Shown here in pieces: positions 1-64,000 of a stretch of 64,000 nucleotides of DNA. The translations under genes and the position numbers were made by a program. Each line of letters begins with the position of its first letter. Positions within the stretch are counted from its first letter, which is position 1. The DNA is from an uncultured Oceanisphaera sp. (GTDB taxonomy: Bacteria; Pseudomonadota; Gammaproteobacteria; Enterobacterales; Aeromonadaceae), in NCBI RefSeq assembly GCF_947495715.1, contig NZ_CANLZU010000009.1, forward strand, positions 62,001 through 126,000, given 5' to 3'. The notes beneath the pieces are model-generated. The model saw only the letters and a program-made list of their open reading frames with translations, had not been told where the DNA came from and ran no database searches.

Positions 1-657
1 CGCGAAACCATCACCGCCGAAGTGGAAGACAGCTACACCCACAAGAAGCAGTCTGGTGGTTCCGGTCAGTACGGTAAGATCGACTACATCATCCGTCCGG
101 GTGAAGCCAACACCGGCTTCGTGTTCAAATCATCCGTTGTGGGTGGTAACGTACCGAAAGAATTCTGGCCTGCAGTTCAGAAAGGTTTCGGCAGCATGAT
201 GGACACCGGTACCATTGCCGGCTTCCCGGTACTGGACGTTGAATTCGAACTGATCGACGGTGCTTTCCACGCCGTTGACTCCTCGGCCATCGCGTTTGAA
301 ATCGCTGCTAAAGGCGCTTTCCGTCAGTCCATTGCCAAAGCCAAGCCGCAGCTGCTTGAGCCGATCATGAAGGTTGACGTGTTCAGCCCGGAAGACAACG
401 TAGGTGATGTTATCGGTGACCTTAACCGTCGTCGTGGCATGATCAAGGATCAGATGGCTGGCGTTACCGGTGTTCGTATCAAGGCCGACGTACCCCTGTC
501 CGAAATGTTCGGTTACATCGGTTCACTGCGTACCATGTCTTCCGGTCGTGGTCAGTTCTCCATGGAGTTCTCCCACTACGCGGCTTGTCCGGCCAACGTA
601 TCCGAAAAAGTTATTGCTCAGGTTAAAGAACGTAAAGCTGCTGAAGCCAAGAAGTAA
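1..657 (+). CDS. fusA: Elongation factor G, second (EF-G2-like) paralog, C-terminal part
   Basis: The frame is open from the window edge to the TAA at 655-657, giving the last 218 residues of a translational GTPase; the G domain lies outside the window. What remains is domain IV (QSGGSGQYG near residue 16, decoding-site contact) and domain V ([24 protein letters not shown]). EF-G drives ribosomal translocation. The gene is not followed by tuf as in the str operon but by its own terminator and cobU, and its domain IV departs clearly from E. coli EF-G, so I read it as the stand-alone second EF-G common in Vibrio, Shewanella and Aeromonas relatives. Whether it works in elongation, recycling or under stress cannot be told here. 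Confidence 0.9.
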
Positions 658-686
658 TTCTGCTTTAAAGACGCTGGTTCTTTGAC

Positions 687-717
687 AAAAACCGCTGCCT
701 CGGCAGCGGTTTTTTTA
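687..717 (+). terminator. Rho-independent terminator after the EF-G gene
   Basis: A perfect stem CCGCTGC/GCAGCGG with loop CTCG, extended by A-T pairs and followed by a T run, begins 30 bases past the EF-G stop codon. It separates EF-G from cobU. Confidence 0.9.
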
Positions 718-749
718 TGCCTGAAATAAACGGTGAGGATGGAAAGAGT

Positions 750-1265
750 ATGAAACAGTTTGTTTTGGGGGGAGCACGCTCGGGCAAGAGCAGCCTGGCA
801 GAAATACTCTGCGCCGATTGTGGTGACAAGGTGGCCTATATCGCGACCGCCAACAAAGCCTGGAATGATGCCGAAATGGAGGCGCGTATTACCCGGCATC
901 GGCAACAAAGGTCCGGACACTGGCACACCATTGAAGCCCCGGTTGCACTGGCCGAGGCGCTGGCTGAACTGCAGGATTATGATGCGGTGATGATCGACTG
1001 CCTCACCCTATGGCTGAGCAACTGCCTGCATCAGGACTGCTGGCCACAACAGCGGCAGGATTTTTTAAACGCGCTGGAAAATTTCAACGGCGAACTGGTG
1101 ATAGTAAGCAATGAAGTCGGTATGGGCATAGTACCGCTGGGGGAGCTGTCACGCCGCTTTGTTGATGAAAGCGGTTTCCTGCATCAGGCGGTAGCCGCCC
1201 GCTGCCAGCGAGTTATTTTTACCGCAGCAGGCTTGCCACTGGTCATGAAAGGCCCCGGTTTATAA
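750..1265 (+). CDS. cobU: Bifunctional adenosylcobinamide kinase / adenosylcobinamide-phosphate guanylyltransferase
   Basis: 171 residues. It phosphorylates adenosylcobinamide and then transfers GMP to it, in the nucleotide-loop assembly branch of cobalamin synthesis or salvage, in the cytoplasm. Visible features are the P-loop GGARSGKS (residues 7-14), the RITRHR segment carrying the candidate guanylylated histidine (about H50), DCLTLWLSN, and the conserved SNEVGMGIVP. The ATG at 750 is chosen over an upstream in-frame ATG at 717 because it follows a GGAAAGAG ribosome-binding site and gives the family N-terminus. No other cob gene is within 60 kb, so this copy is an orphan in this window. 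Confidence 0.93.
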   Translation: MKQFVLGGARSGKSSLAEILCADCGDKVAYIATANKAWNDAEMEARITRHRQQRSGHWHTIEAPVALAEALAELQDYDAVMIDCLTLWLSNCLHQDCWPQQRQDFLNALENFNGELVIVSNEVGMGIVPLGELSRRFVDESGFLHQAVAARCQRVIFTAAGLPLVMKGPGL

Positions 1266-1298
1266 ACCCGGTCTATAAACAAGGCATGAAGCCCTTGC

Positions 1299-1326
1299 TC
1301 GTCGCTCCCGCGAAGGCGGGAGTCCA
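1299..1326. repeat. REP-like hairpin (CTCCCGC-GAAG-GCGGGAG)
   Basis: A perfect 7-bp stem CTCCCGC (1305-1311) / GCGGGAG (1316-1322) with loop GAAG, followed by TCCATG, lies in the cobU-argO gap. The sequence resembles the dispersed CCCGCGAA-GCGGG hairpins seen between genes in many proteobacteria. The rest of the 1266-1481 gap shows no gene. Confidence 0.6.
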
Positions 1327-1481
1327 TGCAGCACAAACAACACCGGTTTTGTAGTGGCAGGGTGCGGCGGCCTGTAATGATTATTCCAGATCACACCCAG
1401 CCTACCTATGGCATTCATTAGCGTAGCGTTATGGGCCAATACAATACCCTCCACTCATGTGACCTAAAGGACCCCAACTCA

Positions 1482-2084
1482 ATGTCCACCTTCCTCTCCG
1501 GCTTTGCCCTCAGCTTTTCTCTGATCCTGGCCATTGGCTCTCAGAATGCCTTTGTGCTGAAACAGGGTATTAAACGTCACCATGTGTTTGTGGTGTGCGC
1601 GGTCTGTGCGCTGTCCGATGCGTTACTGATCTCCCTTGGGGTGGCAGGCTTTGGTGCCATTATCAAGCAGTTTCCGGCCATTGAGACCCTTGCCCGTTAC
1701 GGCGGTGCTGCCTTTCTGGCAGTGTATGCCTTGCTCAGCTTTAAATCTGCGTTCGGGACCACTCATGCCATGACTGCAGCGGGGGACTCGCAGCAATCCA
1801 TTCTTAAAACCGTGGCCATGTGTCTGGCCTTTACCTGGCTTAACCCCCATGTCTATCTGGATACGGTGGTACTGTTGGGCTCCATTTCCACCCAGTATCA
1901 GCCGGCGCAGGCTGTGTTTGCTCTTGGGGCCATCTGTGCCTCGCTGGTGTTTTTCTTTAGTCTGGGGTACGGCGCCCGGCTGTTGGCACCGGTGTTTCAG
2001 CGGCCTCAGGCCTGGAAGGTGCTGGAATTTGTGGTTGGGGTGATGATGGTGTCGATAGCGGTGACGTTGGTGATGAGGGCGTAA
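1482..2084 (+). CDS. argO: LysE/ArgO-family amino-acid exporter
   Basis: 200-residue integral membrane protein with five to six hydrophobic segments. The LysE-family signature LAIGSQNAFVLKQGI is at residues 11-25, and TWLNPHVYLDTVVLLGS, diagnostic for ArgO/LysE arginine-lysine exporters, is mid-protein. It exports basic amino acids across the inner membrane. The ATG at 1482 (after CTAAAGGA) is preferred over 1431 because it places the first membrane helix at the usual position. The stop TAA is the first three bases of the TAATACCAAT terminal repeat of the downstream MITE-like element, and the C-terminus is roughly nine residues shorter than E. coli ArgO, so the tail may have been trimmed by the insertion. 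Confidence 0.88.
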   Translation: MSTFLSGFALSFSLILAIGSQNAFVLKQGIKRHHVFVVCAVCALSDALLISLGVAGFGAIIKQFPAIETLARYGGAAFLAVYALLSFKSAFGTTHAMTAAGDSQQSILKTVAMCLAFTWLNPHVYLDTVVLLGSISTQYQPAQAVFALGAICASLVFFFSLGYGARLLAPVFQRPQAWKVLEFVVGVMMVSIAVTLVMRA

Positions 2085-2128
2085 TACCAATCCCAGTAAT
2101 GATCTGGTCATATTAAGGTCTCAGATCA

Positions 2129-2284
2129 GAGGCAACACAGCCGCCTCCCTCGACACGCTATAAACCCATCCATGGGGGCTCGGAAATGCCATCTGACCGC
2201 CAGGGAGGGCGGGAATGCCGGAACGGCAGGAGCATTTTCCGGCCATGGCATTTCACGGTCGTGGGAGCCGTTCTCTGTTGCCTC
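2129..2284 (-). repeat. ANGGAT-hairpin module, minus orientation, with 50-nt insertion
   Basis: Outer arms GAGGCAACA/TGTTGCCTC (2129-2137, 2276-2284) close the module. Read on the minus strand it has hairpin A, whose arms GAAATGCCAT/ATGGCATTTC (2245-2254 and 2183-2192) are separated by inserted sequence, then hairpin B, CCC-ATGGAT-GGG (2165-2176). Deleting 2194-2243 restores GAAATGCC-ATGGAT-GGCATTTC exactly, so the insertion split the hexaloop between ATG and GAT. Confidence 0.7.
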
Positions 2285-2339
2285 TTCTGGAACACCGAGT
2301 TTCCTGTAAACGGCGCCAACAGGCGACTCAGCGGCATCA

Positions 2340-2455
2340 AGGAGGGCAAAGGGATCTGCTCCAGCGACCATCACATGACAAGGATGTCATGTGCTGAGCG
2401 TCACATGGATGTGCTTGCAGCGGGTCGGTGGGACAGACCCTTTGTCCGACGTTTA
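2340..2455 (+). repeat. ANGGAT-hairpin module, plus orientation
   Basis: Outer arms GGCAAAGGG / CCCTTTGTCC enclose hairpin A, CACATGAC-AAGGAT-GTCATGTG (2372-2393, 8 perfect pairs), and hairpin B, CAC-ATGGAT-GTG (2402-2413), followed by TTGCAGCGGGTCGG. It aligns with 41752-41855 and, in reverse complement, with 41590-41698. Confidence 0.75.
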
Positions 2456-2496
2456 TACAGAAATGAAATAGATCATTTCTTTAATGTAATTGGTAT

Positions 2497-2528
2497 AAAA
2501 AAAGCGAAGTCGGCTGGCTTCGCTTTTT
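2497..2528. terminator. Bidirectional terminator between argO side and dxs
   Basis: AAAAAGCGAAG / CTTCGCTTTTT is a perfect 11-bp stem with an 8-base loop and has A and T runs on both flanks. It can serve convergent transcription, although it lies about 60 bases past the dxs stop on the minus strand. Confidence 0.8.
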
Positions 2529-2550
2529 GGTCTGGAGTGGTATGTAACAA

Positions 2551-2578
2551 TATTCCGGCTCAAGGCCGGAATGACGCT
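2551..2578. repeat. Short palindromic repeat ATTCCGG...CCGGAATGACG
   Basis: The stem ATTCCGG/CCGGAAT at 2552-2572 is followed by GACG. It resembles half of the composite repeat at 23042-23104 (CCGGGTCAAGCCCGG then TATGAC), a dispersed intergenic palindrome. Confidence 0.55.
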
Positions 2579-2588
2579 TAATTGAAGA

Positions 2589-4454
2589 TTAGCGCTGCTG
2601 ATATTCCCGAACGGACTTCACCATGCCGTCGGCATCCAGGCCCAGTTTGGCCAGGATCTGCTGCTGGTTGCCTTGCTCGACAAAGACATCGGGCAGGCCC
2701 AGATTCAGTACCGGTACCGGTTTCTTGTGGCGCATCAGGCACTCAACCACTGCCGAGCCGGCGCCGCCCATGATGGCGTTTTCTTCCACCGTTACCAGCA
2801 TGTCGTGCTCGGCCAGCAAGGACAGCAGCAGGGCTTCGTCCAGCGGTTTCACAAAGCGCATGTCCACCAGGGTGGCATCCAGCTGCTCGGCGGCGGCTTC
2901 GGCTTCCACCAGCAGGGTACCGAAGTTCAGCAGGGCAATGCGCTTGCCTTTACGGATACGGCGGCCCTTGCCTATTTCCAGGGCGGTCATGGTGTCATCA
3001 ACCTCGGCACCGCTGCCGTTGCCGCGGGGGTAACGCACCGCCGCCGGCCCCTGATGTTGGTAACCGGTGTAGAGCATCTGTCGGCATTCGTTTTCGTCCG
3101 CTGGCGTCATGATCACCATGTTTGGCACGGTGCGCATAAAGCTCAGGTCAAAGGCGCCCTGATGGGTGGGACCGTCGGCGCCGACGATGCCGGCCCGGTC
3201 GATGGCGAACAACACGTCCAGTTCCTGCAATGCCACATCGTGGATCAGCTGATCGTAGGCTCGCTGCAGAAAGGTGGAGTAGATGGCGACCACCGGTTTC
3301 TTGCCCTCGATGGCCATGCCTGCCGCCAGGGTCACCGCATGCTGCTCGGCGATGGCCACATCGAAATAGCGTTTGGGGAATTCCCGTGAAAAACGCACCA
3401 GACCGGAGCCTTCGCGCATGGCCGGGGTAATGGCCATCAACTGCGGGCAGGTTCTGGCCATGTCGCACAGCCAGTTACCGAAAATGGTGGAATAGCTGGG
3501 CCCGGAGGAGGGTGCCTTCGGCAGCACGCTGTCGCTGGGATCGAACTTGGGTACGCCGTGGTAGCCGATGGGATCCTGCTCGGCCGGCAGGTAGCCCTTG
3601 CCCTTGCGGGTCATGATATGCAGAAACTGCGGCCCCTTGAGCTTGCGCATGTTGCGCAGGGTCTCGACCAGGGTATGGATGTCGTGGCCGTCGATGGGGC
3701 CGACATAATTGAAGCCGAATTCTTCAAACAAGGTACCGGGAATCACCATGCCCTTGAGGTGTTCTTCGGTACGACGGGCCAGCTCCTTCAGCGGTGGCAG
3801 TATTTCCAGCGCCTTCTTGCCGCCTTCGCGCAGGCTGCTGTACAGCGAGCCGGACATGATCCGCGCCAGATGGTTGTTGAGCGCGCCGACGTTTTCCGAA
3901 ATCGACATTTCGTTGTCGTTGAGGATCACCAGCATGTCTTTGTGAATATCGCCCGCATGGTTCAGCGCTTCAAACGCCATGCCCGCGGTAATGGCGCCGT
4001 CACCGATAATGGCGGCGACCTTGCGGCCCTGCTGCTCGTCGGCGGCCGCAATGGCCATGCCCAGCGCCGCCCCTATGCTGGTACTGGAGTGCCCGACACA
4101 CAGGGTGTCGTACTCGCTCTCGTCCCGCCAGGGAAAAGGATGCAGCCCCTGATATTGACGAATGCTGTTCATGCGCTCACGCCGGCCGGTCAATATCTTG
4201 TGCGGGTATGCCTGATGGCCCACGTCCCATACCAGACGGTCGAAGGGGGTGTTATAGACGTAATGCAGCGCCACGGTCAGCTCTACCACCCCCAGGCCGG
4301 AGGCCAGGTGGCCGCTGCTGCGGCTGACCGAGTGCAGCAGGTAGGATCTCAGCTCGTCGCACAGGGCGGGCAGTCGCTCCTGGGGCAGACTGCGCAGCTC
4401 ATCGGGCAGGTTGGCCAGCGCCAGGGTCGGGTAATCGGCAATATTCAGACTCAT
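2589..4454 (-). CDS. dxs: 1-deoxy-D-xylulose-5-phosphate synthase
   Basis: 621 residues, the family's usual length. It condenses pyruvate and glyceraldehyde 3-phosphate with thiamine diphosphate, the first step of the MEP isoprenoid pathway, and its product also feeds thiamine and pyridoxal synthesis. Visible are [16 protein letters not shown] near residue 49, the ThDP/Mg motif [19 protein letters not shown] near 155 with NDNEMSIS completing it, and the transketolase C-terminal half with [15 protein letters not shown]. It is the last gene of a minus-strand xseB-ispA-dxs operon, 21 bases after ispA, with GCGAGGA upstream of the start. Confidence 0.98.
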
Positions 4455-4475
4455 AAGCTTCTTATTGTCCTCGCC

Positions 4476-5351
4476 CTAGTAATCGCGTTTCACGATGTAA
4501 TGAGCGAATGCTTCCAGTATTTGAGTAGGATGGGGGATATCGGCCAGCGCCGACAACGCCTGCTGCTGTAGCTCGTTCGCCAGACTGCGGGCGCCGTCGA
4601 GGCCGAGCAGGGCCGGATAGGTGCTTTTCTGCTGCACCAGATCCTTGCCCTGGGTTTTACCCAGGGTCTGGGTGTCGGCGGTGATATCCAGAATATCGTC
4701 CTGCACCTGAAACGCCAGGCCAATGGCCTCGGCATAACGGCTGAGTGCCGTCAGGTGCGCTTCGTCCATGTTCTCGGCGCACAGCGCGCCCAGGCGAACG
4801 GCGGCACGGATAAGCGCCCCGGTCTTGTGGCGGTGCAGGCTTTCCAGGGTGGCGCTGTCTATGGTTTGGCCTTCGCACTGAATATCCAGTGCCTGGCCAC
4901 CACACATGCCGTTATAGCCGCTGGCCCGGGCCAGCTCCTGCACCATGCGCAACTGACGCTCGGCACCCAGGCCGCTGTGGTGTCGGCTGAGCAGCTCGAA
5001 AGCCAGTGCCTGCAGGGCGTCACCGGCCAGAATGGCGGTGGCCTCATCGAAGGCCTTGTGCACGGTAGGCTTGCCCCGGCGCAGGTCGTCGTTATCCATG
5101 GCCGGCAGATCGTCGTGGATCAAGGAATAGGCGTGAATGCATTCTACCGCCGCCGCCGCCGCATCCAGCGCCGCGGCGTTGGCCTGACCCAGCAGCTCGC
5201 CACTGGCATACACCAGCATGGGACGAACCCGTTTGCCGCCCTGCAACAGGCCATATTCCATGGCGGCTCTCAGCCCGGGGGCGAGATGATCCTGGTCGGC
5301 AATAACATCGCTCAATACCCGCGTGATGCGTTCGTGGTAGTGCTGCTGCAT
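4476..5351 (-). CDS. ispA: (2E,6E)-farnesyl diphosphate synthase
   Basis: 291 residues from the ATG at 5351 (MQQHYHER), preferred over an upstream in-frame start at 5414 that would run into xseB; AAGGTGGG lies upstream. The enzyme builds farnesyl diphosphate from IPP and DMAPP. Both aspartate-rich motifs are present: DDLPAMDND (first, about residues 83-91) and DDILD (second, about 225), with GGKRVRP near the N-terminus. Farnesyl diphosphate goes on to ubiquinone and undecaprenyl phosphate. The gene sits between xseB and dxs, an arrangement typical of gammaproteobacteria. Confidence 0.96.
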   Translation of the reverse strand: MQQHYHERITRVLSDVIADQDHLAPGLRAAMEYGLLQGGKRVRPMLVYASGELLGQANAAALDAAAAAVECIHAYSLIHDDLPAMDNDDLRRGKPTVHKAFDEATAILAGDALQALAFELLSRHHSGLGAERQLRMVQELARASGYNGMCGGQALDIQCEGQTIDSATLESLHRHKTGALIRAAVRLGALCAENMDEAHLTALSRYAEAIGLAFQVQDDILDITADTQTLGKTQGKDLVQQKSTYPALLGLDGARSLANELQQQALSALADIPHPTQILEAFAHYIVKRDY

Positions 5352-5367
5352 CTGGATAAATCCCACC

Positions 5368-5619
5368 TTAGCGCTCCTCCTGACCCGGAGTGAAGGCCAC
5401 CAGTTGCTCTTCATCCTGCTGCAGCAGTATTTGTACCTGCTGTTCGGCCTGGGTCAGTCGCGACTGACCGGCGCGCACCAGTTGAATGCCCCGCTCGAAG
5501 GACTTGAGCGACTGCTCCAGGCTCAGATCACCCTCTTCCAGCTGATTGACCAGATTTTCCAGTTCGGCGAGGGCGCTTTCAAAATCCATATTTTCCGGTT
5601 TTTTGGTAGCCACGGGCAT
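5368..5619 (-). CDS. xseB: Exodeoxyribonuclease VII small subunit
   Basis: 83 residues, normal for XseB. The sequence has the hallmark FESALAELENLVNQLEEGDLSLEQSL helix pair and FERGIQLV. Several small subunits assemble with XseA into an exonuclease that degrades single-stranded DNA to oligonucleotides. It is the first gene of the xseB-ispA-dxs operon, ending 16 bases before ispA. The 5620-5848 gap up to the divergent pomA must hold both promoters; I could not assign them firmly. Confidence 0.95.
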   Translation of the reverse strand: MPVATKKPENMDFESALAELENLVNQLEEGDLSLEQSLKSFERGIQLVRAGQSRLTQAEQQVQILLQQDEEQLVAFTPGQEER

Positions 5620-5848
5620 CCTCTGTGATTAGGCGGCAAAATGGGGGGCAATAGTAACATTGCCGTTACGCTTTTGGCGAAACATATAGACCCGTTCGAC
5701 GGCCGCCTTGCTGTTGCCGGTTCAGAAAATATTGAGACGGCCGATAACACCGGCAGCGACAAGTCAGGCGGTAACGAGGTAATATTGGCCTCGTTTATGA
5801 CCGCAACAGTATGCAATAACCCATGCAATAACCAATGAGGACCTTGCT

Positions 5849-6604
5849 TTGGATCTGGCAACGATTATCGGATTGATCGGTGGAATGGCCTTTATCGGCA
5901 TGGCCATGATACTGGGGGGCAGCCTCGGTCTTTATGTGGATGTACCGTCGTTTTTCATCGTGTTTGTCGGCTCGCTCTTCGTGGTGATGATGAAGTTCAA
6001 CCTGGGTCAGTTTCTGGGGGCGGCCAAGGTGGCGGCCAAGGCCTTCATGTTCAAGCTGGAAAAACCGGAAGAGCTGATCGAGCGGGTAGTGGTGCTGGCG
6101 GATTCGGCCCGCAAAGGCGGTTTTCTGGCGCTGGAAGAGGCCGACATTACCAATCCTTTCCTGCAAAAGGCGGTGGACATGCTGGTGGATGGTCACGAGC
6201 AGGGAGTGGTAAAGGCGGCGCTGGAAAAAGACATCGATCTTACCGCCGAGCGGCAAGAGCAGGGGGCAAAAATCTTTCGGGCGCTGGGCGACGTGGCGCC
6301 GGCCATGGGCATGATTGGTACCCTGATCGGCCTGGTGGCCATGCTGGCCAACATGGATGACCCCAAGGCGATAGGCCCGGCCATGGCCATCGCGTTGCTG
6401 ACCACCCTCTACGGTGCCATGCTGGCCAACATGGTAGCCCTGCCCATTGCCGACAAGCTGGAGTTGCGCTCAGAAGAGGAGCGGCTTAACCGCACCCTGA
6501 TCCTGGATGCGGTGCTGGGTATTCAGGATGGACAAAACCCGCGGGTGCTGCAGGGCTTGCTGGAAAATTACCTGGCCGATACCAAACGGTCGAAGGAGGA
6601 GTAG
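5849..6604 (+). CDS. pomA: Sodium-driven flagellar stator protein PomA
   Basis: 251 residues, MotA/TolQ/ExbB family. PomA with PomB forms the Na+-conducting stator of the polar flagellum in the inner membrane. The start is TTG at 5849: it gives the N-terminus MDLATIIGLIGG typical of Vibrio PomA and follows ATGAGG at good spacing. Four membrane helices are visible; the large cytoplasmic loop carries the charged torque-generating region, and GDVAPAMGMIGTLIGLVAML is the conserved third-helix segment. It overlaps pomB by one base, so the two are translationally coupled. Confidence 0.97.
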   Translation: MDLATIIGLIGGMAFIGMAMILGGSLGLYVDVPSFFIVFVGSLFVVMMKFNLGQFLGAAKVAAKAFMFKLEKPEELIERVVVLADSARKGGFLALEEADITNPFLQKAVDMLVDGHEQGVVKAALEKDIDLTAERQEQGAKIFRALGDVAPAMGMIGTLIGLVAMLANMDDPKAIGPAMAIALLTTLYGAMLANMVALPIADKLELRSEEERLNRTLILDAVLGIQDGQNPRVLQGLLENYLADTKRSKEE

Positions 6605-7497
6605 TGGCCAAGAAGTGCAAAGCCGCGCCGGCGGGCGCCCCGGCCTGGATGGCGACCTTTGCCGATCTGGCGACCATACTGATGAGTTTTTTCGTCTTGC
6701 TGCTGGCCTTTGCCGAAATGGATGTACTCAAGTTCAAGCAGGTCGCCGGCAGCATGAAATATGCCTTCGGGGTACAGAACCTGATTGAAGCCGATGGCAT
6801 TCCCAAGGGAACCTCGGTCATTGCGCTGGAGTTTCGGCCTGGTCAGCCGCAACCAACGCCGATTGATGTGATCATGCAGCACACCACCGACTCGACCCAG
6901 GCCGAGCTGGACGTTGATCCGGGTGAGCAGGATCTGTCGGGCGGAGAAAGCCGTGAGAACGGTACTTTAAGCGGGGGAGAGCAGTCCGACGTGCCGCCCA
7001 CCGATCCGCAAACCATGACCCTGGCACGGGAGCTGGCCGAGGCGTTGAGTGAGTCAATCGAGCAGGATGCGATCGAGGTCGAGGCGCTGGGGCAGCAGGT
7101 GATTATCCGCATCAAGGAGAATGCCTCCTTCTCGGCGGGCTCTGCCTTTTTGCAACCCCAGTTCTGGCCGGTGGTGCGCCAGGTTGGCAACTTGCTCAAG
7201 GATATTCCCGGCGAGATTCTGGTGGCCGGTCATACCGACGATATTCAGACCAGCAACGAGCTGTTTCGCTCCAACTGGGAGCTATCGTCGCAGCGGGCGC
7301 TGTCGGTGGCGGATCAGCTGATGCAGGTAGAGGGCTTTGAAGAGAAGCGCATGGTGGTGCTGGGCATGGCCGGAACCCGACCGCTGGAGCCCAACGACAC
7401 CTCCGAAAACCGGAGCCGTAACCGGCGGGTGGAGATCACCATTTCTCAGGGCAAGCCCCGATTTACCCCGCCGTTGGAGCTGTTTGCGCCGCAGTAA
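6604..7497 (+). CDS. pomB: Sodium-driven flagellar stator protein PomB
   Basis: 297 residues, GTG start overlapping the pomA stop by one base. A single N-terminal membrane helix (about residues 20-40) contains the ion-binding aspartate in TFADLATILMSFFVLLL. A linker of about 100 acidic or glycine-rich residues follows, then an OmpA-like peptidoglycan-binding domain with AGHTDD, NWELSSQRA and NRRVEI. It anchors the stator to the cell wall and forms the Na+ path with PomA. Na+ rather than H+ coupling is inferred from the Pom-type N-terminus and from the NQR operon in the window. Confidence 0.96.
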   Translation: MAKKCKAAPAGAPAWMATFADLATILMSFFVLLLAFAEMDVLKFKQVAGSMKYAFGVQNLIEADGIPKGTSVIALEFRPGQPQPTPIDVIMQHTTDSTQAELDVDPGEQDLSGGESRENGTLSGGEQSDVPPTDPQTMTLARELAEALSESIEQDAIEVEALGQQVIIRIKENASFSAGSAFLQPQFWPVVRQVGNLLKDIPGEILVAGHTDDIQTSNELFRSNWELSSQRALSVADQLMQVEGFEEKRMVVLGMAGTRPLEPNDTSENRSRNRRVEITISQGKPRFTPPLELFAPQ

Positions 7498-7533
7498 CAC
7501 GCCTCACAGGTTAGCGACTGTTATTATTTGAGC

Positions 7534-7575
7534 AAAGGCCCGGCATTGTTGTGTATAATGCCGGGCTTTATTTTT
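7534..7575 (+). terminator. Terminator after pomAB, overlapping a thiI promoter candidate
   Basis: AAAGGCCCGGCATT (7534-7547) pairs with AATGCCGGGCTTT (7557-7569), followed by TTATTTTTTG. The loop contains TATAAT (7554-7559), a good -10 for thiI; the best -35 (TTGAGC, 7528-7533) is 20 bases away, so promoter activity is only suggested. Confidence 0.7.
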
Positions 7576-7614
7576 TGTTGTTCTATTTTTTGTTGTCCTA
7601 GGCGTACCGAATTT

Positions 7615-9063
7615 ATGAAATTTATTATCAAGTTGCATCCAGAAATTACCATCAAGAGCAAGTCGGTGCGCCAGCGCATGAGCAAGATTCTGCAGAGCAA
7701 TATTCGTAATGTGCTCAAGCCTCTGGATGAAAATATCAAGATCCGGTCCGACTGGGACAAGCTGATCGTCCGCACCAATATTCTGACCGACGCTCATCGT
7801 CAGAACATGATCGAGGTGCTGTCCTGTGTTCCGGGCATTCAGTCGTTTCTGGAAGTGATAGAGCACAAGGTCGAATCGCTGGACGAGATCCTGACTCTGA
7901 CCCAGGAGATGTTTGGTGACAAGCTGGCCGGCAAGACCTTCTGCGTGCGCGCCAAGCGCCGTGGTCAGCAGTCGTTCAGCTCGCTGGATGTGGAACGTTA
8001 TGTGGGCGGCGGCTTGAACCAGCGCTGCGATACCGCCGGTGTGAAGCTGAAGAATCCGGACGTGCAGGTTAACCTGGAACTGGACGGCGAACGCCTCTAT
8101 CTGATCAGCCAGCAGCATGCGGGCCTGGGCGGCTATCCCATCGCCACCCAGGAAAGCGTGCTCAGCCTGATGTCCGGTGGCTACGACTCCGGCGTGTCTT
8201 CCTATCAGTTCATCAAACGCGGCAGCCGGGTACACTACTGTTTCTTCAATCTCGGTGGTGCCGAGCACGAAGCGGGCGTACGCGAAGTGGTGTACTACCT
8301 GTGGAAGAAGTTCGGCTCCTCGCACCGGGTCAAGTTTATCTCGGTGCCTTTCGAAGAGGTCGTCGGCGAAATTCTGGCCAAGGTGGATAACGGCCACATG
8401 GGCGTGGTGCTGAAGCGAATGATGATGCGGGCCGGCGCCGCCGTGGCCGAAAAACTGGCAATCAACGCCCTGGTCACCGGTGAGTCCATGGGCCAGGTAT
8501 CCAGCCAGACGGTCACCAACCTCAACGTGATCGACAGAGTGACCGATACCCTGATACTGCGACCGCTGATCGCCAGCGACAAACAGGACATCATCGATGT
8601 CGCCCGCCAGATCGGTACCGCCGCCTATGCCGAGAAAATGCCGGAATATTGCGGTGTTATTTCCCAGAGCCCGACCATCAAGGCCAAGCTGGGCAAGGTG
8701 GAGCACGAAGAAAGCAACTTCGACTTTGCCGTGCTCGACACCGCCATTCAGGCCGCCTTTGTGGAAGATGTGCGCAAGCTGGAGCAAAAGTGGGAGCTGC
8801 CGGAAGTGGAATTCAGCCAGGGAGAAAATATGGCCGAGGTGATCCTCGATATTCGCGCGCCGGAAGAAGAAGAAGAGGCGCCGCTGACCGTGCCCGGTCA
8901 TAACGTCATTACCATGCCGTTTTTCAAGTTGTCGAGCCAGTTCTCCGAGCTGGATCCGGACACGACCTATTTGTTGTATTGCGCCCGTGGTGTCATGAGC
9001 CGTTTGCAGGCCATTCACCTCAAGGAGCAGGGCTTCGATAACGTCAAGGTGTACAAGCCTTAA
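7615..9063 (+). CDS. thiI: tRNA 4-thiouridine(8) synthetase ThiI
   Basis: 482 residues from the ATG at 7615, identical in length to E. coli ThiI; the longer frame from 7528 runs through the terminator hairpin and is rejected. ThiI moves persulfide sulfur from IscS to tRNA U8 and to ThiS for thiamine thiazole. Domains in order: N-terminal ferredoxin-like, THUMP, PP-loop ATPase with SGGYDSG (about residue 186), and C-terminal rhodanese with the catalytic cysteine in LLYCARG (about residue 456). The rhodanese extension is the enterobacterial/gammaproteobacterial form. Confidence 0.97.
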   Translation: MKFIIKLHPEITIKSKSVRQRMSKILQSNIRNVLKPLDENIKIRSDWDKLIVRTNILTDAHRQNMIEVLSCVPGIQSFLEVIEHKVESLDEILTLTQEMFGDKLAGKTFCVRAKRRGQQSFSSLDVERYVGGGLNQRCDTAGVKLKNPDVQVNLELDGERLYLISQQHAGLGGYPIATQESVLSLMSGGYDSGVSSYQFIKRGSRVHYCFFNLGGAEHEAGVREVVYYLWKKFGSSHRVKFISVPFEEVVGEILAKVDNGHMGVVLKRMMMRAGAAVAEKLAINALVTGESMGQVSSQTVTNLNVIDRVTDTLILRPLIASDKQDIIDVARQIGTAAYAEKMPEYCGVISQSPTIKAKLGKVEHEESNFDFAVLDTAIQAAFVEDVRKLEQKWELPEVEFSQGENMAEVILDIRAPEEEEEAPLTVPGHNVITMPFFKLSSQFSELDPDTTYLLYCARGVMSRLQAIHLKEQGFDNVKVYKP

Positions 9064-9079
9064 CTCAGAAACGCCGAGC

Positions 9080-9145
9080 GTAAGGGGTGAGGGGTAAGGA
9101 GTGAGGTGAACTCTCCCGCCTCACCACTTACCCCTCACCCCTCAC
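9080..9145. repeat. Heptamer inverted array between thiI and panE
   Basis: The left arm is heptamers of GTRAGGN type (GTAAGGG, GTGAGGG, GTAAGGA, GTGAGGT) and the right arm their complements (TCACCAC, TTACCCC, TCACCCC). The arms can pair into a long hairpin between the convergent thiI and panE and may act as a terminator. It is one of several such arrays in the window. Confidence 0.75.
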
Positions 9146-9156
9146 ATTCTCTTGTT

Positions 9157-10050
9157 TCATCCGCCTCTGCGTTTTATTTCCCGATAAAGCTGACTGCTGA
9201 CCGGCACCGGCTGGGCACCCGCATGGGCCAGAATATAACCGCTAATGTAGTCGTTCTCGGTGCTGCGACCGTGGGCCAGATCCTGGTGCATGGACGAGTA
9301 GTTGACGGCGGTGAGTTCAATCACCTGCTGCAGACGGCGGCGAAAGGCATCCCGGCTTTCGGTTTCGCCAAGGTTTACCATTACCTGAAACACTTCTTCA
9401 CTCAGTTGCTCCAGCACATCGGCAAAGCGAGGCTCCAGCAACTGGCCGTTACGGATGTTGTGGCAGGCGGTCAGCGGGTTGATCACCGCATTGAGAGCCA
9501 GTTTGCGATGCTGGTGCAGCTTGATGTTCTCGCTCCATTCGGCATGCCCCAGTGCCGCCGCCAGCGGCTTGACCAGGTGGGCCCAGTCGTTGGCAGCCTG
9601 ATTCATCGGCCCCAGCCAGGTATCGCCCTTGCCGGTATGGCGCACCAGCCAGTCGCCTTCTTTCATGGCCCCGTGGCTGCTGACGCCGGCAATCAGCGGG
9701 TTGTGGGGAAACAGCTCCTGCACCTGCTCTGCCACGCCCAGGCCATTATGAAACAGAATGATGGGCGTGCTGGTCGGCAGCTCTTGCAGTCCTTTCAAGG
9801 CATCAAGCACCTGATAGGCCTTGGTGAATACCAGCAGACATTCCACCTGGCGGGCCTGCTCGGGAAAACGGGGCCGGCTCTGAATCAGTTCATGGCGACC
9901 ACCGAGGGTGATCAGATCCAGGCTGGGGTGAAAATGGCCGCGGTGGCGTGCCGACAACATGAAGCCGACCCGCTCGCCTCGCTGGCGCAGCAGGCCTGCC
10001 ATTACACAACCCAGGGCGCCCGCCCCGAGAATGGTCCATTCCGTCATCAC
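9157..10050 (-). CDS. panE: 2-dehydropantoate 2-reductase
   Basis: 297 residues. It reduces ketopantoate to pantoate with NADPH in pantothenate/CoA synthesis. The N-terminal Rossmann motif is ILGAGALGCVMAG (residues 7-19); the catalytic lysine region is KLALNAVINPLTA (about 175-187), and the C-terminal ENDYISG loop binds substrate. Start codons at 10050 and 10047 are both possible (MMTEW). The gene is convergent with thiI across the heptamer array and divergent from yajQ. Confidence 0.95.
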   Translation of the reverse strand: MMTEWTILGAGALGCVMAGLLRQRGERVGFMLSARHRGHFHPSLDLITLGGRHELIQSRPRFPEQARQVECLLVFTKAYQVLDALKGLQELPTSTPIILFHNGLGVAEQVQELFPHNPLIAGVSSHGAMKEGDWLVRHTGKGDTWLGPMNQAANDWAHLVKPLAAALGHAEWSENIKLHQHRKLALNAVINPLTACHNIRNGQLLEPRFADVLEQLSEEVFQVMVNLGETESRDAFRRRLQQVIELTAVNYSSMHQDLAHGRSTENDYISGYILAHAGAQPVPVSSQLYREIKRRGG

Positions 10051-10188
10051 TCTATCCCCTGAATTTTGTTATTATCTCTCTTTGTTTGAGCCTATCAACA
10101 AACCCTAATACGTTAGCCGCGAAGCGTCGTCGTTGCCAGTGTGTTTTTTTGTCGCTGCCGGTTAACAAAACCGTTTAAAGGAGTCGGT

Positions 10189-10671
10189 ATGCCGTCTTTT
10201 GATATTGTGTCTGAAGTTGAGATGAATGAAGTGCGTAACGCGGTAGAAAACGCCAACCGGGAACTGGATACCCGGTTCGATTTTCGCGGGGTCGAAGCCA
10301 GCTTCGAGCTGAAAGACGAGAAGGTGAAGCTGGGTGCCGATGCGGAGTTTCAGCTGCAGCAGATGCGGGATATTCTGCGGGGCGCCTTGATCAAGCGGGG
10401 CATCGATACCAAGGTGCTGGATCCGGGTAGCATAGTGCGCTCGGGCAAGCGTCATATTCAGGAGCTGGGTTTCATGCAGGGAATCGACAGCGCCCTCGCC
10501 AAGAAGCTGGTCAAGCAGATCAAGGACAGCAAGATCAAGGTACAGGCGTCCATTCAGGGTGAGCAGTTGCGGGTCACCGGCAAGAAGCGTGACGATCTGC
10601 AGCAGGTGATGGCGCTGTTGCGCCAGGGCGAGCAGGAGCAACCGCTGCAGTTCAATAACTTCCGCGATTGA
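10189..10671 (+). CDS. yajQ: YajQ family nucleotide-binding protein
   Basis: 160 residues with the canonical N-terminus [10 protein letters not shown]; the ATG at 10189 follows AAAGGAG. Two ferredoxin-like domains are typical of the family. Members bind nucleotides and tRNA, and Xanthomonas and Pseudomonas homologs bind cyclic di-GMP and act with transcription factors; the role here is not shown by sequence. Conserved segments include [12 protein letters not shown] and the C-terminal QFNNFRD. A heptamer array follows directly. Confidence 0.95.
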
Positions 10672-10681
10672 TGGATAAATC

Positions 10682-10754
10682 GTGAGGGGAGAAGAGTGAG
10701 GAGTGAGGGGTAAAACCGCCTTACTCCTCACCTCTTACTCCTCACACCTTACTT
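10682..10754. repeat. Heptamer inverted array between yajQ and ampG
   Basis: The left arm GTGAGGG-GAGAAGA-GTGAGGA-GTGAGGG-GTAA faces the right arm TTACTCC-TCACCTC-TTACTCC-TCACACC. The array fills the whole gap of the convergent yajQ/ampG pair and runs into the ampG 3' end. Confidence 0.75.
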
Positions 10755-12118
10755 GATTTACCCACTTGTCTAATCAGCCACAGCACCGGCAGGCCGATGG
10801 CGGCGGAGCCGATAAAGAAGGGCGCGTAGCCGTAGGCGTCTACCGCCAGCCCCGAAAAGCCGGCCAGAAACTTGGGCAGCAACATCATCACCGAGCTGAA
10901 CAGCGCATACTGGGTGGCGGAAAACGCCACATTGGTCAGGCTGGACAGATAGGTGATAAAGGCGGCGGTGGCGATACCGGCACTGAGGTTGTCCAGCGAG
11001 ATGATCAGCGTCAGCAAGCGTACATCCGGGCCCAGCTGACTCATCAGTGCAAACATCAGGTTGGTGCCTGCCGCCAGTACCGCCCCCAGCATCAGGATGC
11101 GCAGGGTGCCGTAACGACTGACCATGATGCCGCCCACCGCCGCGCCCACCAGGGTCATGATGACCCCGTACACCTTGGTGACGGTGGCGATCTGCGACTT
11201 GCTGAAGCCCATGTCTACGTAGAAGGGGTTGGCCATGACCCCCATCACCACATCCGACACCCGATAACAGGCGATCAACGCCAGAATGATCAGTGCCTGC
11301 CGGCCGAAACGGTGAAAGAACTCGGCAAAGGGCGCCACCACGGCACTGGCGAAAAACGCCACCAGACCGGCCAGCCAGCGGGGATACCCCCTGTCTATCA
11401 GTTGTTGGCGATGGTCGGCCTGCTCTTGTTGCTGCTGGTGCAAGTCGACCTCGGGCTCGTGCAGCAGCAGGCAGGTGATCACCCCCACCAGCATAAAAGC
11501 CATCATGCACAAATAGGCGGCTCGCCAGCCCGCGGGATCGTATCCCAGATCGGAGCCGGCCCAGGCGGCAATGGCCAGGGCGCCGGCACCGGCCATGATC
11601 ATCGCCAGCCTATAGCCGGTCATGTAGGCGGCGGCCAGGGCCCCCTGTAGTCGTTCCGGTGCGGATTCGATGCGATAGGCGTCGATCACGATATCCTGGG
11701 TGGCGGAGGCGAAGGCCACCGCCAGGGCAAACAGCGCCAGGCTGACCATCTGGGTGGTCGGGTCGGAATAGGCCATGCCGGCCAGCGCCGCCATGATGAT
11801 CAGCTGAGACAACAGCATCCAGCTGCGCCGCCGTCCCATCACGCGGGACAGCCAGGGCAGGGGCAGGCGATCGACCAGCGGCGACCACAGCCACTTCACC
11901 CCGTAAGCCAATGCCACCCAGCTGAAAAAACCGATGCTGGTGCGGCTGACACCGGCTTCGCGCAGCCAGAACGACAGGGTGCCGAACACCAGCAGCAGCG
12001 GCAGGCCGGAAGAAAAGCCCAGCGCAAACAGGGTCAGCACCCGGCGCTCGGCATAAAGCGCCAGCTGCCGGGTCCATCTTGCCTTGCTCAAGACGTTAAT
12101 GCGCCGCTCCGCCGTCAT
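10742..12118 (-). CDS. ampG: AmpG muropeptide permease
   Basis: 458 residues, major facilitator superfamily with about 12-14 membrane helices. It imports GlcNAc-1,6-anhydro-MurNAc peptides for cell-wall recycling and thereby sets the signal for AmpR-type regulation. Conserved segments are FSSGLPLLLVFGTLSFWL, ALAYGVKWLWSPLVDR and ASATQDIVIDAYRIE. It overlaps the upstream cyclophilin gene by 23 bases; an in-frame TTG nine codons in would remove the overlap. The order yajG-(ppi)-ampG matches the E. coli yajG-ampG pair, with a cyclophilin inserted. Confidence 0.94.
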   Translation of the reverse strand: MTAERRINVLSKARWTRQLALYAERRVLTLFALGFSSGLPLLLVFGTLSFWLREAGVSRTSIGFFSWVALAYGVKWLWSPLVDRLPLPWLSRVMGRRRSWMLLSQLIIMAALAGMAYSDPTTQMVSLALFALAVAFASATQDIVIDAYRIESAPERLQGALAAAYMTGYRLAMIMAGAGALAIAAWAGSDLGYDPAGWRAAYLCMMAFMLVGVITCLLLHEPEVDLHQQQQEQADHRQQLIDRGYPRWLAGLVAFFASAVVAPFAEFFHRFGRQALIILALIACYRVSDVVMGVMANPFYVDMGFSKSQIATVTKVYGVIMTLVGAAVGGIMVSRYGTLRILMLGAVLAAGTNLMFALMSQLGPDVRLLTLIISLDNLSAGIATAAFITYLSSLTNVAFSATQYALFSSVMMLLPKFLAGFSGLAVDAYGYAPFFIGSAAIGLPVLWLIRQVGKSSKV

Positions 12119-12665
12119 CCAGTCGACGAACCTGTTGCAGTATGATGTCCTGCTCCGGTACGTCTCTCGCGCGTAGCTTGAGGTTCATGCCGGTAGGAAC
12201 CTGCGCCATCTGCTGCAGCACCTGCTCGCCGCCGGTCACCTTGCCAAACACGGTGTAACCGGCTTTGCGGCCGCCATCGAGTGAATGGTTGTCGCTGAGG
12301 TTGATATAAAACTGGCGGGTGGCGCTGTCGGGATCCTGGGTGCGGGCCATAGCGATGGTGCCGGTCTGGTTCGACAGGCCATTGCCGGACTCGTTTATCA
12401 CGGGGGCATACGTCGGCAAGGGCTCATGGTCGGTGCCAAAGCCACCACCCTGCACCACAAAGCCGGGGATCAGCCGGTGAAAAATACTGTTGTTATAGCT
12501 GCCGTCATCCACGTAGCGCAGAAAGTTGGCCACCGAGGCGGGGGCGGCTTGCTCATTCAGCTCGACCTGCAGCGACCCCAGGTTGGTCACCAGTTCGACT
12601 CTGGGGCCGGCCAGGGCGGAGCTGGCGGCCAGCAGTCCGGCGGCCAGCAACAAAAAACGCGTCAT
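12096..12665 (-). CDS. ppiA: Periplasmic peptidyl-prolyl cis-trans isomerase, cyclophilin type
   Basis: 189 residues with a signal peptide (MTRFLLLAAGLLAASSALA, cleavage about residue 19). The cyclophilin fold is shown by NFLRYVDDGSYNNSIFHRLIPGFVVQGG (catalytic Arg in FHR) and GTIAMART. It should catalyse proline isomerisation of periplasmic proteins. It lies between yajG and ampG on the same strand, one base after yajG, so all three are probably co-transcribed. Confidence 0.92.
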   Translation of the reverse strand: MTRFLLLAAGLLAASSALAGPRVELVTNLGSLQVELNEQAAPASVANFLRYVDDGSYNNSIFHRLIPGFVVQGGGFGTDHEPLPTYAPVINESGNGLSNQTGTIAMARTQDPDSATRQFYINLSDNHSLDGGRKAGYTVFGKVTGGEQVLQQMAQVPTGMNLKLRARDVPEQDIILQQVRRLDDGGAAH

Positions 12666-12666
12666 A

Positions 12667-13245
12667 TCAGTTACCCCCGATAAATTGCTGTACGTCGCGG
12701 TCGGCCAGCATGTCCTGCAGCAGCAGTGACAGCTGTTGGTTCAAGGCTTCCTTTACCTTGTCCAGCTCCGGGTGCAGGCGACCGGGAAACTCGGCCTGGG
12801 CGCTGCGGCGATACTGCTTGGTGACGGTGCGGCCGTCGCGCTTCAGGGTCAGCTGTATGCGCAGCTGCTGCACCACGTCGTAGCTGATATGACCGCGGAT
12901 CACCCGCGCCAGTACTTCCTGCAGCTCCAGCTCTACCTGGGTGGGGGCGCCGTTCTCGATAAAGGCGCCCTGAGTGCTCAGGCCCTGAGCCAGCGCCTGT
13001 TCCAGTTGCACCTTGAGGTTGTTGCTGGCGCCCACCACCACCGGGGCCTTGTTTTTCTGTTCTATCTGAATGATGTAGTCGTTGTTGCGGCCGTCCTTGC
13101 TGCCGAGTGCAACCGGCTGGCCCCGGTAAACACCGGCACTGGTTTGTACTGTGGGGTTGACGTCAACCGCGATGGGGTAGTAACTGGCGCAGGCCGTCAG
13201 GCTCAGTGCCAGGATGCCGGTCATTAACCATTTGATTAATTTCAT
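12667..13245 (-). CDS. yajG: YajG-type lipoprotein
   Basis: 192 residues. The lipobox LSLTAC places the acylated cysteine at about residue 19; the mature part has the YajG-family segments SYYPIAVDVNP and RGHISYDVVQQLRI. It is an envelope lipoprotein of unknown function, conserved next to ampG in enterobacteria, which suggests a tie to cell-wall recycling. It ends one base before the cyclophilin gene and starts 10 bases after rlmG. Confidence 0.88.
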   Translation of the reverse strand: MKLIKWLMTGILALSLTACASYYPIAVDVNPTVQTSAGVYRGQPVALGSKDGRNNDYIIQIEQKNKAPVVVGASNNLKVQLEQALAQGLSTQGAFIENGAPTQVELELQEVLARVIRGHISYDVVQQLRIQLTLKRDGRTVTKQYRRSAQAEFPGRLHPELDKVKEALNQQLSLLLQDMLADRDVQQFIGGN

Positions 13246-13255
13246 GAAAAATTCC

Positions 13256-14404
13256 TTAAGAGAGTTTGGTGGCTCTGAGAATAACGAATTTGCGGTTGGA
13301 TGCCACCAGCCGTTGATTGCCGAACAGACGCTTCAGTTTCTGATGGTAATCAAGATGACGATTGGCTACCAGCAGCAAGTGGCCGCCGTGGCGAAGTACC
13401 CGTTTGGCATCGACAAACATTTGCCAGGCAATATGGTCGGTTATGGCCTGTTGCTGGTGAAACGGGGGATTGCACAGTATCAGATCGGCACTGTCGGCGG
13501 CGACGCCATCGAGACAGTTATTGACCATGAAGCGGGCGCGGGACTCGGCCTCGGGCAGATTTTCGCTCACGTTGAGGCGGGCACTGGCCATGGCCATGTA
13601 AGACTCGTCCACGAAGGTCACCCGTGCCTGCGGGTTCTGCGCCAGGGCCATCAGTCCCAGCACCCCGTTACCGCAGCCCAGATCGATGATTCGTCCTGGC
13701 TCGTCGGCGGGCAGGTGCTCCAGCATGAAGCGGGCGCCGATATCGAGGCTGGCGCGAGAAAACACGTTGGCGTGGTTGTGAATGGTGAAGTCGGTGCCTT
13801 CCAGCGGCCATGCCAGGGGGGCAGGCAGTGGCGCCGGACGCTTGTTCGGCTCCGGCCGGCAGAAGATCAGCCGGGCCTTTTTCCTGGCCAGGCTGGTGTG
13901 GGTGGGGCCGATATAGTGTTCGAACAGTTTCAGGGTCGAGCTGTGAATGTCCCGGGCCTTGGCCCCGGCGACCAGCAGGGTGTCGGGTCCCATCACCCGG
14001 CTGAGGGCGGCCAGCTGATATTCCAGCATGGCGTTGGTCTTGGGCAGCTTCATCACCACCAGCCCGGGCGCCGGTTCGTCGGCAACTAGCCCCTCTGCCA
14101 GGCTGTTCAGCGGCTGCCAGCCCGGCTCGAGATCGTTGTCCCGGGCATTGGCGGCCAGCGCCAGCTCGGCGATGCGCGAGTCGGTAAAACTGCAGGGGCT
14201 GTGGTGATACAACGCCAGGGTGAGGGCGCCGAAACCGTCGTTGAGGATCAGCAGGGGCGCGCTCTGGTCCCACTCCTGAGTCATCAGCTCGGATATGATA
14301 TATTCATCGGCCGCATCCCAGGCTTGCAGGCTGTGCTGGGCAGAGCGAGGGTAGCGTTGCAGATACAGCTCGCCCCCCTGAGGCAGGGGAAAGTGGTGAT
14401 TCAT
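13256..14404 (-). CDS. rlmG: 23S rRNA (guanine-1835-N2)-methyltransferase RlmG
   Basis: 382 residues. An N-terminal degenerate methyltransferase-like domain is followed by a catalytic class I domain with the SAM-binding IIDLGCGNGVLGL (about residue 235) and the N2-guanine signature NPPFH (about 305). It methylates G1835 of 23S rRNA. The RsmC relative is excluded by the N-terminal sequence and by ILNDGFGALTLAL near residue 52. It is divergent from the AlkB-type gene with about 57 bases between. Confidence 0.92.
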   Translation of the reverse strand: MNHHFPLPQGGELYLQRYPRSAQHSLQAWDAADEYIISELMTQEWDQSAPLLILNDGFGALTLALYHHSPCSFTDSRIAELALAANARDNDLEPGWQPLNSLAEGLVADEPAPGLVVMKLPKTNAMLEYQLAALSRVMGPDTLLVAGAKARDIHSSTLKLFEHYIGPTHTSLARKKARLIFCRPEPNKRPAPLPAPLAWPLEGTDFTIHNHANVFSRASLDIGARFMLEHLPADEPGRIIDLGCGNGVLGLMALAQNPQARVTFVDESYMAMASARLNVSENLPEAESRARFMVNNCLDGVAADSADLILCNPPFHQQQAITDHIAWQMFVDAKRVLRHGGHLLLVANRHLDYHQKLKRLFGNQRLVASNRKFVILRATKLS

Positions 14405-14461
14405 GATGCGATGGCCCGACAGAAAAAAGAGCCATTTTAGCAGTTAATGGGAGAAAGCAGT

Positions 14462-15046
14462 ATGGAGCTGTGGACCGATTCACCCGAATGGATATCCCTG
14501 CCTCAGGGGCGATTGCTGTGGTGGCCGGATGCCTTTCTGCCCGAGGCTGACATCTGGCTCGAGCAACTGCAGGCGGAGATCCCCTGGCAGCAGCACCGGC
14601 TGCACTTGTTCGGGCGCGAACACGACGAACCCAGGTTGTCGTGCTGGATGGGGGAGCTGGCCTACCGTTACTCCGGCAAGCGTCGGGAACCCGTGCCCTG
14701 GCACCCGCTGGTGAACGAAATCCGTCAGCGGCTGCAAACCATCTGCGCGCAGCCCTTCAACGGCGTCCTGCTCAACCTGTATCGTCATGGTCGGGACAGC
14801 ATGGGCTGGCATGCAGACAACGAGCCGGAGCTGGGGTCAAATCCGGTCATCGCCTCGGTCAGCCTCGGGGCGACGCGCCGCTTTCTGTTGCGCCATAAAG
14901 GCGGCGAGCGCCGCCAGTTGCTGCTGAATCACGGCAGCCTGTTGGTGATGGCGGGCGAAATGCAGCATTACTGGCAACATGCCTTGCCCAGAACCGCGGC
15001 CGTCGATTCGGCCCGCATCAACCTGACCTTTCGTTATCTGGTGTAA
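14462..15046 (+). CDS. alkB: AlkB-type 2-oxoglutarate/Fe(II) dioxygenase (nucleic acid dealkylation)
   Basis: 194 residues from the ATG at 14462, which follows GGGAGA; an ATG at 14447 is in frame but overlaps that site. The Fe(II) triad is visible as H-x-D in GWHADNEPELG and a distal histidine in HYWQHALPR; the 2-oxoglutarate arginine is in RINLTFR at the end. The pattern (ARRLSCW-like entry, NLYRHGRDSMGWHAD) is closer to the ALKBH2/ALKBH3-type subgroup than to E. coli AlkB. It should oxidatively remove alkyl groups from DNA or RNA bases. It is monocistronic, upstream of bolA. Confidence 0.88.
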   Translation: MELWTDSPEWISLPQGRLLWWPDAFLPEADIWLEQLQAEIPWQQHRLHLFGREHDEPRLSCWMGELAYRYSGKRREPVPWHPLVNEIRQRLQTICAQPFNGVLLNLYRHGRDSMGWHADNEPELGSNPVIASVSLGATRRFLLRHKGGERRQLLLNHGSLLVMAGEMQHYWQHALPRTAAVDSARINLTFRYLV

Positions 15047-15148
15047 CGCCGTAACCGGGGCGCAGGTCGTGCGATTCATTCCATTACTGAAAGCAAGCCG
15101 GGTATGATTCGGTCTTGGTTCAGTGTCATTTACTCAGGAGTTCTCCTT

Positions 15149-15466
15149 ATGTCGGTACAGAGTGTTATCGAAAGCAAGGTGCAGGCGGCACTGACGCCCG
15201 CGCATCTGGAAGTGATCAACGAAAGCTATATGCACCGGGTGGCGCCGGGCTCGGAAACCCACTTCAAGCTGGTGGTGGTGAGCGAGCAGTTTAACGGTCA
15301 GCGGTTGCTGGCCCGGCATAGGGCCCTGAATACGCTGCTGGCCGACGAACTGGCCGGCGGCGTGCATGCACTGGCGCTGCATACCCTGACCCCTGCCGAA
15401 TGGCAGGCGCGCGAAGGCGTGCTCGACAGTCCCGCCTGTCGTGGTCGGGCGGGTACCTCGGCCTGA
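15149..15466 (+). CDS. bolA: BolA family protein
   Basis: 105 residues, ATG at 15149 behind CAGGAG; the frame's earlier start at 15104 has no site. The class II KH-like BolA fold is indicated by SHFKLVVVSEQFNGQRLLARHRALN (shifted here to ETHFKLVVV) and HALALHTLTPAEW. BolA proteins pair with monothiol glutaredoxins around a [2Fe-2S] cluster and also affect envelope gene expression. In Vibrio and Aeromonas relatives bolA precedes nqrA, as here. Confidence 0.92.
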   Translation: MSVQSVIESKVQAALTPAHLEVINESYMHRVAPGSETHFKLVVVSEQFNGQRLLARHRALNTLLADELAGGVHALALHTLTPAEWQAREGVLDSPACRGRAGTSA

Positions 15467-15829
15467 GCCGAATGTTATTCGCGATTGATATTTTTGTTAT
15501 GCCGCGATGTTGGCTCAATACCTGCAATTGGCTGGCGCCTATGCGACCAAGGGATAATAAGTAGCCATATATCATGGCCTTATTCTTGCTTGTTTAAACT
15601 TTGAGCAAGTTGAATTTGCTGAAAGAGGCGGTAATTTTTGGTAATTGCCGTGGCAGCCGCCGCGCTAAAAGTGCTAGTATTATGCGCCTTTTATATCGGG
15701 CTGGATGTTACCGGACTGTAGTCATGCTGTTTCAACACGATAGAGGCAGACCGGTAGCGACTCATCAGCATGTTGTCATGTCTGACATGGCAAGTACCTG
15801 TCTTCCCCTAACAAGTAGTGCAAGTGAGT
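15467..15829 (+). promoter_or_regulatory. Leader/promoter region of the nqr operon
   Basis: This 363-base gap has no convincing ORF. A candidate extended -10, TGCTAGTAT (15673-15680), lacks a good -35. A perfect inverted repeat CATGTC-T-GACATG sits at 15777-15789, about 40 bases before nqrA, and could be an operator or leader hairpin. No RNA gene was recognised. Confidence 0.35.
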
Positions 15830-17173
15830 ATGATTACAATTAAAAAAGGACTGGACCTCCCGATTTCCGGGACCCCAGAGCAAGTAATCTACGATGGTCC
15901 TGCCATCAAGCGCGTTGCCACGCTGGGCGAGGAGTTTGTGGGCATGCGCCCTACCATGCACGTCAAGGTAGAGGATCGTGTCAAAAAAGGTCAGGTGATC
16001 TTCGAAGACAAGAAGAATCCGGGCGTCAAGTTCACAGCTCCTGCCAGCGGTACCGTGGTTGAAATCAACCGTGGTGCCAAACGCGTACTGCAATCTGTGG
16101 TGATTGCGGTCGATGACAGCGAAGATCAGATTACTTTTTCTAAATACGCTTCTGCTGAACTTTCCAAACTGGAACCTGAAACCGTTCGCGATCAGCTGGT
16201 TGAATCCGGCCTGTGGACGGCGCTGCGCACCCGCCCTTTCAGCAAGGTGCCGGCCATCGGTTCTACTCCTCGCTCCATCTTCGTCACCGCCATGGATACC
16301 AATCCATTGAGCGCGAACGCCGAGCTGATCATCAAGGAAAATGCGCAAGCCTTTACCGATGGTCTGCAGGTGCTGAGCCGGTTGACCGAAGGTAAGGTGC
16401 ATGTCTGTAAGGGCGAAGGCAGCCTGCCTCAGGCTCAGGCCGGCAACATCACCGAACAAGTGTTCAGTGGCGTGCACCCGGCCGGTCTGCCTGGTACCCA
16501 CATTCACTTTATCGACCCTGTCGTGGCCGGTAAGGTGGTCTGGTATATCAATTACCAGGATGTGATTGCCTTCGGCAAACTGTTCACCACCGGTGAGCTG
16601 TTTACCGACCGCGTGGTTGCCCTGGGTGGCCCCGTGGTACAGAAGCCTCGTCTGCTGCGTACCCGCATCGGTGCCTGTGTCAACGAGCTGACCGCCGGTG
16701 AACTGCAGGACGGTGAGAACCGTGTTATTTCCGGCTCCGTGTTGTACGGCACCATTGCCAATGGTCCGCATGCCTATCTGGGTCGTTATCACCTGCAGAT
16801 ATCGGTCCTGGCCGAAGGTCGCGAAAAAGAACTGTTTGGCTGGCTTGCGCCGGGTGCCAATAAATTTTCGGTGACCCGCGCCTACCTGAGTCATTTGACC
16901 AAGGGTAAGCTGTTCGACCTGACCACCACCACCAACGGCTCTGCCCGTGCCATGGTACCCATCGGTAACTATGAACGTATCATGCCGCTGGATATCCTGC
17001 CGACCCTGCTGCTGCGCGATTTGTTGTCCAACGATACCGAAAGCGCCCAGACCCTGGGTTGCATGGAGCTGGATGAAGAAGATCTGGCACTGTGTACCTA
17101 TGTGTGTCCGGGTAAATACGATTATGGCCAGGCTCTGCGCAAGTGTCTGACCACAATTGAGCTAGAGGGCTAA
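15830..17173 (+). CDS. nqrA: Na+-translocating NADH:quinone reductase subunit A
   Basis: 447 residues, start at [14 protein letters not shown] (ATG 15830; an upstream in-frame GTG-type start at 15818 is not needed). NqrA is the peripheral cytoplasmic subunit of the Na+-pumping NADH:ubiquinone oxidoreductase and contributes to quinone binding. Conserved blocks include [40 protein letters not shown] and the C-terminal [12 protein letters not shown]. First gene of nqrABCDEF-apbE-nqrM. Confidence 0.98.
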
Positions 17174-17176
17174 GTA

Positions 17177-18415
17177 ATGAGCTTGAAACACACTCTGGAA
17201 AAGCTCGAACACCATTTCGAGCCGGGCGGTAAATACGAGAAGTTTTACGCCCTGTATGAAGCGGTTGCCACCGTGCTCTATACCCCGGGCATGGTTACCC
17301 GCAACGCCTCTCATGTGCGCGACAGTATCGATCTGAAGCGCATCATGATCATGGTGTGGATGGCGACCTTTCCGGCCATGTTCTTCGGTATGTACAACTC
17401 TGGCGGGCAGACCATCAATGCCCTGATGAACATGTACAGCCCGGCCGAACTGGCCTCGGTTATCGACGGCAACTGGCGTTATGGTCTGGCACAAAGCCTG
17501 GGAGCAACCCTGGGTGACGGCGCCGGCTGGGGCAGCAAGATGCTGCTGGGCGCGACCTACTTCCTGCCTATCTACCTGACGGTGTTCATCGTCGGTGGTT
17601 TCTGGGAAGTACTGTTTGCCACCGTACGCAAGCACGAAGTGAACGAAGGTTTCTTCGTCACCTCGGTACTGTTCGCGCTGATCGTGCCCGCGACCCTGCC
17701 TCTGTGGCAGGCGGCGCTGGGTATCACCTTCGGCGTGGTCATGGCCAAGGAAATCTTCGGCGGCACCGGCAAGAACTTCCTCAACCCGGCGCTGGCCGGT
17801 CGTGCCTTCCTGTTCTTCGCCTACCCGGCCGAGATTTCAGGTGACACCGTCTGGACCGCCGTTGACGGCTTCTCCGGCGCTACCGCCCTGGGCCAGTGGG
17901 CCGCAGGTGGTCAGGCGGCGTTGATGGATGCCAACACCGGTTCCATGATCGGCTGGATGGATGCCTTCATCGGTAACATTCAGGGCTCGATTGGTGAAGT
18001 CTCCACCCTGGCGATTTTGCTGGGCGGCCTGTTCATCATCTACATGGGTATTGCCTCCTGGCGTATCGTGGCAGGCGTGATGATCGGCATGATTGCCACC
18101 GCAACCCTGTTCAATATGCTCGGCTCCGACACCAACGCCATGTTCAGCATGCCCTGGTACTGGCACCTGGTATTGGGCGGCTTCGCTTTCGGCATGATGT
18201 TTATGGCAACCGACCCGGTATCCGCTTCCTTTACCAACAAGGGTAAATGGTGGTACGGCGCCCTGATCGGCATCATGGTGGTCCTGATCCGAGTGGTCAA
18301 CCCGGCCTTCCCCGAAGGCATGATGCTGGCCATTCTGTTCGCCAACCTGTTCGCTCCCTTGTTCGACCACTTCGTGGTGCAGGCTAACATCAAACGGAGA
18401 CTGGCTCGTGGCTAA
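17177..18415 (+). CDS. nqrB: Na+-translocating NADH:quinone reductase subunit B
   Basis: 412 residues with about ten membrane helices. It carries covalently bound FMN on the threonine of the SGAT motif; here that threonine is residue 236 (GFSGATAL), the same number as in Vibrio cholerae. It also binds riboflavin and takes part in Na+ translocation. It begins three bases after nqrA and overlaps nqrC by eight bases, suggesting translational coupling. The flavin is attached by ApbE encoded downstream. Confidence 0.98.
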
Positions 18416-19178
18416 GAAAGAATCTATCGGCAGAACCTTTGCCGTCATCGGCGTCCTGTGTCTGGTGTGTTCTGTGGTGGTATCCGGCGCAGCAGTCTTG
18501 CTGAAGCCGACCCAGCAGCGCAACCAGGCCCTGGACGTGCAGACCAATATCGTTGAAGTAGCGGGTCTGGGCCGCGACAATGTGGCTGAAACCTATGAGC
18601 GCTTCATCGAAGCGCGTCTGCTGGATCTGACCACCGACACGTTTTCGGACCAAGCGGTGCAAGGCTATAACCAGCGCAATGCCGCCAAGGAACCTTCGAC
18701 CAGCATCAAGCTGAGTCCGAAAGAGGATCCGGCCGGTATTCGCCGCCGCGCCAACATGGTGCCGGTATATATGGCCAAAGATGAAGACGGCAACCTGGAC
18801 AGCATCATACTGCCCATTCATGGTCAGGGCCTCTGGTCTACCATGTACGCCTTCGTCGCCGTGGCACCCGATGGCAACACCATCAAGGGGATTACCTACT
18901 ACGAGCAGGGTGAAACGCCCGGCCTCGGCGGTGAGGTAGAAAACCCCAACTGGCGTGCCCAGTTTGTTGGCAAAGAGCTGTTTGACGACAACGGCAAGCC
19001 GGCCCTGAAAGTGGTGAAAGGTGGTGCGCCTGAAGGTGCTCCTTCCAGTGTAGATGGCCTGTCCGGCGCTACCCTGACCTCCAACGGTGTGCAAAAAACC
19101 TTTGAATTCTGGTTGGGCGAGCAGGGCTTCGGTCCGTTCCTGGCCAAGGTTCGTAAAGGAGAGCTGAACAATGGCTGA
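18408..19178 (+). CDS. nqrC: Na+-translocating NADH:quinone reductase subunit C
   Basis: 256 residues, GTG start inside the nqrB 3' end. One N-terminal membrane helix (about residues 11-32) and a periplasmic flavin domain with SGATLTSNG near residue 222 carrying the second covalent FMN. Electron transfer runs NqrF to NqrC to NqrB. It overlaps nqrD by eight bases. Confidence 0.98.
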
Positions 19179-19803
19179 TAAAGCTGAAATGAAAAAGGTT
19201 CTGTTCGGACCTATCATCGGCAATAACCCCATTGCGTTGCAGGTGCTGGGCATCTGTTCCGCACTGGCGGTTACCTCACAGATGCAGACCGCATTCGTGA
19301 TGTCACTGGCGGTAATAGCGGTAACGGCCTTCTCTAACCTGTTTATCTCGCTGGTGCGTAATCAGATCCCCAACTCGGTACGAATTATCGCCCAGATGGC
19401 GATTATCGCCTCTCTGGTTATCGTGGTGGATCAGATCCTCAAGGCCTATGCCTACGACATCTCCAAGCAGCTGTCGGTATTCGTTGGCTTGATCATCACC
19501 AACTGTATCGTAATGGGCCGCGCCGAGGCGTATGCCATGAAGAGCCCGCCCATGATGTCTTTCCTGGACGGTATCGGTAACGGCATGGGTTATGGTCTTA
19601 TCCTGCTGATCGTTGCCACTATCCGTGAGCTGTTGGGCTCCGGTACCTGGTTCGGCATTGAAATACTGCCGCTGATCAAGAACGGTGGCTGGTATCAGGC
19701 CAACGGCCTGCTGCTGTTGCCGCCAAGTGCCTTCTTCATCATCGGTGGCATTATCTGGGTACTGCGTACCATGCGTCCGGAACAGGTGGAGGCGAAGGAG
19801 TAA
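19171..19803 (+). CDS. nqrD: Na+-translocating NADH:quinone reductase subunit D
   Basis: 210 residues, six membrane helices. Cysteines at about 29 (LGICSAL) and 112 ([12 protein letters not shown]) match those of V. cholerae NqrD that, with NqrE, ligate an intramembrane iron centre. NqrD and NqrE are inverted-topology relatives of RnfA/RnfE. It lies three bases before nqrE and overlaps nqrC. Confidence 0.98.
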
Positions 19804-19806
19804 TAG

Positions 19807-20403
19807 ATGGAACATTATCTGAGTTTGTTTGTTCGTGCCGTCTTTATCGAAAACCTGGCGTTGGCCTTCTTCCTGGGGATGTGTACCTTCCTGGCGGTAT
19901 CCAAGAAGGTCAAAACCTCATTCGGTCTGGGTGTCGCGGTGGTGGTGGTACTGACCATTTCGGTACCGGTTAACAACCTGATCTACAACTTCATCCTGAA
20001 AGACGGCGCCCTGGCCGAAGGAGTGGACCTGAGCTTTTTGAACTTCATTACCTTTATCGGGGTAATTGCGGCTCTGGTTCAGATCCTGGAGATGACGCTG
20101 GACAAGTTTTTCCCTGCGCTGTACAACGCGCTGGGTATCTTCTTGCCGCTGATCACCGTTAACTGCGCCATCTTCGGTGGTGTGTCGTTCATGGTACAGC
20201 GGGATTACAACTTCTCCGAGTCCATCGTGTACGGCTTTGGCTCCGGCATTGGCTGGATGCTGGCTATCGTTTTGCTGGCCGGTTTGCGTGAGAAGATGAA
20301 GTATTCGGATGTGCCCGATGGTCTGCGCGGTCTGGGGATTACCTTCGTCTCCGCCGGTCTGATGGCACTTGGCTTCATGTCTTTCTCTGGCATATCCCTG
20401 TAA
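19807..20403 (+). CDS. nqrE: Na+-translocating NADH:quinone reductase subunit E
   Basis: 198 residues, six membrane helices. C26 (FFLGMCTFL) and the cysteine in TVNCAIFGG (about residue 120) are the partners of the NqrD cysteines in the intramembrane iron site. The RnfA-like sequence includes [22 protein letters not shown] at the end. NqrM is thought to supply the iron. Confidence 0.98.
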
Positions 20404-20428
20404 CCCGGTGATAGAAAAGGAATAATCG

Positions 20429-21652
20429 ATGGAAATCATTCTAGGCGTGGTCATGTTCACCGTGATCGTGCTGGTCCTGGTAAGCATTATCCTGTTTGCC
20501 AAGTCCAAGCTGGTCGCGGAAGGGGATGTGACTATCAGCATCAACGACGATCCCGACAAGGCGATCACCACCGGTGCCAGCGGCAAGCTGCTGGGCGCCC
20601 TGGCGGCCAACGGCATCTTCGTCTCTTCTGCCTGTGGTGGCGGTGGTACCTGTGGACAGTGCCGAGTGCGCATTCTGGAAGGGGGCGGTGAAATCCTGCC
20701 CACCGAACAGGATCACATCTCCAAGCGCGAAGCGCGTGAGGGCGAGCGTCTGTCCTGTCAGGTCAACGTCAAGCAGGACATGAAGATCGAGCTGCCGGAA
20801 GAAGTATTCGGCATCAAGAAGTGGGATTGCGAAGTTATCTCCAACGACAGCAAGGCCACCTTCATCAAGGAACTGAAACTGCAGATTCCCAACGGCGAAA
20901 GCGTGCCTTTCCGTGCCGGTGGTTATATTCAGATTGAAGCTCCGCCTCACCACATCCAGTACAAAGACTTCGATGTGCCCGAGGAATACCGTGAAGACTG
21001 GGACAAGTTCAAGATCTTCGATCTGGAGTCCAAGGTAGACGAGGAAACCATCCGCGCCTACTCCATGGCCAACTATCCGGAAGAAGAAGGCATTATCATG
21101 CTCAACGTGCGCATCGCGACTCCGCCGCCACGTAACTGGAGCGCGCCTCCGGGCAAGATGTCTTCCTATATCTGGTCGTTGAAGCCGGGTGACAAGGCCA
21201 CCATTTCCGGTCCCTTCGGTGAATTCTTCGCCAAGGACACCGACGCCGAGATGGTGTTTATCGGTGGTGGTGCCGGCATGGCGCCGATGCGTTCGCACAT
21301 CTTCGACCAGCTCAAGCGCCTGAACTCCAAGCGCAAGATCAGCTTCTGGTACGGTGCCCGTTCCAAGCGCGAAATGTTCTATGTGGAAGATTTCGACGGT
21401 CTGCAGGAGCAGTGCGATAACTTCCAGTGGCATGTGGCACTGAGTGACGCGCTGCCGGAAGATAACTGGACCGGCCATACCGGCTTTATCCATAACGTGC
21501 TGTATGAAAACTATCTGCGGGATCACGACGCGCCCGAAGACTGTGAATACTACATGTGTGGTCCGCCGGTGATGAACGCCGCCGTCATCAACATGCTCAA
21601 GGATCTGGGCGTGGAAGAAGACAACATCATGCTGGATGACTTTGGTGGTTAA
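20429..21652 (+). CDS. nqrF: Na+-translocating NADH:quinone reductase subunit F
   Basis: 407 residues: one N-terminal membrane helix, a [2Fe-2S] ferredoxin domain with [12 protein letters not shown] (cysteines near 70, 76 and 79) and a fourth cysteine in LSCQVNV, then an FAD domain (RAYSMANYP) and an NADH domain ([23 protein letters not shown]). It accepts electrons from NADH. It is preceded by an AAAGGAATAATCG site 26 bases after nqrE. Confidence 0.98.
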
Positions 21653-21658
21653 ACACTG

Positions 21659-22693
21659 ATGATATCTCATGTAACTAAATGGCTGGCCCCTCTGGGGCTG
21701 GCCTTTTTATTGGTCGCCTGTAAACCGGCGGCGGTCGAACATCCGCAGCGGCACCTGACCGGCAATACCATGGGCACCTACTACTCGGTCAAGGTAGTGG
21801 ATGTCGATGAGACCCGGGCTCAGGCGCTGCAGGCGGAAATCGATCGCCGTCTGGAGCGGCTCAACGATCAGATGTCGACCTATCGGGAAGACTCGGAGTT
21901 GAGCCGTTTTAACCGGCATCAGGGGGCGGATCCTTTCCCGGTGTCGTCCGATACCGCCCGGGTGGTGACGGCGGCGCTGCAGTTGGGGCGCATGACCGAA
22001 GGGGCGCTGGACGTCACCGTCGGCCCGCTGGTCAACCTGTGGGGCTTTGGACCCGATGCCAGACCGAGCCGGATACCCGGTGAACCACTGCTGGCCGACA
22101 CCCGGGCGCGTACCGGGCTCGAGCACCTGCGGGTGGGCATCGACAGTGAGTCGGAGTATCTGTACAAACAGTTGCCCGAGCTGTACGTGGACCTGTCGTC
22201 CATCGCCAAGGGCTTTGGGGTGGACATGGTGTCCGAGTACCTGAGTGAAGAGGGGATAACCGATCACCTGGTGGAAATCGGTGGCGAGGTGCGGCTCAGT
22301 GGTCTTAATCGTCACCGCCAGCCCTGGACCATAGCGGTGGAAAAACCGGGTTCGGGAACCGGTTCGGTACAACAGGTAGTCGCGGTCGGCAACAACAGCG
22401 TGGCCACCTCCGGCGACTATCGCAACTACTATGAACTGGACGGCGAGCGGCTGTCGCACACCATAGATCCGGCCACGGGTCACCCCATTACCCATCAGCT
22501 GGCATCGGTGACAGTGATCCATCCATCCTGTATGATCGCAGACGGTTTGGCGACCGCGCTAACGGTCATGGGGCCCGAGCGGGCACTGGCGTTTGCCGAG
22601 CAACACCGGCTGGCGGTGTACCTGCTGACCAAGACGGACGATGGCTTCAGAGTGGACATGACCAGCGCCTTCAAGAAGTATTCAAGAGGTTGA
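21659..22693 (+). CDS. apbE: FAD:protein FMN transferase ApbE
   Basis: 344 residues with a lipoprotein signal (FLLVAC, cysteine about residue 21). It transfers FMN from FAD to the SGAT threonines of NqrB and NqrC on the periplasmic side. Visible are TGNTMGTYYSVKV, DLSSIAKGFGVDMV, the SGDYRNYYE segment and DPATGHPI. It starts six bases after nqrF, in the same operon, which fits its role as the dedicated flavinylating enzyme. Confidence 0.97.
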   Translation: MISHVTKWLAPLGLAFLLVACKPAAVEHPQRHLTGNTMGTYYSVKVVDVDETRAQALQAEIDRRLERLNDQMSTYREDSELSRFNRHQGADPFPVSSDTARVVTAALQLGRMTEGALDVTVGPLVNLWGFGPDARPSRIPGEPLLADTRARTGLEHLRVGIDSESEYLYKQLPELYVDLSSIAKGFGVDMVSEYLSEEGITDHLVEIGGEVRLSGLNRHRQPWTIAVEKPGSGTGSVQQVVAVGNNSVATSGDYRNYYELDGERLSHTIDPATGHPITHQLASVTVIHPSCMIADGLATALTVMGPERALAFAEQHRLAVYLLTKTDDGFRVDMTSAFKKYSRG

Positions 22694-22694
22694 T

Positions 22695-22919
22695 ATGCTG
22701 TATTTTTTGATTACCTTTGCAGTCTTTGCCCTGGTGGTTTTCGCCATGGCCATCGGCTATATCGTGCAGCGCAAGACTATTGCCGGCTCTTGTGGCGGTC
22801 TGGGTGGTGTAGGCATAGAAAAAGCCTGTGACTGTCCGGATCCTTGCGCCAGCCGCAAGAAAAAAATGGCCAAGGAAGAAGCTCGCCGGCAGATGCTGGG
22901 AGAAAACCGCATTATCTGA
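22695..22919 (+). CDS. nqrM: NQR maturation protein NqrM
   Basis: 74 residues: one membrane helix (about 3-23) and the four-cysteine pattern C33, C45, C47, C51 in GSCGGLGGVGIEKACDCPDPC (shown as short parts: SCGGLGG and CDCPDPC). V. cholerae NqrM with the same cysteines is required to deliver iron to the NqrD/NqrE site. It begins one base after apbE and is the last gene of the operon, followed by a strong terminator. Confidence 0.96.
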   Translation: MLYFLITFAVFALVVFAMAIGYIVQRKTIAGSCGGLGGVGIEKACDCPDPCASRKKKMAKEEARRQMLGENRII

Positions 22920-22928
22920 CGAAAGCCT

Positions 22929-22986
22929 TAAGCCGCAAACCATCAGCTGATCGAGAGATAGAAAGCTGCGGTTTGCGGCTTTTTCG
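22929..22986 (+). terminator. Terminator of the nqr operon
   Basis: AGCCGCAAACC (from 22931) pairs with GGTTTGCGGCT (22970-22980), followed by TTTTC. The 28-base interval contains a second palindrome, ATCAGCTGAT. Confidence 0.88.
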
Positions 22987-23010
22987 ATCCTGGCGCGCGG
23001 TGATAACTCG

Positions 23011-23165
23011 TTATAGCAATCGGATTAATCATGTGCTCAGGCCGTCATCCTGACGAAAGTCAGGATCTCTCTGCAGAAAGATACCGGGTCAAGCCCGGTA
23101 TGACAGTGCTTAAAACACGGCATTGTTATCGGGAATTGATCACATCTTTAGTGGGATTGGTATTA
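23011..23165. mobile_element. Small MITE-like element with TAATACCAAT-type inverted ends
   Basis: The left end TTATAGCAATC-GGATTAATCATGTGCTC mirrors the right end, which in reverse complement reads TAATACCAATC-CCACTAAAGATGTGATC. Inside are two hairpins, ATCCTGAC-GAAA-GTCAGGAT and ATACCGGG-TCAA-GCCCGGTAT, bracketed by GTCAT/ATGAC (23042-23104). No coding capacity. Ends match those of 2082-2498. The remaining 23166-23365 stretch before the chemoreceptor shows no gene. Confidence 0.65.
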
Positions 23166-23365
23166 CCTGAACGGCCTGCATTAACCAGATGGAAGCAGGT
23201 GCAGGAGACAAGTTCTGCGTACGGTGAGCCATGGCGGAAAACGCCGAGAAAAATATTAGCTATTTCCAATATAACCTTGTGCTTGAAAAGGTCTTTCCCC
23301 CCTTCATGACTGTGCTAGTCTGTAGCTTCATTTAGACTCAATTGAATTGAAAAGGTATCGCCCTC

Positions 23366-24994
23366 ATGACCCTCGGTAATCTTTCTGTACGTGCGAAGCT
23401 CTGGCTCATGATTCTGATTGCCGGCCTGATGCTGACAGTTCAGGCTTCTTTGTCTCTGTTAGATATGCGCGACTCTCTGCAACAGGAACGCCGCCATCAG
23501 TTGCATGCTCTGCTGGACAGTGCCGAGGGCTTGCTGACAGCGCAGCAGGCACGGGTTGATGCGGGTGAAGTAAGCCTGCAGCAGGCACAGGGCACGGCAC
23601 GTCAACTGCTGGAAAGCATGCGTTATGATGGCGATGAATACTTCTTTGTGCTGGATGCCGAAACGCGCATGCTGGCCCATGGTGCCAATCCCGGCCTGAA
23701 TGGCCGCATCATGCGTGGGGAACGAAGCCAGGATGGTCAAGCGGTGTTTGTGGAAATGGCGGCGCTGCTTGGTACCAAGACCGATATTGGCGAGTTCAGC
23801 TACCTCTGGCCACAGCCGGGTAATAGCGAGCCCCAGCCCAAGATCACTTTGGCCAAGCCGTTTACTCCCTGGGGGTGGGTGGTGGCAACCGGTGTCTATG
23901 TTGATGATCTGGATGACGCCTTTCGTCACGACCTGATGCACATGGGCGGACTGCTGTTGGGTGCCTTGCTGCTGCTGGTGGCGTTGGCGATTCCTATCAG
24001 CCGCACCATTACCCGCCCGCTGGATCGTATCAGCGAGGTGATGCAAGAGGCGGCCGCCGGTAATCTGCGGGTACGTACGCAACTGGACAGCAGAGACGAG
24101 CTGGGCAAGGTCGGGCGGCGTATCGACGAAACACTGGGTGTATTTCAGGATCTTATCCATCAGATCGCGGCATCTGCGGCGCAGGTTTCCTCCAGCGCCG
24201 AAAGCCTGGCCCGTCATGCGGAAGAAACCAGCACCGCGCTGGATATTCAGGCACAGGAAGCAGAGCTACTGTCGACGTCAATGAACGAGATGGCAGCCAG
24301 TGTGCACGAAGTAGCACGCAGTGCCGGTGAAACCGCCAATGCAATCGAAAGTGCGGATCATGAAGCCGAGGAAGGGAATCATGATGTTGATGATACCGTG
24401 CACCAGATTCAGGCATTGGCACAGGAGGTGGATCAAGCCGCCGACGTGATTCAGACGCTGGAGGCCGATACGGTACAGATTGGGCAGGTTCTCGAAGAGA
24501 TCCAGGCCATTTCCGAACAGACCAACCTGCTGGCACTGAATGCGGCGATCGAAGCGGCGCGAGCTGGCGAGTCCGGACGCGGTTTTGCGGTGGTGGCTGA
24601 CGAGGTTCGCCAGCTGGCGCAGCGGACTCAGGGGTCGACCGAAGAGATTCGCAGCATGAATGACCGTCTGCGCACCGTCGCACGCAAGGCGGTGGAAGTG
24701 ATGGGACGCTCTCGCATACAGGCCGATGGCAGCGTGAAGACCGCGATGCATGCGGGCAAGGAGCTGGAGCGTATTGTCGAGCAGATGGCCCGTATCCGTG
24801 ACATGGGCGTGCAGGTCGCGACCGCCGCCGAGCAGCAAAGCCAGGTGTCGGAAGAGATGAACAGCAATCTGCTGCGCATCACCCAGGCGTCGGAAAGCAC
24901 TGTGGTTACCGCCAGTGCGGTTGCCGGTAGCGGCGAAGAGCTGCAGCAACTGGCATATAATCTGCGCGATCAGATTAACAAGTTCAGTACCTGA
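23366..24994 (+). CDS. Methyl-accepting chemotaxis protein with single Cache domain
   Basis: 542 residues. Membrane helix 1 at about 10-28; periplasmic single-Cache type 2 domain ([11 protein letters not shown] near 87, [16 protein letters not shown] near 170); helix 2 about 195-212; HAMP to about 265; then the cytoplasmic signalling coiled coil with the conserved tip [18 protein letters not shown] near 385. It should sense a small ligand, often a carboxylate in this sensor class, and signal to CheA/CheW. No chemotaxis genes are adjacent. No pentapeptide methyltransferase tether is visible at the C-terminus. Confidence 0.93.
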
Positions 24995-25044
24995 TAACTA
25001 AGGGGCTACACTATGGCCCCACGTTTCAGTTTTTACGTTTTTCA

Positions 25045-26100
25045 ATGCGCAAGATTATTCATGTCGACATGGACTGCTTCTTTGCCGCGGTAGAGATGCG
25101 CAAGCATCCCGAATGGCGGGATATTCCGCTGGCCATCGGTGGCAGCGCCAGTCGACGTGGCGTTATTTCTACCTGTAACTATCCGGCCCGCCGTTTTGGT
25201 ATTCGCTCGGCCATGGCCAGCCATCAGGCGCTGCAACGGTGCCCGCAGTTGTTATTGATCCCGGGTAACATGGCCGAGTACAAGGCGGTGTCCCTGCAGA
25301 TCCGGGAGATCTTTCATCGCTATACCGATCTGGTCGAGCCGTTGTCGCTGGACGAAGCCTATCTGGATGTGAGCGACAGTCCGCTGTTTGGCGGCAGTGC
25401 TACGTTGATCGCCGCAGACATTCGTCGGGCCATCAATGACGAGTTGCAGCTGACCGCTTCTGCCGGGGTGGCCCCCAGCAAGTTTCTGGCCAAAATCGCC
25501 TCGGAAGAAAACAAGCCGGACGGCCTCTTCGTGCTGCCACCGGCGGCGGTGGCCGATTATGTGCGCCGGTTGCCGTTGGTCAAGTTGCCCGGAGTGGGGC
25601 GAAAGACGGCAGAAAAGCTGGCGGCCCTGGGGCTGGAGTACTGTGGTCAGCTGAATGAGGTGGGCGAAGCGGAGCTTATTCGTCGTTTCGGCAAGTTCGG
25701 CCGGCTGTTGTGGCAGCGTGGCCAGGGTATCGATGAGCGGGAGGTACAGACCGAACGGATACGCAAGTCGGTCGGTGTCGAGACTACCCTGGTCACCGAT
25801 ATTCATACTCCTGCGCAGGGGCTGTCGGTATTGCAGGAGTTATGGCCGGAGCTGATACGTCGACTGGACGGGCGGGCGATAAAGGGGCTGTGCATCAAGC
25901 TCAAATTCGATGACTTTACCCAGACCACCCTGTCTCGGCGCTGCACCGGGCCGGAGTTGGCGCTGGCCGCGCAACTGTGCACCGAAGCCTGGGAGCGAGC
26001 CCGGGGGCGTGGAGTTCGGCTGGTGGGGGTGAGTGTCGAGTTATGTCACGAAGGTAACGAGCAGGCTGCTCAGGCCGAGCAACTGAGTTTTGAATGGTAA
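25045..26100 (+). CDS. dinB: DNA polymerase IV
   Basis: 351 residues, exactly the E. coli length. Y-family translesion polymerase: catalytic D8 in HVDMDCFFAAVE, the second acidic pair in LSLDEAYLD (about 101-109), SAGVAPSKFLAKIAS, and the helix-hairpin-helix LVKLPGVGRKTAEKL. The extreme C-terminus QAEQLSFEW carries the QLSF-type beta-clamp-binding motif. I saw no clear LexA box upstream. dinB follows nqr in Vibrio as well, here with a chemoreceptor inserted between. Confidence 0.97.
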   Translation: MRKIIHVDMDCFFAAVEMRKHPEWRDIPLAIGGSASRRGVISTCNYPARRFGIRSAMASHQALQRCPQLLLIPGNMAEYKAVSLQIREIFHRYTDLVEPLSLDEAYLDVSDSPLFGGSATLIAADIRRAINDELQLTASAGVAPSKFLAKIASEENKPDGLFVLPPAAVADYVRRLPLVKLPGVGRKTAEKLAALGLEYCGQLNEVGEAELIRRFGKFGRLLWQRGQGIDEREVQTERIRKSVGVETTLVTDIHTPAQGLSVLQELWPELIRRLDGRAIKGLCIKLKFDDFTQTTLSRRCTGPELALAAQLCTEAWERARGRGVRLVGVSVELCHEGNEQAAQAEQLSFEW

Positions 26101-26126
26101 GCTTGTTTTAATTCTGATTGGTGCCA

Positions 26127-26153
26127 GATCAGGCTTCCTGATCGTTGTTTTTC
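26127..26153 (+). terminator. Terminator of dinB
   Basis: GATCAGG-CTT-CCTGATC (26127-26143) is followed by GTTGTTTTT. It overlaps the stop codon of the small minus-strand ORF at 26129-26242. Confidence 0.8.
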
Positions 26154-26242
26154 TGCGGGGTAGCCAAGGCTGTCTCGTCCGAAGCCGCGCCAAGATAATC
26201 TGCGCTCAGAGCCAGAAACAAGGCAATGTACGATCTCTTCAT
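26129..26242 (-). CDS. Small secreted peptide candidate, 37 residues
   Basis: ATG at 26242 preceded by ATGAGGACC (Shine-Dalgarno GAGG eight bases upstream) opens a 37-codon frame ending TGA at 26129. The start MKRSYIALFLALSADYLGAA has a basic n-region, a hydrophobic core and an A-A end like a short signal peptide; the rest (SDETALATPQKNNDQEA) is polar. I do not recognise it. It lies about 100 bases downstream of another small secreted protein on the same strand, behind that gene's terminator-like hairpin. Ribosome-binding site and signal features support it, but the length leaves real doubt. Confidence 0.45.
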   Translation of the reverse strand: MKRSYIALFLALSADYLGAASDETALATPQKNNDQEA

Positions 26243-26342
26243 ATTGGGTCCTCATATAAGCTTAGATGTCTAAGTATCTTAACATATTGAAATCCAATTT
26301 AAAATATGACGGCTCTGCGCCAGGGCAGAAACCGCCGTCAGG

Positions 26343-26684
26343 TTACTGGTTGCTGCCGTTCAGGTGGTCTTCTTCCACGAAGGTCCAGCCCTGGTTGGCA
26401 GCGGGAGAAACCGGTTGCATACCGGTGGAAGACGGCGCCACTATCACGGTGCTCTCGCTGTCTGCAGAACCCTCCAGCGCCGGGCGATCCCGACCGTCGT
26501 TCGGTGCCGTTGCGGCAACCGGGGCGGGCGCTTCATTGCGTTTGTCGTTCTGAATGCCGGGTGCCAGCTTGCGGGTTTCGTCCAGTACCTCACGGCCAAA
26601 CTCGATGATGCCACTGAAGATGTTATCGGCCATTGCCGGCGCGGCCAGCAAGGTCAGCAACAGGTAGAAAGGGGCGCTTTTCAT
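26343..26684 (-). CDS. Hypothetical periplasmic protein, 113 residues
   Basis: From the ATG at 26684 (AGAGG upstream) the protein has a clear signal peptide, MKSAPFYLLLTLLAAPAMA, with cleavage about residue 19. The mature part begins DNIFSGIIEFGREVLDETRK, followed by a proline/alanine-rich, low-complexity middle and a C-terminus GWTFVEEDHLNGSNQ. The longer frame to 26825 runs into a heptamer repeat and is rejected. No family was recognised. A TGACGGC...GCCGTCA hairpin with a T-rich tail (about 26307-26341) follows as a likely terminator. Confidence 0.7.
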   Translation of the reverse strand: MKSAPFYLLLTLLAAPAMADNIFSGIIEFGREVLDETRKLAPGIQNDKRNEAPAPVAATAPNDGRDRPALEGSADSESTVIVAPSSTGMQPVSPAANQGWTFVEEDHLNGSNQ

Positions 26685-26783
26685 GACATATACCTCTGTT
26701 GGGATCTGCCCGAAAGCATAAGCCAAATTATTGCCCTTGAATACCGCATAGACTGCGTGTAGGCCGGTTGCTGACGCTTTGAA

Positions 26784-26861
26784 TTGTGAGGGGAGAGGCG
26801 TAAAGGGTGAGGGGAATACTATCACCCCTCACTCCTCACAATTCACTCCTCACTTCTTACG
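26784..26861. repeat. Heptamer inverted array downstream of pepD
   Basis: The left arm has GTGAGGG-GAGAGGC-GTAAAGG-GTGAGGG, the right arm TCACCCC-TCACTCC-TCACAAT-TCACTCC-TCACTTC-TTACGC. The pepD stop codon (26857-26859) lies inside the last unit. Confidence 0.75.
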
Positions 26862-28314
26862 CTTCAGGAATCTGCTTCAGTACTCGCACCAGTAACTGCC
26901 AGAAGCGGGACACCGCTTCTATGTGTACTCGTTCGTCCGGTGAGTGGGCGCCCTGAATGGTCGGCCCGAAAGAGACCATGTCCCACTCTGGGTAGGCCGC
27001 CTTGAACAGGCCGCACTCCAGCCCGGCGTGGATCACCTTGACCTCGGGCAGCACACCAAACAGTTCCTGGTGGGTATTCAGCACCAGCTGCATCACCGCC
27101 GAGTCCGGATTTGGCTGCCAGCCGGGGTAGGCGCCGTCAAAGTCGCAGCGGGCGCCGGCCAGGCGAAACACCGCGGCGGTCATCTCGGCGATCCGGTTGC
27201 GGCCTTCATCGTTGAGTGAACGGATCAGACATTGCACATGAATATGCTCGTCCTCGGTGCCGATGACGCCCAGATTGGTGGAGCTTTGCACCACAGCCTC
27301 CATGCTGCGGCTCATTTCCATCACTCCGTGCGGGCAGGCGAGCAGGGCGGCTCCCAGTCGCTGCTGCAGGGCTGTGGTCATGACTCGCTCGGGTAGCTCG
27401 GTGGGCGCCAGTTCCAGTTGGATGAAGTCGTCGACGCCGTTAAATTCATGGCGGTATTGCTGCCGGCGCCTGTCGACCAGGTTTGCCAGCGTGTCGAGCA
27501 GGTCTGCGGGCAGGGTCAGCAGGGCCGAGGCTTCCCGGGCGATGGCATTGCGCAGGGTGCCGCCGTTCAGCTCGCTCAGGCGGATCGCGGTATGCTGATT
27601 GATATCGGTCAGCAGCTCGGCCAGCAGCTTGTTGGCGCTGGCCCGGCCCTGATGAATGTTGATGCCGGAATGACCGCCACGCAGCCCGGTGATGATCAGG
27701 CGGCGAGCCTGATGGCCGGCCGGTACCGGCTCCGGCTCATAGGGCAGGGTGATATTGGCATCCACGCCGCCGGCACAGCCCATGTACACATCACCGTCCT
27801 GCTCCGAGTCGGTATTGAGCAGTATCTCGCCCTGCAACAGCCCGGGCGTCAGGCCAAAGGCGCCGGTCATGCCGCTTTCTTCGTCGATGGTCAGCAGCAC
27901 TTCCAGCGGGCCGTGCTGTACCTTGTCATCGGCCAGCACCGCCAGACAGGCGGCCAGGCCGATGCCGTTATCCGCGCCCAGGGTAGTGCCACGGGCCCGC
28001 ACCCAGTCGCCGTCTATATAGGGCTGAATCGGGTCCGTGGTGAAGTCGTGATGGGTGTCGGCGTTGGCCTGGGGCACCATGTCCATGTGGGCCTGCAGTA
28101 TGACGCCCTTGCGTTTTTCCATACCGGCGGTAGCCGCCTTGCGAATGATCAGGTTACCGATGGCGTCCTGCATCACCGCCAGGTTTTTCTCGGCCGCCCA
28201 GTCGGTTATCCACTGGCGCAGGGCCGCTTCGTGACCGGACGGGTGAGGAATGCTGCACTGGGTGTCGAAGAACTGCCACAACAGGCGAGGAGAAAGCTGA
28301 CGAATGGAAGACAT
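26857..28314 (-). CDS. pepD: Aminoacyl-histidine dipeptidase (peptidase D)
   Basis: 485 residues, M20 metallopeptidase family, E. coli PepD length. It hydrolyses Xaa-His and other dipeptides in the cytoplasm. Zinc ligands and catalytic residues are seen in LQAHMDMVPQ (about 78-87), TTLGADNGIGLA (about 116-127), TIDEESGMTGA (about 147-157), LNTDSEQDG, and HAGLECGLF near the end. A lid/dimerisation domain occupies the middle. Likely monocistronic. Confidence 0.95.
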   Translation of the reverse strand: MSSIRQLSPRLLWQFFDTQCSIPHPSGHEAALRQWITDWAAEKNLAVMQDAIGNLIIRKAATAGMEKRKGVILQAHMDMVPQANADTHHDFTTDPIQPYIDGDWVRARGTTLGADNGIGLAACLAVLADDKVQHGPLEVLLTIDEESGMTGAFGLTPGLLQGEILLNTDSEQDGDVYMGCAGGVDANITLPYEPEPVPAGHQARRLIITGLRGGHSGINIHQGRASANKLLAELLTDINQHTAIRLSELNGGTLRNAIAREASALLTLPADLLDTLANLVDRRRQQYRHEFNGVDDFIQLELAPTELPERVMTTALQQRLGAALLACPHGVMEMSRSMEAVVQSSTNLGVIGTEDEHIHVQCLIRSLNDEGRNRIAEMTAAVFRLAGARCDFDGAYPGWQPNPDSAVMQLVLNTHQELFGVLPEVKVIHAGLECGLFKAAYPEWDMVSFGPTIQGAHSPDERVHIEAVSRFWQLLVRVLKQIPEA

Positions 28315-28435
28315 GGCATACCTTGTTCAAAGAGCGGCGAAGGAAAGCGATAGCTTAACGCGCTTCTCCTCTGCTTATCCATTCATTAAGCATCGGCAAG
28401 CAATAATCCCGGCTGCCATCACAGCCGGGCAGGCG

Positions 28436-30064
28436 TCAGGCCCTGAACACGTTAACTTCTTCCGCCAGACGACGGCCGAGGCCGGACAGCGTTTCACCGG
28501 CGCTGTCGGTCTCCTGGGTCTTGAGCCGTACTTCTTCCGCCAGCTCGCTCAGGCGGGTCAGGTTATGATTCATTTCTTCGGTGGTTTGCCGCTGCTGGGC
28601 CGCGGCGGTGGCAATATGGCTGTTCATGTCGTTGATCAGCGCCATGCTCTGGTTGATGGCTTCCAGTGTTTCGCCGGCCTGATCGGCGGTGCCCTGAGTA
28701 TCTTTTGCCCGTTGCATCAGGCCGCTCATGCGGTTGACGGTTTCGTCCGCCTCCTGTTGCAGACCCTGAATGATCTCCTGAATTTCATCGGTCGAGCTCT
28801 GGGTTCGCGTGGCCAGATTACGCACTTCATCGGCCACCACCGCAAAGCCGCGGCCCTGCTCTCCGGCCCGGGCCGCCTCGATGGCGGCATTGAGCGCCAG
28901 CAGATTGGTCTGCTCGGCGATGGCCCGAATCACTTCCAGTACCTTGCCGATTTCCTGGCTTCGCTCGGCGAGCGAGCCGAGGCGGTGTTGGGTTTCGGCC
29001 AGCTCGGATACCAGGCTGGCGGCCACCTCCCGGGTATGGGTGACTTTGTTGTTGCCCTCTTGTGCGGCTTTGGCCGACTCGTGGCTGGCCTGAGCCGCCT
29101 GCTCGGCGGCATGGGCGACTTCCTGGCTGGAAGCCAGCATCTCGTTCATGGCGGTGGCCACCTGTTCGGTTTCCCGGGACTGTTGTTCCGATACGCCGCG
29201 ATTGTGGTGCACTATACCTGCCAGTCGCTCGGCGGCGGCGTTGACCTCCAGGCTGATGGGGGACAGCTTGCGCACCGTATCGGCCAGGCGCGAACAGAAC
29301 TGGTTGAAGCTCTTGCTGAGCTGGGTGACTTCATCCCTGCCGTGCTCGTCCAGCCGCTGGCGCAGATCGGCGTCGCCGTGAGAGATATCCCGCATTGCCC
29401 GCACGGTATCGCCCATCGGTTGCAGTATGCTGCGGATGAGGGCGATGGCGACCAATACCGCGATGGCCCCCAGACCGAGTACCACCATCAGTATCTTGAG
29501 CGCCGTGGCCGTCAGCTGGGTCTGCACATCGTCGATGTAGATGCCGGTACCGATAATCCAGCCCCAGGGCGCAAATGGCTGCACATAGGATATTTTATCC
29601 ACCGGCTGCTCGAAACCGGGCTTGGGCCAGAGGTAGTGCACAAAACCCTTACCCTGGCTGCGCACCACCGTCGCCATTTCGACAAACAGCGCCTTGCCGT
29701 CCGGATCCTTGAAACTAGTCAAATCTTCGCCGTTGAGGTCGGGATTCATGGGGTGCAGGATCATGCGGGGCTGGGCATCATTGACCCAGAAATAATTGTT
29801 GTTGCCATAGCGTAATCCGGCAATGGCGTTGAGTGCCTGCCGGCGGGCCTCTTGGTCCGACAGCAGACCCTGCTGCTGTTGTTGATGATAATAATCGGTA
29901 AGGCTGATGACCGACTCCACCTGGCGCATGGCCTGAATTCGCTTTTCTTCTATCAGACCCTGATAGAACAGCCACAACATCATGAGGGTGATGACAACGA
30001 TGCCCGCAGACAGCAGCAGCAGGTTCAGATAGAGTCGTTTGGCGATGGAAAGTGAGCGCAGCAC
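28436..30064 (-). CDS. Methyl-accepting chemotaxis protein with single Cache domain
   Basis: 542 residues, GTG start at 30064 behind ACAAGGATG. Architecture: helix 1 (about 12-33), single-Cache type 2 sensor ([19 protein letters not shown] near 97, [16 protein letters not shown] near 165), helix 2 (about 190-210), HAMP, then the signalling domain with [21 protein letters not shown] near 388. Same length and layout as the receptor at 23366-24994, yet clearly diverged in the sensor, so probably a different ligand. The ribosome-binding site lies in a hairpin of CsrA-target type (30068-30079). Confidence 0.94.
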
Positions 30065-30065
30065 G

Positions 30066-30080
30066 ATAACATCCTTGTTT
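30066..30080 (-). promoter_or_regulatory. CsrA-type hairpin over a chemoreceptor ribosome-binding site
   Basis: On the minus strand, AAC-AAGGAT-GTT (30079 to 30068) forms a 3-bp stem with hexaloop AAGGAT; the AAGGA is also the Shine-Dalgarno sequence of the GTG start at 30064. The stretch ACAAGGATGT matches the CsrA SELEX consensus core. Post-transcriptional control by CsrA is inferred. Confidence 0.5.
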
Positions 30081-30241
30081 CTTTGTCGAGAGCATCAGCT
30101 CGGTTCATACCGAGATTCATACTAGATGAAAGGGCAATACAGGTCGGTGGGTGTTGTGCAAAAATGCGATCTTCTCGTCTTAGCTTTTAGTCTTATACGC
30201 CGGTATATGAACAACGGAGGGGCAATAAAAAGCTGTAACTC

Positions 30242-30270
30242 TGGTCAAGAATGGGCGGGATCTCTATAAT
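30242..30270 (+). promoter_or_regulatory. Sigma-70 promoter of gpt
   Basis: TGGTCA (30242-30247) and TATAAT (30265-30270) with a 17-base spacer, about 127 bases upstream of gpt. The 30065-30397 gap otherwise holds the upstream region of the divergent chemoreceptor and no gene. Confidence 0.65.
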
Positions 30271-30397
30271 GCGGCCATTGTTTGCTCGTTGTTAGACTGA
30301 GGCCGGCTCAATATTTCAATATTGGCGTGGTCTGAAAGATGGCAGTGAGCAGCGGTGACCATCTTGTCTTGAAAGCTAACACCCAAAGGTTCTTTTT

Positions 30398-30868
30398 ATG
30401 TCCAACAAATTCGTCGTCACCTGGGACTCCTTTCAGCGCGAAACGCGCAAGCTGGCCGAACGTCAGTTGCCTGCCAGCCAGTGGAAAGGGATTATTGCCG
30501 TCAGTCGTGGTGGTCTGGTTCCGGCTGCCATCATGGCGCGGGAACTGGGAATTCGTCATGTAGATACCCTGTGTATCTCCAGCTACGACCACAATCAGCA
30601 GCGCTCTGATCTACAAGTGCTCAAACAGGCCGAAGGCGATGGAGAAGGCTTTCTGATCATCGACGATCTGGTGGACACCGGTAATACCGCCAAAGTTATC
30701 CGCGAGATGTACCCCAAAGCCAAATTCGTGACCGTGTTTGCCAAACCAAAGGGCGAGCCACTGGTCGATGACTTTGAAGTGCGGGTAGGGCAAGATACCT
30801 GGATAGAGCAACCCTGGGATATGGGGGTGGTTTTTGCTCCGCCGCTGTGCGAGCAGGACAAAGCGTAA
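30398..30868 (+). CDS. gpt: Xanthine-guanine phosphoribosyltransferase
   Basis: 156 residues, E. coli Gpt type. It converts guanine and xanthine with PRPP to GMP and XMP in purine salvage. The PRPP-binding motif [13 protein letters not shown] is at about 86-98, and [17 protein letters not shown] near 33 matches the family. The C-terminal [17 protein letters not shown] is the base-binding region. Flanked by a consensus promoter and a strong terminator, so monocistronic. Confidence 0.96.
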
Positions 30869-30896
30869 AAAAAGGCTCCTCGGGAGCCTTTTTTAT
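30867..30896 (+). terminator. Terminator of gpt
   Basis: AAAAAAGGCTCC-TCG-GGAGCCTTTTTT starts at the gpt stop codon. Confidence 0.92.
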
Positions 30897-31024
30897 CGCC
30901 TGCTGTCGAGTAATATGTTGCCTTCCTGCGCCGCCGATGGCGTTTTTTAGGGCAAGGGCGGCGGGTGACCTTTACCCCCGGCCAAAAAAGCGTTACATAT
31001 AGGCTAGTTAACAGGGAGGTATTC

Positions 31025-31423
31025 ATGACCATAGACAAGGTTACTCATCGTAAACTGGTGCGCAAATTCACCGCCATCGGTCCTTATTTACGGGAGCTGA
31101 AGTCGAGCGAGTCGCAATATTTCTTCGACTGTTTATCCGTGTGTGTCAGTGCCAAGGCGGAACCGGAGGCGCGTGAGTTCTGGGGCTGGTGGCTGACGCT
31201 GAGCACCGAAGACGGCATCAATTTCGAGTTTCATTATCAGCTCGGCTTTTTCAATGCGAGTGGCGAGTGGCAACCGAAAGCCTTGCCCAAAAAGCACGAA
31301 GCGGAGGTGGCTCGCACGCTGCGTGATTTTTACGACAAGCTGGGCGTGTGCCTGGATGAACTGTCGCTCAGTGCTCGTCCTTCTCCCGCGTTGGGAAACA
31401 ATCATCTGTTGAGCGTAGCCTGA
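31025..31423 (+). CDS. crl: Sigma factor-binding protein Crl
   Basis: 132 residues, ATG at 31025 behind ACAGGGAGG. Crl binds sigma-S and helps it assemble with RNA polymerase, raising expression of stationary-phase genes. Conserved segments are LVRKFTAIGPYLRE, FFDCLSVCV and EFWGWWLTL. The C-terminal tail beyond the FYDKL helix differs from enterobacterial Crl. Its place directly before proBA matches E. coli, although there the genes are on opposite strands of a phage site region. Confidence 0.93.
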   Translation: MTIDKVTHRKLVRKFTAIGPYLRELKSSESQYFFDCLSVCVSAKAEPEAREFWGWWLTLSTEDGINFEFHYQLGFFNASGEWQPKALPKKHEAEVARTLRDFYDKLGVCLDELSLSARPSPALGNNHLLSVA

Positions 31424-31490
31424 GCCGACCATCACTTGCGACAATAGTCGTTACTATCCGTGGCCCGGATGCGCCTCATTTTATTATCTT

Positions 31491-31505
31491 GCCGGCTTTG
31501 CCGGC
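31491..31505. repeat. Perfect palindrome GCCGGC-TTT-GCCGGC before proB
   Basis: A 6-bp self-complementary stem with a 3-base loop lies 33 bases before proB. It lacks a T tail, so it is not a normal terminator; it may be a leader hairpin. Confidence 0.4.
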
Positions 31506-31537
31506 ATTGCTGTTAGTAAGGAGCCGCAGGGCGTTCC

Positions 31538-32641
31538 ATGAAAGGCAAAACCATTGTTGTAAAACTGGGCACCAGCGTGCTTACCGGCGGTACCCGCCAT
31601 CTGGATCGGGCCCACATGGTAGAGCTGGTGCGTCAGTGTGCCAGCCTGCATCGGGCCGGCCATCAGATTATTGTGGTGACCTCGGCGGCCATTGCCGCCG
31701 GGCGTGAGCACCTGGGCTTTCCCGATCTGGCCGGCACCATGGCCAACAAGCAGATGCTGGCCGCCGTGGGCCAGACCCAGCTGATCCAGAGCTGGCAATC
31801 CCTGTTCAATCTGTATGGATTGCATGTGGGCCAGATACTGCTGACCCGGGCCGATCTGGAAGACCGCGAACGCTATCTTAATGCCCGCGATACCCTGCGG
31901 GCCCTGCTTGATAACCGCATTATTCCGGTAATCAACGAAAACGACGCCGTCGCCACCAACGAGATCAAGGTCGGCGATAACGATAATTTATCGGCCCGGG
32001 CCGCCATTCTGGCCGAGGCCGATTTGTTGATCCTGCTGACCGATCAGAAGGGACTCTTTACTGCCGATCCGCGTAACGATCCCAAGGCGCAGCTGATTGA
32101 AGAAGTACAAACCATCGACGACACCCTGCGCAAACTGGCCGGTGGCAGCATCGGCGGACTGGGCACCGGTGGCATGGCCACCAAGCTGCAGGCGGCGGAT
32201 GTGGCCCGCCGCGCCGGTATCGATGTGGTGATCGCCACCGGTCAGGTGCCGGAGGTGATTGGCCGCCTGGCGGAAGGGGAGCGCATCGGCACTCGTTTTC
32301 CGGCGCTGGCCACCCCGCTCGAAAGCCGCAAACGCTGGATCCTGGCCGGCCCGCCTCCGCACGGCGAAATTCATATCGATGCCGGGGCGGTGAAGGCGGT
32401 GCGGGAAAAAGGCTCCAGCCTGCTGCCCAAGGGCATAGTACGCATAGAAGGCCGTTTTCGCCGGGGGGAGGCGGTACGCATCGTCAATCCCGAAGGGCGG
32501 GAGCTGGCGCGAGGCATCTGTCGTTACGATGCACTCGACCTGACTCGAATCAAAGGACAACACTCTGAGCAGATTGAATCGGTGCTCGGCTATGGCTACG
32601 GCAACGTGGCCATTCACCGTGACGATCTGGTGCTCTTGTAG
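31538..32641 (+). CDS. proB: Glutamate 5-kinase
   Basis: 367 residues. It phosphorylates glutamate in the first step of proline synthesis and is normally feedback inhibited by proline. Amino-acid kinase domain: [12 protein letters not shown] (residues 5-16), [27 protein letters not shown] with [10 protein letters not shown]; the C-terminal PUA domain begins near residue 275. Eight bases before proA, in one operon. Confidence 0.97.
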
Positions 32642-32649
32642 GAGATAGT

Positions 32650-33906
32650 ATGAATCTGGAACAGATGGGGCAGGCCGCACGCGCTGCCGCCTATACCCTG
32701 GCTGAAACCTCGACCCGGGCCAAGAATCAGGCCCTGCTGGTGATGGCCGATGCCCTCGAGGCGGCCGCCGCCGACATTCTGGCCGCCAACGGCAAGGATC
32801 TGGACGCGGCCCGAGAAAGCGGTACCGGCGAGTCGATGCTGGATCGACTGATGCTGAACCCGGCGCGGATCAAGGCCATTGCCGACGACGTGCGCAACGT
32901 GGTGTCACTGCCGGATCCGGTGGGCAGCGAGCTGGACTCGCGGGTGCTGGAAAACGGCATGCGCTTGTCGCGTCGCCGGGTACCGCTCGGCGTGGTGGGG
33001 GTGATTTATGAAGCCCGCCCCAATGTCACCATCGACATCGCCGCCCTCTGTCTGAAAACCGGTAACGCCAGCATTCTGCGCGGCGGTCGGGAAACCTTTC
33101 ATACCAATCAGGAATTGGTCAAGGTGATCCGGCAGGCGCTGGCGGCAAGCCAGCTGCCGCCAGGCTGTGTGCAGTACATCAGCGAGCCGGGCCGGGAATG
33201 GGTCAGCGGCCTGCTCAAACTCGACCAGTATGTAGACATGATCATTCCTCGCGGTGGTCCCGGCCTGCACCAGTTGTGTAAAGAGCAGGCCACCATACCG
33301 GTGATCATCGGTGGCTTCGGCATCGGTCATGTTTTTGTCGATGACAGCGCCGATCTGGTACGCGCCGTCGAGGTGGTCGATAACGCCAAGACCCACAGAC
33401 CCAGCGTCTGCAATGCCATCGATACCCTGCTGGTACACGATGCGGCAGCTGCCGAATTCCTGCCGCTACTGAGTGCGCGCATGGCGGAAAAAGGCGTCGA
33501 GCTGGTGGCCGAAACCGAAGCATTGAAACTGCTTAACGCAGGACCGGCCAGGGTGCGCGCCGCCGTTGAGGGTGACTTCGACACCGAGTGGCTGGGGCTG
33601 ACCCTGGGGGTGAAAATCGTGACCGGTGTCGATGAGGCCCTGGCGCATTTGCGCGAGCATAACGCCAGCCATTCCGATGCCATTCTCACCAGCAGCCTGA
33701 GCAGTGCCGAGCGCTTTATCAACGGCGCCCCCTCGGCGGCGGTCTATGTCAACGCCTCTACCCGCTTTACCGATGGCGCCCAGTTTGGCCTGGGGGCCGA
33801 GGTGGCGGTCTCGACCCAGAAGCTGCATGCCCGTGGCCCCATGGGGCTGGAAGAGCTGACCAGCTACAAGTGGATAGGCCAGGCGGATTATCTGATCCGC
33901 GACTAG
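32650..33906 (+). CDS. proA: Gamma-glutamyl phosphate reductase
   Basis: 418 residues, aldehyde dehydrogenase superfamily. It reduces glutamyl-5-phosphate to glutamate semialdehyde with NADPH. The catalytic cysteine is in [15 protein letters not shown] (about residue 256); the substrate and cofactor region includes [21 protein letters not shown] and [10 protein letters not shown]. The start ATG follows AGGAGATAGT. Second gene of proBA. Confidence 0.97.
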
Positions 33907-33971
33907 TGGCAAACGGTTGAATCGATAACCCGGCGGCTCTGGTCGCCGGGGCATGATGAAGAGGGGATATT

Positions 33972-34400
33972 ATGCCATCCAAGCTGTTGGACGCCTTGTT
34001 GCTGGCAATGCCGTTATCCCCGACGCTGGAGTCGTGGCGGCTGCATCTCAAGAGCGAACTTCCTTATCCGGTGCAGGGAGCACAAACGCTGTTTATCGGG
34101 GATCCCGCCCTGGTGATAGTGGCATTTCAGCACGACAAGGCCGAGGTGCTGCTGCCGGCCATGCAGTGGCGGCATCACGACATTCATACCGTCAAACCCC
34201 GCTCCCAGGGCGTGGTAGCGTCGCGCGATGGCAGTCTGGAACAATTGCTGGCGCTGGTGGAAGACACCATAGCACTGCGGTTGAAGTCGTTTCACGAATG
34301 CAGCAGTTGCGGCAAACGCTGCGCGCCCGAAGTACTGGGCTCGCTACAGGGCGAACCCGCGTGCCGGGACTGCATCAAGGGACGACGAGTGCTGTTTTAA
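33972..34400 (+). CDS. Hypothetical protein with C-terminal zinc ribbon, 142 residues
   Basis: ATG at 33972 follows AGAGGGGATATT. The N-terminal part (about 1-100) is mixed alpha/beta without a recognisable motif; it contains LEQLLALVEDTIALRLKSFH. The C-terminus has CSSCGKRC and PACRDC, four or five cysteines spaced as a small zinc ribbon. I do not recognise the family. It lies 65 bases after proA on the same strand and may be co-transcribed. Function unknown. Confidence 0.75.
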   Translation: MPSKLLDALLLAMPLSPTLESWRLHLKSELPYPVQGAQTLFIGDPALVIVAFQHDKAEVLLPAMQWRHHDIHTVKPRSQGVVASRDGSLEQLLALVEDTIALRLKSFHECSSCGKRCAPEVLGSLQGEPACRDCIKGRRVLF

Positions 34401-34606
34401 GGCCGGGATTGGTGAATAGGGATCAGGGAGTGGCCGGTGTTTGCAGGCCCGCTTTTATAACGGTTTATGGTGCTGAATGATGCATGATTTGTCCGAATAA
34501 ATTCGAGCCCACAGAATACCATTCCCCATTCCCTGGTCCCTGGTCCCTGGTCCCTGGTCCCTAATCCCTAATCCCTAATCCCTAATCCCCATTCCCTAGT
34601 CCCCGA
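34401..34606. repeat. CCCTAAT/CCCTGGT heptamer array
   Basis: From about 34518 the sequence steps in sevens: CCATTCC, CCTGGTC repeated about four times, then CCTAATC repeated about four times, then CCCATTC, CCTAGTC. A short complementary arm, GGGATTGGTGAATAGGGATCAGGG, lies at 34401-34427. The array ends at the stop codon of the minus-strand thioredoxin-like gene. Confidence 0.7.
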
Positions 34607-35108
34607 GGCGGGCCAGCAACAATCGTAGGTACATGCCCGGCAGTGTGGTAATGCCGGCGGTGGCGAAGCGCAGCTTGCCCTGGCTGGCCACCATCAGGGT
34701 GGGCGTGACGCCGACGGCCAGAATTTGCGCCAGCCGGTGATCCTCATCGTTCACCACCGTAAAGTCATATCCCTTTTCACGCACATAGCCGGCAACCCTG
34801 GCATTCGGACCCGAGGCGATGGCGATGCTGACTACGCGAGCATGGGGGGCGTCGATCAGGTTCACCATCGGGGACACGATGCGGCACACGCCGCACCAGC
34901 TGGCCCACACATACACCAGCACCGGCTGTTGCCGGCTCATGGCATCGAGACTGATGGTCTCGCCGCCTAATGTGGTCATGGCGCCCAGAGCCGCCACCTC
35001 GGTGGGCAGATCCCGGCTGCGCCAGAGATCGACGGCCGTGACCACAACTCCGATCAGCAACAGGTAGGCAAGGCCGGAGGTGAATCGCCTGCGCCAGGAT
35101 CGCTTCAT
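34596..35108 (-). CDS. scsD: Membrane-anchored thioredoxin-like protein, ScsD type
   Basis: 170 residues: one N-terminal membrane helix (about 11-27) followed by a periplasmic thioredoxin fold with the CXXC motif VWASWCGVCRIVSP (about 67-80) and the cis-proline in VGVTPTLMV. It overlaps the 3' end of the ScsB-type gene by four bases and resembles ScsD of suppressor-of-copper-sensitivity loci. It probably receives electrons from ScsB and reduces periplasmic disulfides under metal or oxidative stress. Confidence 0.85.
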   Translation of the reverse strand: MKRSWRRRFTSGLAYLLLIGVVVTAVDLWRSRDLPTEVAALGAMTTLGGETISLDAMSRQQPVLVYVWASWCGVCRIVSPMVNLIDAPHARVVSIAIASGPNARVAGYVREKGYDFTVVNDEDHRLAQILAVGVTPTLMVASQGKLRFATAGITTLPGMYLRLLLARLGD

Positions 35109-37162
35109 GACTTATTCCTGCTTTCATTCAGGGCCTCGATCACCTTGTCGGTGGTCAGCAATACCTCCAGTGCCTTGCCTTGGGGCAGGCCGGGGCCGAA
35201 TACCTGATTGAAGGGAATGCCGGCGCGTTGGTTGGCGCGCAGGTAGTCGGTAATGGCCGCGTCGGGGCGAGTCCAGTCGCCGCGCATCAACACCATGTCC
35301 TCTTCCTGCAGCGCCGAGTAGACCGGATCCCGTAACACCACGCCTATCTTGTTGGCCTGACAGGTAATGCACCAGTCGGCGGTGATGTCGATAAACACCC
35401 GCTTGCCGGCAGCCACTTCGCGCTCGATACGAGCCGGATCCAGCGGCTGCCAGTCAAGCTCGTCGGTGACCGGGCTGACCCAGCGAGACTGGGTCACCAG
35501 GGCGCCCACGCCCCCCGCAGCACCAAGCAGCATGATGCCGGCCAGGCCGAAGAGCAGGCCCCGGCTGCCGTAATGGCGCAGCAAAGACCACAGTGGCAGC
35601 ACTATCAATATGGCGGCCAGCACCAGGGTGGCAGTATTACCTAGGGTCGATTGCAGCAACGACAGCAGCCACAGGCTGGTGGCCAGCAGCATCAGCCCGA
35701 ACAGCCACTTCACCCGGATCATCCAGGGGCCGGGCCTGGGCAGGGCGCCGATAACACCGGGAAACAATGCCAGCACCAGCCAGGGCAGCGCCATGCCCAG
35801 CCCCAGACCGGTGAAGATGGCAATCAGCACCAGCGGTGAAGACGCCAGCGCCACCGCCACGGCGGTGCCGAGGAAGGGCGCCGAGCAGGGCGTGGCGAGC
35901 AGGGTAGCGAACATGCCTTGCAGCAGATGGCCGCCGTTGCCGTGGCCGGGGCGGGTGGCCAGCCAGGTGCTCATGGCGGTGGGCAGACGGAGCTCGAACA
36001 GGCCGAACAGGTTAAGCGAGAACAGCGCGGTGACCAGCAGCATAAAGCCGATAAAGCCCGGCTGCTGAAACTGGATGCCCCAGCCAAGCTGGGCGCCGGA
36101 CCAGGTGAGGATCAGCATAAAGCCCGCCAGCGCCCAGAACGACAGCATGATGCCGAGGGCAGACCACAGCAGGGGGCGCCGCACATCGGCCCGGCTGCGG
36201 TGACCCAGCAGCAGACTGTTGAGCTTGAGCCCCAGCACCGGCAATACACAGGGCATGATGTTGAGGATCAGGCCGCCGAGCAGGGCATAGAGCAGTACCA
36301 GCCCCAAAGGAGGGGCGGTTGCAGCCACCGGGGGCAGGGTGCCACGGGTGATGGCGCCGGCCAGCTCTTCGGCCAGCCCCTCGTCGGTGGCGGTAATCAC
36401 CACCACCTGCCCGTCCAGATTCAACTCCGGATCCCAGCTGCCGACCTTGAAGCGGGCCTGCAGCCGGGTGTCGTTCACCGTCAGCTGTGGCTGACTGAAG
36501 ATGCTGCTGTCGAGCTCGTCGACGTATACCGCCGGTTGCTGCCAGCCGCGGGGGTTGGTCAGGCTGATATCGAGTTGTTTGGCGACCGGATCCCAGACCA
36601 GCTGCTCGGCCTGTATCAGGCTTGCCGCTCTGGGCACCCGCGACACCGCCTGCTGATACTGATGATTCAGCGTCTCGTCGGTTGCCATCTGCGGATCCAG
36701 CGGCAATGTCAGCGAATACTCGGTGAGCACACAGATGGTGGTGCAGCTGGGCAGGGTCAGCAGGCCTTCAAAGGTGGCCGGCTTTCCGGCGTCGGCCGGG
36801 GTCAGTTGCAGCGGAAAGTCGACCTCGTGGCGATAGCCCTGGGTTTCGACTCCCAGCAGGGTAAAGCGCTCGGGCAGCGGCCACTGCCAGTTGACCGACA
36901 GCGGGTTCTTGGACGACGGCCACTCCAGCCGGGGCGCGATGCCGCCTTCGCCCGGGGAGCGCCAGTAGGTTTTCCAGTCGTCTTGCAGACGAACCTGCAA
37001 CAGCGCCGGATAATAATTGTTGACCGCATCATAGGGGCCGGTCTGCACCAGTCGCACCTGCACCGGGGGGTGTTCGGGTGCCTGCAGCCAGCCGGTGTCG
37101 GCGGCCTGCAGCGGCAAGGTGGTTGCCAGCAACAGGATAAAAAAGCTAAAAATTCTGATCAC
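35105..37162 (-). CDS. scsB: DsbD-family thiol:disulfide transporter, ScsB type
   Basis: 685 residues. Signal peptide (ends LQAADT, about residue 21); long periplasmic N-terminal domain with a cysteine pair in LPSCTTICVL; eight-helix membrane core with one cysteine each in NIMPCVLPVLGLKL and ATPCSAPFLG; C-terminal thioredoxin domain with ADWCITCQAN. This order and the long N-domain separate ScsB from DsbD. It carries electrons from cytoplasmic thioredoxin to periplasmic partners. First of the scsB-scsD pair. Confidence 0.88.
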   Translation of the reverse strand: MIRIFSFFILLLATTLPLQAADTGWLQAPEHPPVQVRLVQTGPYDAVNNYYPALLQVRLQDDWKTYWRSPGEGGIAPRLEWPSSKNPLSVNWQWPLPERFTLLGVETQGYRHEVDFPLQLTPADAGKPATFEGLLTLPSCTTICVLTEYSLTLPLDPQMATDETLNHQYQQAVSRVPRAASLIQAEQLVWDPVAKQLDISLTNPRGWQQPAVYVDELDSSIFSQPQLTVNDTRLQARFKVGSWDPELNLDGQVVVITATDEGLAEELAGAITRGTLPPVAATAPPLGLVLLYALLGGLILNIMPCVLPVLGLKLNSLLLGHRSRADVRRPLLWSALGIMLSFWALAGFMLILTWSGAQLGWGIQFQQPGFIGFMLLVTALFSLNLFGLFELRLPTAMSTWLATRPGHGNGGHLLQGMFATLLATPCSAPFLGTAVAVALASSPLVLIAIFTGLGLGMALPWLVLALFPGVIGALPRPGPWMIRVKWLFGLMLLATSLWLLSLLQSTLGNTATLVLAAILIVLPLWSLLRHYGSRGLLFGLAGIMLLGAAGGVGALVTQSRWVSPVTDELDWQPLDPARIEREVAAGKRVFIDITADWCITCQANKIGVVLRDPVYSALQEEDMVLMRGDWTRPDAAITDYLRANQRAGIPFNQVFGPGLPQGKALEVLLTTDKVIEALNESRNKS

Positions 37163-37214
37163 GAATAGAGTCTCCGATGGATTAACGCAAGCTTACAAGA
37201 TGGCGGCGTTAATC

Positions 37215-37601
37215 TCATTCCCGGAATACACACAGCACCAGGTGTCGCCGTCGGCCGGCATAAGGTTGTGGCGAGGGTAACAGGCGGCAGTACCAGCCGA
37301 CACGAGGTGCCAGCAGCCAGAGAGACAACAATAGCAGCAAGGCGGTGAGCATCGGCTCGAGCTGACTCCAGACCTTGCTCAGCAGTTGCTCCGACAGGCT
37401 GCACTGGCCGTTGTTGTCTGCGCTCGATGACTCGGCGGCAGCCCCCTGGTCAGAGAGTATGCCGTGGGCAAACGATGAGATGCTTTCTGGCTGCTGGGCC
37501 GAGTAGGCACAGGCGGTCATCACCCCCATTCGTTGGCTCAGGCAGAGACCGATGACGATCAGCACCAGCAGCAACGCCAGCCAGCCAGGCTGGCGTTGCA
37601 T
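37215..37601 (-). CDS. Small membrane protein upstream of scsB, ScsA-position
   Basis: 128 residues from an ATG at 37601. Two hydrophobic segments (about 7-23 and 84-99) flank a polar loop with cysteines (TACAYSAQQP, GQCSLSEQ). It occupies the place ScsA or DUF2946-type proteins hold in scs loci, but I cannot match it by sequence. The start codon lies in a 12-bp perfect palindrome (37572-37601) and lacks a clear ribosome-binding site, so the start is uncertain. It may translate at low level or begin elsewhere. Confidence 0.5.
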   Translation of the reverse strand: MQRQPGWLALLLVLIVIGLCLSQRMGVMTACAYSAQQPESISSFAHGILSDQGAAAESSSADNNGQCSLSEQLLSKVWSQLEPMLTALLLLLSLWLLAPRVGWYCRLLPSPQPYAGRRRHLVLCVFRE

Positions 37602-37642
37602 CAGGCCATGGCCGGCCGCTGTTGTCCGACTGTCAACCACAG

Positions 37643-38245
37643 TTACCCGACGGCCAGCCACAGGGCTACTCCCAGCATCAGACTGCCGGCGATACGGTTC
37701 ATCAGTTTGACCTTGCCTTTTTGCTGCAGTACCCGGCTCAGGGTGCGACCGCCGGTGGCGTAGAGCAGCATACAGATGAACTCCAGCGACAGGATGATCG
37801 ACACCAGCATCAGTAGCTGACCGGTCAGCGGCGCCTTGTTGTCGATAAAGGGAGGCAACAGGGCGATGAAAAAAGCCCAGCCCTTGGGGTTGGCGATGGC
37901 GGTAATGAAGCCCTGGCTGATGAGGGTGCGGGCCGGTATATGACGCGGGCCGGCATCCACCGGGCTCAGGGCCAGTTTGCCCCGGGAGCGCCACAGCTGA
38001 ATGCCGAGCCAGGCCAGGTAGAGGCCGCCGCCGTACTTGAGCACTTGAAACAGTTGCGGATATTGCAGCATGATGGCCGCCACACCGACCACGGCCAGGC
38101 AAGCCACCAGGCCCACGCCGACCAGCTCGCCGACCATCATCCACAGGGTGCGACGCACCCCGACCGTCATCCCTAGCGACAGCGCCAGCGTCATGCACAT
38201 GCCCGGCGTGACCGAGACGAAGAAAAAGGTGGGGATAAACACCAT
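37643..38245 (-). CDS. RhtB/LysE-family amino-acid exporter
   Basis: About 200 residues, six hydrophobic segments. The family signature FVSVTPGMCMTLALSLGMTVGVRRTLWM is near the N-terminus (shown in parts: VSVTPGMCM, GVRRTLWM) and TAIANPKGWAFFIALLPPF mid-protein. It should export neutral amino acids or homoserine-lactone-like compounds. ATG at 38245 has a poor ribosome-binding site and gives a short N-terminus; an ATT codon at 38263 to 38261, seven to eight bases after AGGTAGG, would add ISSAVL and restore the usual start. Unrelated by function to the scs genes that follow. Confidence 0.85.
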   Translation of the reverse strand: MVFIPTFFFVSVTPGMCMTLALSLGMTVGVRRTLWMMVGELVGVGLVACLAVVGVAAIMLQYPQLFQVLKYGGGLYLAWLGIQLWRSRGKLALSPVDAGPRHIPARTLISQGFITAIANPKGWAFFIALLPPFIDNKAPLTGQLLMLVSIILSLEFICMLLYATGGRTLSRVLQQKGKVKLMNRIAGSLMLGVALWLAVG

Positions 38246-38451
38246 CAAGACTGCAGAGCTAATAGCACACCTACCTGTTTATCTGGCTTGATTTGTAGAG
38301 GTTATCCGCCATTGTAGGCCAAATGCCGGACAACAGGCTACGGCTATTTAGGGAGAACCGAGAGGCAGGGCGTGCGTGAGAATAGAACGGAGTGGGGAAG
38401 AGCACACCCTTCCATCACTCCGTATCCGGTTAGCTATTATGCCGTCGGTAA

Positions 38452-38997
38452 TCAGTCGCCGAAGCGGGGGCTGAATACCAGGCGGCCGGGGGCGATGTCC
38501 ATGGCCACCGGCGCCTTGCTCAGCCAGCTGTAGCGGCTGTCGTCGAGCCGGTAGACCGGCTGGTTTTCCAGTACCGAACGCAGCAGTTGCATCATGCCGG
38601 CAGAAGCGGCGGTCATGTCACCCTGGTAGCCGAAGGCGTCAACCTTGCTTTGCAGCAGCTTGATATCACGTAAAAAAATCGCATTTTGCCGGCGGTCGTA
38701 GACCGGGCGCCCCTCGATGGCCAGATCCAGCTGGGCCGGAAAGCGGGCGATCAGGGCATTGATGGCGGTTTCGCCCTGCAGATTGAGGCGCACCACGTCA
38801 CGGCTCTCGGGACCTATCTGCAGATCCAGGTTGTCGATGCGGGTTTCTACCAGCCCCTGAGTAAAGCGTGGTGCCTGCTGCTCCAGCAGGGTGTAGAGCG
38901 ATTTTTCTACTTCGTTTTCTGAGACGCTGTACTGGCTGAGTCCGGCACAGGCGCTCAGCAGCAGGGTACTCAACAGGATAATAACGGACTTGAACAT
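38452..38997 (-). CDS. DUF1439 (YceB-like) lipoprotein
   Basis: 181 residues. The lipobox LLLSACAGLSQ places the acylated cysteine at about residue 17. The mature part matches the YceB/DUF1439 lipid-binding-like fold (SVSENEVEKSLYTLLEQQ, FLRDIKLLQSKVDAFGYQ). Function unknown; E. coli YceB is an outer-membrane lipoprotein. It ends 204 bases from the RhtB gene, a gap in which I see no gene. Confidence 0.82.
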   Translation of the reverse strand: MFKSVIILLSTLLLSACAGLSQYSVSENEVEKSLYTLLEQQAPRFTQGLVETRIDNLDLQIGPESRDVVRLNLQGETAINALIARFPAQLDLAIEGRPVYDRRQNAIFLRDIKLLQSKVDAFGYQGDMTAASAGMMQLLRSVLENQPVYRLDDSRYSWLSKAPVAMDIAPGRLVFSPRFGD

Positions 38998-39021
38998 GGT
39001 ATACCTCGATTTAAAGGACAG

Positions 39022-39137
39022 GTGAGGAGTGAGGAGTGAGGAGTGAGGAGTGAGGGCTCAGAGCAAAACACAAACGTGTCTTTCCCCCTCACTCCTCACG
39101 ACTTCCTCCTCACGTTTCACCCATCCCCCCTCACCGT
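39022..39137. repeat. Heptamer array with perfect (GTGAGGA)4 tandem
   Basis: 39022-39056 holds GTGAGGA four times in perfect tandem, then GTGAGGG. The right side 39085-39137 carries complementary units (TCACTCC, TCACGAC, TCCTCCTCACG, CCCCTCACC). It separates yaiI from the DUF1439 gene. Confidence 0.8.
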
Positions 39138-39138
39138 T

Positions 39139-39579
39139 TCAACGCAGCAGTTGATCCAGCTGATTGGCGAAGGTCTGACGGTCGGCGGGGCTCAGGGTGG
39201 GCGGCCCGCCTGTGTGTACGCCGCTGGAACGCAGGGTATCCATAAAGTCGCGCATGGTCAGCTTGGCCCTGATGGTGCCCTTGTCATACCGTTCGCCGCG
39301 CGGGCTCAGCACCCGGGCGTCTTTTGCCAGTGCCTCGGCGGCCAGCGGAATATCGGCGGTGATCAGAATTTCTCCGGGCTGGATGCGGGCCACGATTTCA
39401 TCGTCGGCCACATCGAAGCCCTTTGGTACCTGCAACTGCTTGATCAGGGGGGAGCCCGGCAGTGGCAACGGATGATTGGCGACCATGGTCAGCGGCGTCC
39501 GGGTACGCTCGGCGGCGCGAAACAGAATATCGCGGATCACCTTGGGGCAGGCATCCGCATCTACCCAAATGTGCATCAA
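39139..39579 (-). CDS. yaiI: UPF0178 (YaiI/YqxD) family protein
   Basis: 146 residues. PIN-like/NYN-type fold family with the conserved [23 protein letters not shown] start (in parts: VDADACP, RDILFRA), [10 protein letters not shown] and the [12 protein letters not shown] block. Biochemical function is unproven; the fold suggests a nuclease-like role. The start overlaps the DUF2750 stop by four bases, so the two are coupled. Confidence 0.9.
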
Positions 39580-39977
39580 TTATACCGGCTCGGTTTTTTC
39601 TTGCGATCGATGGCGTCCTGTACTTCACGGGGTTCGACTACCACACCGGTGGCGTCGGGGGTGGGGAACACCGCCACCATCAGTTCATCATCTTCCATAC
39701 CGGGTACCCAGCGGCTTTGCCAGACCTTGAGGCTGATGGCCTCTGGCTTGCACTGGCTCCAGTCGTCCACGGCCCATTCCTTGGCATAGTCGGCGTGGGG
39801 CCACACCGGAATGCAGTCTTCGTCGTCATCCGAGGTCAGCATCATGCAACCGTGCTCGTCGGTAAGGATCCAGAGCTCGTCGTGCTCGCACACCCGTGAT
39901 ACGAAATGGTTGAAACGTTCGTCATCGCGCATGGTCTGGGCGGCGGCTTTGTCTGCGTCGGTCAGGATATAGCTCAT
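39576..39977 (-). CDS. DUF2750 family protein
   Basis: 133 residues from MSYILTDAD (ATG 39977); an in-frame start at 39989 would add four residues. The family motif is visible as [22 protein letters not shown] and [16 protein letters not shown]. Small acidic cytoplasmic protein of unknown function. It may form an operon with yaiI, whose start it overlaps. Confidence 0.8.
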
Positions 39978-40038
39978 GGTTTTTCTCATACAGGGAATCT
40001 GCCTGCATGTTCACATCGCAGGCCCTGTGTTGTCCAGC

Positions 40039-40218
40039 TTAAGCACCCGTTGCGTTGAATTTGTTCCAGGCTTTTTCATGAAAGAAATAGGCGACGGTAT
40101 TGACCATGGGCTCGACCAGCGCGATCAATCCGCCGACCAGTAAATCGCCGGACAGCAGGTAAGCGACGCTGAAGGCCACGGTAAAATGCACGAGGGCAAA
40201 GGTGACGGTTTTAAGCAT
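40039..40218 (-). CDS. DUF2061 family small membrane protein, 59 residues
   Basis: ATG at 40218 to TAA at 40039. The product MLKTVTFALVHFTVAFSVAY... has two membrane segments (about 4-22 and 26-45) and the DUF2061 ending VEPMVNTVAYFFHEKAW. Function unknown; such proteins are widespread, often paired with other small membrane proteins. A Fur-box-like sequence (40255-40275) is 40 bases upstream, suggesting iron control. It is close enough to the downstream DUF2750 gene (61 bases) to be read with it. Confidence 0.8.
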   Translation of the reverse strand: MLKTVTFALVHFTVAFSVAYLLSGDLLVGGLIALVEPMVNTVAYFFHEKAWNKFNATGA

Positions 40219-40254
40219 GGTGAGCCATCTATTGAGTGTGTCGGGGTTGTAGTT

Positions 40255-40275
40255 AAATGATAATGGTTTTCATTT
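40255..40275. promoter_or_regulatory. Fur-box-like operator
   Basis: AAATGATAATGGTTTTCATTT contains TGATAAT-G-GTTTTCA, 12 of 15 matches to the 7-1-7 Fur core TGATAAT-N-ATTATCA. It lies between the divergent DUF2061 gene and aroG and is much nearer the former. Inferred from the motif only. Confidence 0.5.
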
Positions 40276-40442
40276 TGTTGTCCATGAGTTGTTTGTTGCC
40301 ATATTAATTGGCACTTCCTATCAAACAAATGCGGCCATGGGGTAATTGAGCGTTTACAGTCGTCGCTGGGCGGGATAGATTGAAAACCAGTCTTTTCCGA
40401 TAAAAGCGAGCCAGGGGCTCGGTAATGTAAGCAGGGTTGCTC

Positions 40443-41498
40443 ATGCACTTTCAAACCGACGATATCCGCATTAACGAAATCAAAGAACTACTTCCACCGA
40501 TAGCGGTGCTGGAAAAATATCCGGCCACCGATACCGCCTCGTCGACCGTATTCGAATCACGTCAGGCCATTCACCGACTGCTGGCTGACGAAGATGATCG
40601 TCTGCTGGTGGTGATCGGTCCCTGCTCTATTCACGACACCGAGGCGGCCATCGAATATGGCAAGCGGCTCAAGGTGTTGCGCGATCACTATGCGGACAGG
40701 CTGGAAATCGTGATGCGGGTCTATTTTGAAAAGCCGCGCACCACCGTCGGCTGGAAGGGGCTGATCAACGACCCTTATCTGGACAACAGTTTTCAGATCA
40801 ACGATGGCCTGCGCACCGGTCGCAAGCTGCTGCTGGATCTCAACGATCTGGGTCTGCCCACCGCCAGCGAATTTCTCGACATGATCACGCCGCAGTATCT
40901 GGCAGATCTGATGAGCTGGGGCGCCATCGGTGCCCGCACCACCGAGTCTCAGGTACACCGTGAGCTGGCGTCCGGTCTGTCCTGCCCGGTCGGGTTCAAG
41001 AATGGTACCGACGGCACCATCAAGGTGGCGGCCGATGCCATTGGTGCCGCCAGTGCCTCGCACCACTTTCTGTCGGTAACCAAGCTGGGCCATTCCGCCA
41101 TTGTCGCCACCGCCGGCAACCCGGACTGCCATATCATTCTGCGCGGCGGCAAGGAGCCGAATTACAGCGCCGATCACGTAGCCACGGTCTGCGCCGGGCT
41201 GGAAAAAGCCGGACTGCCGCAGAAGCTGATGATCGATTTCAGCCATGCCAACAGCAGCAAGCAGTACCAGCGCCAGATGGTGGTCTGTGACGATGTCTGC
41301 ACCCAGCTGGCCGCCGGTGAGCAGGCGATCATGGGCGTGATGGTGGAAAGCCATCTGGTCGAAGGCCGTCAGGATCTGGAAGAGGGGTGCGAGCTTACCT
41401 ATGGTCAGAGCATCACCGACGCCTGCATCGGCTGGGACGATACCGAAGTCCTGCTGGCGCGACTGGCCGACGCCGTGACCGCTCGTCGTCAGGCTTGA
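40443..41498 (+). CDS. aroG: 3-deoxy-7-phosphoheptulonate synthase (DAHP synthase, class I)
   Basis: 351 residues from ATG 40443. It condenses phosphoenolpyruvate and erythrose 4-phosphate, the entry to the shikimate pathway. Signature segments are VVIGPCSIHD (near 60), the metal/PEP region EKPRTTVGWKGLINDP, IGARTTESQ and MIDFSHANSSKQ. Of the three enteric isozymes the sequence is closest to AroG (Phe-sensitive), for example DDIRINEIKELLPP at the N-terminus. No clear TyrR box was seen. A strong terminator follows. Confidence 0.93.
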   Translation: MHFQTDDIRINEIKELLPPIAVLEKYPATDTASSTVFESRQAIHRLLADEDDRLLVVIGPCSIHDTEAAIEYGKRLKVLRDHYADRLEIVMRVYFEKPRTTVGWKGLINDPYLDNSFQINDGLRTGRKLLLDLNDLGLPTASEFLDMITPQYLADLMSWGAIGARTTESQVHRELASGLSCPVGFKNGTDGTIKVAADAIGAASASHHFLSVTKLGHSAIVATAGNPDCHIILRGGKEPNYSADHVATVCAGLEKAGLPQKLMIDFSHANSSKQYQRQMVVCDDVCTQLAAGEQAIMGVMVESHLVEGRQDLEEGCELTYGQSITDACIGWDDTEVLLARLADAVTARRQA

Positions 41499-41515
41499 GT
41501 CGTCCGATAATCCGT

Positions 41516-41546
41516 TAAAAAAGGAGCCGCAAGGCTCCTTTTTGTT
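41516..41546 (+). terminator. Terminator of aroG
   Basis: AAAAAGGAGCC (41518-41528) and GGCTCCTTTTT (41533-41543) form a perfect stem with loop GCAA, 20 bases after the stop codon. Confidence 0.92.
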
Positions 41547-41589
41547 TCTCGCTCCCAAAATGCCGAGAGGCGGTTGTTTGAGTCAGGAA

Positions 41590-41698
41590 AGAGGACGAAG
41601 GGCCAGCTCCGCCGACTCGCCGTACATACATCCTTGTAGGCTCAGCCGCGCCATCCGTGGCGCGGATGGTCGGCTGAGCAGATCCCTCCGTCCTCTTT
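41590..41698 (-). repeat. ANGGAT-hairpin module, minus orientation
   Basis: Outer arms AGAGGACGAAGGG / CCCTCCGTCCTCT close the module. On the minus strand hairpin A is CCGCGCC-ACGGAT-GGCGCGG (41665 to 41646, 7 perfect pairs) and hairpin B is TAC-AAGGAT-GTA (41638 to 41627). Flanks GATCTGCTCAGCCGACC and GGCGAGTCGGC align with the other modules. Confidence 0.75.
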
Positions 41699-41751
41699 GA
41701 TACATCGGCGTTGCCGGTTGGCACCTCCTGCGGGCGACTCCCAAGCCGAAA
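41699..41751. repeat. Linker of the composite element
   Basis: The 53-base interval between the two inverted modules shares GGCGACTC and the flanking CCTCTT / AAGGAGGGCAAAGGG with 2281-2350. The shared linker shows that both loci are copies of one larger element. No gene is seen in 41499-41951. Confidence 0.6.
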
Positions 41752-41855
41752 GGAGGGCAAAGGGGATCACAGAGCCGACCGTGACATGCCATGGATGGCA
41801 TGTCCGAGCTCACATGGATGTGCTTGTAGCGTGTCGGCGTCGTGACCCCTTTGGT
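41752..41855 (+). repeat. ANGGAT-hairpin module, plus orientation
   Basis: Outer arms GGCAAAGGGG / CCCCTTTGGTC enclose hairpin A, GACATGCC-ATGGAT-GGCATGTC (41783-41804, 8 perfect pairs), and hairpin B, CAC-ATGGAT-GTG (41811-41822), then TTGTAGCGTGTCGGC. It aligns with 2340-2455. Confidence 0.78.
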
Positions 41856-41905
41856 CGACTTGTGCGGTGTTGATTGCTGCACTTTCAGCGAGTCTGGAGT
41901 GAACA

Positions 41906-41936
41906 ACAAAAAAGGAGCCTTTCGGCTCCTTTTTAA
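41906..41936. terminator. Terminator of lipA, bidirectional
   Basis: AAAAAAGGAGCC / GGCTCCTTTTT with a short TTTC loop lies just past the lipA stop on the minus strand. Its stem is nearly the same as that of the aroG terminator 390 bases away. Confidence 0.88.
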
Positions 41937-41951
41937 TGCAGGGTAGGGCGA

Positions 41952-42917
41952 TTACTTCACTTCCACACCCTGGGCCTGCAGATCCGCGTGGTAAGACGAG
42001 CGGACGAAGGGGCCGCAGGCGGCGTGGGTGAAACCGATGCTGTCGGCAATCACTTTCAGCTCGTCGAACTCTGCCGGCGGCACGTAGCGCTTCACCGGCA
42101 GGTGATGACGGCTCGGCTGCAGGTACTGGCCCAGCGTCAGCATGGTGACGTTGTGAGCACGCAGATCCTTGAGTACCTCTGCGATTTCTTCGTTGGTTTC
42201 GCCAAGGCCCATCATCAGGCCGGACTTGGTGGCTACCTGCGGGTGCATTTCCTTGAACCGGCGCAGCAGCTCCAGCGACCACTTGTAATCGGCGCCGGGA
42301 CGGGCGACGCGATACAGGCGCGGGGCGGTTTCCAGGTTGTGGTTGAACACGTCCGGCGGAGTATCCTTGAAGATTTCCAGCGCGGTGTCCATGCGGCCAC
42401 GGAAGTCCGGGGTCAGAATTTCAATCCTGGTGTTCGGGCTCTGCTCGCGAATGGCGCGAATACAGTCGACGAAGTGCTGGGCACCGCCGTCACGCAGATC
42501 GTCCCGGTCTACCGAGGTGATCACCACGTACTTGAGGCCCAGTTCCTTTATGGTCTTGGCCAGCTTGGCCGGCTCTTCCGGATCCACCGCCAGCGGGCGG
42601 CCGTGGGCCACATCGCAGAACGGGCAGCGGCGGGTACAGATGGCGCCGAGGATCATGAAGGTGGCGGTGCCGTGGTTGAAGCACTCGGGCAGGTTGGGGC
42701 AGGACGCCTCTTCGCAGACCGAATGCAGCTTGTTCTCGCGCATGATGCTCTTCAGGTTCTGTATGCGCTGGTTGCTGGGAGGAAGCTTGATCTTCATCCA
42801 CTCCGGCTTGCGCAACACTTCCTCGTCTGCCTCCGGCATGTACTTGACCGGGATCAGGGCCATCTTGTCGGCATCACGCAATTTTACGCCGGGCTCTACG
42901 CGTACAGGTTTATTCAT
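41952..42917 (-). CDS. lipA: Lipoyl synthase
   Basis: 321 residues, radical SAM enzyme that inserts two sulfurs into octanoyl groups on E2 and H proteins. The auxiliary cluster motif C-x4-C-x5-C is in [12 protein letters not shown] (about 68-79); the SAM cluster motif CTRRCPFC is at about 94-101. The C-terminal serine ligand region RSSYHAD is present. It overlaps lipB by four bases; ybeD-lipB-lipA form a unit as in E. coli. Confidence 0.98.
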
Positions 42918-43570
42918 AATTTCAGTTTCTCTGTGGTGTAGTAGAGATGTTGATAACCAAGCTGATCTGCCAGCAAGGGTACCAGTCGGGACTGAGCTTC
43001 TTCAAGGGTCTGGGGTCCGCCCAGGGCACAACACTGGGTCATGGCCATGCCGGCGTACCCGCAGGGGTTGATCCGCAGAAAGGGAGTCAAATCCATATTG
43101 ACGTTCAGCGCCAGTCCATGAAAAGAGCAGCCGCGGCGTACCCGTAGCCCCAGAGAGGCAATCTTGCTGTCTCCCACATAAACGCCGGGAGCATCGGGCT
43201 TGGCATAGGCTGCAATCTGATAATCGGCCAGCAGGTTGACGATGGCGCTTTCCATGCCGGTGACCAGGGGTCGAACGCCGAGTTTCTTGCGGCGTACATC
43301 GACCAGCAGATACAGCACCAGCTGACCGGGTCCATGATAGGTAACCTGGCCGCCGCGGTCTGTCTGTACCAGTGGAATGTCGCCGACATTGATAATATGC
43401 TCGGCCTTGCCGGCCTGACCCTGGGTGAACACCGGCAGATGCTCGACCAGCCAGAATTCATCCTGGGTGTCTTCGCCCCGCTGATCGGTAAACGTCTGCA
43501 TGGTATGCCAGACGTGTTCATAGGAGGCCTGTCCCCAGTGCCTGACGGTAAGCTTATCCTGCGGCATCAC
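42914..43570 (-). CDS. lipB: Octanoyltransferase LipB
   Basis: 218 residues. It moves octanoyl from acyl-ACP to lipoyl domains, forming the LipA substrate. Catalytic lysine and cysteine regions are visible: [22 protein letters not shown] and [26 protein letters not shown] is the conserved acyl-binding block. Six bases after ybeD and overlapping lipA. Confidence 0.97.
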
Positions 43571-43576
43571 TATGTC

Positions 43577-43840
43577 CTAGAGTACGTACTTGACCAGTTC
43601 CAGTTCACCCAGTTGCTGGTACAGCAATTCGACCTGTTCCTTGCTGTGTACCGTGACCTGCACGGTCACCGCATGGTAGGTACCCTTGCTGCTGGGGCGA
43701 ACCTGGGGACTGTAATCACCGGGCACATGCTGTTGCAGCACTTCCACCACCATATCGGGCAGACGCTCGTCGGCCAAGCCCAGGATCTTGAAGGGAAAGC
43801 GGCAGGGAAAATCGAGCAACTCATCAAATTTGGTATTCAT
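43577..43840 (-). CDS. ybeD: YbeD (DUF493) family protein
   Basis: 87 residues, standard for this ACT-like small protein: NTKFDELLDFPCRFPFKILG and VTVQVTVHSKEQVELLYQQL. Function unproven; linked to lipoate genes by position. The promoter region (43841-43965) contains a perfect palindrome GCCGGTTTCGAAACCGGC at 43919-43936. Confidence 0.93.
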   Translation of the reverse strand: MNTKFDELLDFPCRFPFKILGLADERLPDMVVEVLQQHVPGDYSPQVRPSSKGTYHAVTVQVTVHSKEQVELLYQQLGELELVKYVL

Positions 43841-43918
43841 GGCAACCTTTACAACGTGCGGTATTCGGGGGTAATGGAGACTGTTCCATAACCAATGTCA
43901 CATTTTTATCATAAAATC

Positions 43919-43936
43919 GCCGGTTTCGAAACCGGC
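43919..43936. promoter_or_regulatory. 18-bp perfect palindrome in the ybeD-lipBA upstream region
   Basis: GCCGGTTTCGAAACCGGC lies about 80 bases before ybeD. On the minus strand TTGCCG overlaps its left edge and TATGAT follows 19 bases later, so it would fall between -35 and -10. It may be an operator; no T run makes it a poor terminator. Confidence 0.35.
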
Positions 43937-43965
43937 AAGTCATCGAGCCAGAGAAGAGTCGTGAT

Positions 43966-43998
43966 AAAAAAAGCCGGAAGCGCATTCCTTCCGGCTTG
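43966..43998 (-). terminator. Terminator of dacA
   Basis: On the minus strand AAGCCGGAAG...CTTCCGGCTTTTTTT forms a 10-bp stem with a T run, 25 bases after the dacA stop codon. Confidence 0.9.
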
Positions 43999-44021
43999 TG
44001 GTTTATCCGACTCGGCGATGC

Positions 44022-45194
44022 TTAGTTGAACAGATCCTGAACCAGCAACTTGATGTAGTCGATCAGACGGCTGAAGATGCCACCCTGCTCGACTTCTTCC
44101 AGCGCCACCAGCGGCATGGTTATCACGTCTTTGCCGTCGAGTTTCAGGTGCAGGGTGCCGACCTGCTCGCCTTTGGCCAGCGGGGCTTTCAATGCCTTGT
44201 CGAGGGTAAAGTCGGCTTCCAGGCTCTGAGCCTGGCCACGGGGAATGGTCACCGCGACCGTCTTGTCGACGCCGAGGGCGACGGTGTCCTTGTCACCCAT
44301 CCAGATGCGCTGATCCATCAGCTTGCTGCCCGCCTGATACGGGGTCAGCGTCTGATAGAAGCGAAAGCCATAGGTCAGCAGTTTCTTGCTTTCGGAGGCG
44401 CGCATCCGTTCGTTCGATGCTCCCATCACCACGGCGATCAGGCGCATATCTTCCTTGGTGGCGGATGACACTAGGTTATAACCCACGGCCTCGACATGAC
44501 CGGTCTTGATGCCGTCGACATTCAGCGACTGATCCCACAGCAGGGTATTGCGGTTGTGCTGGGTTATACCATTGAAGGTAAAGGATTTTTCAGCATATAT
44601 TTTATATTCTTCCGGCACATCGCGGATCAGCGCCTGCCCCAGCCGCGCCATGTCGTAAGCGGTGGTATACATGTCGTCGCTGTGCAGGCCGTGCGGGGTG
44701 ACGAAGTGACTGTCGTTCATGCCCAGGCGCGCCGCCCAGCCATTCATCAGATCGGCAAAGGAATTGACGCTGCCGGCCAGATGTTCGGCCACGGCCACGG
44801 TGGCATCGTTACCGGACTGGATGATGATGCCCCGGTTCAGCTGATCGATGCTGACCTGCTTGCCCACTTCCAGAAACATCACCGACGAGCCGGGAAAGTT
44901 CTGTGCCCAGGCCGCTTCACTGATGGTGACCAGATCGTCCCGCTTGACCTTACCTTCCTGCAGCGCCTGACCCAGAATGTAGGAGGTCATCATCTTGGTC
45001 AGGCTGGCCGGCGGCAGTTTTTCGTCGGCCTGGTGCGACACCAGTACCTGGCCGCTGGAATAGTCCATCAGTACATAGGATTTGGCAGCGATGGCCGGCG
45101 GCTCCGGAATCATGGGGCCCTGAGTCTGTGCCTGAGTGGTAAAGGACACAAAAGCGGCGAGGAATAAGGAGGGGAGAGTGTTAACCATACGCAT
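44022..45194 (-). CDS. dacA: D-alanyl-D-alanine carboxypeptidase (PBP5/6 family)
   Basis: 390 residues with a signal peptide (cleavage after TTQAQ, about residue 23). It trims the terminal D-Ala of peptidoglycan pentapeptides. The penicillin-binding motifs are SLTK (about 64-67), SGN (about 128) and KTG in IKTGHVEA (about 231). A beta domain and a C-terminal amphipathic helix (SRLIDYIKLLVQDLF) anchor it to the membrane. Alternative ATG two codons in. Downstream of rlpA, 68 bases. Confidence 0.97.
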   Translation of the reverse strand: MRMVNTLPSLFLAAFVSFTTQAQTQGPMIPEPPAIAAKSYVLMDYSSGQVLVSHQADEKLPPASLTKMMTSYILGQALQEGKVKRDDLVTISEAAWAQNFPGSSVMFLEVGKQVSIDQLNRGIIIQSGNDATVAVAEHLAGSVNSFADLMNGWAARLGMNDSHFVTPHGLHSDDMYTTAYDMARLGQALIRDVPEEYKIYAEKSFTFNGITQHNRNTLLWDQSLNVDGIKTGHVEAVGYNLVSSATKEDMRLIAVVMGASNERMRASESKKLLTYGFRFYQTLTPYQAGSKLMDQRIWMGDKDTVALGVDKTVAVTIPRGQAQSLEADFTLDKALKAPLAKGEQVGTLHLKLDGKDVITMPLVALEEVEQGGIFSRLIDYIKLLVQDLFN

Positions 45195-45261
45195 AACGTC
45201 TGCTGGGTCCCTGTGTAAAGAGGCAGTGGCTGCCGGTATAAGATGAATTAAAACAGGCTGT

Positions 45262-46089
45262 TCAGTTCAGAAAATAGGCCTGTGCATACCCTTCGGCAAT
45301 CAGCCGGGTCAGGGTTTTTTCTGTTTTATTGGCCGGAATAGGCCCCATCTGCAGGCGATACCATTCAGACTGGCGCTCGACTCGGGCGGGGAAACCATAC
45401 TCTTTGCTCAGGCGGGCAGCAAGTTCCTTGGCTTTATCGGCAGAGCGGGTGGCCAGTAACTGAATATGTTTACCTTCGGTGACCTTTGCCAGGCGGGTTT
45501 CCTGGCCGTCGGGTGCCACCTTGATCAGCTCGATTTTCACCGGCGCGGTGCCGGTATTGAGCATGCCCAGCTTGTAGGCGGCGGCATAGGACACATCGAG
45601 TACCCGGTCGTCGTGGAAGGGACCGCGATCATTGACCCGCACCACCACCTGTTTGCCGTTTTCCTTGTTGGTGACCCGCACGAAGGAAGGCAACGGCAGA
45701 TTCTTGTGGGCGGCAGTCATGGTATACATGTCATATACCTCGCCGTTGGAGGTGTGATAGCCGTGGAACTTGGCGCCATACCAGGAGGCCATGCCTTCAT
45801 CCTGGTAGTTCTCGACTTCCTGCCATACCTCGTAATCCTGCCCCCAGACGTTGTAGTTCTTGTTGCCCTGGCGGGTATAGGGTTCATAGCGCGGCACCGC
45901 GTCCTTGACGTGGTCCAGGTTGGGCGCCACACCCGGTGGCTTGTCCTGGCGCAGGGCATACCGGCCGCCGGCGGTTTCCCGATCGTAGGCATCATCCTGG
46001 GTCTGGCCCTGTTCGGGATCAGGCTGGGAACTGCAGGCGGCAAGCATCAGTGCCGCCAACGGCAAAAGGGATTTAGAGAGACTGTTCAT
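45262..46089 (-). CDS. rlpA: Septal ring lytic transglycosylase RlpA family lipoprotein
   Basis: 275 residues from ATG 46089; a GTG at 46110 is in frame but overlaps mltB more. The lipobox LMLAAC gives an acylated cysteine near residue 19. A double-psi beta-barrel domain contains GMASWYGAKFHGYHTSNGE and RVNDRGPFHDDRVLDVS (catalytic Asp in NDRGP); a C-terminal SPOR domain (HIQLLATRSADKAKELAARL) binds denuded glycan at the septum. It cleaves peptide-free glycan strands. Confidence 0.94.
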   Translation of the reverse strand: MNSLSKSLLPLAALMLAACSSQPDPEQGQTQDDAYDRETAGGRYALRQDKPPGVAPNLDHVKDAVPRYEPYTRQGNKNYNVWGQDYEVWQEVENYQDEGMASWYGAKFHGYHTSNGEVYDMYTMTAAHKNLPLPSFVRVTNKENGKQVVVRVNDRGPFHDDRVLDVSYAAAYKLGMLNTGTAPVKIELIKVAPDGQETRLAKVTEGKHIQLLATRSADKAKELAARLSKEYGFPARVERQSEWYRLQMGPIPANKTEKTLTRLIAEGYAQAYFLN

Positions 46090-47044
46090 AGGCCTGCTTA
46101 AGCTGCTCACTGAGTTGATAGACTGCCATGGCGTACAAGGGGCTGCGATTATAGCGGGTAATCACGTAAAAGTTATGTCTTACCACCCAATATTCCGGCC
46201 CGTCGACGCCGTCCAGACGGATCAGCTTGACCGGCGTATCGGCGGCCAGCTCCTGATCGACGACCACACCGGCGGCGGCCAGTTCGGCCCAGCTGTGGCT
46301 CATTTCCAGTGCCGGACTCAGCAGGGCGTCGGCCGCCTCGGTATCGGTCACTTTAGCCGGGTAGGCGACATCGTCACCCGGCTGCCATTTATGCTCGTGA
46401 AAGTAGTTGGCGACGCTGCCGATGGCATCGACCGGCTGAAACAGATTGCGCACGCCGTCGGCGTCGAAGTCGACCGCATAATGACGGTAGCTGGAGGAAA
46501 TAAACTGGCCCATGCCCATGGCGCCGGCGTAGGAGCCTTTCTGCTCATCCAGCGTCCAGTCCTGCTCTTTGGCCAGTTGCAGGTAATGGGCGAACTCGGA
46601 GCGGAAGAATTCGCCCCGGGGCGGGTAGTTGAAGCCCAGGGTATAGAGCGCATCCAGTACCTTGTGGCTGCCCATGTGGGCGCCATAAAAGGTTTCCACC
46701 CCTATGATGGCGGTAATGACTTGTGCCGGCACCTGCAGTTCCTGCTCGGCCCGGGCCAGCAGTTCGGCATGTTGCTGCCAGAATTCGACGCCCTGCTGCA
46801 GACGTTTGTCGGTCAGAAAGATGGGTCTGTACTGGTGCCAGGGCTTGGCTTCTGCCGGGCGGGTCATGGCATCGATGATCGATTGCTGATAAGTAGCCTG
46901 GGTGATGGCGTCGTTCAACTCGGTGACGGGCAACTCGAACTTGCCGGCCAGCTCGTCGAGCCAGCGCTGCTGTTCCGGATTCATCTCTGCGGCCGTTACC
47001 GAGGTGGTGAACAGCAAGGCGGCAGAAACAAGGGCAAGACGCAT
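46073..47044 (-). CDS. mltB: Lytic murein transglycosylase B
   Basis: 323 residues with signal peptide (cleavage about residue 18); no lipobox cysteine, unlike E. coli MltB. The catalytic glutamate is in ITAIIGVETFYGAHMG (about 115); GAMGMGQFISSSYRHYAVDFDADG is the family core. It cuts the MurNAc-GlcNAc bond forming 1,6-anhydroMurNAc, the substrate later imported by AmpG. It starts 12 bases after rodA. Confidence 0.95.
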   Translation of the reverse strand: MRLALVSAALLFTTSVTAAEMNPEQQRWLDELAGKFELPVTELNDAITQATYQQSIIDAMTRPAEAKPWHQYRPIFLTDKRLQQGVEFWQQHAELLARAEQELQVPAQVITAIIGVETFYGAHMGSHKVLDALYTLGFNYPPRGEFFRSEFAHYLQLAKEQDWTLDEQKGSYAGAMGMGQFISSSYRHYAVDFDADGVRNLFQPVDAIGSVANYFHEHKWQPGDDVAYPAKVTDTEAADALLSPALEMSHSWAELAAAGVVVDQELAADTPVKLIRLDGVDGPEYWVVRHNFYVITRYNRSPLYAMAVYQLSEQLKQAYEQSL

Positions 47045-47056
47045 TCGATAATCCTT

Positions 47057-48163
47057 TTATTTGGCCAACAGGCGCTTATGAGTATGCACGGACATCAGGA
47101 TGCCAAATCCGGCCATCAGTGTCACCATGGAGGTACCGCCGTAACTGATCAGGGGCAAGGGCACTCCCACCACCGGCAGCAGGCCGCTGACCATGCCGAT
47201 ATTGACGAACACGTACACGAAAAAAGTCAGGGTCAGGGCGCCACCGAGCAGACGGGGAAACGCCCCCTGGGCCTGCATCGAGATATAGAGGCCGCGCCAG
47301 ATGATGAACAGATAGAGCAGCATCAGCAGGCAGACGCCAACCAGGCCGAACTCTTCACTCAATACCGCAAAGATAAAGTCGGTATGGCGTTCGGGCAGAA
47401 ACTCCAGCTGCGACTGGGTGCCCTGCAGCCAGCCCTTGCCCCAGAGTCCGCCCGAGCCGATGGCAATCTTGGACTGGATGATATGATAACCGGCGCCCAG
47501 TGGGTCACTTTCCGGATTGAGCAGAGTCAGAACCCGTCGTTTCTGATAGTCGTGCATCAGAAAAAACCACAGGGCCGGCAGAAAGGCGGCAATGGCAGCC
47601 ACGGCGGCCATAATCAGTCGCCAGGACATGCCGGCCAGAAAAATGACGAAAAAACCGGAGGCCGCCACCAGCAGAGACGTGCCCAGATCCGGTTGCTTGG
47701 CGATCAGCAGGGTGGGGAGCAGCACCAGCCCCAGTGCCAGAAAGACATGCAACAGGCTGGGTGGCAGCGGATAGCGGCTGATATAGGCGGCGATGGTCAT
47801 CGGCATCACCAGCTTCATGATTTCCGAGGGTTGGAAGCGAAAAGAGCCCAATTCCAGCCAGCGTTGTGCCCCCTTGCCGATATCGCCGACCAGCAGCACC
47901 AGCACCAGCAGTATGACCCCCAGCATAAACACCGGTGGCGCCCAGCGGGCGTAGAAGCCGGGCGGTAATTGCGCCAGCACCATCATTACCACCAGTGACA
48001 GGCCGATACGCAGACCCTGACGAGTAAGCGAGTCCAGGCTTTCACCGGAGGCGGAATAAAGAATGGCCAGGCTGGCGCCGAGCAGGGTCAGCAGCGCCAG
48101 CAGCAGCGGCCAGTCCAGGTGCAATATCTCCGACAGGGAGCGGCGGCGCTGTCGTTTATTCAT
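47057..48163 (-). CDS. rodA: Peptidoglycan glycosyltransferase RodA
   Basis: 368 residues, SEDS family with ten membrane helices. It polymerises lipid II in the elongasome with PBP2. Conserved features are [21 protein letters not shown], and [18 protein letters not shown] with the invariant acidic residues. It overlaps mrdA by eight bases, which fits the fixed RodA-PBP2 partnership. Confidence 0.97.
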
Positions 48164-50051
48164 GTGTCTGTTCCTCGCCTTCGGGGTCCTGCAATAGCTC
48201 GGGAATCATGTAGAGATCGAGCAGAGCCCGGGCCACGGGAGCGGCGTGTGAGCTGCCGCCACCGGCGTTTTCCAATACCACAGATACGACGACTTCCGGA
48301 TTTTCAAAGGGTGCGTAGGCCACAAACAGGGCGTTGTCGCGCAGATGTTCCTTGGTACTGGCGTGGTCGTACTGCTGGTTTTCGGCCAGGCCGAATACCT
48401 GAGCGGTACCGGACTTGCCGCCCGCCTTGTAGGGGGTATCGGCAAAGGCCCGCCGGGCGGTGCCCTCTCTGCCGTTGATTACCCGGTACATGCCGGAAAG
48501 ACCCACATCCCAGAAGCTGTCTTGCTTCAGTTGAATGGGATTACCTTTACTGACCGGCATCGAGATCATGCCCTCGGGTCCCTTGATGCCATGCAACAGC
48601 CGGGGATGAACCGTTTCGCCGTGGTCCACCATGATGGCGACGGCCCGGGCAAGTTGCAGCGGGGTCGCGGTCCAGTAGCCCTGACCGATACCGATCGAGA
48701 TGGTGTCGCCCTGATACCAGGGTTGCTTGTGGCGTGCCTGCTTCCAGTCGCGGGACGGCATGGTACCGCTGGTTTCTTCGTGCAGATCGACCCCGGAATA
48801 CTGGCCGAAGCCGAAGCGGCTCATGTAATCGTTGATCTTGTCTATGCCCACCCGGTAGGCCAGATCGTAGAAGAAGGTATCGGCCGAGATTTCGATGGCC
48901 CGGTACACATCCATCCAGCCGTGGCCCCAGCGCCGCCAGTCGCGGAATTTACGCTTGGTATTGGGGATCTGGAAATAGGGTCCGCCAAAGAAACGGGTGC
49001 TGGGGGTGATGGCGCCTTCGTTCAGCCCCATGACCGACATCATCGGCTTGACGGTAGAGGCGGGGGCGTAGATGCCCTGGCTGGCTCGGTTGATCAGCGG
49101 GCGGTCCGGGTTGTTAAGTAGCTCCCGGTATTGTGGGCTGCTGATGCCGTGCACGAACAGATTGGGGTCGTAGCTGGGGCTGGAAATCAGCGCCAGTATC
49201 TTGCCGTCTTTCGGGCTCATGATGACGGCGGCACCCCGGCGCTCGGCCATCAGTTTCTGCGCTTTCTGCTGCAGCGCCACATCCACGTTGAGATAGATAT
49301 CGCTGCCCGGTATCGGCGGTTGGTACTTGAGGGTGCGGATCACCCGGCCGCGGTTGTTGACCTCGACTTCCTGATAGCCGGCCTGGCCGTGCAGCAGATC
49401 CTCGTAGTAACGCTCTACCCCCAGCTTGCCGATATCGCGGGTGGCGGCGTAGTTGGCCAGCTTGTTGTCTTCCTGCAGGCGCACCACGTCCTTGTCGTTG
49501 ATACGCGCCACATAGCCGATCACGTGGGTGAAGGTATCCCGGTAGGGATAAAAGCGCTTGAGATAGGCCTCGATGTTCGCGCCCGGGTATTTATGCTGAT
49601 TGATGCTGAACAGGGCCACCTGCTCTTCGCTCAGGCGATTGACCAGCACCACCGGGTTGAAACGGCGCTGGCGGCGCACGTCGGCCAGAAAGCGGGCCTT
49701 GACCTCGGGATCCAGGTCGAGCAGCGCAATCAACTCGTCGACGGTGGTGTCCAGATCGGGGGATTGTTCGGGAATGATTTCCAGGCTGTAGATGGGCCGG
49801 TTTTCCGCCAGCAGCACGCCGTTGCGATCGAAGATCAGGCCGCGGGTGGGGGCGATGGGCAGCACCTTGATGCGGTTATCGTTGGAGCGGGTCTGATAAC
49901 TCTGGTGTTCGTTGATCTGCAGATGGTAAAGATTGGCAAGCAATACCCCCAGCAATATCACTATGCCCATAAACGCTATCACCGCCCGGCGCCAGTACAG
50001 GGATGATTCGGCGCCATGATCGCGCATCTTTACCCGGCCTTTTGCCATCAT
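48156..50051 (-). CDS. mrdA: Penicillin-binding protein 2
   Basis: 631 residues, class B transpeptidase of the elongasome. One membrane helix (about 24-43), a dimerisation domain, and a transpeptidase domain with ASTVKPMM (SXXK), SADTF (SXN position) and KSGTAQ. It crosslinks side-wall peptidoglycan made by RodA. The start ATG ATG lies at the rlmH stop (one-base overlap). Confidence 0.97.
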
Positions 50052-50521
50052 TATTCCCGGTGATAGGGGTGGTTGTTATTGATGCTCCAGGCGCGATACA
50101 GGCTTTCTGCCGCCACTACCCGCACCAGCGGATGAGGCAGCGTCAGTGGCGATAGCGACCAGGATTGTTCTGCGGCGGCCTTGCAGGCCGGCGACAGCCC
50201 TTCGGGACCGCCGATCAGAATGGCGACATCCCGGCCGTCAAGCTGCCAGCGGGTCAGCTCGCCGGATACTTGCTCCGTGGTCCAGGGGCGGCCCGGAATA
50301 TCGAGGGTGACGATGCGCGCCGACTTGGCCACCGCCGCCAGCATCTGCTCGCCTTCCTTGTGCAGAATGCGCTCGATATCGGCATTCTTGCCGCGTTTAC
50401 CGGCCGCGATCTCGACCAGCTCAAGCGGCAGATCCCGAGGGAAACGCCGCTGATATTCCTGAAAACCGGCGGTTACCCAGGCCGGCATTTTGGTGCCGAC
50501 CGCCACCAGTTGCAATTTCAT
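50051..50521 (-). CDS. rlmH: 23S rRNA pseudouridine(1915)-N3-methyltransferase RlmH
   Basis: 156 residues, SPOUT methyltransferase. It methylates pseudouridine 1915 in helix 69. The SAM knot shows as [11 protein letters not shown] (about 100-110) and [22 protein letters not shown]; the end NNHPYHRE is invariant. It overlaps rsfS by one base. Confidence 0.98.
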
Positions 50522-50862
50522 CAGGCTACGGCTCCGACGCTATTGCCACCCCAGAGTTTTTCGAGCTGGTAAAAGTCGCGGGTTTCTTCCTGCATTACGT
50601 GCACGATGACATCGCCCAGATCGACCAGTACCCATTCTCCGGCGTCCATACCGTCTACACACATCAGGTGCAGGCCGGCATGCTTGGCTTCGGTGGCCAG
50701 GTGCTCGGCGATGGAATTGACATGACGGCTGGAATTACCGGAGCAGATGATCATGCAGTCGGTGATGGTGGACTTGCCGCTAACATCCAGAACCTGAATA
50801 TCGCGGGCTTTCAGATCGTCGAGCTTGTCGACGATAAAGGTATGCAGTTCTTGACCTTGCAA
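50521..50862 (-). CDS. rsfS: Ribosomal silencing factor RsfS
   Basis: 113 residues. It binds uL14 on the 50S subunit and blocks subunit joining in stationary phase or starvation. Start is TTG at 50862 (MQGQELHTF), set by the strong GAGGAGA nine bases upstream and by match to E. coli RsfS. Core motifs: [19 protein letters not shown] and [16 protein letters not shown]. Confidence 0.96.
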
Positions 50863-50896
50863 GGGGGCGTTCTCCTCAATTCAAAATGACAGCGAA

Positions 50897-51547
50897 TTAT
50901 AACACGGGCCTGTTATAGAGTCCCTTATCTCGAATATAGTCCGCGACCGGGTCAGGCAATAAATATTGCGGATTGTTCCCGGCCCGAATGCATTCACGAA
51001 TCCGGGTGGAGGAAATATCCAGTTGCGGGTTATCGATAAGGTAAATACAGCCGGCCGGTTTGCGATGCAACTGCTCGCTGTCCCGGGTGCCGTGGGCCTG
51101 ATACAGCGCTTCTATGGTCGGATTGAACTCGGGCATCCAGCCGGGCCTGTGGCTGACTACCAGGTGGGCATGATCGAGCAGCTCCTGCCAGCGATGCCAG
51201 CGATCCAGGCTGCACAGGGAGTCCATGCCCATCAGAAAGCACAAGGGAACCCGGGGAAATTCCCGACGCAGCTCGATCAGCGTCTCTACGGTGTAGGAGG
51301 GGCGGTCGCGCCTCAGTTCCCGGTCGTCGACGGTCAGGCCCGGAGTCTGAGCTGCCGCCAGTTTTACCATGGCCAGCCGATGTTCCGGCGCGCTGTCGGG
51401 CGAGGCCCTGTGGGGCGGAATATAGTTGGGCAACAGCCGCACCTCGGCCAGTTCCAGTCGCTCCAGCACATGAATGGCCGGGCGCAGATGGCCGATATGA
51501 ATGGGGTCGAAGGTGCCGCCCAGCAGGCCGATGGCTTTTTTCATCAA
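50897..51547 (-). CDS. nadD: Nicotinate-nucleotide adenylyltransferase
   Basis: 216 residues. It adenylates nicotinate mononucleotide in NAD synthesis. The nucleotidyltransferase motif GGTFDPIHIGHLRPA is at residues 10-24 and the ISSTRIRECI motif near 180. Downstream of holA across a long repeat region (51548-51822), 34 bases before rsfS. Confidence 0.97.
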   Translation of the reverse strand: MMKKAIGLLGGTFDPIHIGHLRPAIHVLERLELAEVRLLPNYIPPHRASPDSAPEHRLAMVKLAAAQTPGLTVDDRELRRDRPSYTVETLIELRREFPRVPLCFLMGMDSLCSLDRWHRWQELLDHAHLVVSHRPGWMPEFNPTIEALYQAHGTRDSEQLHRKPAGCIYLIDNPQLDISSTRIRECIRAGNNPQYLLPDPVADYIRDKGLYNRPVL

Positions 51548-51838
51548 TAGCTCCGTGAGGAGTGAGGGGGGAAAGCGGTGAGGGGTAAGAGGGAACAGAC
51601 AGGCAAGGATCGTTTGCCGAGTGCGAAGGCCGTCGGCAATTTGGCCCCAAGTGTGTTGAACTGTCTCCTCACGTCTTACACCTCACTCCTGTGTCGTAAA
51701 GGGTGAGGCGTGAGAGGTAAGGGGGAACAGACAGACAAGGATCGATTGCCGGCCGTGAAAGCCATCGACAATTTTTCCCCTGAGTGTTTTGAACTGTCTC
51801 CTCACGCCTTACTCCTGACTCCTCACGGGGTGATTGTT
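51548..51838. repeat. Tandemly duplicated heptamer cassette between nadD and holA
   Basis: Two copies (about 51554-51690 and 51700-51838) each have a left arm of GTGAGGN units, a conserved core (GGAACAGACAG, CAAGGATCG, TTGCCG...CGGCAAT or its variant, TTGAACTGTCTC) and a right arm of CTCACNCC units. The core is closed by AGACAG/CTGTCT. The array also contains the holA stop codon. No gene is seen. Confidence 0.8.
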
Positions 51839-52845
51839 AGCGGTTGCGCATCGAGAAAGCCGACACACAGGCTGTACAGCCAGCGCCAGGCCTCGTCGTC
51901 ATCGAATACGGCCACGGCCCGGTCGGCGGCGGCGAGCATGGACTGCAACTGCTGCAGCTTGGGCAGCGGCAGTCGGCCGAGGGCCGCCTGCATCATCGGT
52001 TGGCGACTGGACCAGACATGCAGGGTGCCGGCCAGCTGATGAAACGACTGCCCGCCCTGCAACCCCAGCTGCAGTTGCTGCAGGGTGCTCAGCTCCCGGG
52101 CCAGCAAATGGCACAGCATGCCGGCTTCTATTCCTTCCTGGCGCAGTTGCAGCAGGATGCGACAGGCCCGTTTGACCTTGCCCTGCAGCAGGGGGTCGAA
52201 CAGCTGAAAGGGGTTGAACTGATGATGGGGCTGTACCTGCTGCTGCAACAGCGCCAGTGTCAGCGGTTGCGGCAGATTTTGCAGGGCCAGTTTTTCGATT
52301 TCTCCGGCTACCGCCAGCAGGTTGCCCTCGAAGGCATAGGCCAGCCAGCGCAGGGCCTCGGGTTCGGCGCTCATGCCATGCTGGTGCAGGCGTTGGCTCA
52401 GCCAGCGGGGAAAATGCCGGGCATCCGGGGTAATAACCGGCACCTGGGGGCCCGCCGTCGTCAGCGCCTTGAACCAGGCGCTCTTCTGTTGTTGCTGATT
52501 GAGCCGGGGGCCGGTAACGAGCAGCAATAAATCCGGGTGACATTGTTTGAGCAGTTCGCGCAACCGATCCGAGCCGGTCTTGTCGAGCTTGTCCGGCAGG
52601 TGCAGCTCGATGATCTGGCGCTGACTGAACAGGCTCATCGACTGACTGGCATCGAAAATGTCGTCCCAGTCCAGGCCCTCGTCGGCATCGAAGCGGTGAC
52701 GCTCGTCAAACCCCAGAGCACGGGCGGCCTGGCGCAGGGTGTCCAGCGCTTCCTGCTTCAGCAGCGGCTCGTCACCGTAAATGAAATAGCAGGGGGCCAG
52801 CCCGGCCTGCAGATGTTGCGGCAGCTGTTCCGGGTAAAGACGCAT
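51823..52845 (-). CDS. holA: DNA polymerase III delta subunit
   Basis: 340 residues, clamp-loader wrench subunit that opens the beta clamp. AAA+-like domain without P-loop: YFIYGDEPLLKQEALDTLRQAA near 21, and the C-terminal collar domain. Segments FSQRQIIELHLPDK and WLSQRLHQHGM match HolA. It overlaps lptE by one base. Confidence 0.95.
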   Translation of the reverse strand: MRLYPEQLPQHLQAGLAPCYFIYGDEPLLKQEALDTLRQAARALGFDERHRFDADEGLDWDDIFDASQSMSLFSQRQIIELHLPDKLDKTGSDRLRELLKQCHPDLLLLVTGPRLNQQQQKSAWFKALTTAGPQVPVITPDARHFPRWLSQRLHQHGMSAEPEALRWLAYAFEGNLLAVAGEIEKLALQNLPQPLTLALLQQQVQPHHQFNPFQLFDPLLQGKVKRACRILLQLRQEGIEAGMLCHLLARELSTLQQLQLGLQGGQSFHQLAGTLHVWSSRQPMMQAALGRLPLPKLQQLQSMLAAADRAVAVFDDDEAWRWLYSLCVGFLDAQPLTITP

Positions 52846-53330
52846 CAGAACGACAGGCGATTGAGCTGGCGCACGATTTGCGCGGCCGCCTCGAATTCCA
52901 TCTGCTCGCGCAGTTGCTGCTGCTCCCGGCCGGAGGCCAGCGCCTGCTCGGATTTATCGAGGAAGCTGCGGTTGAAGGTGACATTGAACACCTGGCGCGG
53001 CTCGTCGGGCATATCCAGAGTAAAGCGGGTGTTGAAGCGGGTGGCGTATTCGAGCGCATCGGCCCGCGAGTTGACCGAGGCCACGCTGTTGCCCTGCCCC
53101 AGGCCCGAAATAGTCAGCACCGGCGTCAGTGCGTCGGGCTCGACCAGTTGCGCACCGGCGCGTTGCAGCCGGGCCGCCACCAGTCGATAAAACTGGGTCT
53201 TGTCGTCGCCGACCAGCGCCAGCCGCTGCAGCTCGGGCGCCAGGTTGTCGCCGCCCCTGAGCTGAAAGCCGCAACCGGTCAGCAGCAGCGTCAGCAGTAT
53301 CAGTAGCCCTGCCTTGATTCGAGTGAGCAT
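52845..53330 (-). CDS. lptE: LPS-assembly lipoprotein LptE
   Basis: 161 residues. Lipobox LLLTGCGFQLRG (cysteine about 21). LptE plugs the LptD barrel and helps insert lipopolysaccharide into the outer membrane. Low conservation is usual; position between leuS and holA settles the call. The C-terminus LREQMEFEAAAQIVRQLNRL is typical. Confidence 0.93.
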   Translation of the reverse strand: MLTRIKAGLLILLTLLLTGCGFQLRGGDNLAPELQRLALVGDDKTQFYRLVAARLQRAGAQLVEPDALTPVLTISGLGQGNSVASVNSRADALEYATRFNTRFTLDMPDEPRQVFNVTFNRSFLDKSEQALASGREQQQLREQMEFEAAAQIVRQLNRLSF

Positions 53331-53350
53331 GAAAACTCCTTAAAATTAAC

Positions 53351-53571
53351 CGAGAGGGGTAAAGCGTGAGGGGTGAGGGGGACTCCTCACTCCTTATCCC
53401 TTACTCTTCGCGTTTCTTGGTAGGGTCGAATTCATTCGACCGCGTCAGACCGCGAGTCACGGTCATTGGTCGATTGAAGTCGACCCTACGACAGATGGTG
53501 AGGGGCGAAGTGTGAGGCGCGAGGTATAACCCCCTCACGCCTGACTCCTCACCCCTCACATTTCTCAGTTC
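53351..53571. repeat. Two heptamer arrays flanking a 70-bp palindromic element
   Basis: 53351-53407 and 53501-53571 are GTGAGGN/CTCACNCC arrays. Between them 53420-53489 is an inverted repeat: GTAGGGTCGAATTCATTCGACC and the reverse complement of GTAGGGTCGACTTCAATCGACC, 20 of 22 matches, 26-base spacer. It lies between leuS and lptE, in the 3' side of leuS. Confidence 0.8.
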
Positions 53572-56144
53572 GCGACGATGTTCAGCAGCTTGCCGGGCAC
53601 GTAGATCACCTTGCGTACCGTCTTGCCGTCCAGGTGACGAGCCACGTTGTCGTCGGCCTGGCCGGCGGCTTCTACCGCTTCCCGGCTGGCATCGGCGGCC
53701 ACGGTAATCTTGCCACGGACCTTGCCGTTGACCTGCACCACCACCAGTTTCTCGTCTTCTACCAGGGCATCGGCATCGGCCACCGGCCACTGGGCGTGAT
53801 CGATATCGCTCTGGCCCAGGGCCTGCCACAGTTCGAAACAGGTGTGCGGCACTATGGGGTGCAGCATGATGGTGACCGCTTCCAGTGCTTCCTGCAGCAG
53901 GGCGCGGTTCTGGGCGTCGGTCATATCGACCTTGGCCAGCTTGTTCATCAGCTCCATGATGGCGGCGATGGCGGTGTTGAAGGTCTGGCGGCGACCCACG
54001 TCGTCGCTCACCTTGGCGATGGTCTTGTGCACGTCACGGCGCAGGGCCTTCTGCTCGTTGCTCAATGCGGCCACATCCAGCGCGGCAACCTCACCCAGAG
54101 CCTGGTGTTCAAACACCAGTTTCCACAGGCGCTTGAGGAAGCGGAGGGCACCCTCGACGCCGGAGTCGGACCATTCCAGGGTCATGTCGGCCGGGGAGGC
54201 GAACATCATGAACAGGCGCACGGTATCGGCGCCGTACTTGTCGACCATCACCTGCGGATCGATGCCGTTGTTCTTGGACTTGGACATCTTGGTCATGCCG
54301 GTGTGCACCAGCTCGCGACCGTCTTTATCCAGCGCGCGCTTGATCCGGCCCTTTTCGTCCCGCTCCATGGTGACATCCAGCGGGCTGACCCAGGTGCGGG
54401 CGCCTTTTTCATCGGTATGGTAGAAGGCGTCGGCCAGTACCATGCCCTGACACAGCAGGCGCTTGAACGGTTCATCGGACTCGACCAGGCCGGTGTCGCG
54501 CAGCAGCTTGTGGAAGAAGCGGGCGTACAGCAGGTGCATACAGGCGTGCTCTATGCCGCCGATGTACTGATCCACCGGCAGCCAGTAGTTGGCCTTTTCC
54601 ACATCCAGCATGCCCTGATCGTACTCCGGGCTGCAGTAGCGGGCGTAATACCAGGACGACTCCATGAAGGTGTCGAAGGTATCGGTTTCGCGCCGTGCCG
54701 GCTGGCCGTTATAGCTGGTCTTGGCCCATTCGGGGTCGGCCTTGATCGGGCTCTGAATGCCGTCCATCACTACGTCTTCCGGCAGTATCACCGGCAAGTC
54801 CGCTTCCGGTACGCCGACGACCGAGCCGTCTTCCAGGTTCAGCATCGGAATGGGCGCGCCCCAGTAACGCTGGCGGCTCACGCCCCAGTCACGCAGACGG
54901 AAGTTGACGGTGCGACGGCCCAGATTTTTGGCAATCAGGGTATCGGCGATGGCATTGAAGGCCTGATCGAAGTCGAGACCGTCAAACTCGCCGGAGTTGA
55001 ACAGCACGCCTTTGTCGATATAGGCGGCCTCACCGAGGTCCGGCTCGTCGCCGTCGGCGGGCTTGATCACCGGGGTGATATCCAGGCCGTACTGGGTGGC
55101 AAACTCGAAGTCACGTTGATCGTGGGCGGGCACCGCCATCACGGCACCGGAGCCGTAATCCATCAGCACGAAGTTGGCGACCCAGATCGGCACCTGCTTG
55201 CCGGTCAGCGGGTGAACCGCGTACAAACCGGTGGCCATGCCCTTCTTCTCCATGGTGGCCATTTCGGCCTCGGCCACCTTGTGGTGTTTGCATTCTTCGA
55301 TGAAGGCGGCCAGGGCCGGATTGTTCTCTGCAGCCTGGGTGGCCAGCGCATGACCGGCGGCAATGCCGACATAGGTCACGCCAAACAGGGTGTCGGGGCG
55401 AGTGGTATAGACCTCGAAGGACTGGTCCTGCTCGGCAACCGCAAAGCTCAGGGTGACGCCTTCGCTGCGGCCAATCCAGTTGCGCTGCATGGTCTTGACC
55501 TGCTCGGGCCACTCGTCCAGGTTGTCGATGTCCTTGAGCAATTCGTCGGCGTATTCGGTGATCTTGATGAACCACTGGGGAATTTCTTTCTGCTCCACCG
55601 GGGTGTCACAACGCCAGCAGCAGCCGTCGTTGACCTGCTCGTTGGCCAGCACGGTTTCATCGTGCGGGCACCAGTTGACGGACGAGGTCTTCTTGTAGAC
55701 CAGGCCTTTTTCATACAGCTTGGTGAAGAACCACTGTTCCCAGCGGTAATATTCGGGAGTGCAGGTGGCCAGTTCCCGATCCCAGTCGTAACCGAAGCCC
55801 AGCCGCTTGAGCTGGTTCTTCATGTAGTCGATGTTTTCGTAGGTCCAGGGCGCCGGTGCCGTCTTGTTGTTGATGGCGGCGTTCTCGGCGGGCAGGCCAA
55901 AGGCATCCCAGCCGATGGGCTGTAGCACGTTTTTGCCTTGCAGCCGTTGGTAGCGAGAGATAACGTCACCTATGGTGTAGTTACGTACATGCCCCATGTG
56001 CAGTCGACCGGAAGGATAGGGAAACATGGATAGGCAGTAGAACTTGTCTTTGCCCGGCTGTTCGGTGGCCTTGAAGGTCTGCTGCTCGGCCCACAAGCGT
56101 TGCACTGCGGGCTCAATGTTCTGGGGAATGTATTGCTCTTGCAT
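53565..56144 (-). CDS. leuS: Leucyl-tRNA synthetase
   Basis: 859 residues from [12 protein letters not shown] (ATG 56144), E. coli LeuS length minus one. Class I synthetase: HIGH motif in [13 protein letters not shown] (about 38-50), editing CP1 domain with [17 protein letters not shown] in [10 protein letters not shown] (about 617-626), and a C-terminal domain ending [11 protein letters not shown]. An ATG three codons earlier is possible. It heads the minus-strand cluster running to lipA. Confidence 0.98.
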
Positions 56145-56266
56145 TAGTGACATCCGGATCTGTGAAATGGGTGATAAACCACGGCGATAAATCGCCATAG
56201 AATACCCCAGGGGGGGGAGGGCAACAATAGCCGCTCCTCCTGGTACCGCGCATCCAAGGGGGGAAC

Positions 56267-56752
56267 ATGGATAATAAAGAGCAAAAACACAAGAAAGGCT
56301 ACGACGCCTTCGTCGAGGAGCTGCATCGTCAGTGGCAGCAGTCCGAAAACACCAGCATCAGGGACATGGTAGAAACCACCCAGGCTTACATGGAAGCCGC
56401 CGGCGATCTGACCAAGGACGAGCTGGCGCTGATTGCCCAGTATGTGAAGCGGGATCTGGCGGAAATGGAAGACAGCGGGGACGAATTTCGTGACAGCCTT
56501 TTCTATCGCCGCATCAAGGAAACCGTGTGGGGCTGGCTGGCCGATGTGACCGACAAGAGCCAGCTGGAGTGGCGGGAGCTGGCCTCTGAGCTGGAGCATC
56601 ACGGCGAATACCGGGCCGGTGAGGTGGTAGGGCCGGGTCTCTACGATTGCACCCTGTGCGCCCACACCCACGAAGTGACCCACCCGGAGGTACTGACCAG
56701 CTGTCTGGAGTGCAACCACGAGACCTTTATACGCCGGCCGCTCATGCCGTAG
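56267..56752 (+). CDS. ybeL: YbeL-type zinc-ribbon protein (DUF1451)
   Basis: 161 residues. Helical N-terminal two thirds ([43 protein letters not shown]), then a zinc ribbon with [10 protein letters not shown] and [10 protein letters not shown]. Function unknown; E. coli ybeL sits beside leuS and is divergent from it, as here. Confidence 0.93.
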
Positions 56753-57132
56753 TATGCGATTATATTGATGTATCCAATACGGCCTCTTTTGGGGCCGTTC
56801 GGCGCCGATTCATGATACTTTAATGACGTTGACTGAAAATCAAAGGTTTTCATTTGATACTCTTACCTAACGCTGCTAGCATCCGAAATTATTTTACACA
56901 TAAATTATCTGCGGTTATTCATGGACGATAAAGCGGGTTTTACTTGTGATCCATACTACAGCCTTACAGGGATGGGCTACCCTGCCCGGTCGATATCGAA
57001 TAGATCACTCCTGCCTCATCCTCCTGATTCCTTTTAAATTCATCCTGTATTTACTATCTCCGGTTAACGTCACTGTTCAGTGAACATAGCCAAACGGATA
57101 CTGGCTCCCTCAGAAAGTTAAGAGATTAATAT
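56753..57132 (+). promoter_or_regulatory. AT-rich upstream region of the adhesin secretion operon
   Basis: This 380-base gap is clearly richer in A and T than its neighbours. It contains ACGGCC...GGCCGT (about 56778-56798), possibly ending ybeL, and TACAGGGATG (56965-56974) inside AGCC...GGCT, a GGA-in-loop hairpin resembling a CsrA site. No gene or definite promoter was identified. Confidence 0.35.
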
Positions 57133-58725
57133 ATGTTCAAGAAGACCTTGCTTGCCTCATCAATGGTGTTGGCCATCACTGGCTGTGCCGTCACTCCAGA
57201 AGCGATTTCTCCCGATAACGTCAGCGCAACGGTGCAGGCAGACATGACGCTGCTCGCACAGGAGCAAGATCAGGTGCTGGATAGTATCGGGCTGGAAGAT
57301 GCCATTGCCCGCGCGGTGCGCAACAACCGGGATAAAAAACTGAAGGCGCTGGAATCGGCGATGGAGCAGGGCCAGATCGATCTGGTTCAGCATGAAATGC
57401 TGCCCAGTCTCGCCGCCTCGGCCGGTTATTCCGAGCGCAGCAACTTTGCCGCCTCCGCCAGCGTTGGTTTTCAGGACGGACACCCCGAGCCCCTTGGACC
57501 CAATCCTTCTTATTCCATTTCCCAGGATAAACAGCGTTCCACCTACGATCTGGCCCTGAGCTGGAATGTGCTCGATTTTGGCCTGTCTTACGTGCGAGCC
57601 AAGCAGCATGCGGATCGTTATCTGATTGCCAGGGAGCGGGAGCGCAAGGTCACCCATAACATCACCCAGGATGTGCGCGGTGCCTACTGGCGGGCGGTGT
57701 CGGCCGAGCGTTTGCTGCAAAAAATCGGTCCCTTGATTGAGCAGGCCTCCGCCGCGCTTGACGACTCGCGTCAGGTTGAATTGCTGCAACTGCGCTCACC
57801 GATGGAAGCGCTGTATTATCAGCGTGAACTGCTCGATGTGCTGCGTTCGCTGCAGTCGTTGAAGCAGGATTTGTCCAATGCCAGAACCGAGCTGGCCGGG
57901 CTGATGGGGCTGAAGCCCGGCACGGTATTCGAACTGGCGGATGTAAACGAGCCCGACTTCAGTGTCCCCGAGCTGACGGTAGAGCTGGCGACCATGGAAG
58001 AGCTGGCACTGAACCAGCGGCCCGAGCTGGTGGAAACCTATTACCAGCAGCGTATTTCAGCCGCCGACACCCGCGCCGCCATTCTGAAAATGCTGCCGGG
58101 TATCAGCCTCAATGCGGGCGTTTACCAGGACGACAGTGATTATCTGCTCAATCAGAACTGGACCACCCTGGGTGCCCAGGTCAGCTGGAACCTGTTCGAC
58201 GTGTTCAAGGTGGGCGCTGAGCGCCGCCTGGCCAAGACCCGTGAGGCGCTTGCCGAAGAGCAGCGCCTGGCGTCATCCATGGCGGTGCTGACCCAGGTGC
58301 ATCTGTCCAGAATCCGCTATAACGAGTCACGTAAGTCGTTTGATCTGGCTGATCGTTATCTGAACGTGGCCAGCCGCATCAATGAGCAAACCGTTAATGC
58401 TGCCCGCATGAAACGGACCTCTGAACTGGACTTGATCCGTGAGTCGCTCAATACCCTGCTGGCCGAGCTGCGGCGCGACGTGGCCTATGCGGATCTGCAA
58501 AACAGCTACGGCCGGGTCTTTGTGACCATGGGCATGGATTTGTTGCCGGAAGATTATGCCGCCAGCAGCGTGGATGCACTGGCGGACACCATCGGCGAGC
58601 GTTTTGCACGGTGGCAGCGTGGTGAGTTTAGCGACGCGGCGGCGATGGTGCCGTCTGCGAATGCCGACAATGAGCCGGTACCGACCAACAGCGCAGCGTC
58701 TGAAAGCACGGGTGACATGAGTTGA
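57133..58725 (+). CDS. TolC-family outer membrane efflux lipoprotein
   Basis: 530 residues. Signal peptide with lipobox LAITGCAVTP (cysteine about 17). Two outer membrane efflux (OEP) repeats with long coiled-coil segments: LESAMEQGQIDLVQHEMLPSL and the second half around RPELVETYYQQRISAADTRAAIL; alpha-barrel tip region INEQTVNAARMKRTSELDLI. It should form a trimeric channel for type I secretion. Polar, Ser/Asn-rich C-terminal tail (about 495-530). It overlaps the adaptor gene by four bases. Confidence 0.87.
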   Translation: MFKKTLLASSMVLAITGCAVTPEAISPDNVSATVQADMTLLAQEQDQVLDSIGLEDAIARAVRNNRDKKLKALESAMEQGQIDLVQHEMLPSLAASAGYSERSNFAASASVGFQDGHPEPLGPNPSYSISQDKQRSTYDLALSWNVLDFGLSYVRAKQHADRYLIARERERKVTHNITQDVRGAYWRAVSAERLLQKIGPLIEQASAALDDSRQVELLQLRSPMEALYYQRELLDVLRSLQSLKQDLSNARTELAGLMGLKPGTVFELADVNEPDFSVPELTVELATMEELALNQRPELVETYYQQRISAADTRAAILKMLPGISLNAGVYQDDSDYLLNQNWTTLGAQVSWNLFDVFKVGAERRLAKTREALAEEQRLASSMAVLTQVHLSRIRYNESRKSFDLADRYLNVASRINEQTVNAARMKRTSELDLIRESLNTLLAELRRDVAYADLQNSYGRVFVTMGMDLLPEDYAASSVDALADTIGERFARWQRGEFSDAAAMVPSANADNEPVPTNSAASESTGDMS

Positions 58726-59462
58726 TGACACCATTCTCGAACAAGGGCCTGCTGCTGGCGGCCCTGCTTTTTTCGGCCTCGCCTATTCAGGCCGAGGAGC
58801 ACAAGGCCCGGGCGGTGATCAGCGCCTGGGACAGGGCGGTGCTGTCCGGCGAGCTGGCGGCCCGGATCACCAGCCTGCCGAAACGGCCGGGAGAAAGCTT
58901 CAACAAGGGGGAACTGCTGGTCGGGCTCGACTGTGCCCTGTATGAAGCGCAGGCCGGCAAGGTAGCGGCAGAGCATACCGCCGCCAGGGTCAAGCTGGAT
59001 AACGCCCGACAGTTGAACGAGCTGCGCTCGATCGGCAGCCTGGACGTGGCGCTGGCCCAGTCGGAATACGCCCAGACCCAGGCCGAATTGCGTATCGCCC
59101 GCATCAACACCCGGCGCTGCCGAATCAAGGCTCCCTACAACGGCAAGGTGGTGACGGTGCTGGTCAACCAGCATGAAAACATTCGCCAGCAACAGGAGCT
59201 GATCGAAATTGTCGCCGACCAGCGGCTTGAGGCCGAAGTGGTGGTGCCTGCCACTTGGCTGAGCTGGTTGCAGCCAGCCATGCCGTTGACGCTGCAGATA
59301 GATGAAACCGGCGCCAGAGTGGAGGCGACCATTGCCGCCATCAGTCCGGCCATCGACCCGGTTAGCCAGACCCTGCTGTTGCGTGCAGAGCTGGCACCGT
59401 CTGCCGCCTTGATGCCGGGAATGAGCGCCACCGCCTACTTCACTACCGATAGCACCCAGTAA
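58722..59462 (+). CDS. HlyD/RND-type periplasmic adaptor protein
   Basis: 246 residues, starting MM, with a cleavable signal peptide (about residues 1-25, ending IQAEE). A short barrel-sandwich/lipoyl-like part (RVI..GELAARI, LVGLDCALYEAQ), a coiled coil (about 75-125) and IKAPYNGKVV mark the membrane-fusion family. It is shorter than typical HlyD (about 475) and lacks an N-terminal membrane anchor beyond the signal peptide. It links the TolC-like channel to an inner-membrane pump that is not in the window. Confidence 0.85.
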   Translation: MMTPFSNKGLLLAALLFSASPIQAEEHKARAVISAWDRAVLSGELAARITSLPKRPGESFNKGELLVGLDCALYEAQAGKVAAEHTAARVKLDNARQLNELRSIGSLDVALAQSEYAQTQAELRIARINTRRCRIKAPYNGKVVTVLVNQHENIRQQQELIEIVADQRLEAEVVVPATWLSWLQPAMPLTLQIDETGARVEATIAAISPAIDPVSQTLLLRAELAPSAALMPGMSATAYFTTDSTQ

Positions 59463-59523
59463 CCTCATTATATTTTTGCCGGGTGTCTTGTATGGCGCCC
59501 TGAGCCGACCAGGGACAGATGCC

Positions 59524-62500
59524 ATGAACAAGCAAGATACCCCCAAAACATTACCCAAATTTCGTCGCAAGCCGCTGATCACCGCCCTCGAATCCCGCAT
59601 TCTGCTGGATGGTGCCGCCGTGGCGACCGCCGTCGACATGACCACCGATGTAGCTTTTCAGCAGGACCCTGTGCATCAGCCCGCCCCGGATCAGGCCGTG
59701 CATTTCAGCGATGGCGACCTGGCGCTGGCGCCGACGGCAGCATCAGAGTCTCCGGCTCCCCGGCGTGAAGTCGCCGTTGTCGATACTCAGGTAGCCGACT
59801 ATCAGACGCTGATTGATGGCCTGGCACCCGGTGTAGAGATCATGTTGATTGATGGTGGGCAAAGCGGCCTGGATCAGTTGGCAGCCTTTATGGCAGAACA
59901 AACGGAAATTGATACCTTACATATCTTCTCTCATGGACGACTTGGTGAGCTGATCTTGGGTACCGATACGTTCAATAGTGGGAACATCAATGACTTTGCT
60001 CCTCAATTTGAGTCCATAGGTAACTCCCTTGCTGCCGACGCCGATATCCTTCTTTACGGTTGCGATGTGGGCAGTGAAACTGCGGGACAATCCTTTCTGA
60101 ATGAACTCTCCCGACTGACAGGCGCCGACATTGCAGCATCGGATGACGATACGGGTCATGCCAACCAGGGAGCTGACTGGGAGCTGGAGGTCGAAGTTGG
60201 ACAGATAGAAAGTACGGTTGCCATCGGGCAAGAAGCTCAGGCGGCATTTGATGAGCGTTTGTCAACGACCAATCTCATCAACGGTCTTGGTGGGGATGCT
60301 GGCTTTGGCGAAAACGCTCACTCTCGAAATGACGACGCAGCAACCAGTGCCATCGATATTACCGGCGTATTTGGCAGTCAAGGTGTTCGTTTTGGTGATA
60401 ACTACTACACGAATATCTATATCAATAACAATGGAGTATTGAACTTCGGCAGTTCTACAACCAGCTTTACTCCTGGCGGTCTTATCAACGGTGTGGATGG
60501 AAAGCCAGCCATTGCGCTTTACTGGACAGACCTTGATACTCGTTATGCCTCTATGGGCGCCAGTGCCGATGGCGGCACCTCTACAGGCAGCAACCTGGTT
60601 TATTGGGATATAGATACCGTTAACCAGCGTATTATCATCACCTGGGATGATGTAGGGGAATATGGGTATGGCAGTAGTTCCAAGATTGCCGGCCAGATAG
60701 TACTGGAAGCGGCAGGAGCCGCTGGCAGTGGAGATATGGACTTTTCACTTCGTTACGAACATGCCGCCACATTGGATGGCCATAATGTGCAGGCCGGCTG
60801 GAATACTGGTACAAGTGATGGTACTGCGGGCGTTGATTATTACGAAATCCCACTGAACGGTTCGGGTTTTTCGGCGCTGGCGGATCTCGATACCCGTGCT
60901 GGTAATACCGGCACCGTAGGCTTGTGGGAGTTCTCGCTGAGGAATGGTGGTGTGTCAGATGCCGGTGCTGTATCAGTTGAGGCGGTCGAAGATCAGGCTT
61001 TTACCTTTGCGGAAGATACCTTTCAGGTGTCCGGCCAGACCGCAGACAAAATCCAGATAACAACTTTACCTACCAATGGTGTATTGAAATTCAATGGTGT
61101 GGACGTTGTTATTAACTCGGAGGTTAGTGCCGCTGATTACGCCAACCTGACCTATATCGCTGATGATAATTACCATGGCACCGACAGTTTTGACTGGAAA
61201 GGATGGGATGGAAGTTCGTGGTCCAGTACCGCCGAAGCTCAGATAAATATTGCCCCTGCCAACGACGCGCCGAACGCAGGAGATGACGCCGAGACAGCCA
61301 CGGAGTCTGGCGGCGTAGCCAACGGCAGCGTCGGCAGTAATGCGACCGGCAATGTACTGACCAACGATAGCGATGTAGACAGCGGTGACAGCAAAGTTGT
61401 TAGTGCTATTCGTACGGGCACCGAAGCCGGCACCGGTAGTGCGGGCGTCGTTGGCCAGTCTCTGGCTGGAAGCTACGGCAGCCTGACGCTGAATGAAGAC
61501 GGCAGCTACAGCTATGTCATCGATGAGAATAATGCGGCGGTGCAGGCCCTGCGTCTCAGCGGTCAGACCCTGAGCGAGAGCTTCAGCTATACCGTGACCG
61601 ATGCGGCCGGCGCCACCGACACCGCGACGCTGACCATCACCATTGAGGGCCGCAACGACGCCCCGGTGGCGACCAATGACACCGCCACGGCGGTGGAAGC
61701 GGGTGGCGTGGCCAACGGCAGCACCGGCACCGATGCGACCGGCAATGTGCTGAGCAACGACAGCGACGTGGACAGCGTGGCCAATGGTGAAACCAAGGCG
61801 GTGACTACTGTTGAGTTCGGTGACACCAGCGGCACGGTGGGTAGCGTACTGAATGGCCAGTACGGCAGCCTGACGCTGAATGAAGACGGCAGCTACAGCT
61901 ATGTCATCGATGAGAATAATGCGGCGGTGCAGGCCCTGCGTCTCAGCGGTCAGACCCTGAGCGAGAGCTTCAGCTATACCGTGACCGATGCGGCCGGCGC
62001 CACCGACACCGCGACGCTGACCATCACCATTGAGGGCAGCAACGATGCCCCGGTGGCGAGCAACGACACGGCGATTGCGGTGGAAGCGGGTGGCGTGACC
62101 AATGGCACCGCGGGCAGTAATGCCAGCGGCAATGTGCTGAGCAATGACAGCGACGTAGACAGTGTGGCCAATGGCGAAACCAAGGCGGTGACTACTGTTG
62201 AGTTCGGTGACACCAGCGGCACGGTGGGTAGCGTACTGAATGGCCAGTACGGCAGCCTGACGCTGAATGAAGACGGCAGCTACAGCTACGTCATCGACGA
62301 GAATAATGCGGCGGTACAGGCCCTGCGTCTCAGCGGTCAGACCCTGAGCGAGACCTTCAGCTATACCGTGACCGATGCGGCCGGCGCTACCGACACCGCG
62401 ACCCTGACCATCACCATTGAGGGCAGCAACGATGCCCCGGTGGCGAGCAACGACACGGCGATTGCGGTGGAAGCGGGTGGCGTGACCAATGGCACCGCGG

Positions 62501-64000
62501 GCAGTAATGCCAGCGGCAATGTGCTGAGCAATGACAGCGACGTAGACAGTGTGGCCAATGGCGAAACCAAGGCGGTGACTACTGTTGAGTTCGGTGACAC
62601 CAGCGGCACGGTGGGTAGCGTACTGAATGGCCAGTACGGCAGCCTGACGCTGAATGAAGACGGCAGCTACAGCTACGTCATCGACGAGAACAATGCGGCG
62701 GTACAGGCCCTGCGTCTCAGCGGTCAGCCCCTGAGCGAGACCTTCAGCTATACCGTCACCGATGCGGCCGGCGCTACCGACAGCGCCACGCTGACCATCA
62801 CCATCGAGGGCAGTAATGATGCCCCGGTGGCGAGCAATGACACCGCCACGGCGGTAGAAGCGGGTGGCGTGGCCAACGGTAGCGTGGGCAGTGATGCGAC
62901 CGGCAATGTGCTGAGCAACGACAGCGACGTGGACAGCGTGGCCAATGGTGAAACCAAGGCGGTGACTACTGTTGAGTTCGGTGACACCAGCGGCACGGTG
63001 GGTAGCGTACTGAATGGCCAGTACGGCAGCCTGACGCTGAATGAAGACGGCAGCTACAGCTACGTCATCGACGAGAATAATGCGGCGGTACAGGCCCTGC
63101 GTCTCAGCGGTCAGACCCTGAACGAGAGCTTCAGCTATACCGTGACCGATGCGGCCGGCGCTACCGACACCGCGACCCTGACCATCACCATTGAGGGCAG
63201 CAACGATGCCCCGGTGGCGACCAACGACACGGCGATTGCGGTGGAAGCGGGTGGCGTGACCAATGGCACCGCGGGCAGTAATGCCAGCGGCAATGTGCTG
63301 AGCAATGACAGCGACGTAGACAGTGTGGCCAATGGCGAAACCAAGGCGGTGACTACTGTTGAGTTCGGTGACACCAGCGGCACGGTGGGTAGCGTACTGA
63401 ATGGCCAGTACGGCAGCCTGACGCTGAATGAAGACGGCAGCTACAGCTACGTCATCGACGAGAATAATGCGGCGGTACAGGCCCTGCGTCTCAGCGGTCA
63501 GACCCTGAGCGAGACCTTCAGCTATACCGTGACCGATGCGGCCGGCGCTACCGACACCGCGACCCTGACCATCACCATTGAGGGCAGCAACGATGCCCCG
63601 GTGGCGCTGACCACCAACATCGATGAGCAATGGAACTTTGGTAAAGACTACCAGCGTGATATTTCAGTGCTCTTTACCGATATGGACAGTGCAGCGAACG
63701 GCGAGGATCTTGATTTTGTTATCAAGGGTTTGCCCAAGGGGCTGAGTTATAACCCGGAGACCGGGCTCATTACCGGCAAGCCGACCGAAGCCGGAAAGTT
63801 TGCGGTGACACTGACAGCGGTAGATCAGGCCGGCGCTCAAGTGTCCCGTGAATACCTGCTGGAGGTGCTGGCGCCGCCCAAAGACACGCCGGTCGTCAAG
63901 CCGGTAAGCAATAACGATGTGCCGCCTTTCCAGAGGGATAATACGTCGGTGACCAACGAGTTGTCGTCTCTGCCGCAGGGGCTGGTCAACAAGGATGGGA
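59524..64000 (+). CDS. Giant VCBS-repeat adhesin, N-terminal 1492 residues (cut by window end)
   Basis: ATG at 59524 follows CAGGGA. The frame is open to the window edge. In order: LESRILLDGAAV at 22-33 (LEPR-type N-terminal signature of large secreted repeat proteins); DUF4347-like domain about 80-240 (IDTLHIFSHGRLGE, LLYGCDVG); nidogen-like (NIDO) domain about 258-480; a cadherin-like module about 495-579; a divergent VCBS repeat 580-710; five nearly identical 129-residue VCBS repeats 711-1355; and an Ig-like (He_PIG) domain from about 1356. It follows TolC and HlyD genes, so type I secretion and a role in surface attachment are inferred. No pump gene is seen before it. Confidence 0.88.
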   Translation, partial: MNKQDTPKTLPKFRRKPLITALESRILLDGAAVATAVDMTTDVAFQQDPVHQPAPDQAVHFSDGDLALAPTAASESPAPRREVAVVDTQVADYQTLIDGLAPGVEIMLIDGGQSGLDQLAAFMAEQTEIDTLHIFSHGRLGELILGTDTFNSGNINDFAPQFESIGNSLAADADILLYGCDVGSETAGQSFLNELSRLTGADIAASDDDTGHANQGADWELEVEVGQIESTVAIGQEAQAAFDERLSTTNLINGLGGDAGFGENAHSRNDDAATSAIDITGVFGSQGVRFGDNYYTNIYINNNGVLNFGSSTTSFTPGGLINGVDGKPAIALYWTDLDTRYASMGASADGGTSTGSNLVYWDIDTVNQRIIITWDDVGEYGYGSSSKIAGQIVLEAAGAAGSGDMDFSLRYEHAATLDGHNVQAGWNTGTSDGTAGVDYYEIPLNGSGFSALADLDTRAGNTGTVGLWEFSLRNGGVSDAGAVSVEAVEDQAFTFAEDTFQVSGQTADKIQITTLPTNGVLKFNGVDVVINSEVSAADYANLTYIADDNYHGTDSFDWKGWDGSSWSSTAEAQINIAPANDAPNAGDDAETATESGGVANGSVGSNATGNVLTNDSDVDSGDSKVVSAIRTGTEAGTGSAGVVGQSLAGSYGSLTLNEDGSYSYVIDENNAAVQALRLSGQTLSESFSYTVTDAAGATDTATLTITIEGRNDAPVATNDTATAVEAGGVANGSTGTDATGNVLSNDSDVDSVANGETKAVTTVEFGDTSGTVGSVLNGQYGSLTLNEDGSYSYVIDENNAAVQALRLSGQTLSESFSYTVTDAAGATDTATLTITIEGSNDAPVASNDTAIAVEAGGVTNGTAGSNASGNVLSNDSDVDSVANGETKAVTTVEFGDTSGTVGSVLNGQYGSLTLNEDGSYSYVIDENNAAVQALRLSGQTLSETFSYTVTDAAGATDTATLTITIEGSNDAPVASNDTAIAVEAGGVTNGTAGSNASGNVLSNDSDVDSVANGETKAVTTVEFGDTSGTVGSVLNGQYGSLTLNEDGSYSYVIDENNAAVQALRLSGQPLSETFSYTVTDAAGATDSATLTITIEGSNDAPVASNDTATAVEAGGVANGSVGSDATGNVLSNDSDVDSVANGETKAVTTVEFGDTSGTVGSVLNGQYGSLTLNEDGSYSYVIDENNAAVQALRLSGQTLNESFSYTVTDAAGATDTATLTITIEGSNDAPVATNDTAIAVEAGGVTNGTAGSNASGNVLSNDSDVDSVANGETKAVTTVEFGDTSGTVGSVLNGQYGSLTLNEDGSYSYVIDENNAAVQALRLSGQTLSETFSYTVTDAAGATDTATLTITIEGSNDAPVALTTNIDEQWNFGKDYQRDISVLFTDMDSAANGEDLDFVIKGLPKGLSYNPETGLITGKPTEAGKFAVTLTAVDQAGAQVSREYLLEVLAPPKDTPVVKPVSNNDVPPFQRDNTSVTNELSSLPQGLVNKDG
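61261..61653 (+). repeat. Divergent first VCBS unit
   Basis: 131 codons. The first half differs from the later units (DDAETATESGG, VVSAIRTGTEAG) but the second half is almost the same in DNA sequence, suggesting gene conversion across part of the unit. Confidence 0.85.
61654..63588 (+). repeat. Five near-identical 387-bp VCBS units
   Basis: Units begin at 61654, 62041, 62428, 62815 and 63202, each 387 bases (129 codons), beginning NDAPVA and ending TLTITIEGS or a variant. Differences are few and mostly silent, indicating recent expansion or homogenisation. Confidence 0.95.

Follow-up and report, generated by a model that had tools for sequence, protein, structure and literature searches.

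The window analyzed here, a stretch of 64,000 nucleotides of DNA from an uncultured Oceanisphaera sp., contains, between two genes that we take from their translations to be a DAHP synthase gene and lipA, a composite of two inverted modules. The module is a structure-conserved dispersed repeat of the Gammaproteobacteria that is real, widespread and RNA-like. Of the explanations considered, the one toward which we lean on balance is that of a dispersed element that would, upon transcription of its GGA strand, yield a preformed two-site module for CsrA/RsmA. The free pool of this global regulator is generally believed to depend mainly on a small set of dedicated small RNAs. The features of the window are listed in Table 1.

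Table 1. Modules, hairpins and flanking features in the window (positions of the 64,000-nt stretch; a dot marks features without an assigned strand).
Feature	Position	Strand	Details
Composite at the lipA locus	41583-41866	modules minus then plus	~285 bp
Module A (P1 + P2 + P3, three-way junction)	41583..41703	-	R1 covariance model 118 bits, E 1.9e-35
P2 hairpin, module A	41646..41665	-	CCGCGCC-ACGGAT-GGCGCGG, loop ACGGAT
P3 hairpin, module A	41627..41638	-	TAC-AAGGAT-GTA
Linker between modules A and B	41704..41744	.	41 nt, imperfect inverted repeat
Module B (P1 + P2 + P3), mirror of module A	41745..41866	+	R1 117.5 bits, E 2.9e-35
P2 hairpin, module B	41783..41804	+	GACATGCC-ATGGAT-GGCATGTC, loop ATGGAT
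P3 hairpin, module B	41811..41822	+	CAC-ATGGAT-GTG
Second composite in the window, left module, diverged	2139..2274	-	R1 64.8 bits, E 2.9e-18
Second composite in the window, right module	2334..2457	+	R1 98.2 bits, E 4.9e-29
Flanking terminator-like hairpin, downstream of the putative DAHP synthase gene	41517..41543	.	direct repeat D1 and inverted repeat I2 with 41908-41934; unflagged by terminator scan
Flanking terminator-like hairpin, 3' of the putative lipA gene	41908..41934	.	inverted repeat with 41517..41543; terminator scan

On the GGA strand, each module is composed of a long stem P1 followed by the hairpins P2 and P3, all joined at a three-way junction. P2 comprises 7-8 bp plus a short extension and a loop ANGGAN, and P3 has two three-pair segments, lower and upper, with a five-base bulge between them on its 3' side, and a loop ANGGAN; in the window modules both hexaloops have this form and are closed by a C-G pair. 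In some modules GTAG, which like CGTC serves as the end tag of REP/RAYT repeats, lies within the P3 bulge, not at the module end. Two modules in inverted orientation, pointing outward and separated by a palindromic linker of usually 41 nt, make up a composite. The first-pass annotation of this DNA had described four ANGGAT hairpins with pairing outer arms at 41590..41855; all four hairpins are present, the outer arms do pair, and the element lies where it was placed, but its true limits are slightly wider (Table 1). Against dinucleotide shuffles, fold stability corresponds to z values of -6.8 for module A (41583-41700) and -5.8 for module B (41755-41858), and 0 of 200 shuffles was as stable in either case. 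The R1 E values of these two modules are partly self-scored, as both were among the sequences used to build the model. In the predicted fold of a plus-strand transcript of the whole element, modules A and B pair together and P3 is sequestered; in that of the minus-strand transcript the two modules stay separate. The plus-strand fold speaks against the CsrA reading.

The proposal of a dispersed repeat was borne out by the genome itself, in which the plus-strand P2 hairpin pattern with up to three mismatches has 77 matches (41 forward and 36 reverse, where palindromic copies may score on both strands), against 0 for a reversed-pattern control. A covariance-model search of this genome and its relatives, suggested at the same time, was run and returned hundreds of copies in many genera, including at least 150 R1 matches in this genome. 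Subsequently, 100 stretches around R1 matches (605,651 bases) were searched with R2, a model with both hexaloops replaced by N, which gave 237 matches at E <=1e-5 and, after removal of 20 overlapping opposite-strand matches, 217 modules; because the stretches had been chosen by R1, which contains the loops, this set retains some loop bias. One of 16 masked modules (L070:2413-2533) was left out. The 217 modules correspond to 133 elements, and 164 of them are arranged in 82 minus/plus composites with a linker of exactly 41 nt in 61 cases and of 39-41 nt in 75. Some arms have an insert of ~50-100 nt in P2 or P3 (L112:8322-8493, L106:2592-2764, L118:2679-2935, L177:708-878, and others); judged by eye, the P2 inserts may hold a P2-like hairpin on the opposite strand whose loop is ANGGA.

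Under the loop-masked model, six-base loops have the sequence ANGGA in 173 of 175 cases for P2 and in 194 of 200 for P3, and the C-G closing pair is found in 173/175 and 198/200, respectively. Both loops are six-base in 163 of the 217 modules, 159 of which carry ANGGA at both; the other 54 have at least one loop that was called with a length of four, five or seven bases or with the ~50-100 nt insert, and these off-length loops were left out of the counts and their six-base partners counted. The spacing of the two GGA motifs, put at about 23 in the first-pass annotation, is indeed 23 nt in 102 of 159 modules measured; it falls within 22-25 nt in 153 and amounts to 30 nt in six. Loop position 2 is free (T49 A24 G79 C23 in loop 1), and mimicry of a Shine-Dalgarno sequence is disfavored for that reason.

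Loops that vary freely while the stems stay had been named as the outcome that would speak against CsrA, and the opposite was found: the stems covary and the loops hold. An alignment of ten modules has 90% standard pair cells, compared with 36-45% after shifting the partners by 1 to 3 columns, and double-sided changes in 24 of 41 pairs against a shuffled mean of 12.9; its structure was drawn on those same sequences, and the later tests weigh more. In a cross-family core alignment of 16 sequences, 95% of cells are paired, 21 of 25 pairs have double changes, and the covariation score is 0.76 vs 0.22 after shuffling. One of 14 core modules, L061:1348-1454 with a short P2, was dropped, and one module-selection step kept only modules with two CANGGANG loops. 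Read on the GGA strand, G.U cells exceed A.C cells by 359 to 107 in this genome (distinct rows; G.U in excess in 28 pairs, A.C in four), by 181 to 19 at the 29 best-paired positions and by 74 to 9 in named loci of other organisms, although copies share ancestry and the cells are therefore not independent. This asymmetry says that the GGA strand is the folding strand, as RNA or single-stranded DNA alike. Tolerance of G.T is equally expected of a single-stranded DNA hairpin, which counts against the CsrA reading.

The same fold recurs far beyond this genome. DNA of Oceanisphaera psychrotolerans and Zobellella iuensis aligns with this genome at 82.6-88.4%, which points to an Aeromonadaceae host related to Oceanisphaera; Alcanivorax, considered at first, was rejected as the host. 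Modules were detected by R1 in all 22 same-genus genomes, in 2 of 2 same-family genomes and in 4 of 16 same-order genomes; eleven modules of relatives, seven of them from outside the genus, have two CANGGANG loops in all cases. The minimum-energy folds of relatives' modules mostly contain the same three-way junction (e.g., L058, L060, L062 and L065), those of L061:1501-1618 and L064 being different. With the core model R3 at E <=1e-5, applied to the best 11-15 candidates per genome, modules were found in 67 of 295 genomes and 19 of 99 genera of the order, in 71 of 369 genomes and 64 of 272 genera of the class, and in 29 of 398 genomes of the phylum, all 29 belonging to Gammaproteobacteria. An exact pattern with 22 fixed bases matched at least 119 stretches, from Xanthomonas and Stenotrophomonas to Shewanella, Marinobacter, Microbulbifer and Oceanisphaera, 80 of which were used in later analyses. 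Among 20 pattern-bearing genomes, the R3 count is lowest in Candidatus Pseudomonas excrementavium (8) and reaches 102 in S. maltophilia D457, 132 in Marinobacter azerbaijanicus, and at least 150 in both Oceanisphaera arctica and Xanthomonas sp. LMG 31884.

The loop-masked model identified 123 modules on 85 loci, namely 77 of the 80 pattern loci (without L231, L271 and L272) and eight added loci. The GGA fetching pattern is lacking in the matched stretch of 23 of these modules, 19 of which still have ANGGA in both loops. Ten of the 23 are on loci fetched with the loop-containing R3 (one lost a GGA), and L299 is a cut-off pattern copy; the remaining 12, from other genera, comprise nine with both loops ANGGA and three in which one loop is ANGGA and the other, shorter or shifted, keeps AGGA. 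In 27 named loci that were folded (33 modules), P1 is mostly long and its sequence varies between genera, and in Xanthomonas modules inspected by eye the arm sequences are common within the genus. The P1 paired run, counted from 10 nt inside the model ends in 114 modules, extends over 3 to 46 bp and over 20-35 bp in 84 of them, which exceeds the expected need of CsrA and counts against the CsrA reading. Two IMG/VR viral contigs match the two-loop pattern (L405:1627-1672; L406:10649-10694 and 13056-13101), and blastn gave no match to the window element in plasmids and phages.

CsrA is the best candidate partner of the putative RNA module. The likeness to the CsrA consensus noted in the first-pass annotation proved close, as the loops equal the CsrA/RsmE hexaloop motif CANGGANG given in sections of PMC6849547 and PMC4894983, where the consensus is credited to Schubert et al. 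2007. According to a section of PMC4894983, two adjacent GGA hexaloops in flaA that are 21 nt apart titrate CsrA, the optimum being 18 nt. The features expected of a CsrA site from sequence, i.e., C-G-closed ANGGA hexaloops, a bridgeable two-site spacing and CsrA in the host, are all found. Two-site CsrA/RsmA RNAs, such as the RsmZ/CsrB-class sRNAs and the C. jejuni flaA leader, share with the module the CANGGANG hexaloops, the ~20 nt spacing and the C-G closing pair; however, they are single genes or leaders, whereas the module is a three-way junction present in tens to hundreds of dispersed copies and a predicted binder. Likened by description only, the ISPpu8-linked Rsm targets of P. putida are also palindromic and intergenic, and their RNA was recovered with three Rsm proteins: in the part of PMC7937890 that describes them, intergenic regions that adjoin ISPpu8 or resemble its insertion sites are listed as targets shared by the three Rsm proteins, and one such region is called a long palindromic region. 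A dispersed repeat of CsrA sites was not recognized in literature searches, which left most subscription journals uncovered. CsrR1 in the hfq 5'UTR was considered as a transcribed copy; neither a module nor an ANGGA hairpin occurs upstream of hfq in seven genomes, but none of these is shown to be A. dieselolei, and the result has no bearing on CsrR1 itself.

This genome encodes one intact CsrA, a 63-aa ORF with a PF02599 match, and CsrA is present in all 41 relatives. Across the class, it was found in 313 of 369 genomes, including 66 of 71 element-bearing vs 247 of 298 other genomes (Fisher p 0.04; lists of element and CsrA genomes compared by eye) and, among high-quality genomes, 58 of 59 vs 222 of 255 (p 0.009). 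The element-bearing genomes without a CsrA match are G319, G380, G411, G506 and G652, four of which are <90% complete and one, G506, 98%. This association weakly supports the CsrA reading because genome reduction removes both, and it is confounded by phylogeny as well.

The elements occupy a distinct position relative to genes. Within the 100 stretches, 0 of 133 element midpoints fall within genes predicted by a home-made gene finder; convergent, co-directional and divergent gaps contain 63, 62 and 5 elements, respectively (3 more are at stretch edges), whereas the 193 element-free gaps of >=50 nt in the same stretches divide into 19, 108 and 66. Co-directional elements are closer to the upstream gene in 46 of 62 cases, at a median of 64 nt past the upstream stop vs 128.5 nt ahead of the next start, and of the 63 convergent elements, 19 are preceded by a terminator-like site on the side of the left gene and 26 on that of the right gene. 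Named loci also avoid divergent gaps (7/62 vs 50/166, p 0.003), with a weaker convergent excess (15/62 vs 22/166, p 0.07). This location would suit a REP/BIME-like 3'-end hairpin that stabilizes transcript ends or aids termination without CsrA, its loops being kept for stability, and a tail-to-tail bias is described for P. fluorescens repeats in part of PMC2718517. Nevertheless, we consider this explanation quite improbable: selection against insertion near promoters would give the same location bias, the window modules are without a strong T tract at their ends, and a pair of separate ANGGA loops whose second base is free is no general stability motif.

Known repeat families resemble the element in part. 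REP/BIME repeats and REPINs with their RAYT are likewise dispersed intergenic palindromes, often inverted doublets and mostly at gene 3' ends, but their hairpins span 20-40 bp, whereas the arm of the element is ~120 nt long, with a three-way junction, RNA-motif loops and no RAYT link found; part of the REPIN/BIME anatomy used in this comparison is general background. The earlier alternative of a REP-type hairpin therefore fails in its strict form on size, the REP/RAYT definition in a section of PMC3733652 being a small palindrome of 20-40 bp, and survives as a single-stranded DNA mobile hairpin, the main rival discussed below. The TIR families of S. maltophilia, which flank TIRYT genes, share self-complementary repeats in dimers, and modules also occur in S. 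maltophilia; they differ in that the module loci examined have no nearby Y1-like frame. This comparison is by the description in part of PMC3733652, and the TIR families may overlap with the module family. Together with PMC2718517 and PMC2267715, that paper describes the nearest published repeat families.

The first-pass annotation had also envisaged host transcripts under CsrA control, and a bidirectional terminator as an alternative. The named loci contain 89 module groups. Between co-directional genes, 18 single modules are in the sense and 12 in the antisense orientation (p 0.36); 17 other single modules lie in convergent (11) or divergent (6) gaps, 2 are inside predicted genes and 25 groups are at locus edges. 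Because single modules thus have no significant orientation bias and the window copy sits between two terminator-like hairpins, the data lend no support to a general control of host transcripts in cis. A bidirectional terminator appears unlikely for the window copy, where no strong T tract was found at the ends of modules A and B and the terminator scan gave a single weak match, within P1 of module A (minus strand 41613-41594), and none in module B. Each module might instead be a small-RNA gene of its own, an RsmY/RsmZ-like sponge multiplied by duplication, as the dual CsrA-type hairpins, the divergent modules of composites and the terminator-like hairpins around the window copy could suggest. 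However, no sigma-70-like promoter was found in 41480-41970 and no promoter-like site in or around the linker of the window copy, and no gathering-level sRNA match of Rfam release 15 was obtained in the window or in 15 named loci (the window gave no gathering match at all, the named loci tRNA only), which makes this possibility very remote in our view. The best sub-threshold Rfam match in 41560-41900 is the Yersinia sRNA Ysr224 (26.8 bits vs a gathering threshold of 70, E 3.5e-4), spanning 41567-41672 on the plus strand, opposite the GGA strand of module A.

At the lipA locus, the element is present or absent among relatives. The hairpins flanking the window copy are near-identical (26-nt inverted match, 96%), the element of the relative G009 is the same apart from an insert in one P2, and in several element-free relatives there is a single such hairpin. 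Of the MITE traits, terminal inverted repeats and a target-site duplication, the inverted arms are present; since both sides of the window copy carry the hairpin and element-free relatives have one, the locus fits insertion or loss by recombination between two terminators alike. Copy number, arm sharing within a genus and this presence/absence suggest spread, and they lead to the main rival of the CsrA reading, according to which the module is mobile single-stranded hairpin DNA: the strand would fold in replication, a putative recombinase or transposase would read the loops, and the likeness to CsrA sites would be coincidental or secondary. The near-constant linker, the tandem array at L390 and the lack of significant orientation bias fit this rival as well. 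On the other side, 0 modules occur in 28 Y1/RAYT stretches, which represent 27 distinct loci and 90.6 kb and do not include the TIRYT loci of S. maltophilia, and 15 Y1 protein segments, searched without a positive control, gave 0 matches at 1e-3 in 237 loci, all fetched for modules except seven hfq stretches. Same-genus genomes without a PF01797 match still carry at least 26, at least 53 and at least 81 modules, no enzyme was found in the material searched, and both loops fit a known RNA-protein motif at every specified position. Weighing these observations, we consider the mobile hairpin rather unlikely, though it comes next after the two-site CsrA module.

Two candidates for the agent of spread were rejected: a RAYT or IS200/605 mover, for which no Y1/RAYT link appeared in the stretches and loci searched, and an autonomous copy with an ORF between outward modules, as the ORF lists of three such loci read as ordinary genes or a tandem array. 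In this genome, an IS605-like tnpA/tnpB element adjoins a stretch (L170:60-130) that looks, on inspection by eye, like a truncated arm of a module; R3 detects no module there at E <=0.01. The array at L390 (G841, 3431-4646) consists of six head-to-tail modules with a period of ~227 nt, and each unit also holds a motif that we take to resemble a Pseudomonas-type REP (GGCTGAAGCCGCTCCTACA).

Returning to the two-site CsrA module, we infer the following scenario from the structure and placement of the repeat. The GGA strand would be transcribed by read-through past gene 3' ends or by pervasive transcription, and any transcript crossing a composite from either side would have one sense module, because the modules point outward. 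This RNA would fold as a ready two-site module for one CsrA/RsmA dimer, and hundreds of low-level copies could together act as a distributed CsrA sink; alternatively, they could be local CsrA-held hairpins at 3' ends. The putative role of the modules is probably that of a sink or a 3'-end platform. Apart from the points named above, this reading is weakened by the 18 to 12 orientation count, by the five element-bearing genomes without a CsrA match and, for the window copy, by the missing sigma-70-like promoter and the terminator-like hairpins on both sides. The broader proposal that class-wide dispersed RNA modules form a distributed CsrA/RsmA buffer, in which spread of the repeat tunes the free regulator pool and CsrA holds or marks 3' ends, is possible but doubtful at present. 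If CsrA binding is confirmed, the modules would represent a large unrecognized class of CsrA-binding RNA, and hundreds of matching two-site modules per genome would alter the accounting of CsrA and give a repeat an RNA-level role. Even without CsrA, annotation would gain a conserved family of considerable size, the structure of which is kept from Xanthomonas and Stenotrophomonas to Shewanella, Marinobacter and Oceanisphaera and which has no gathering-level Rfam match in the loci scanned.
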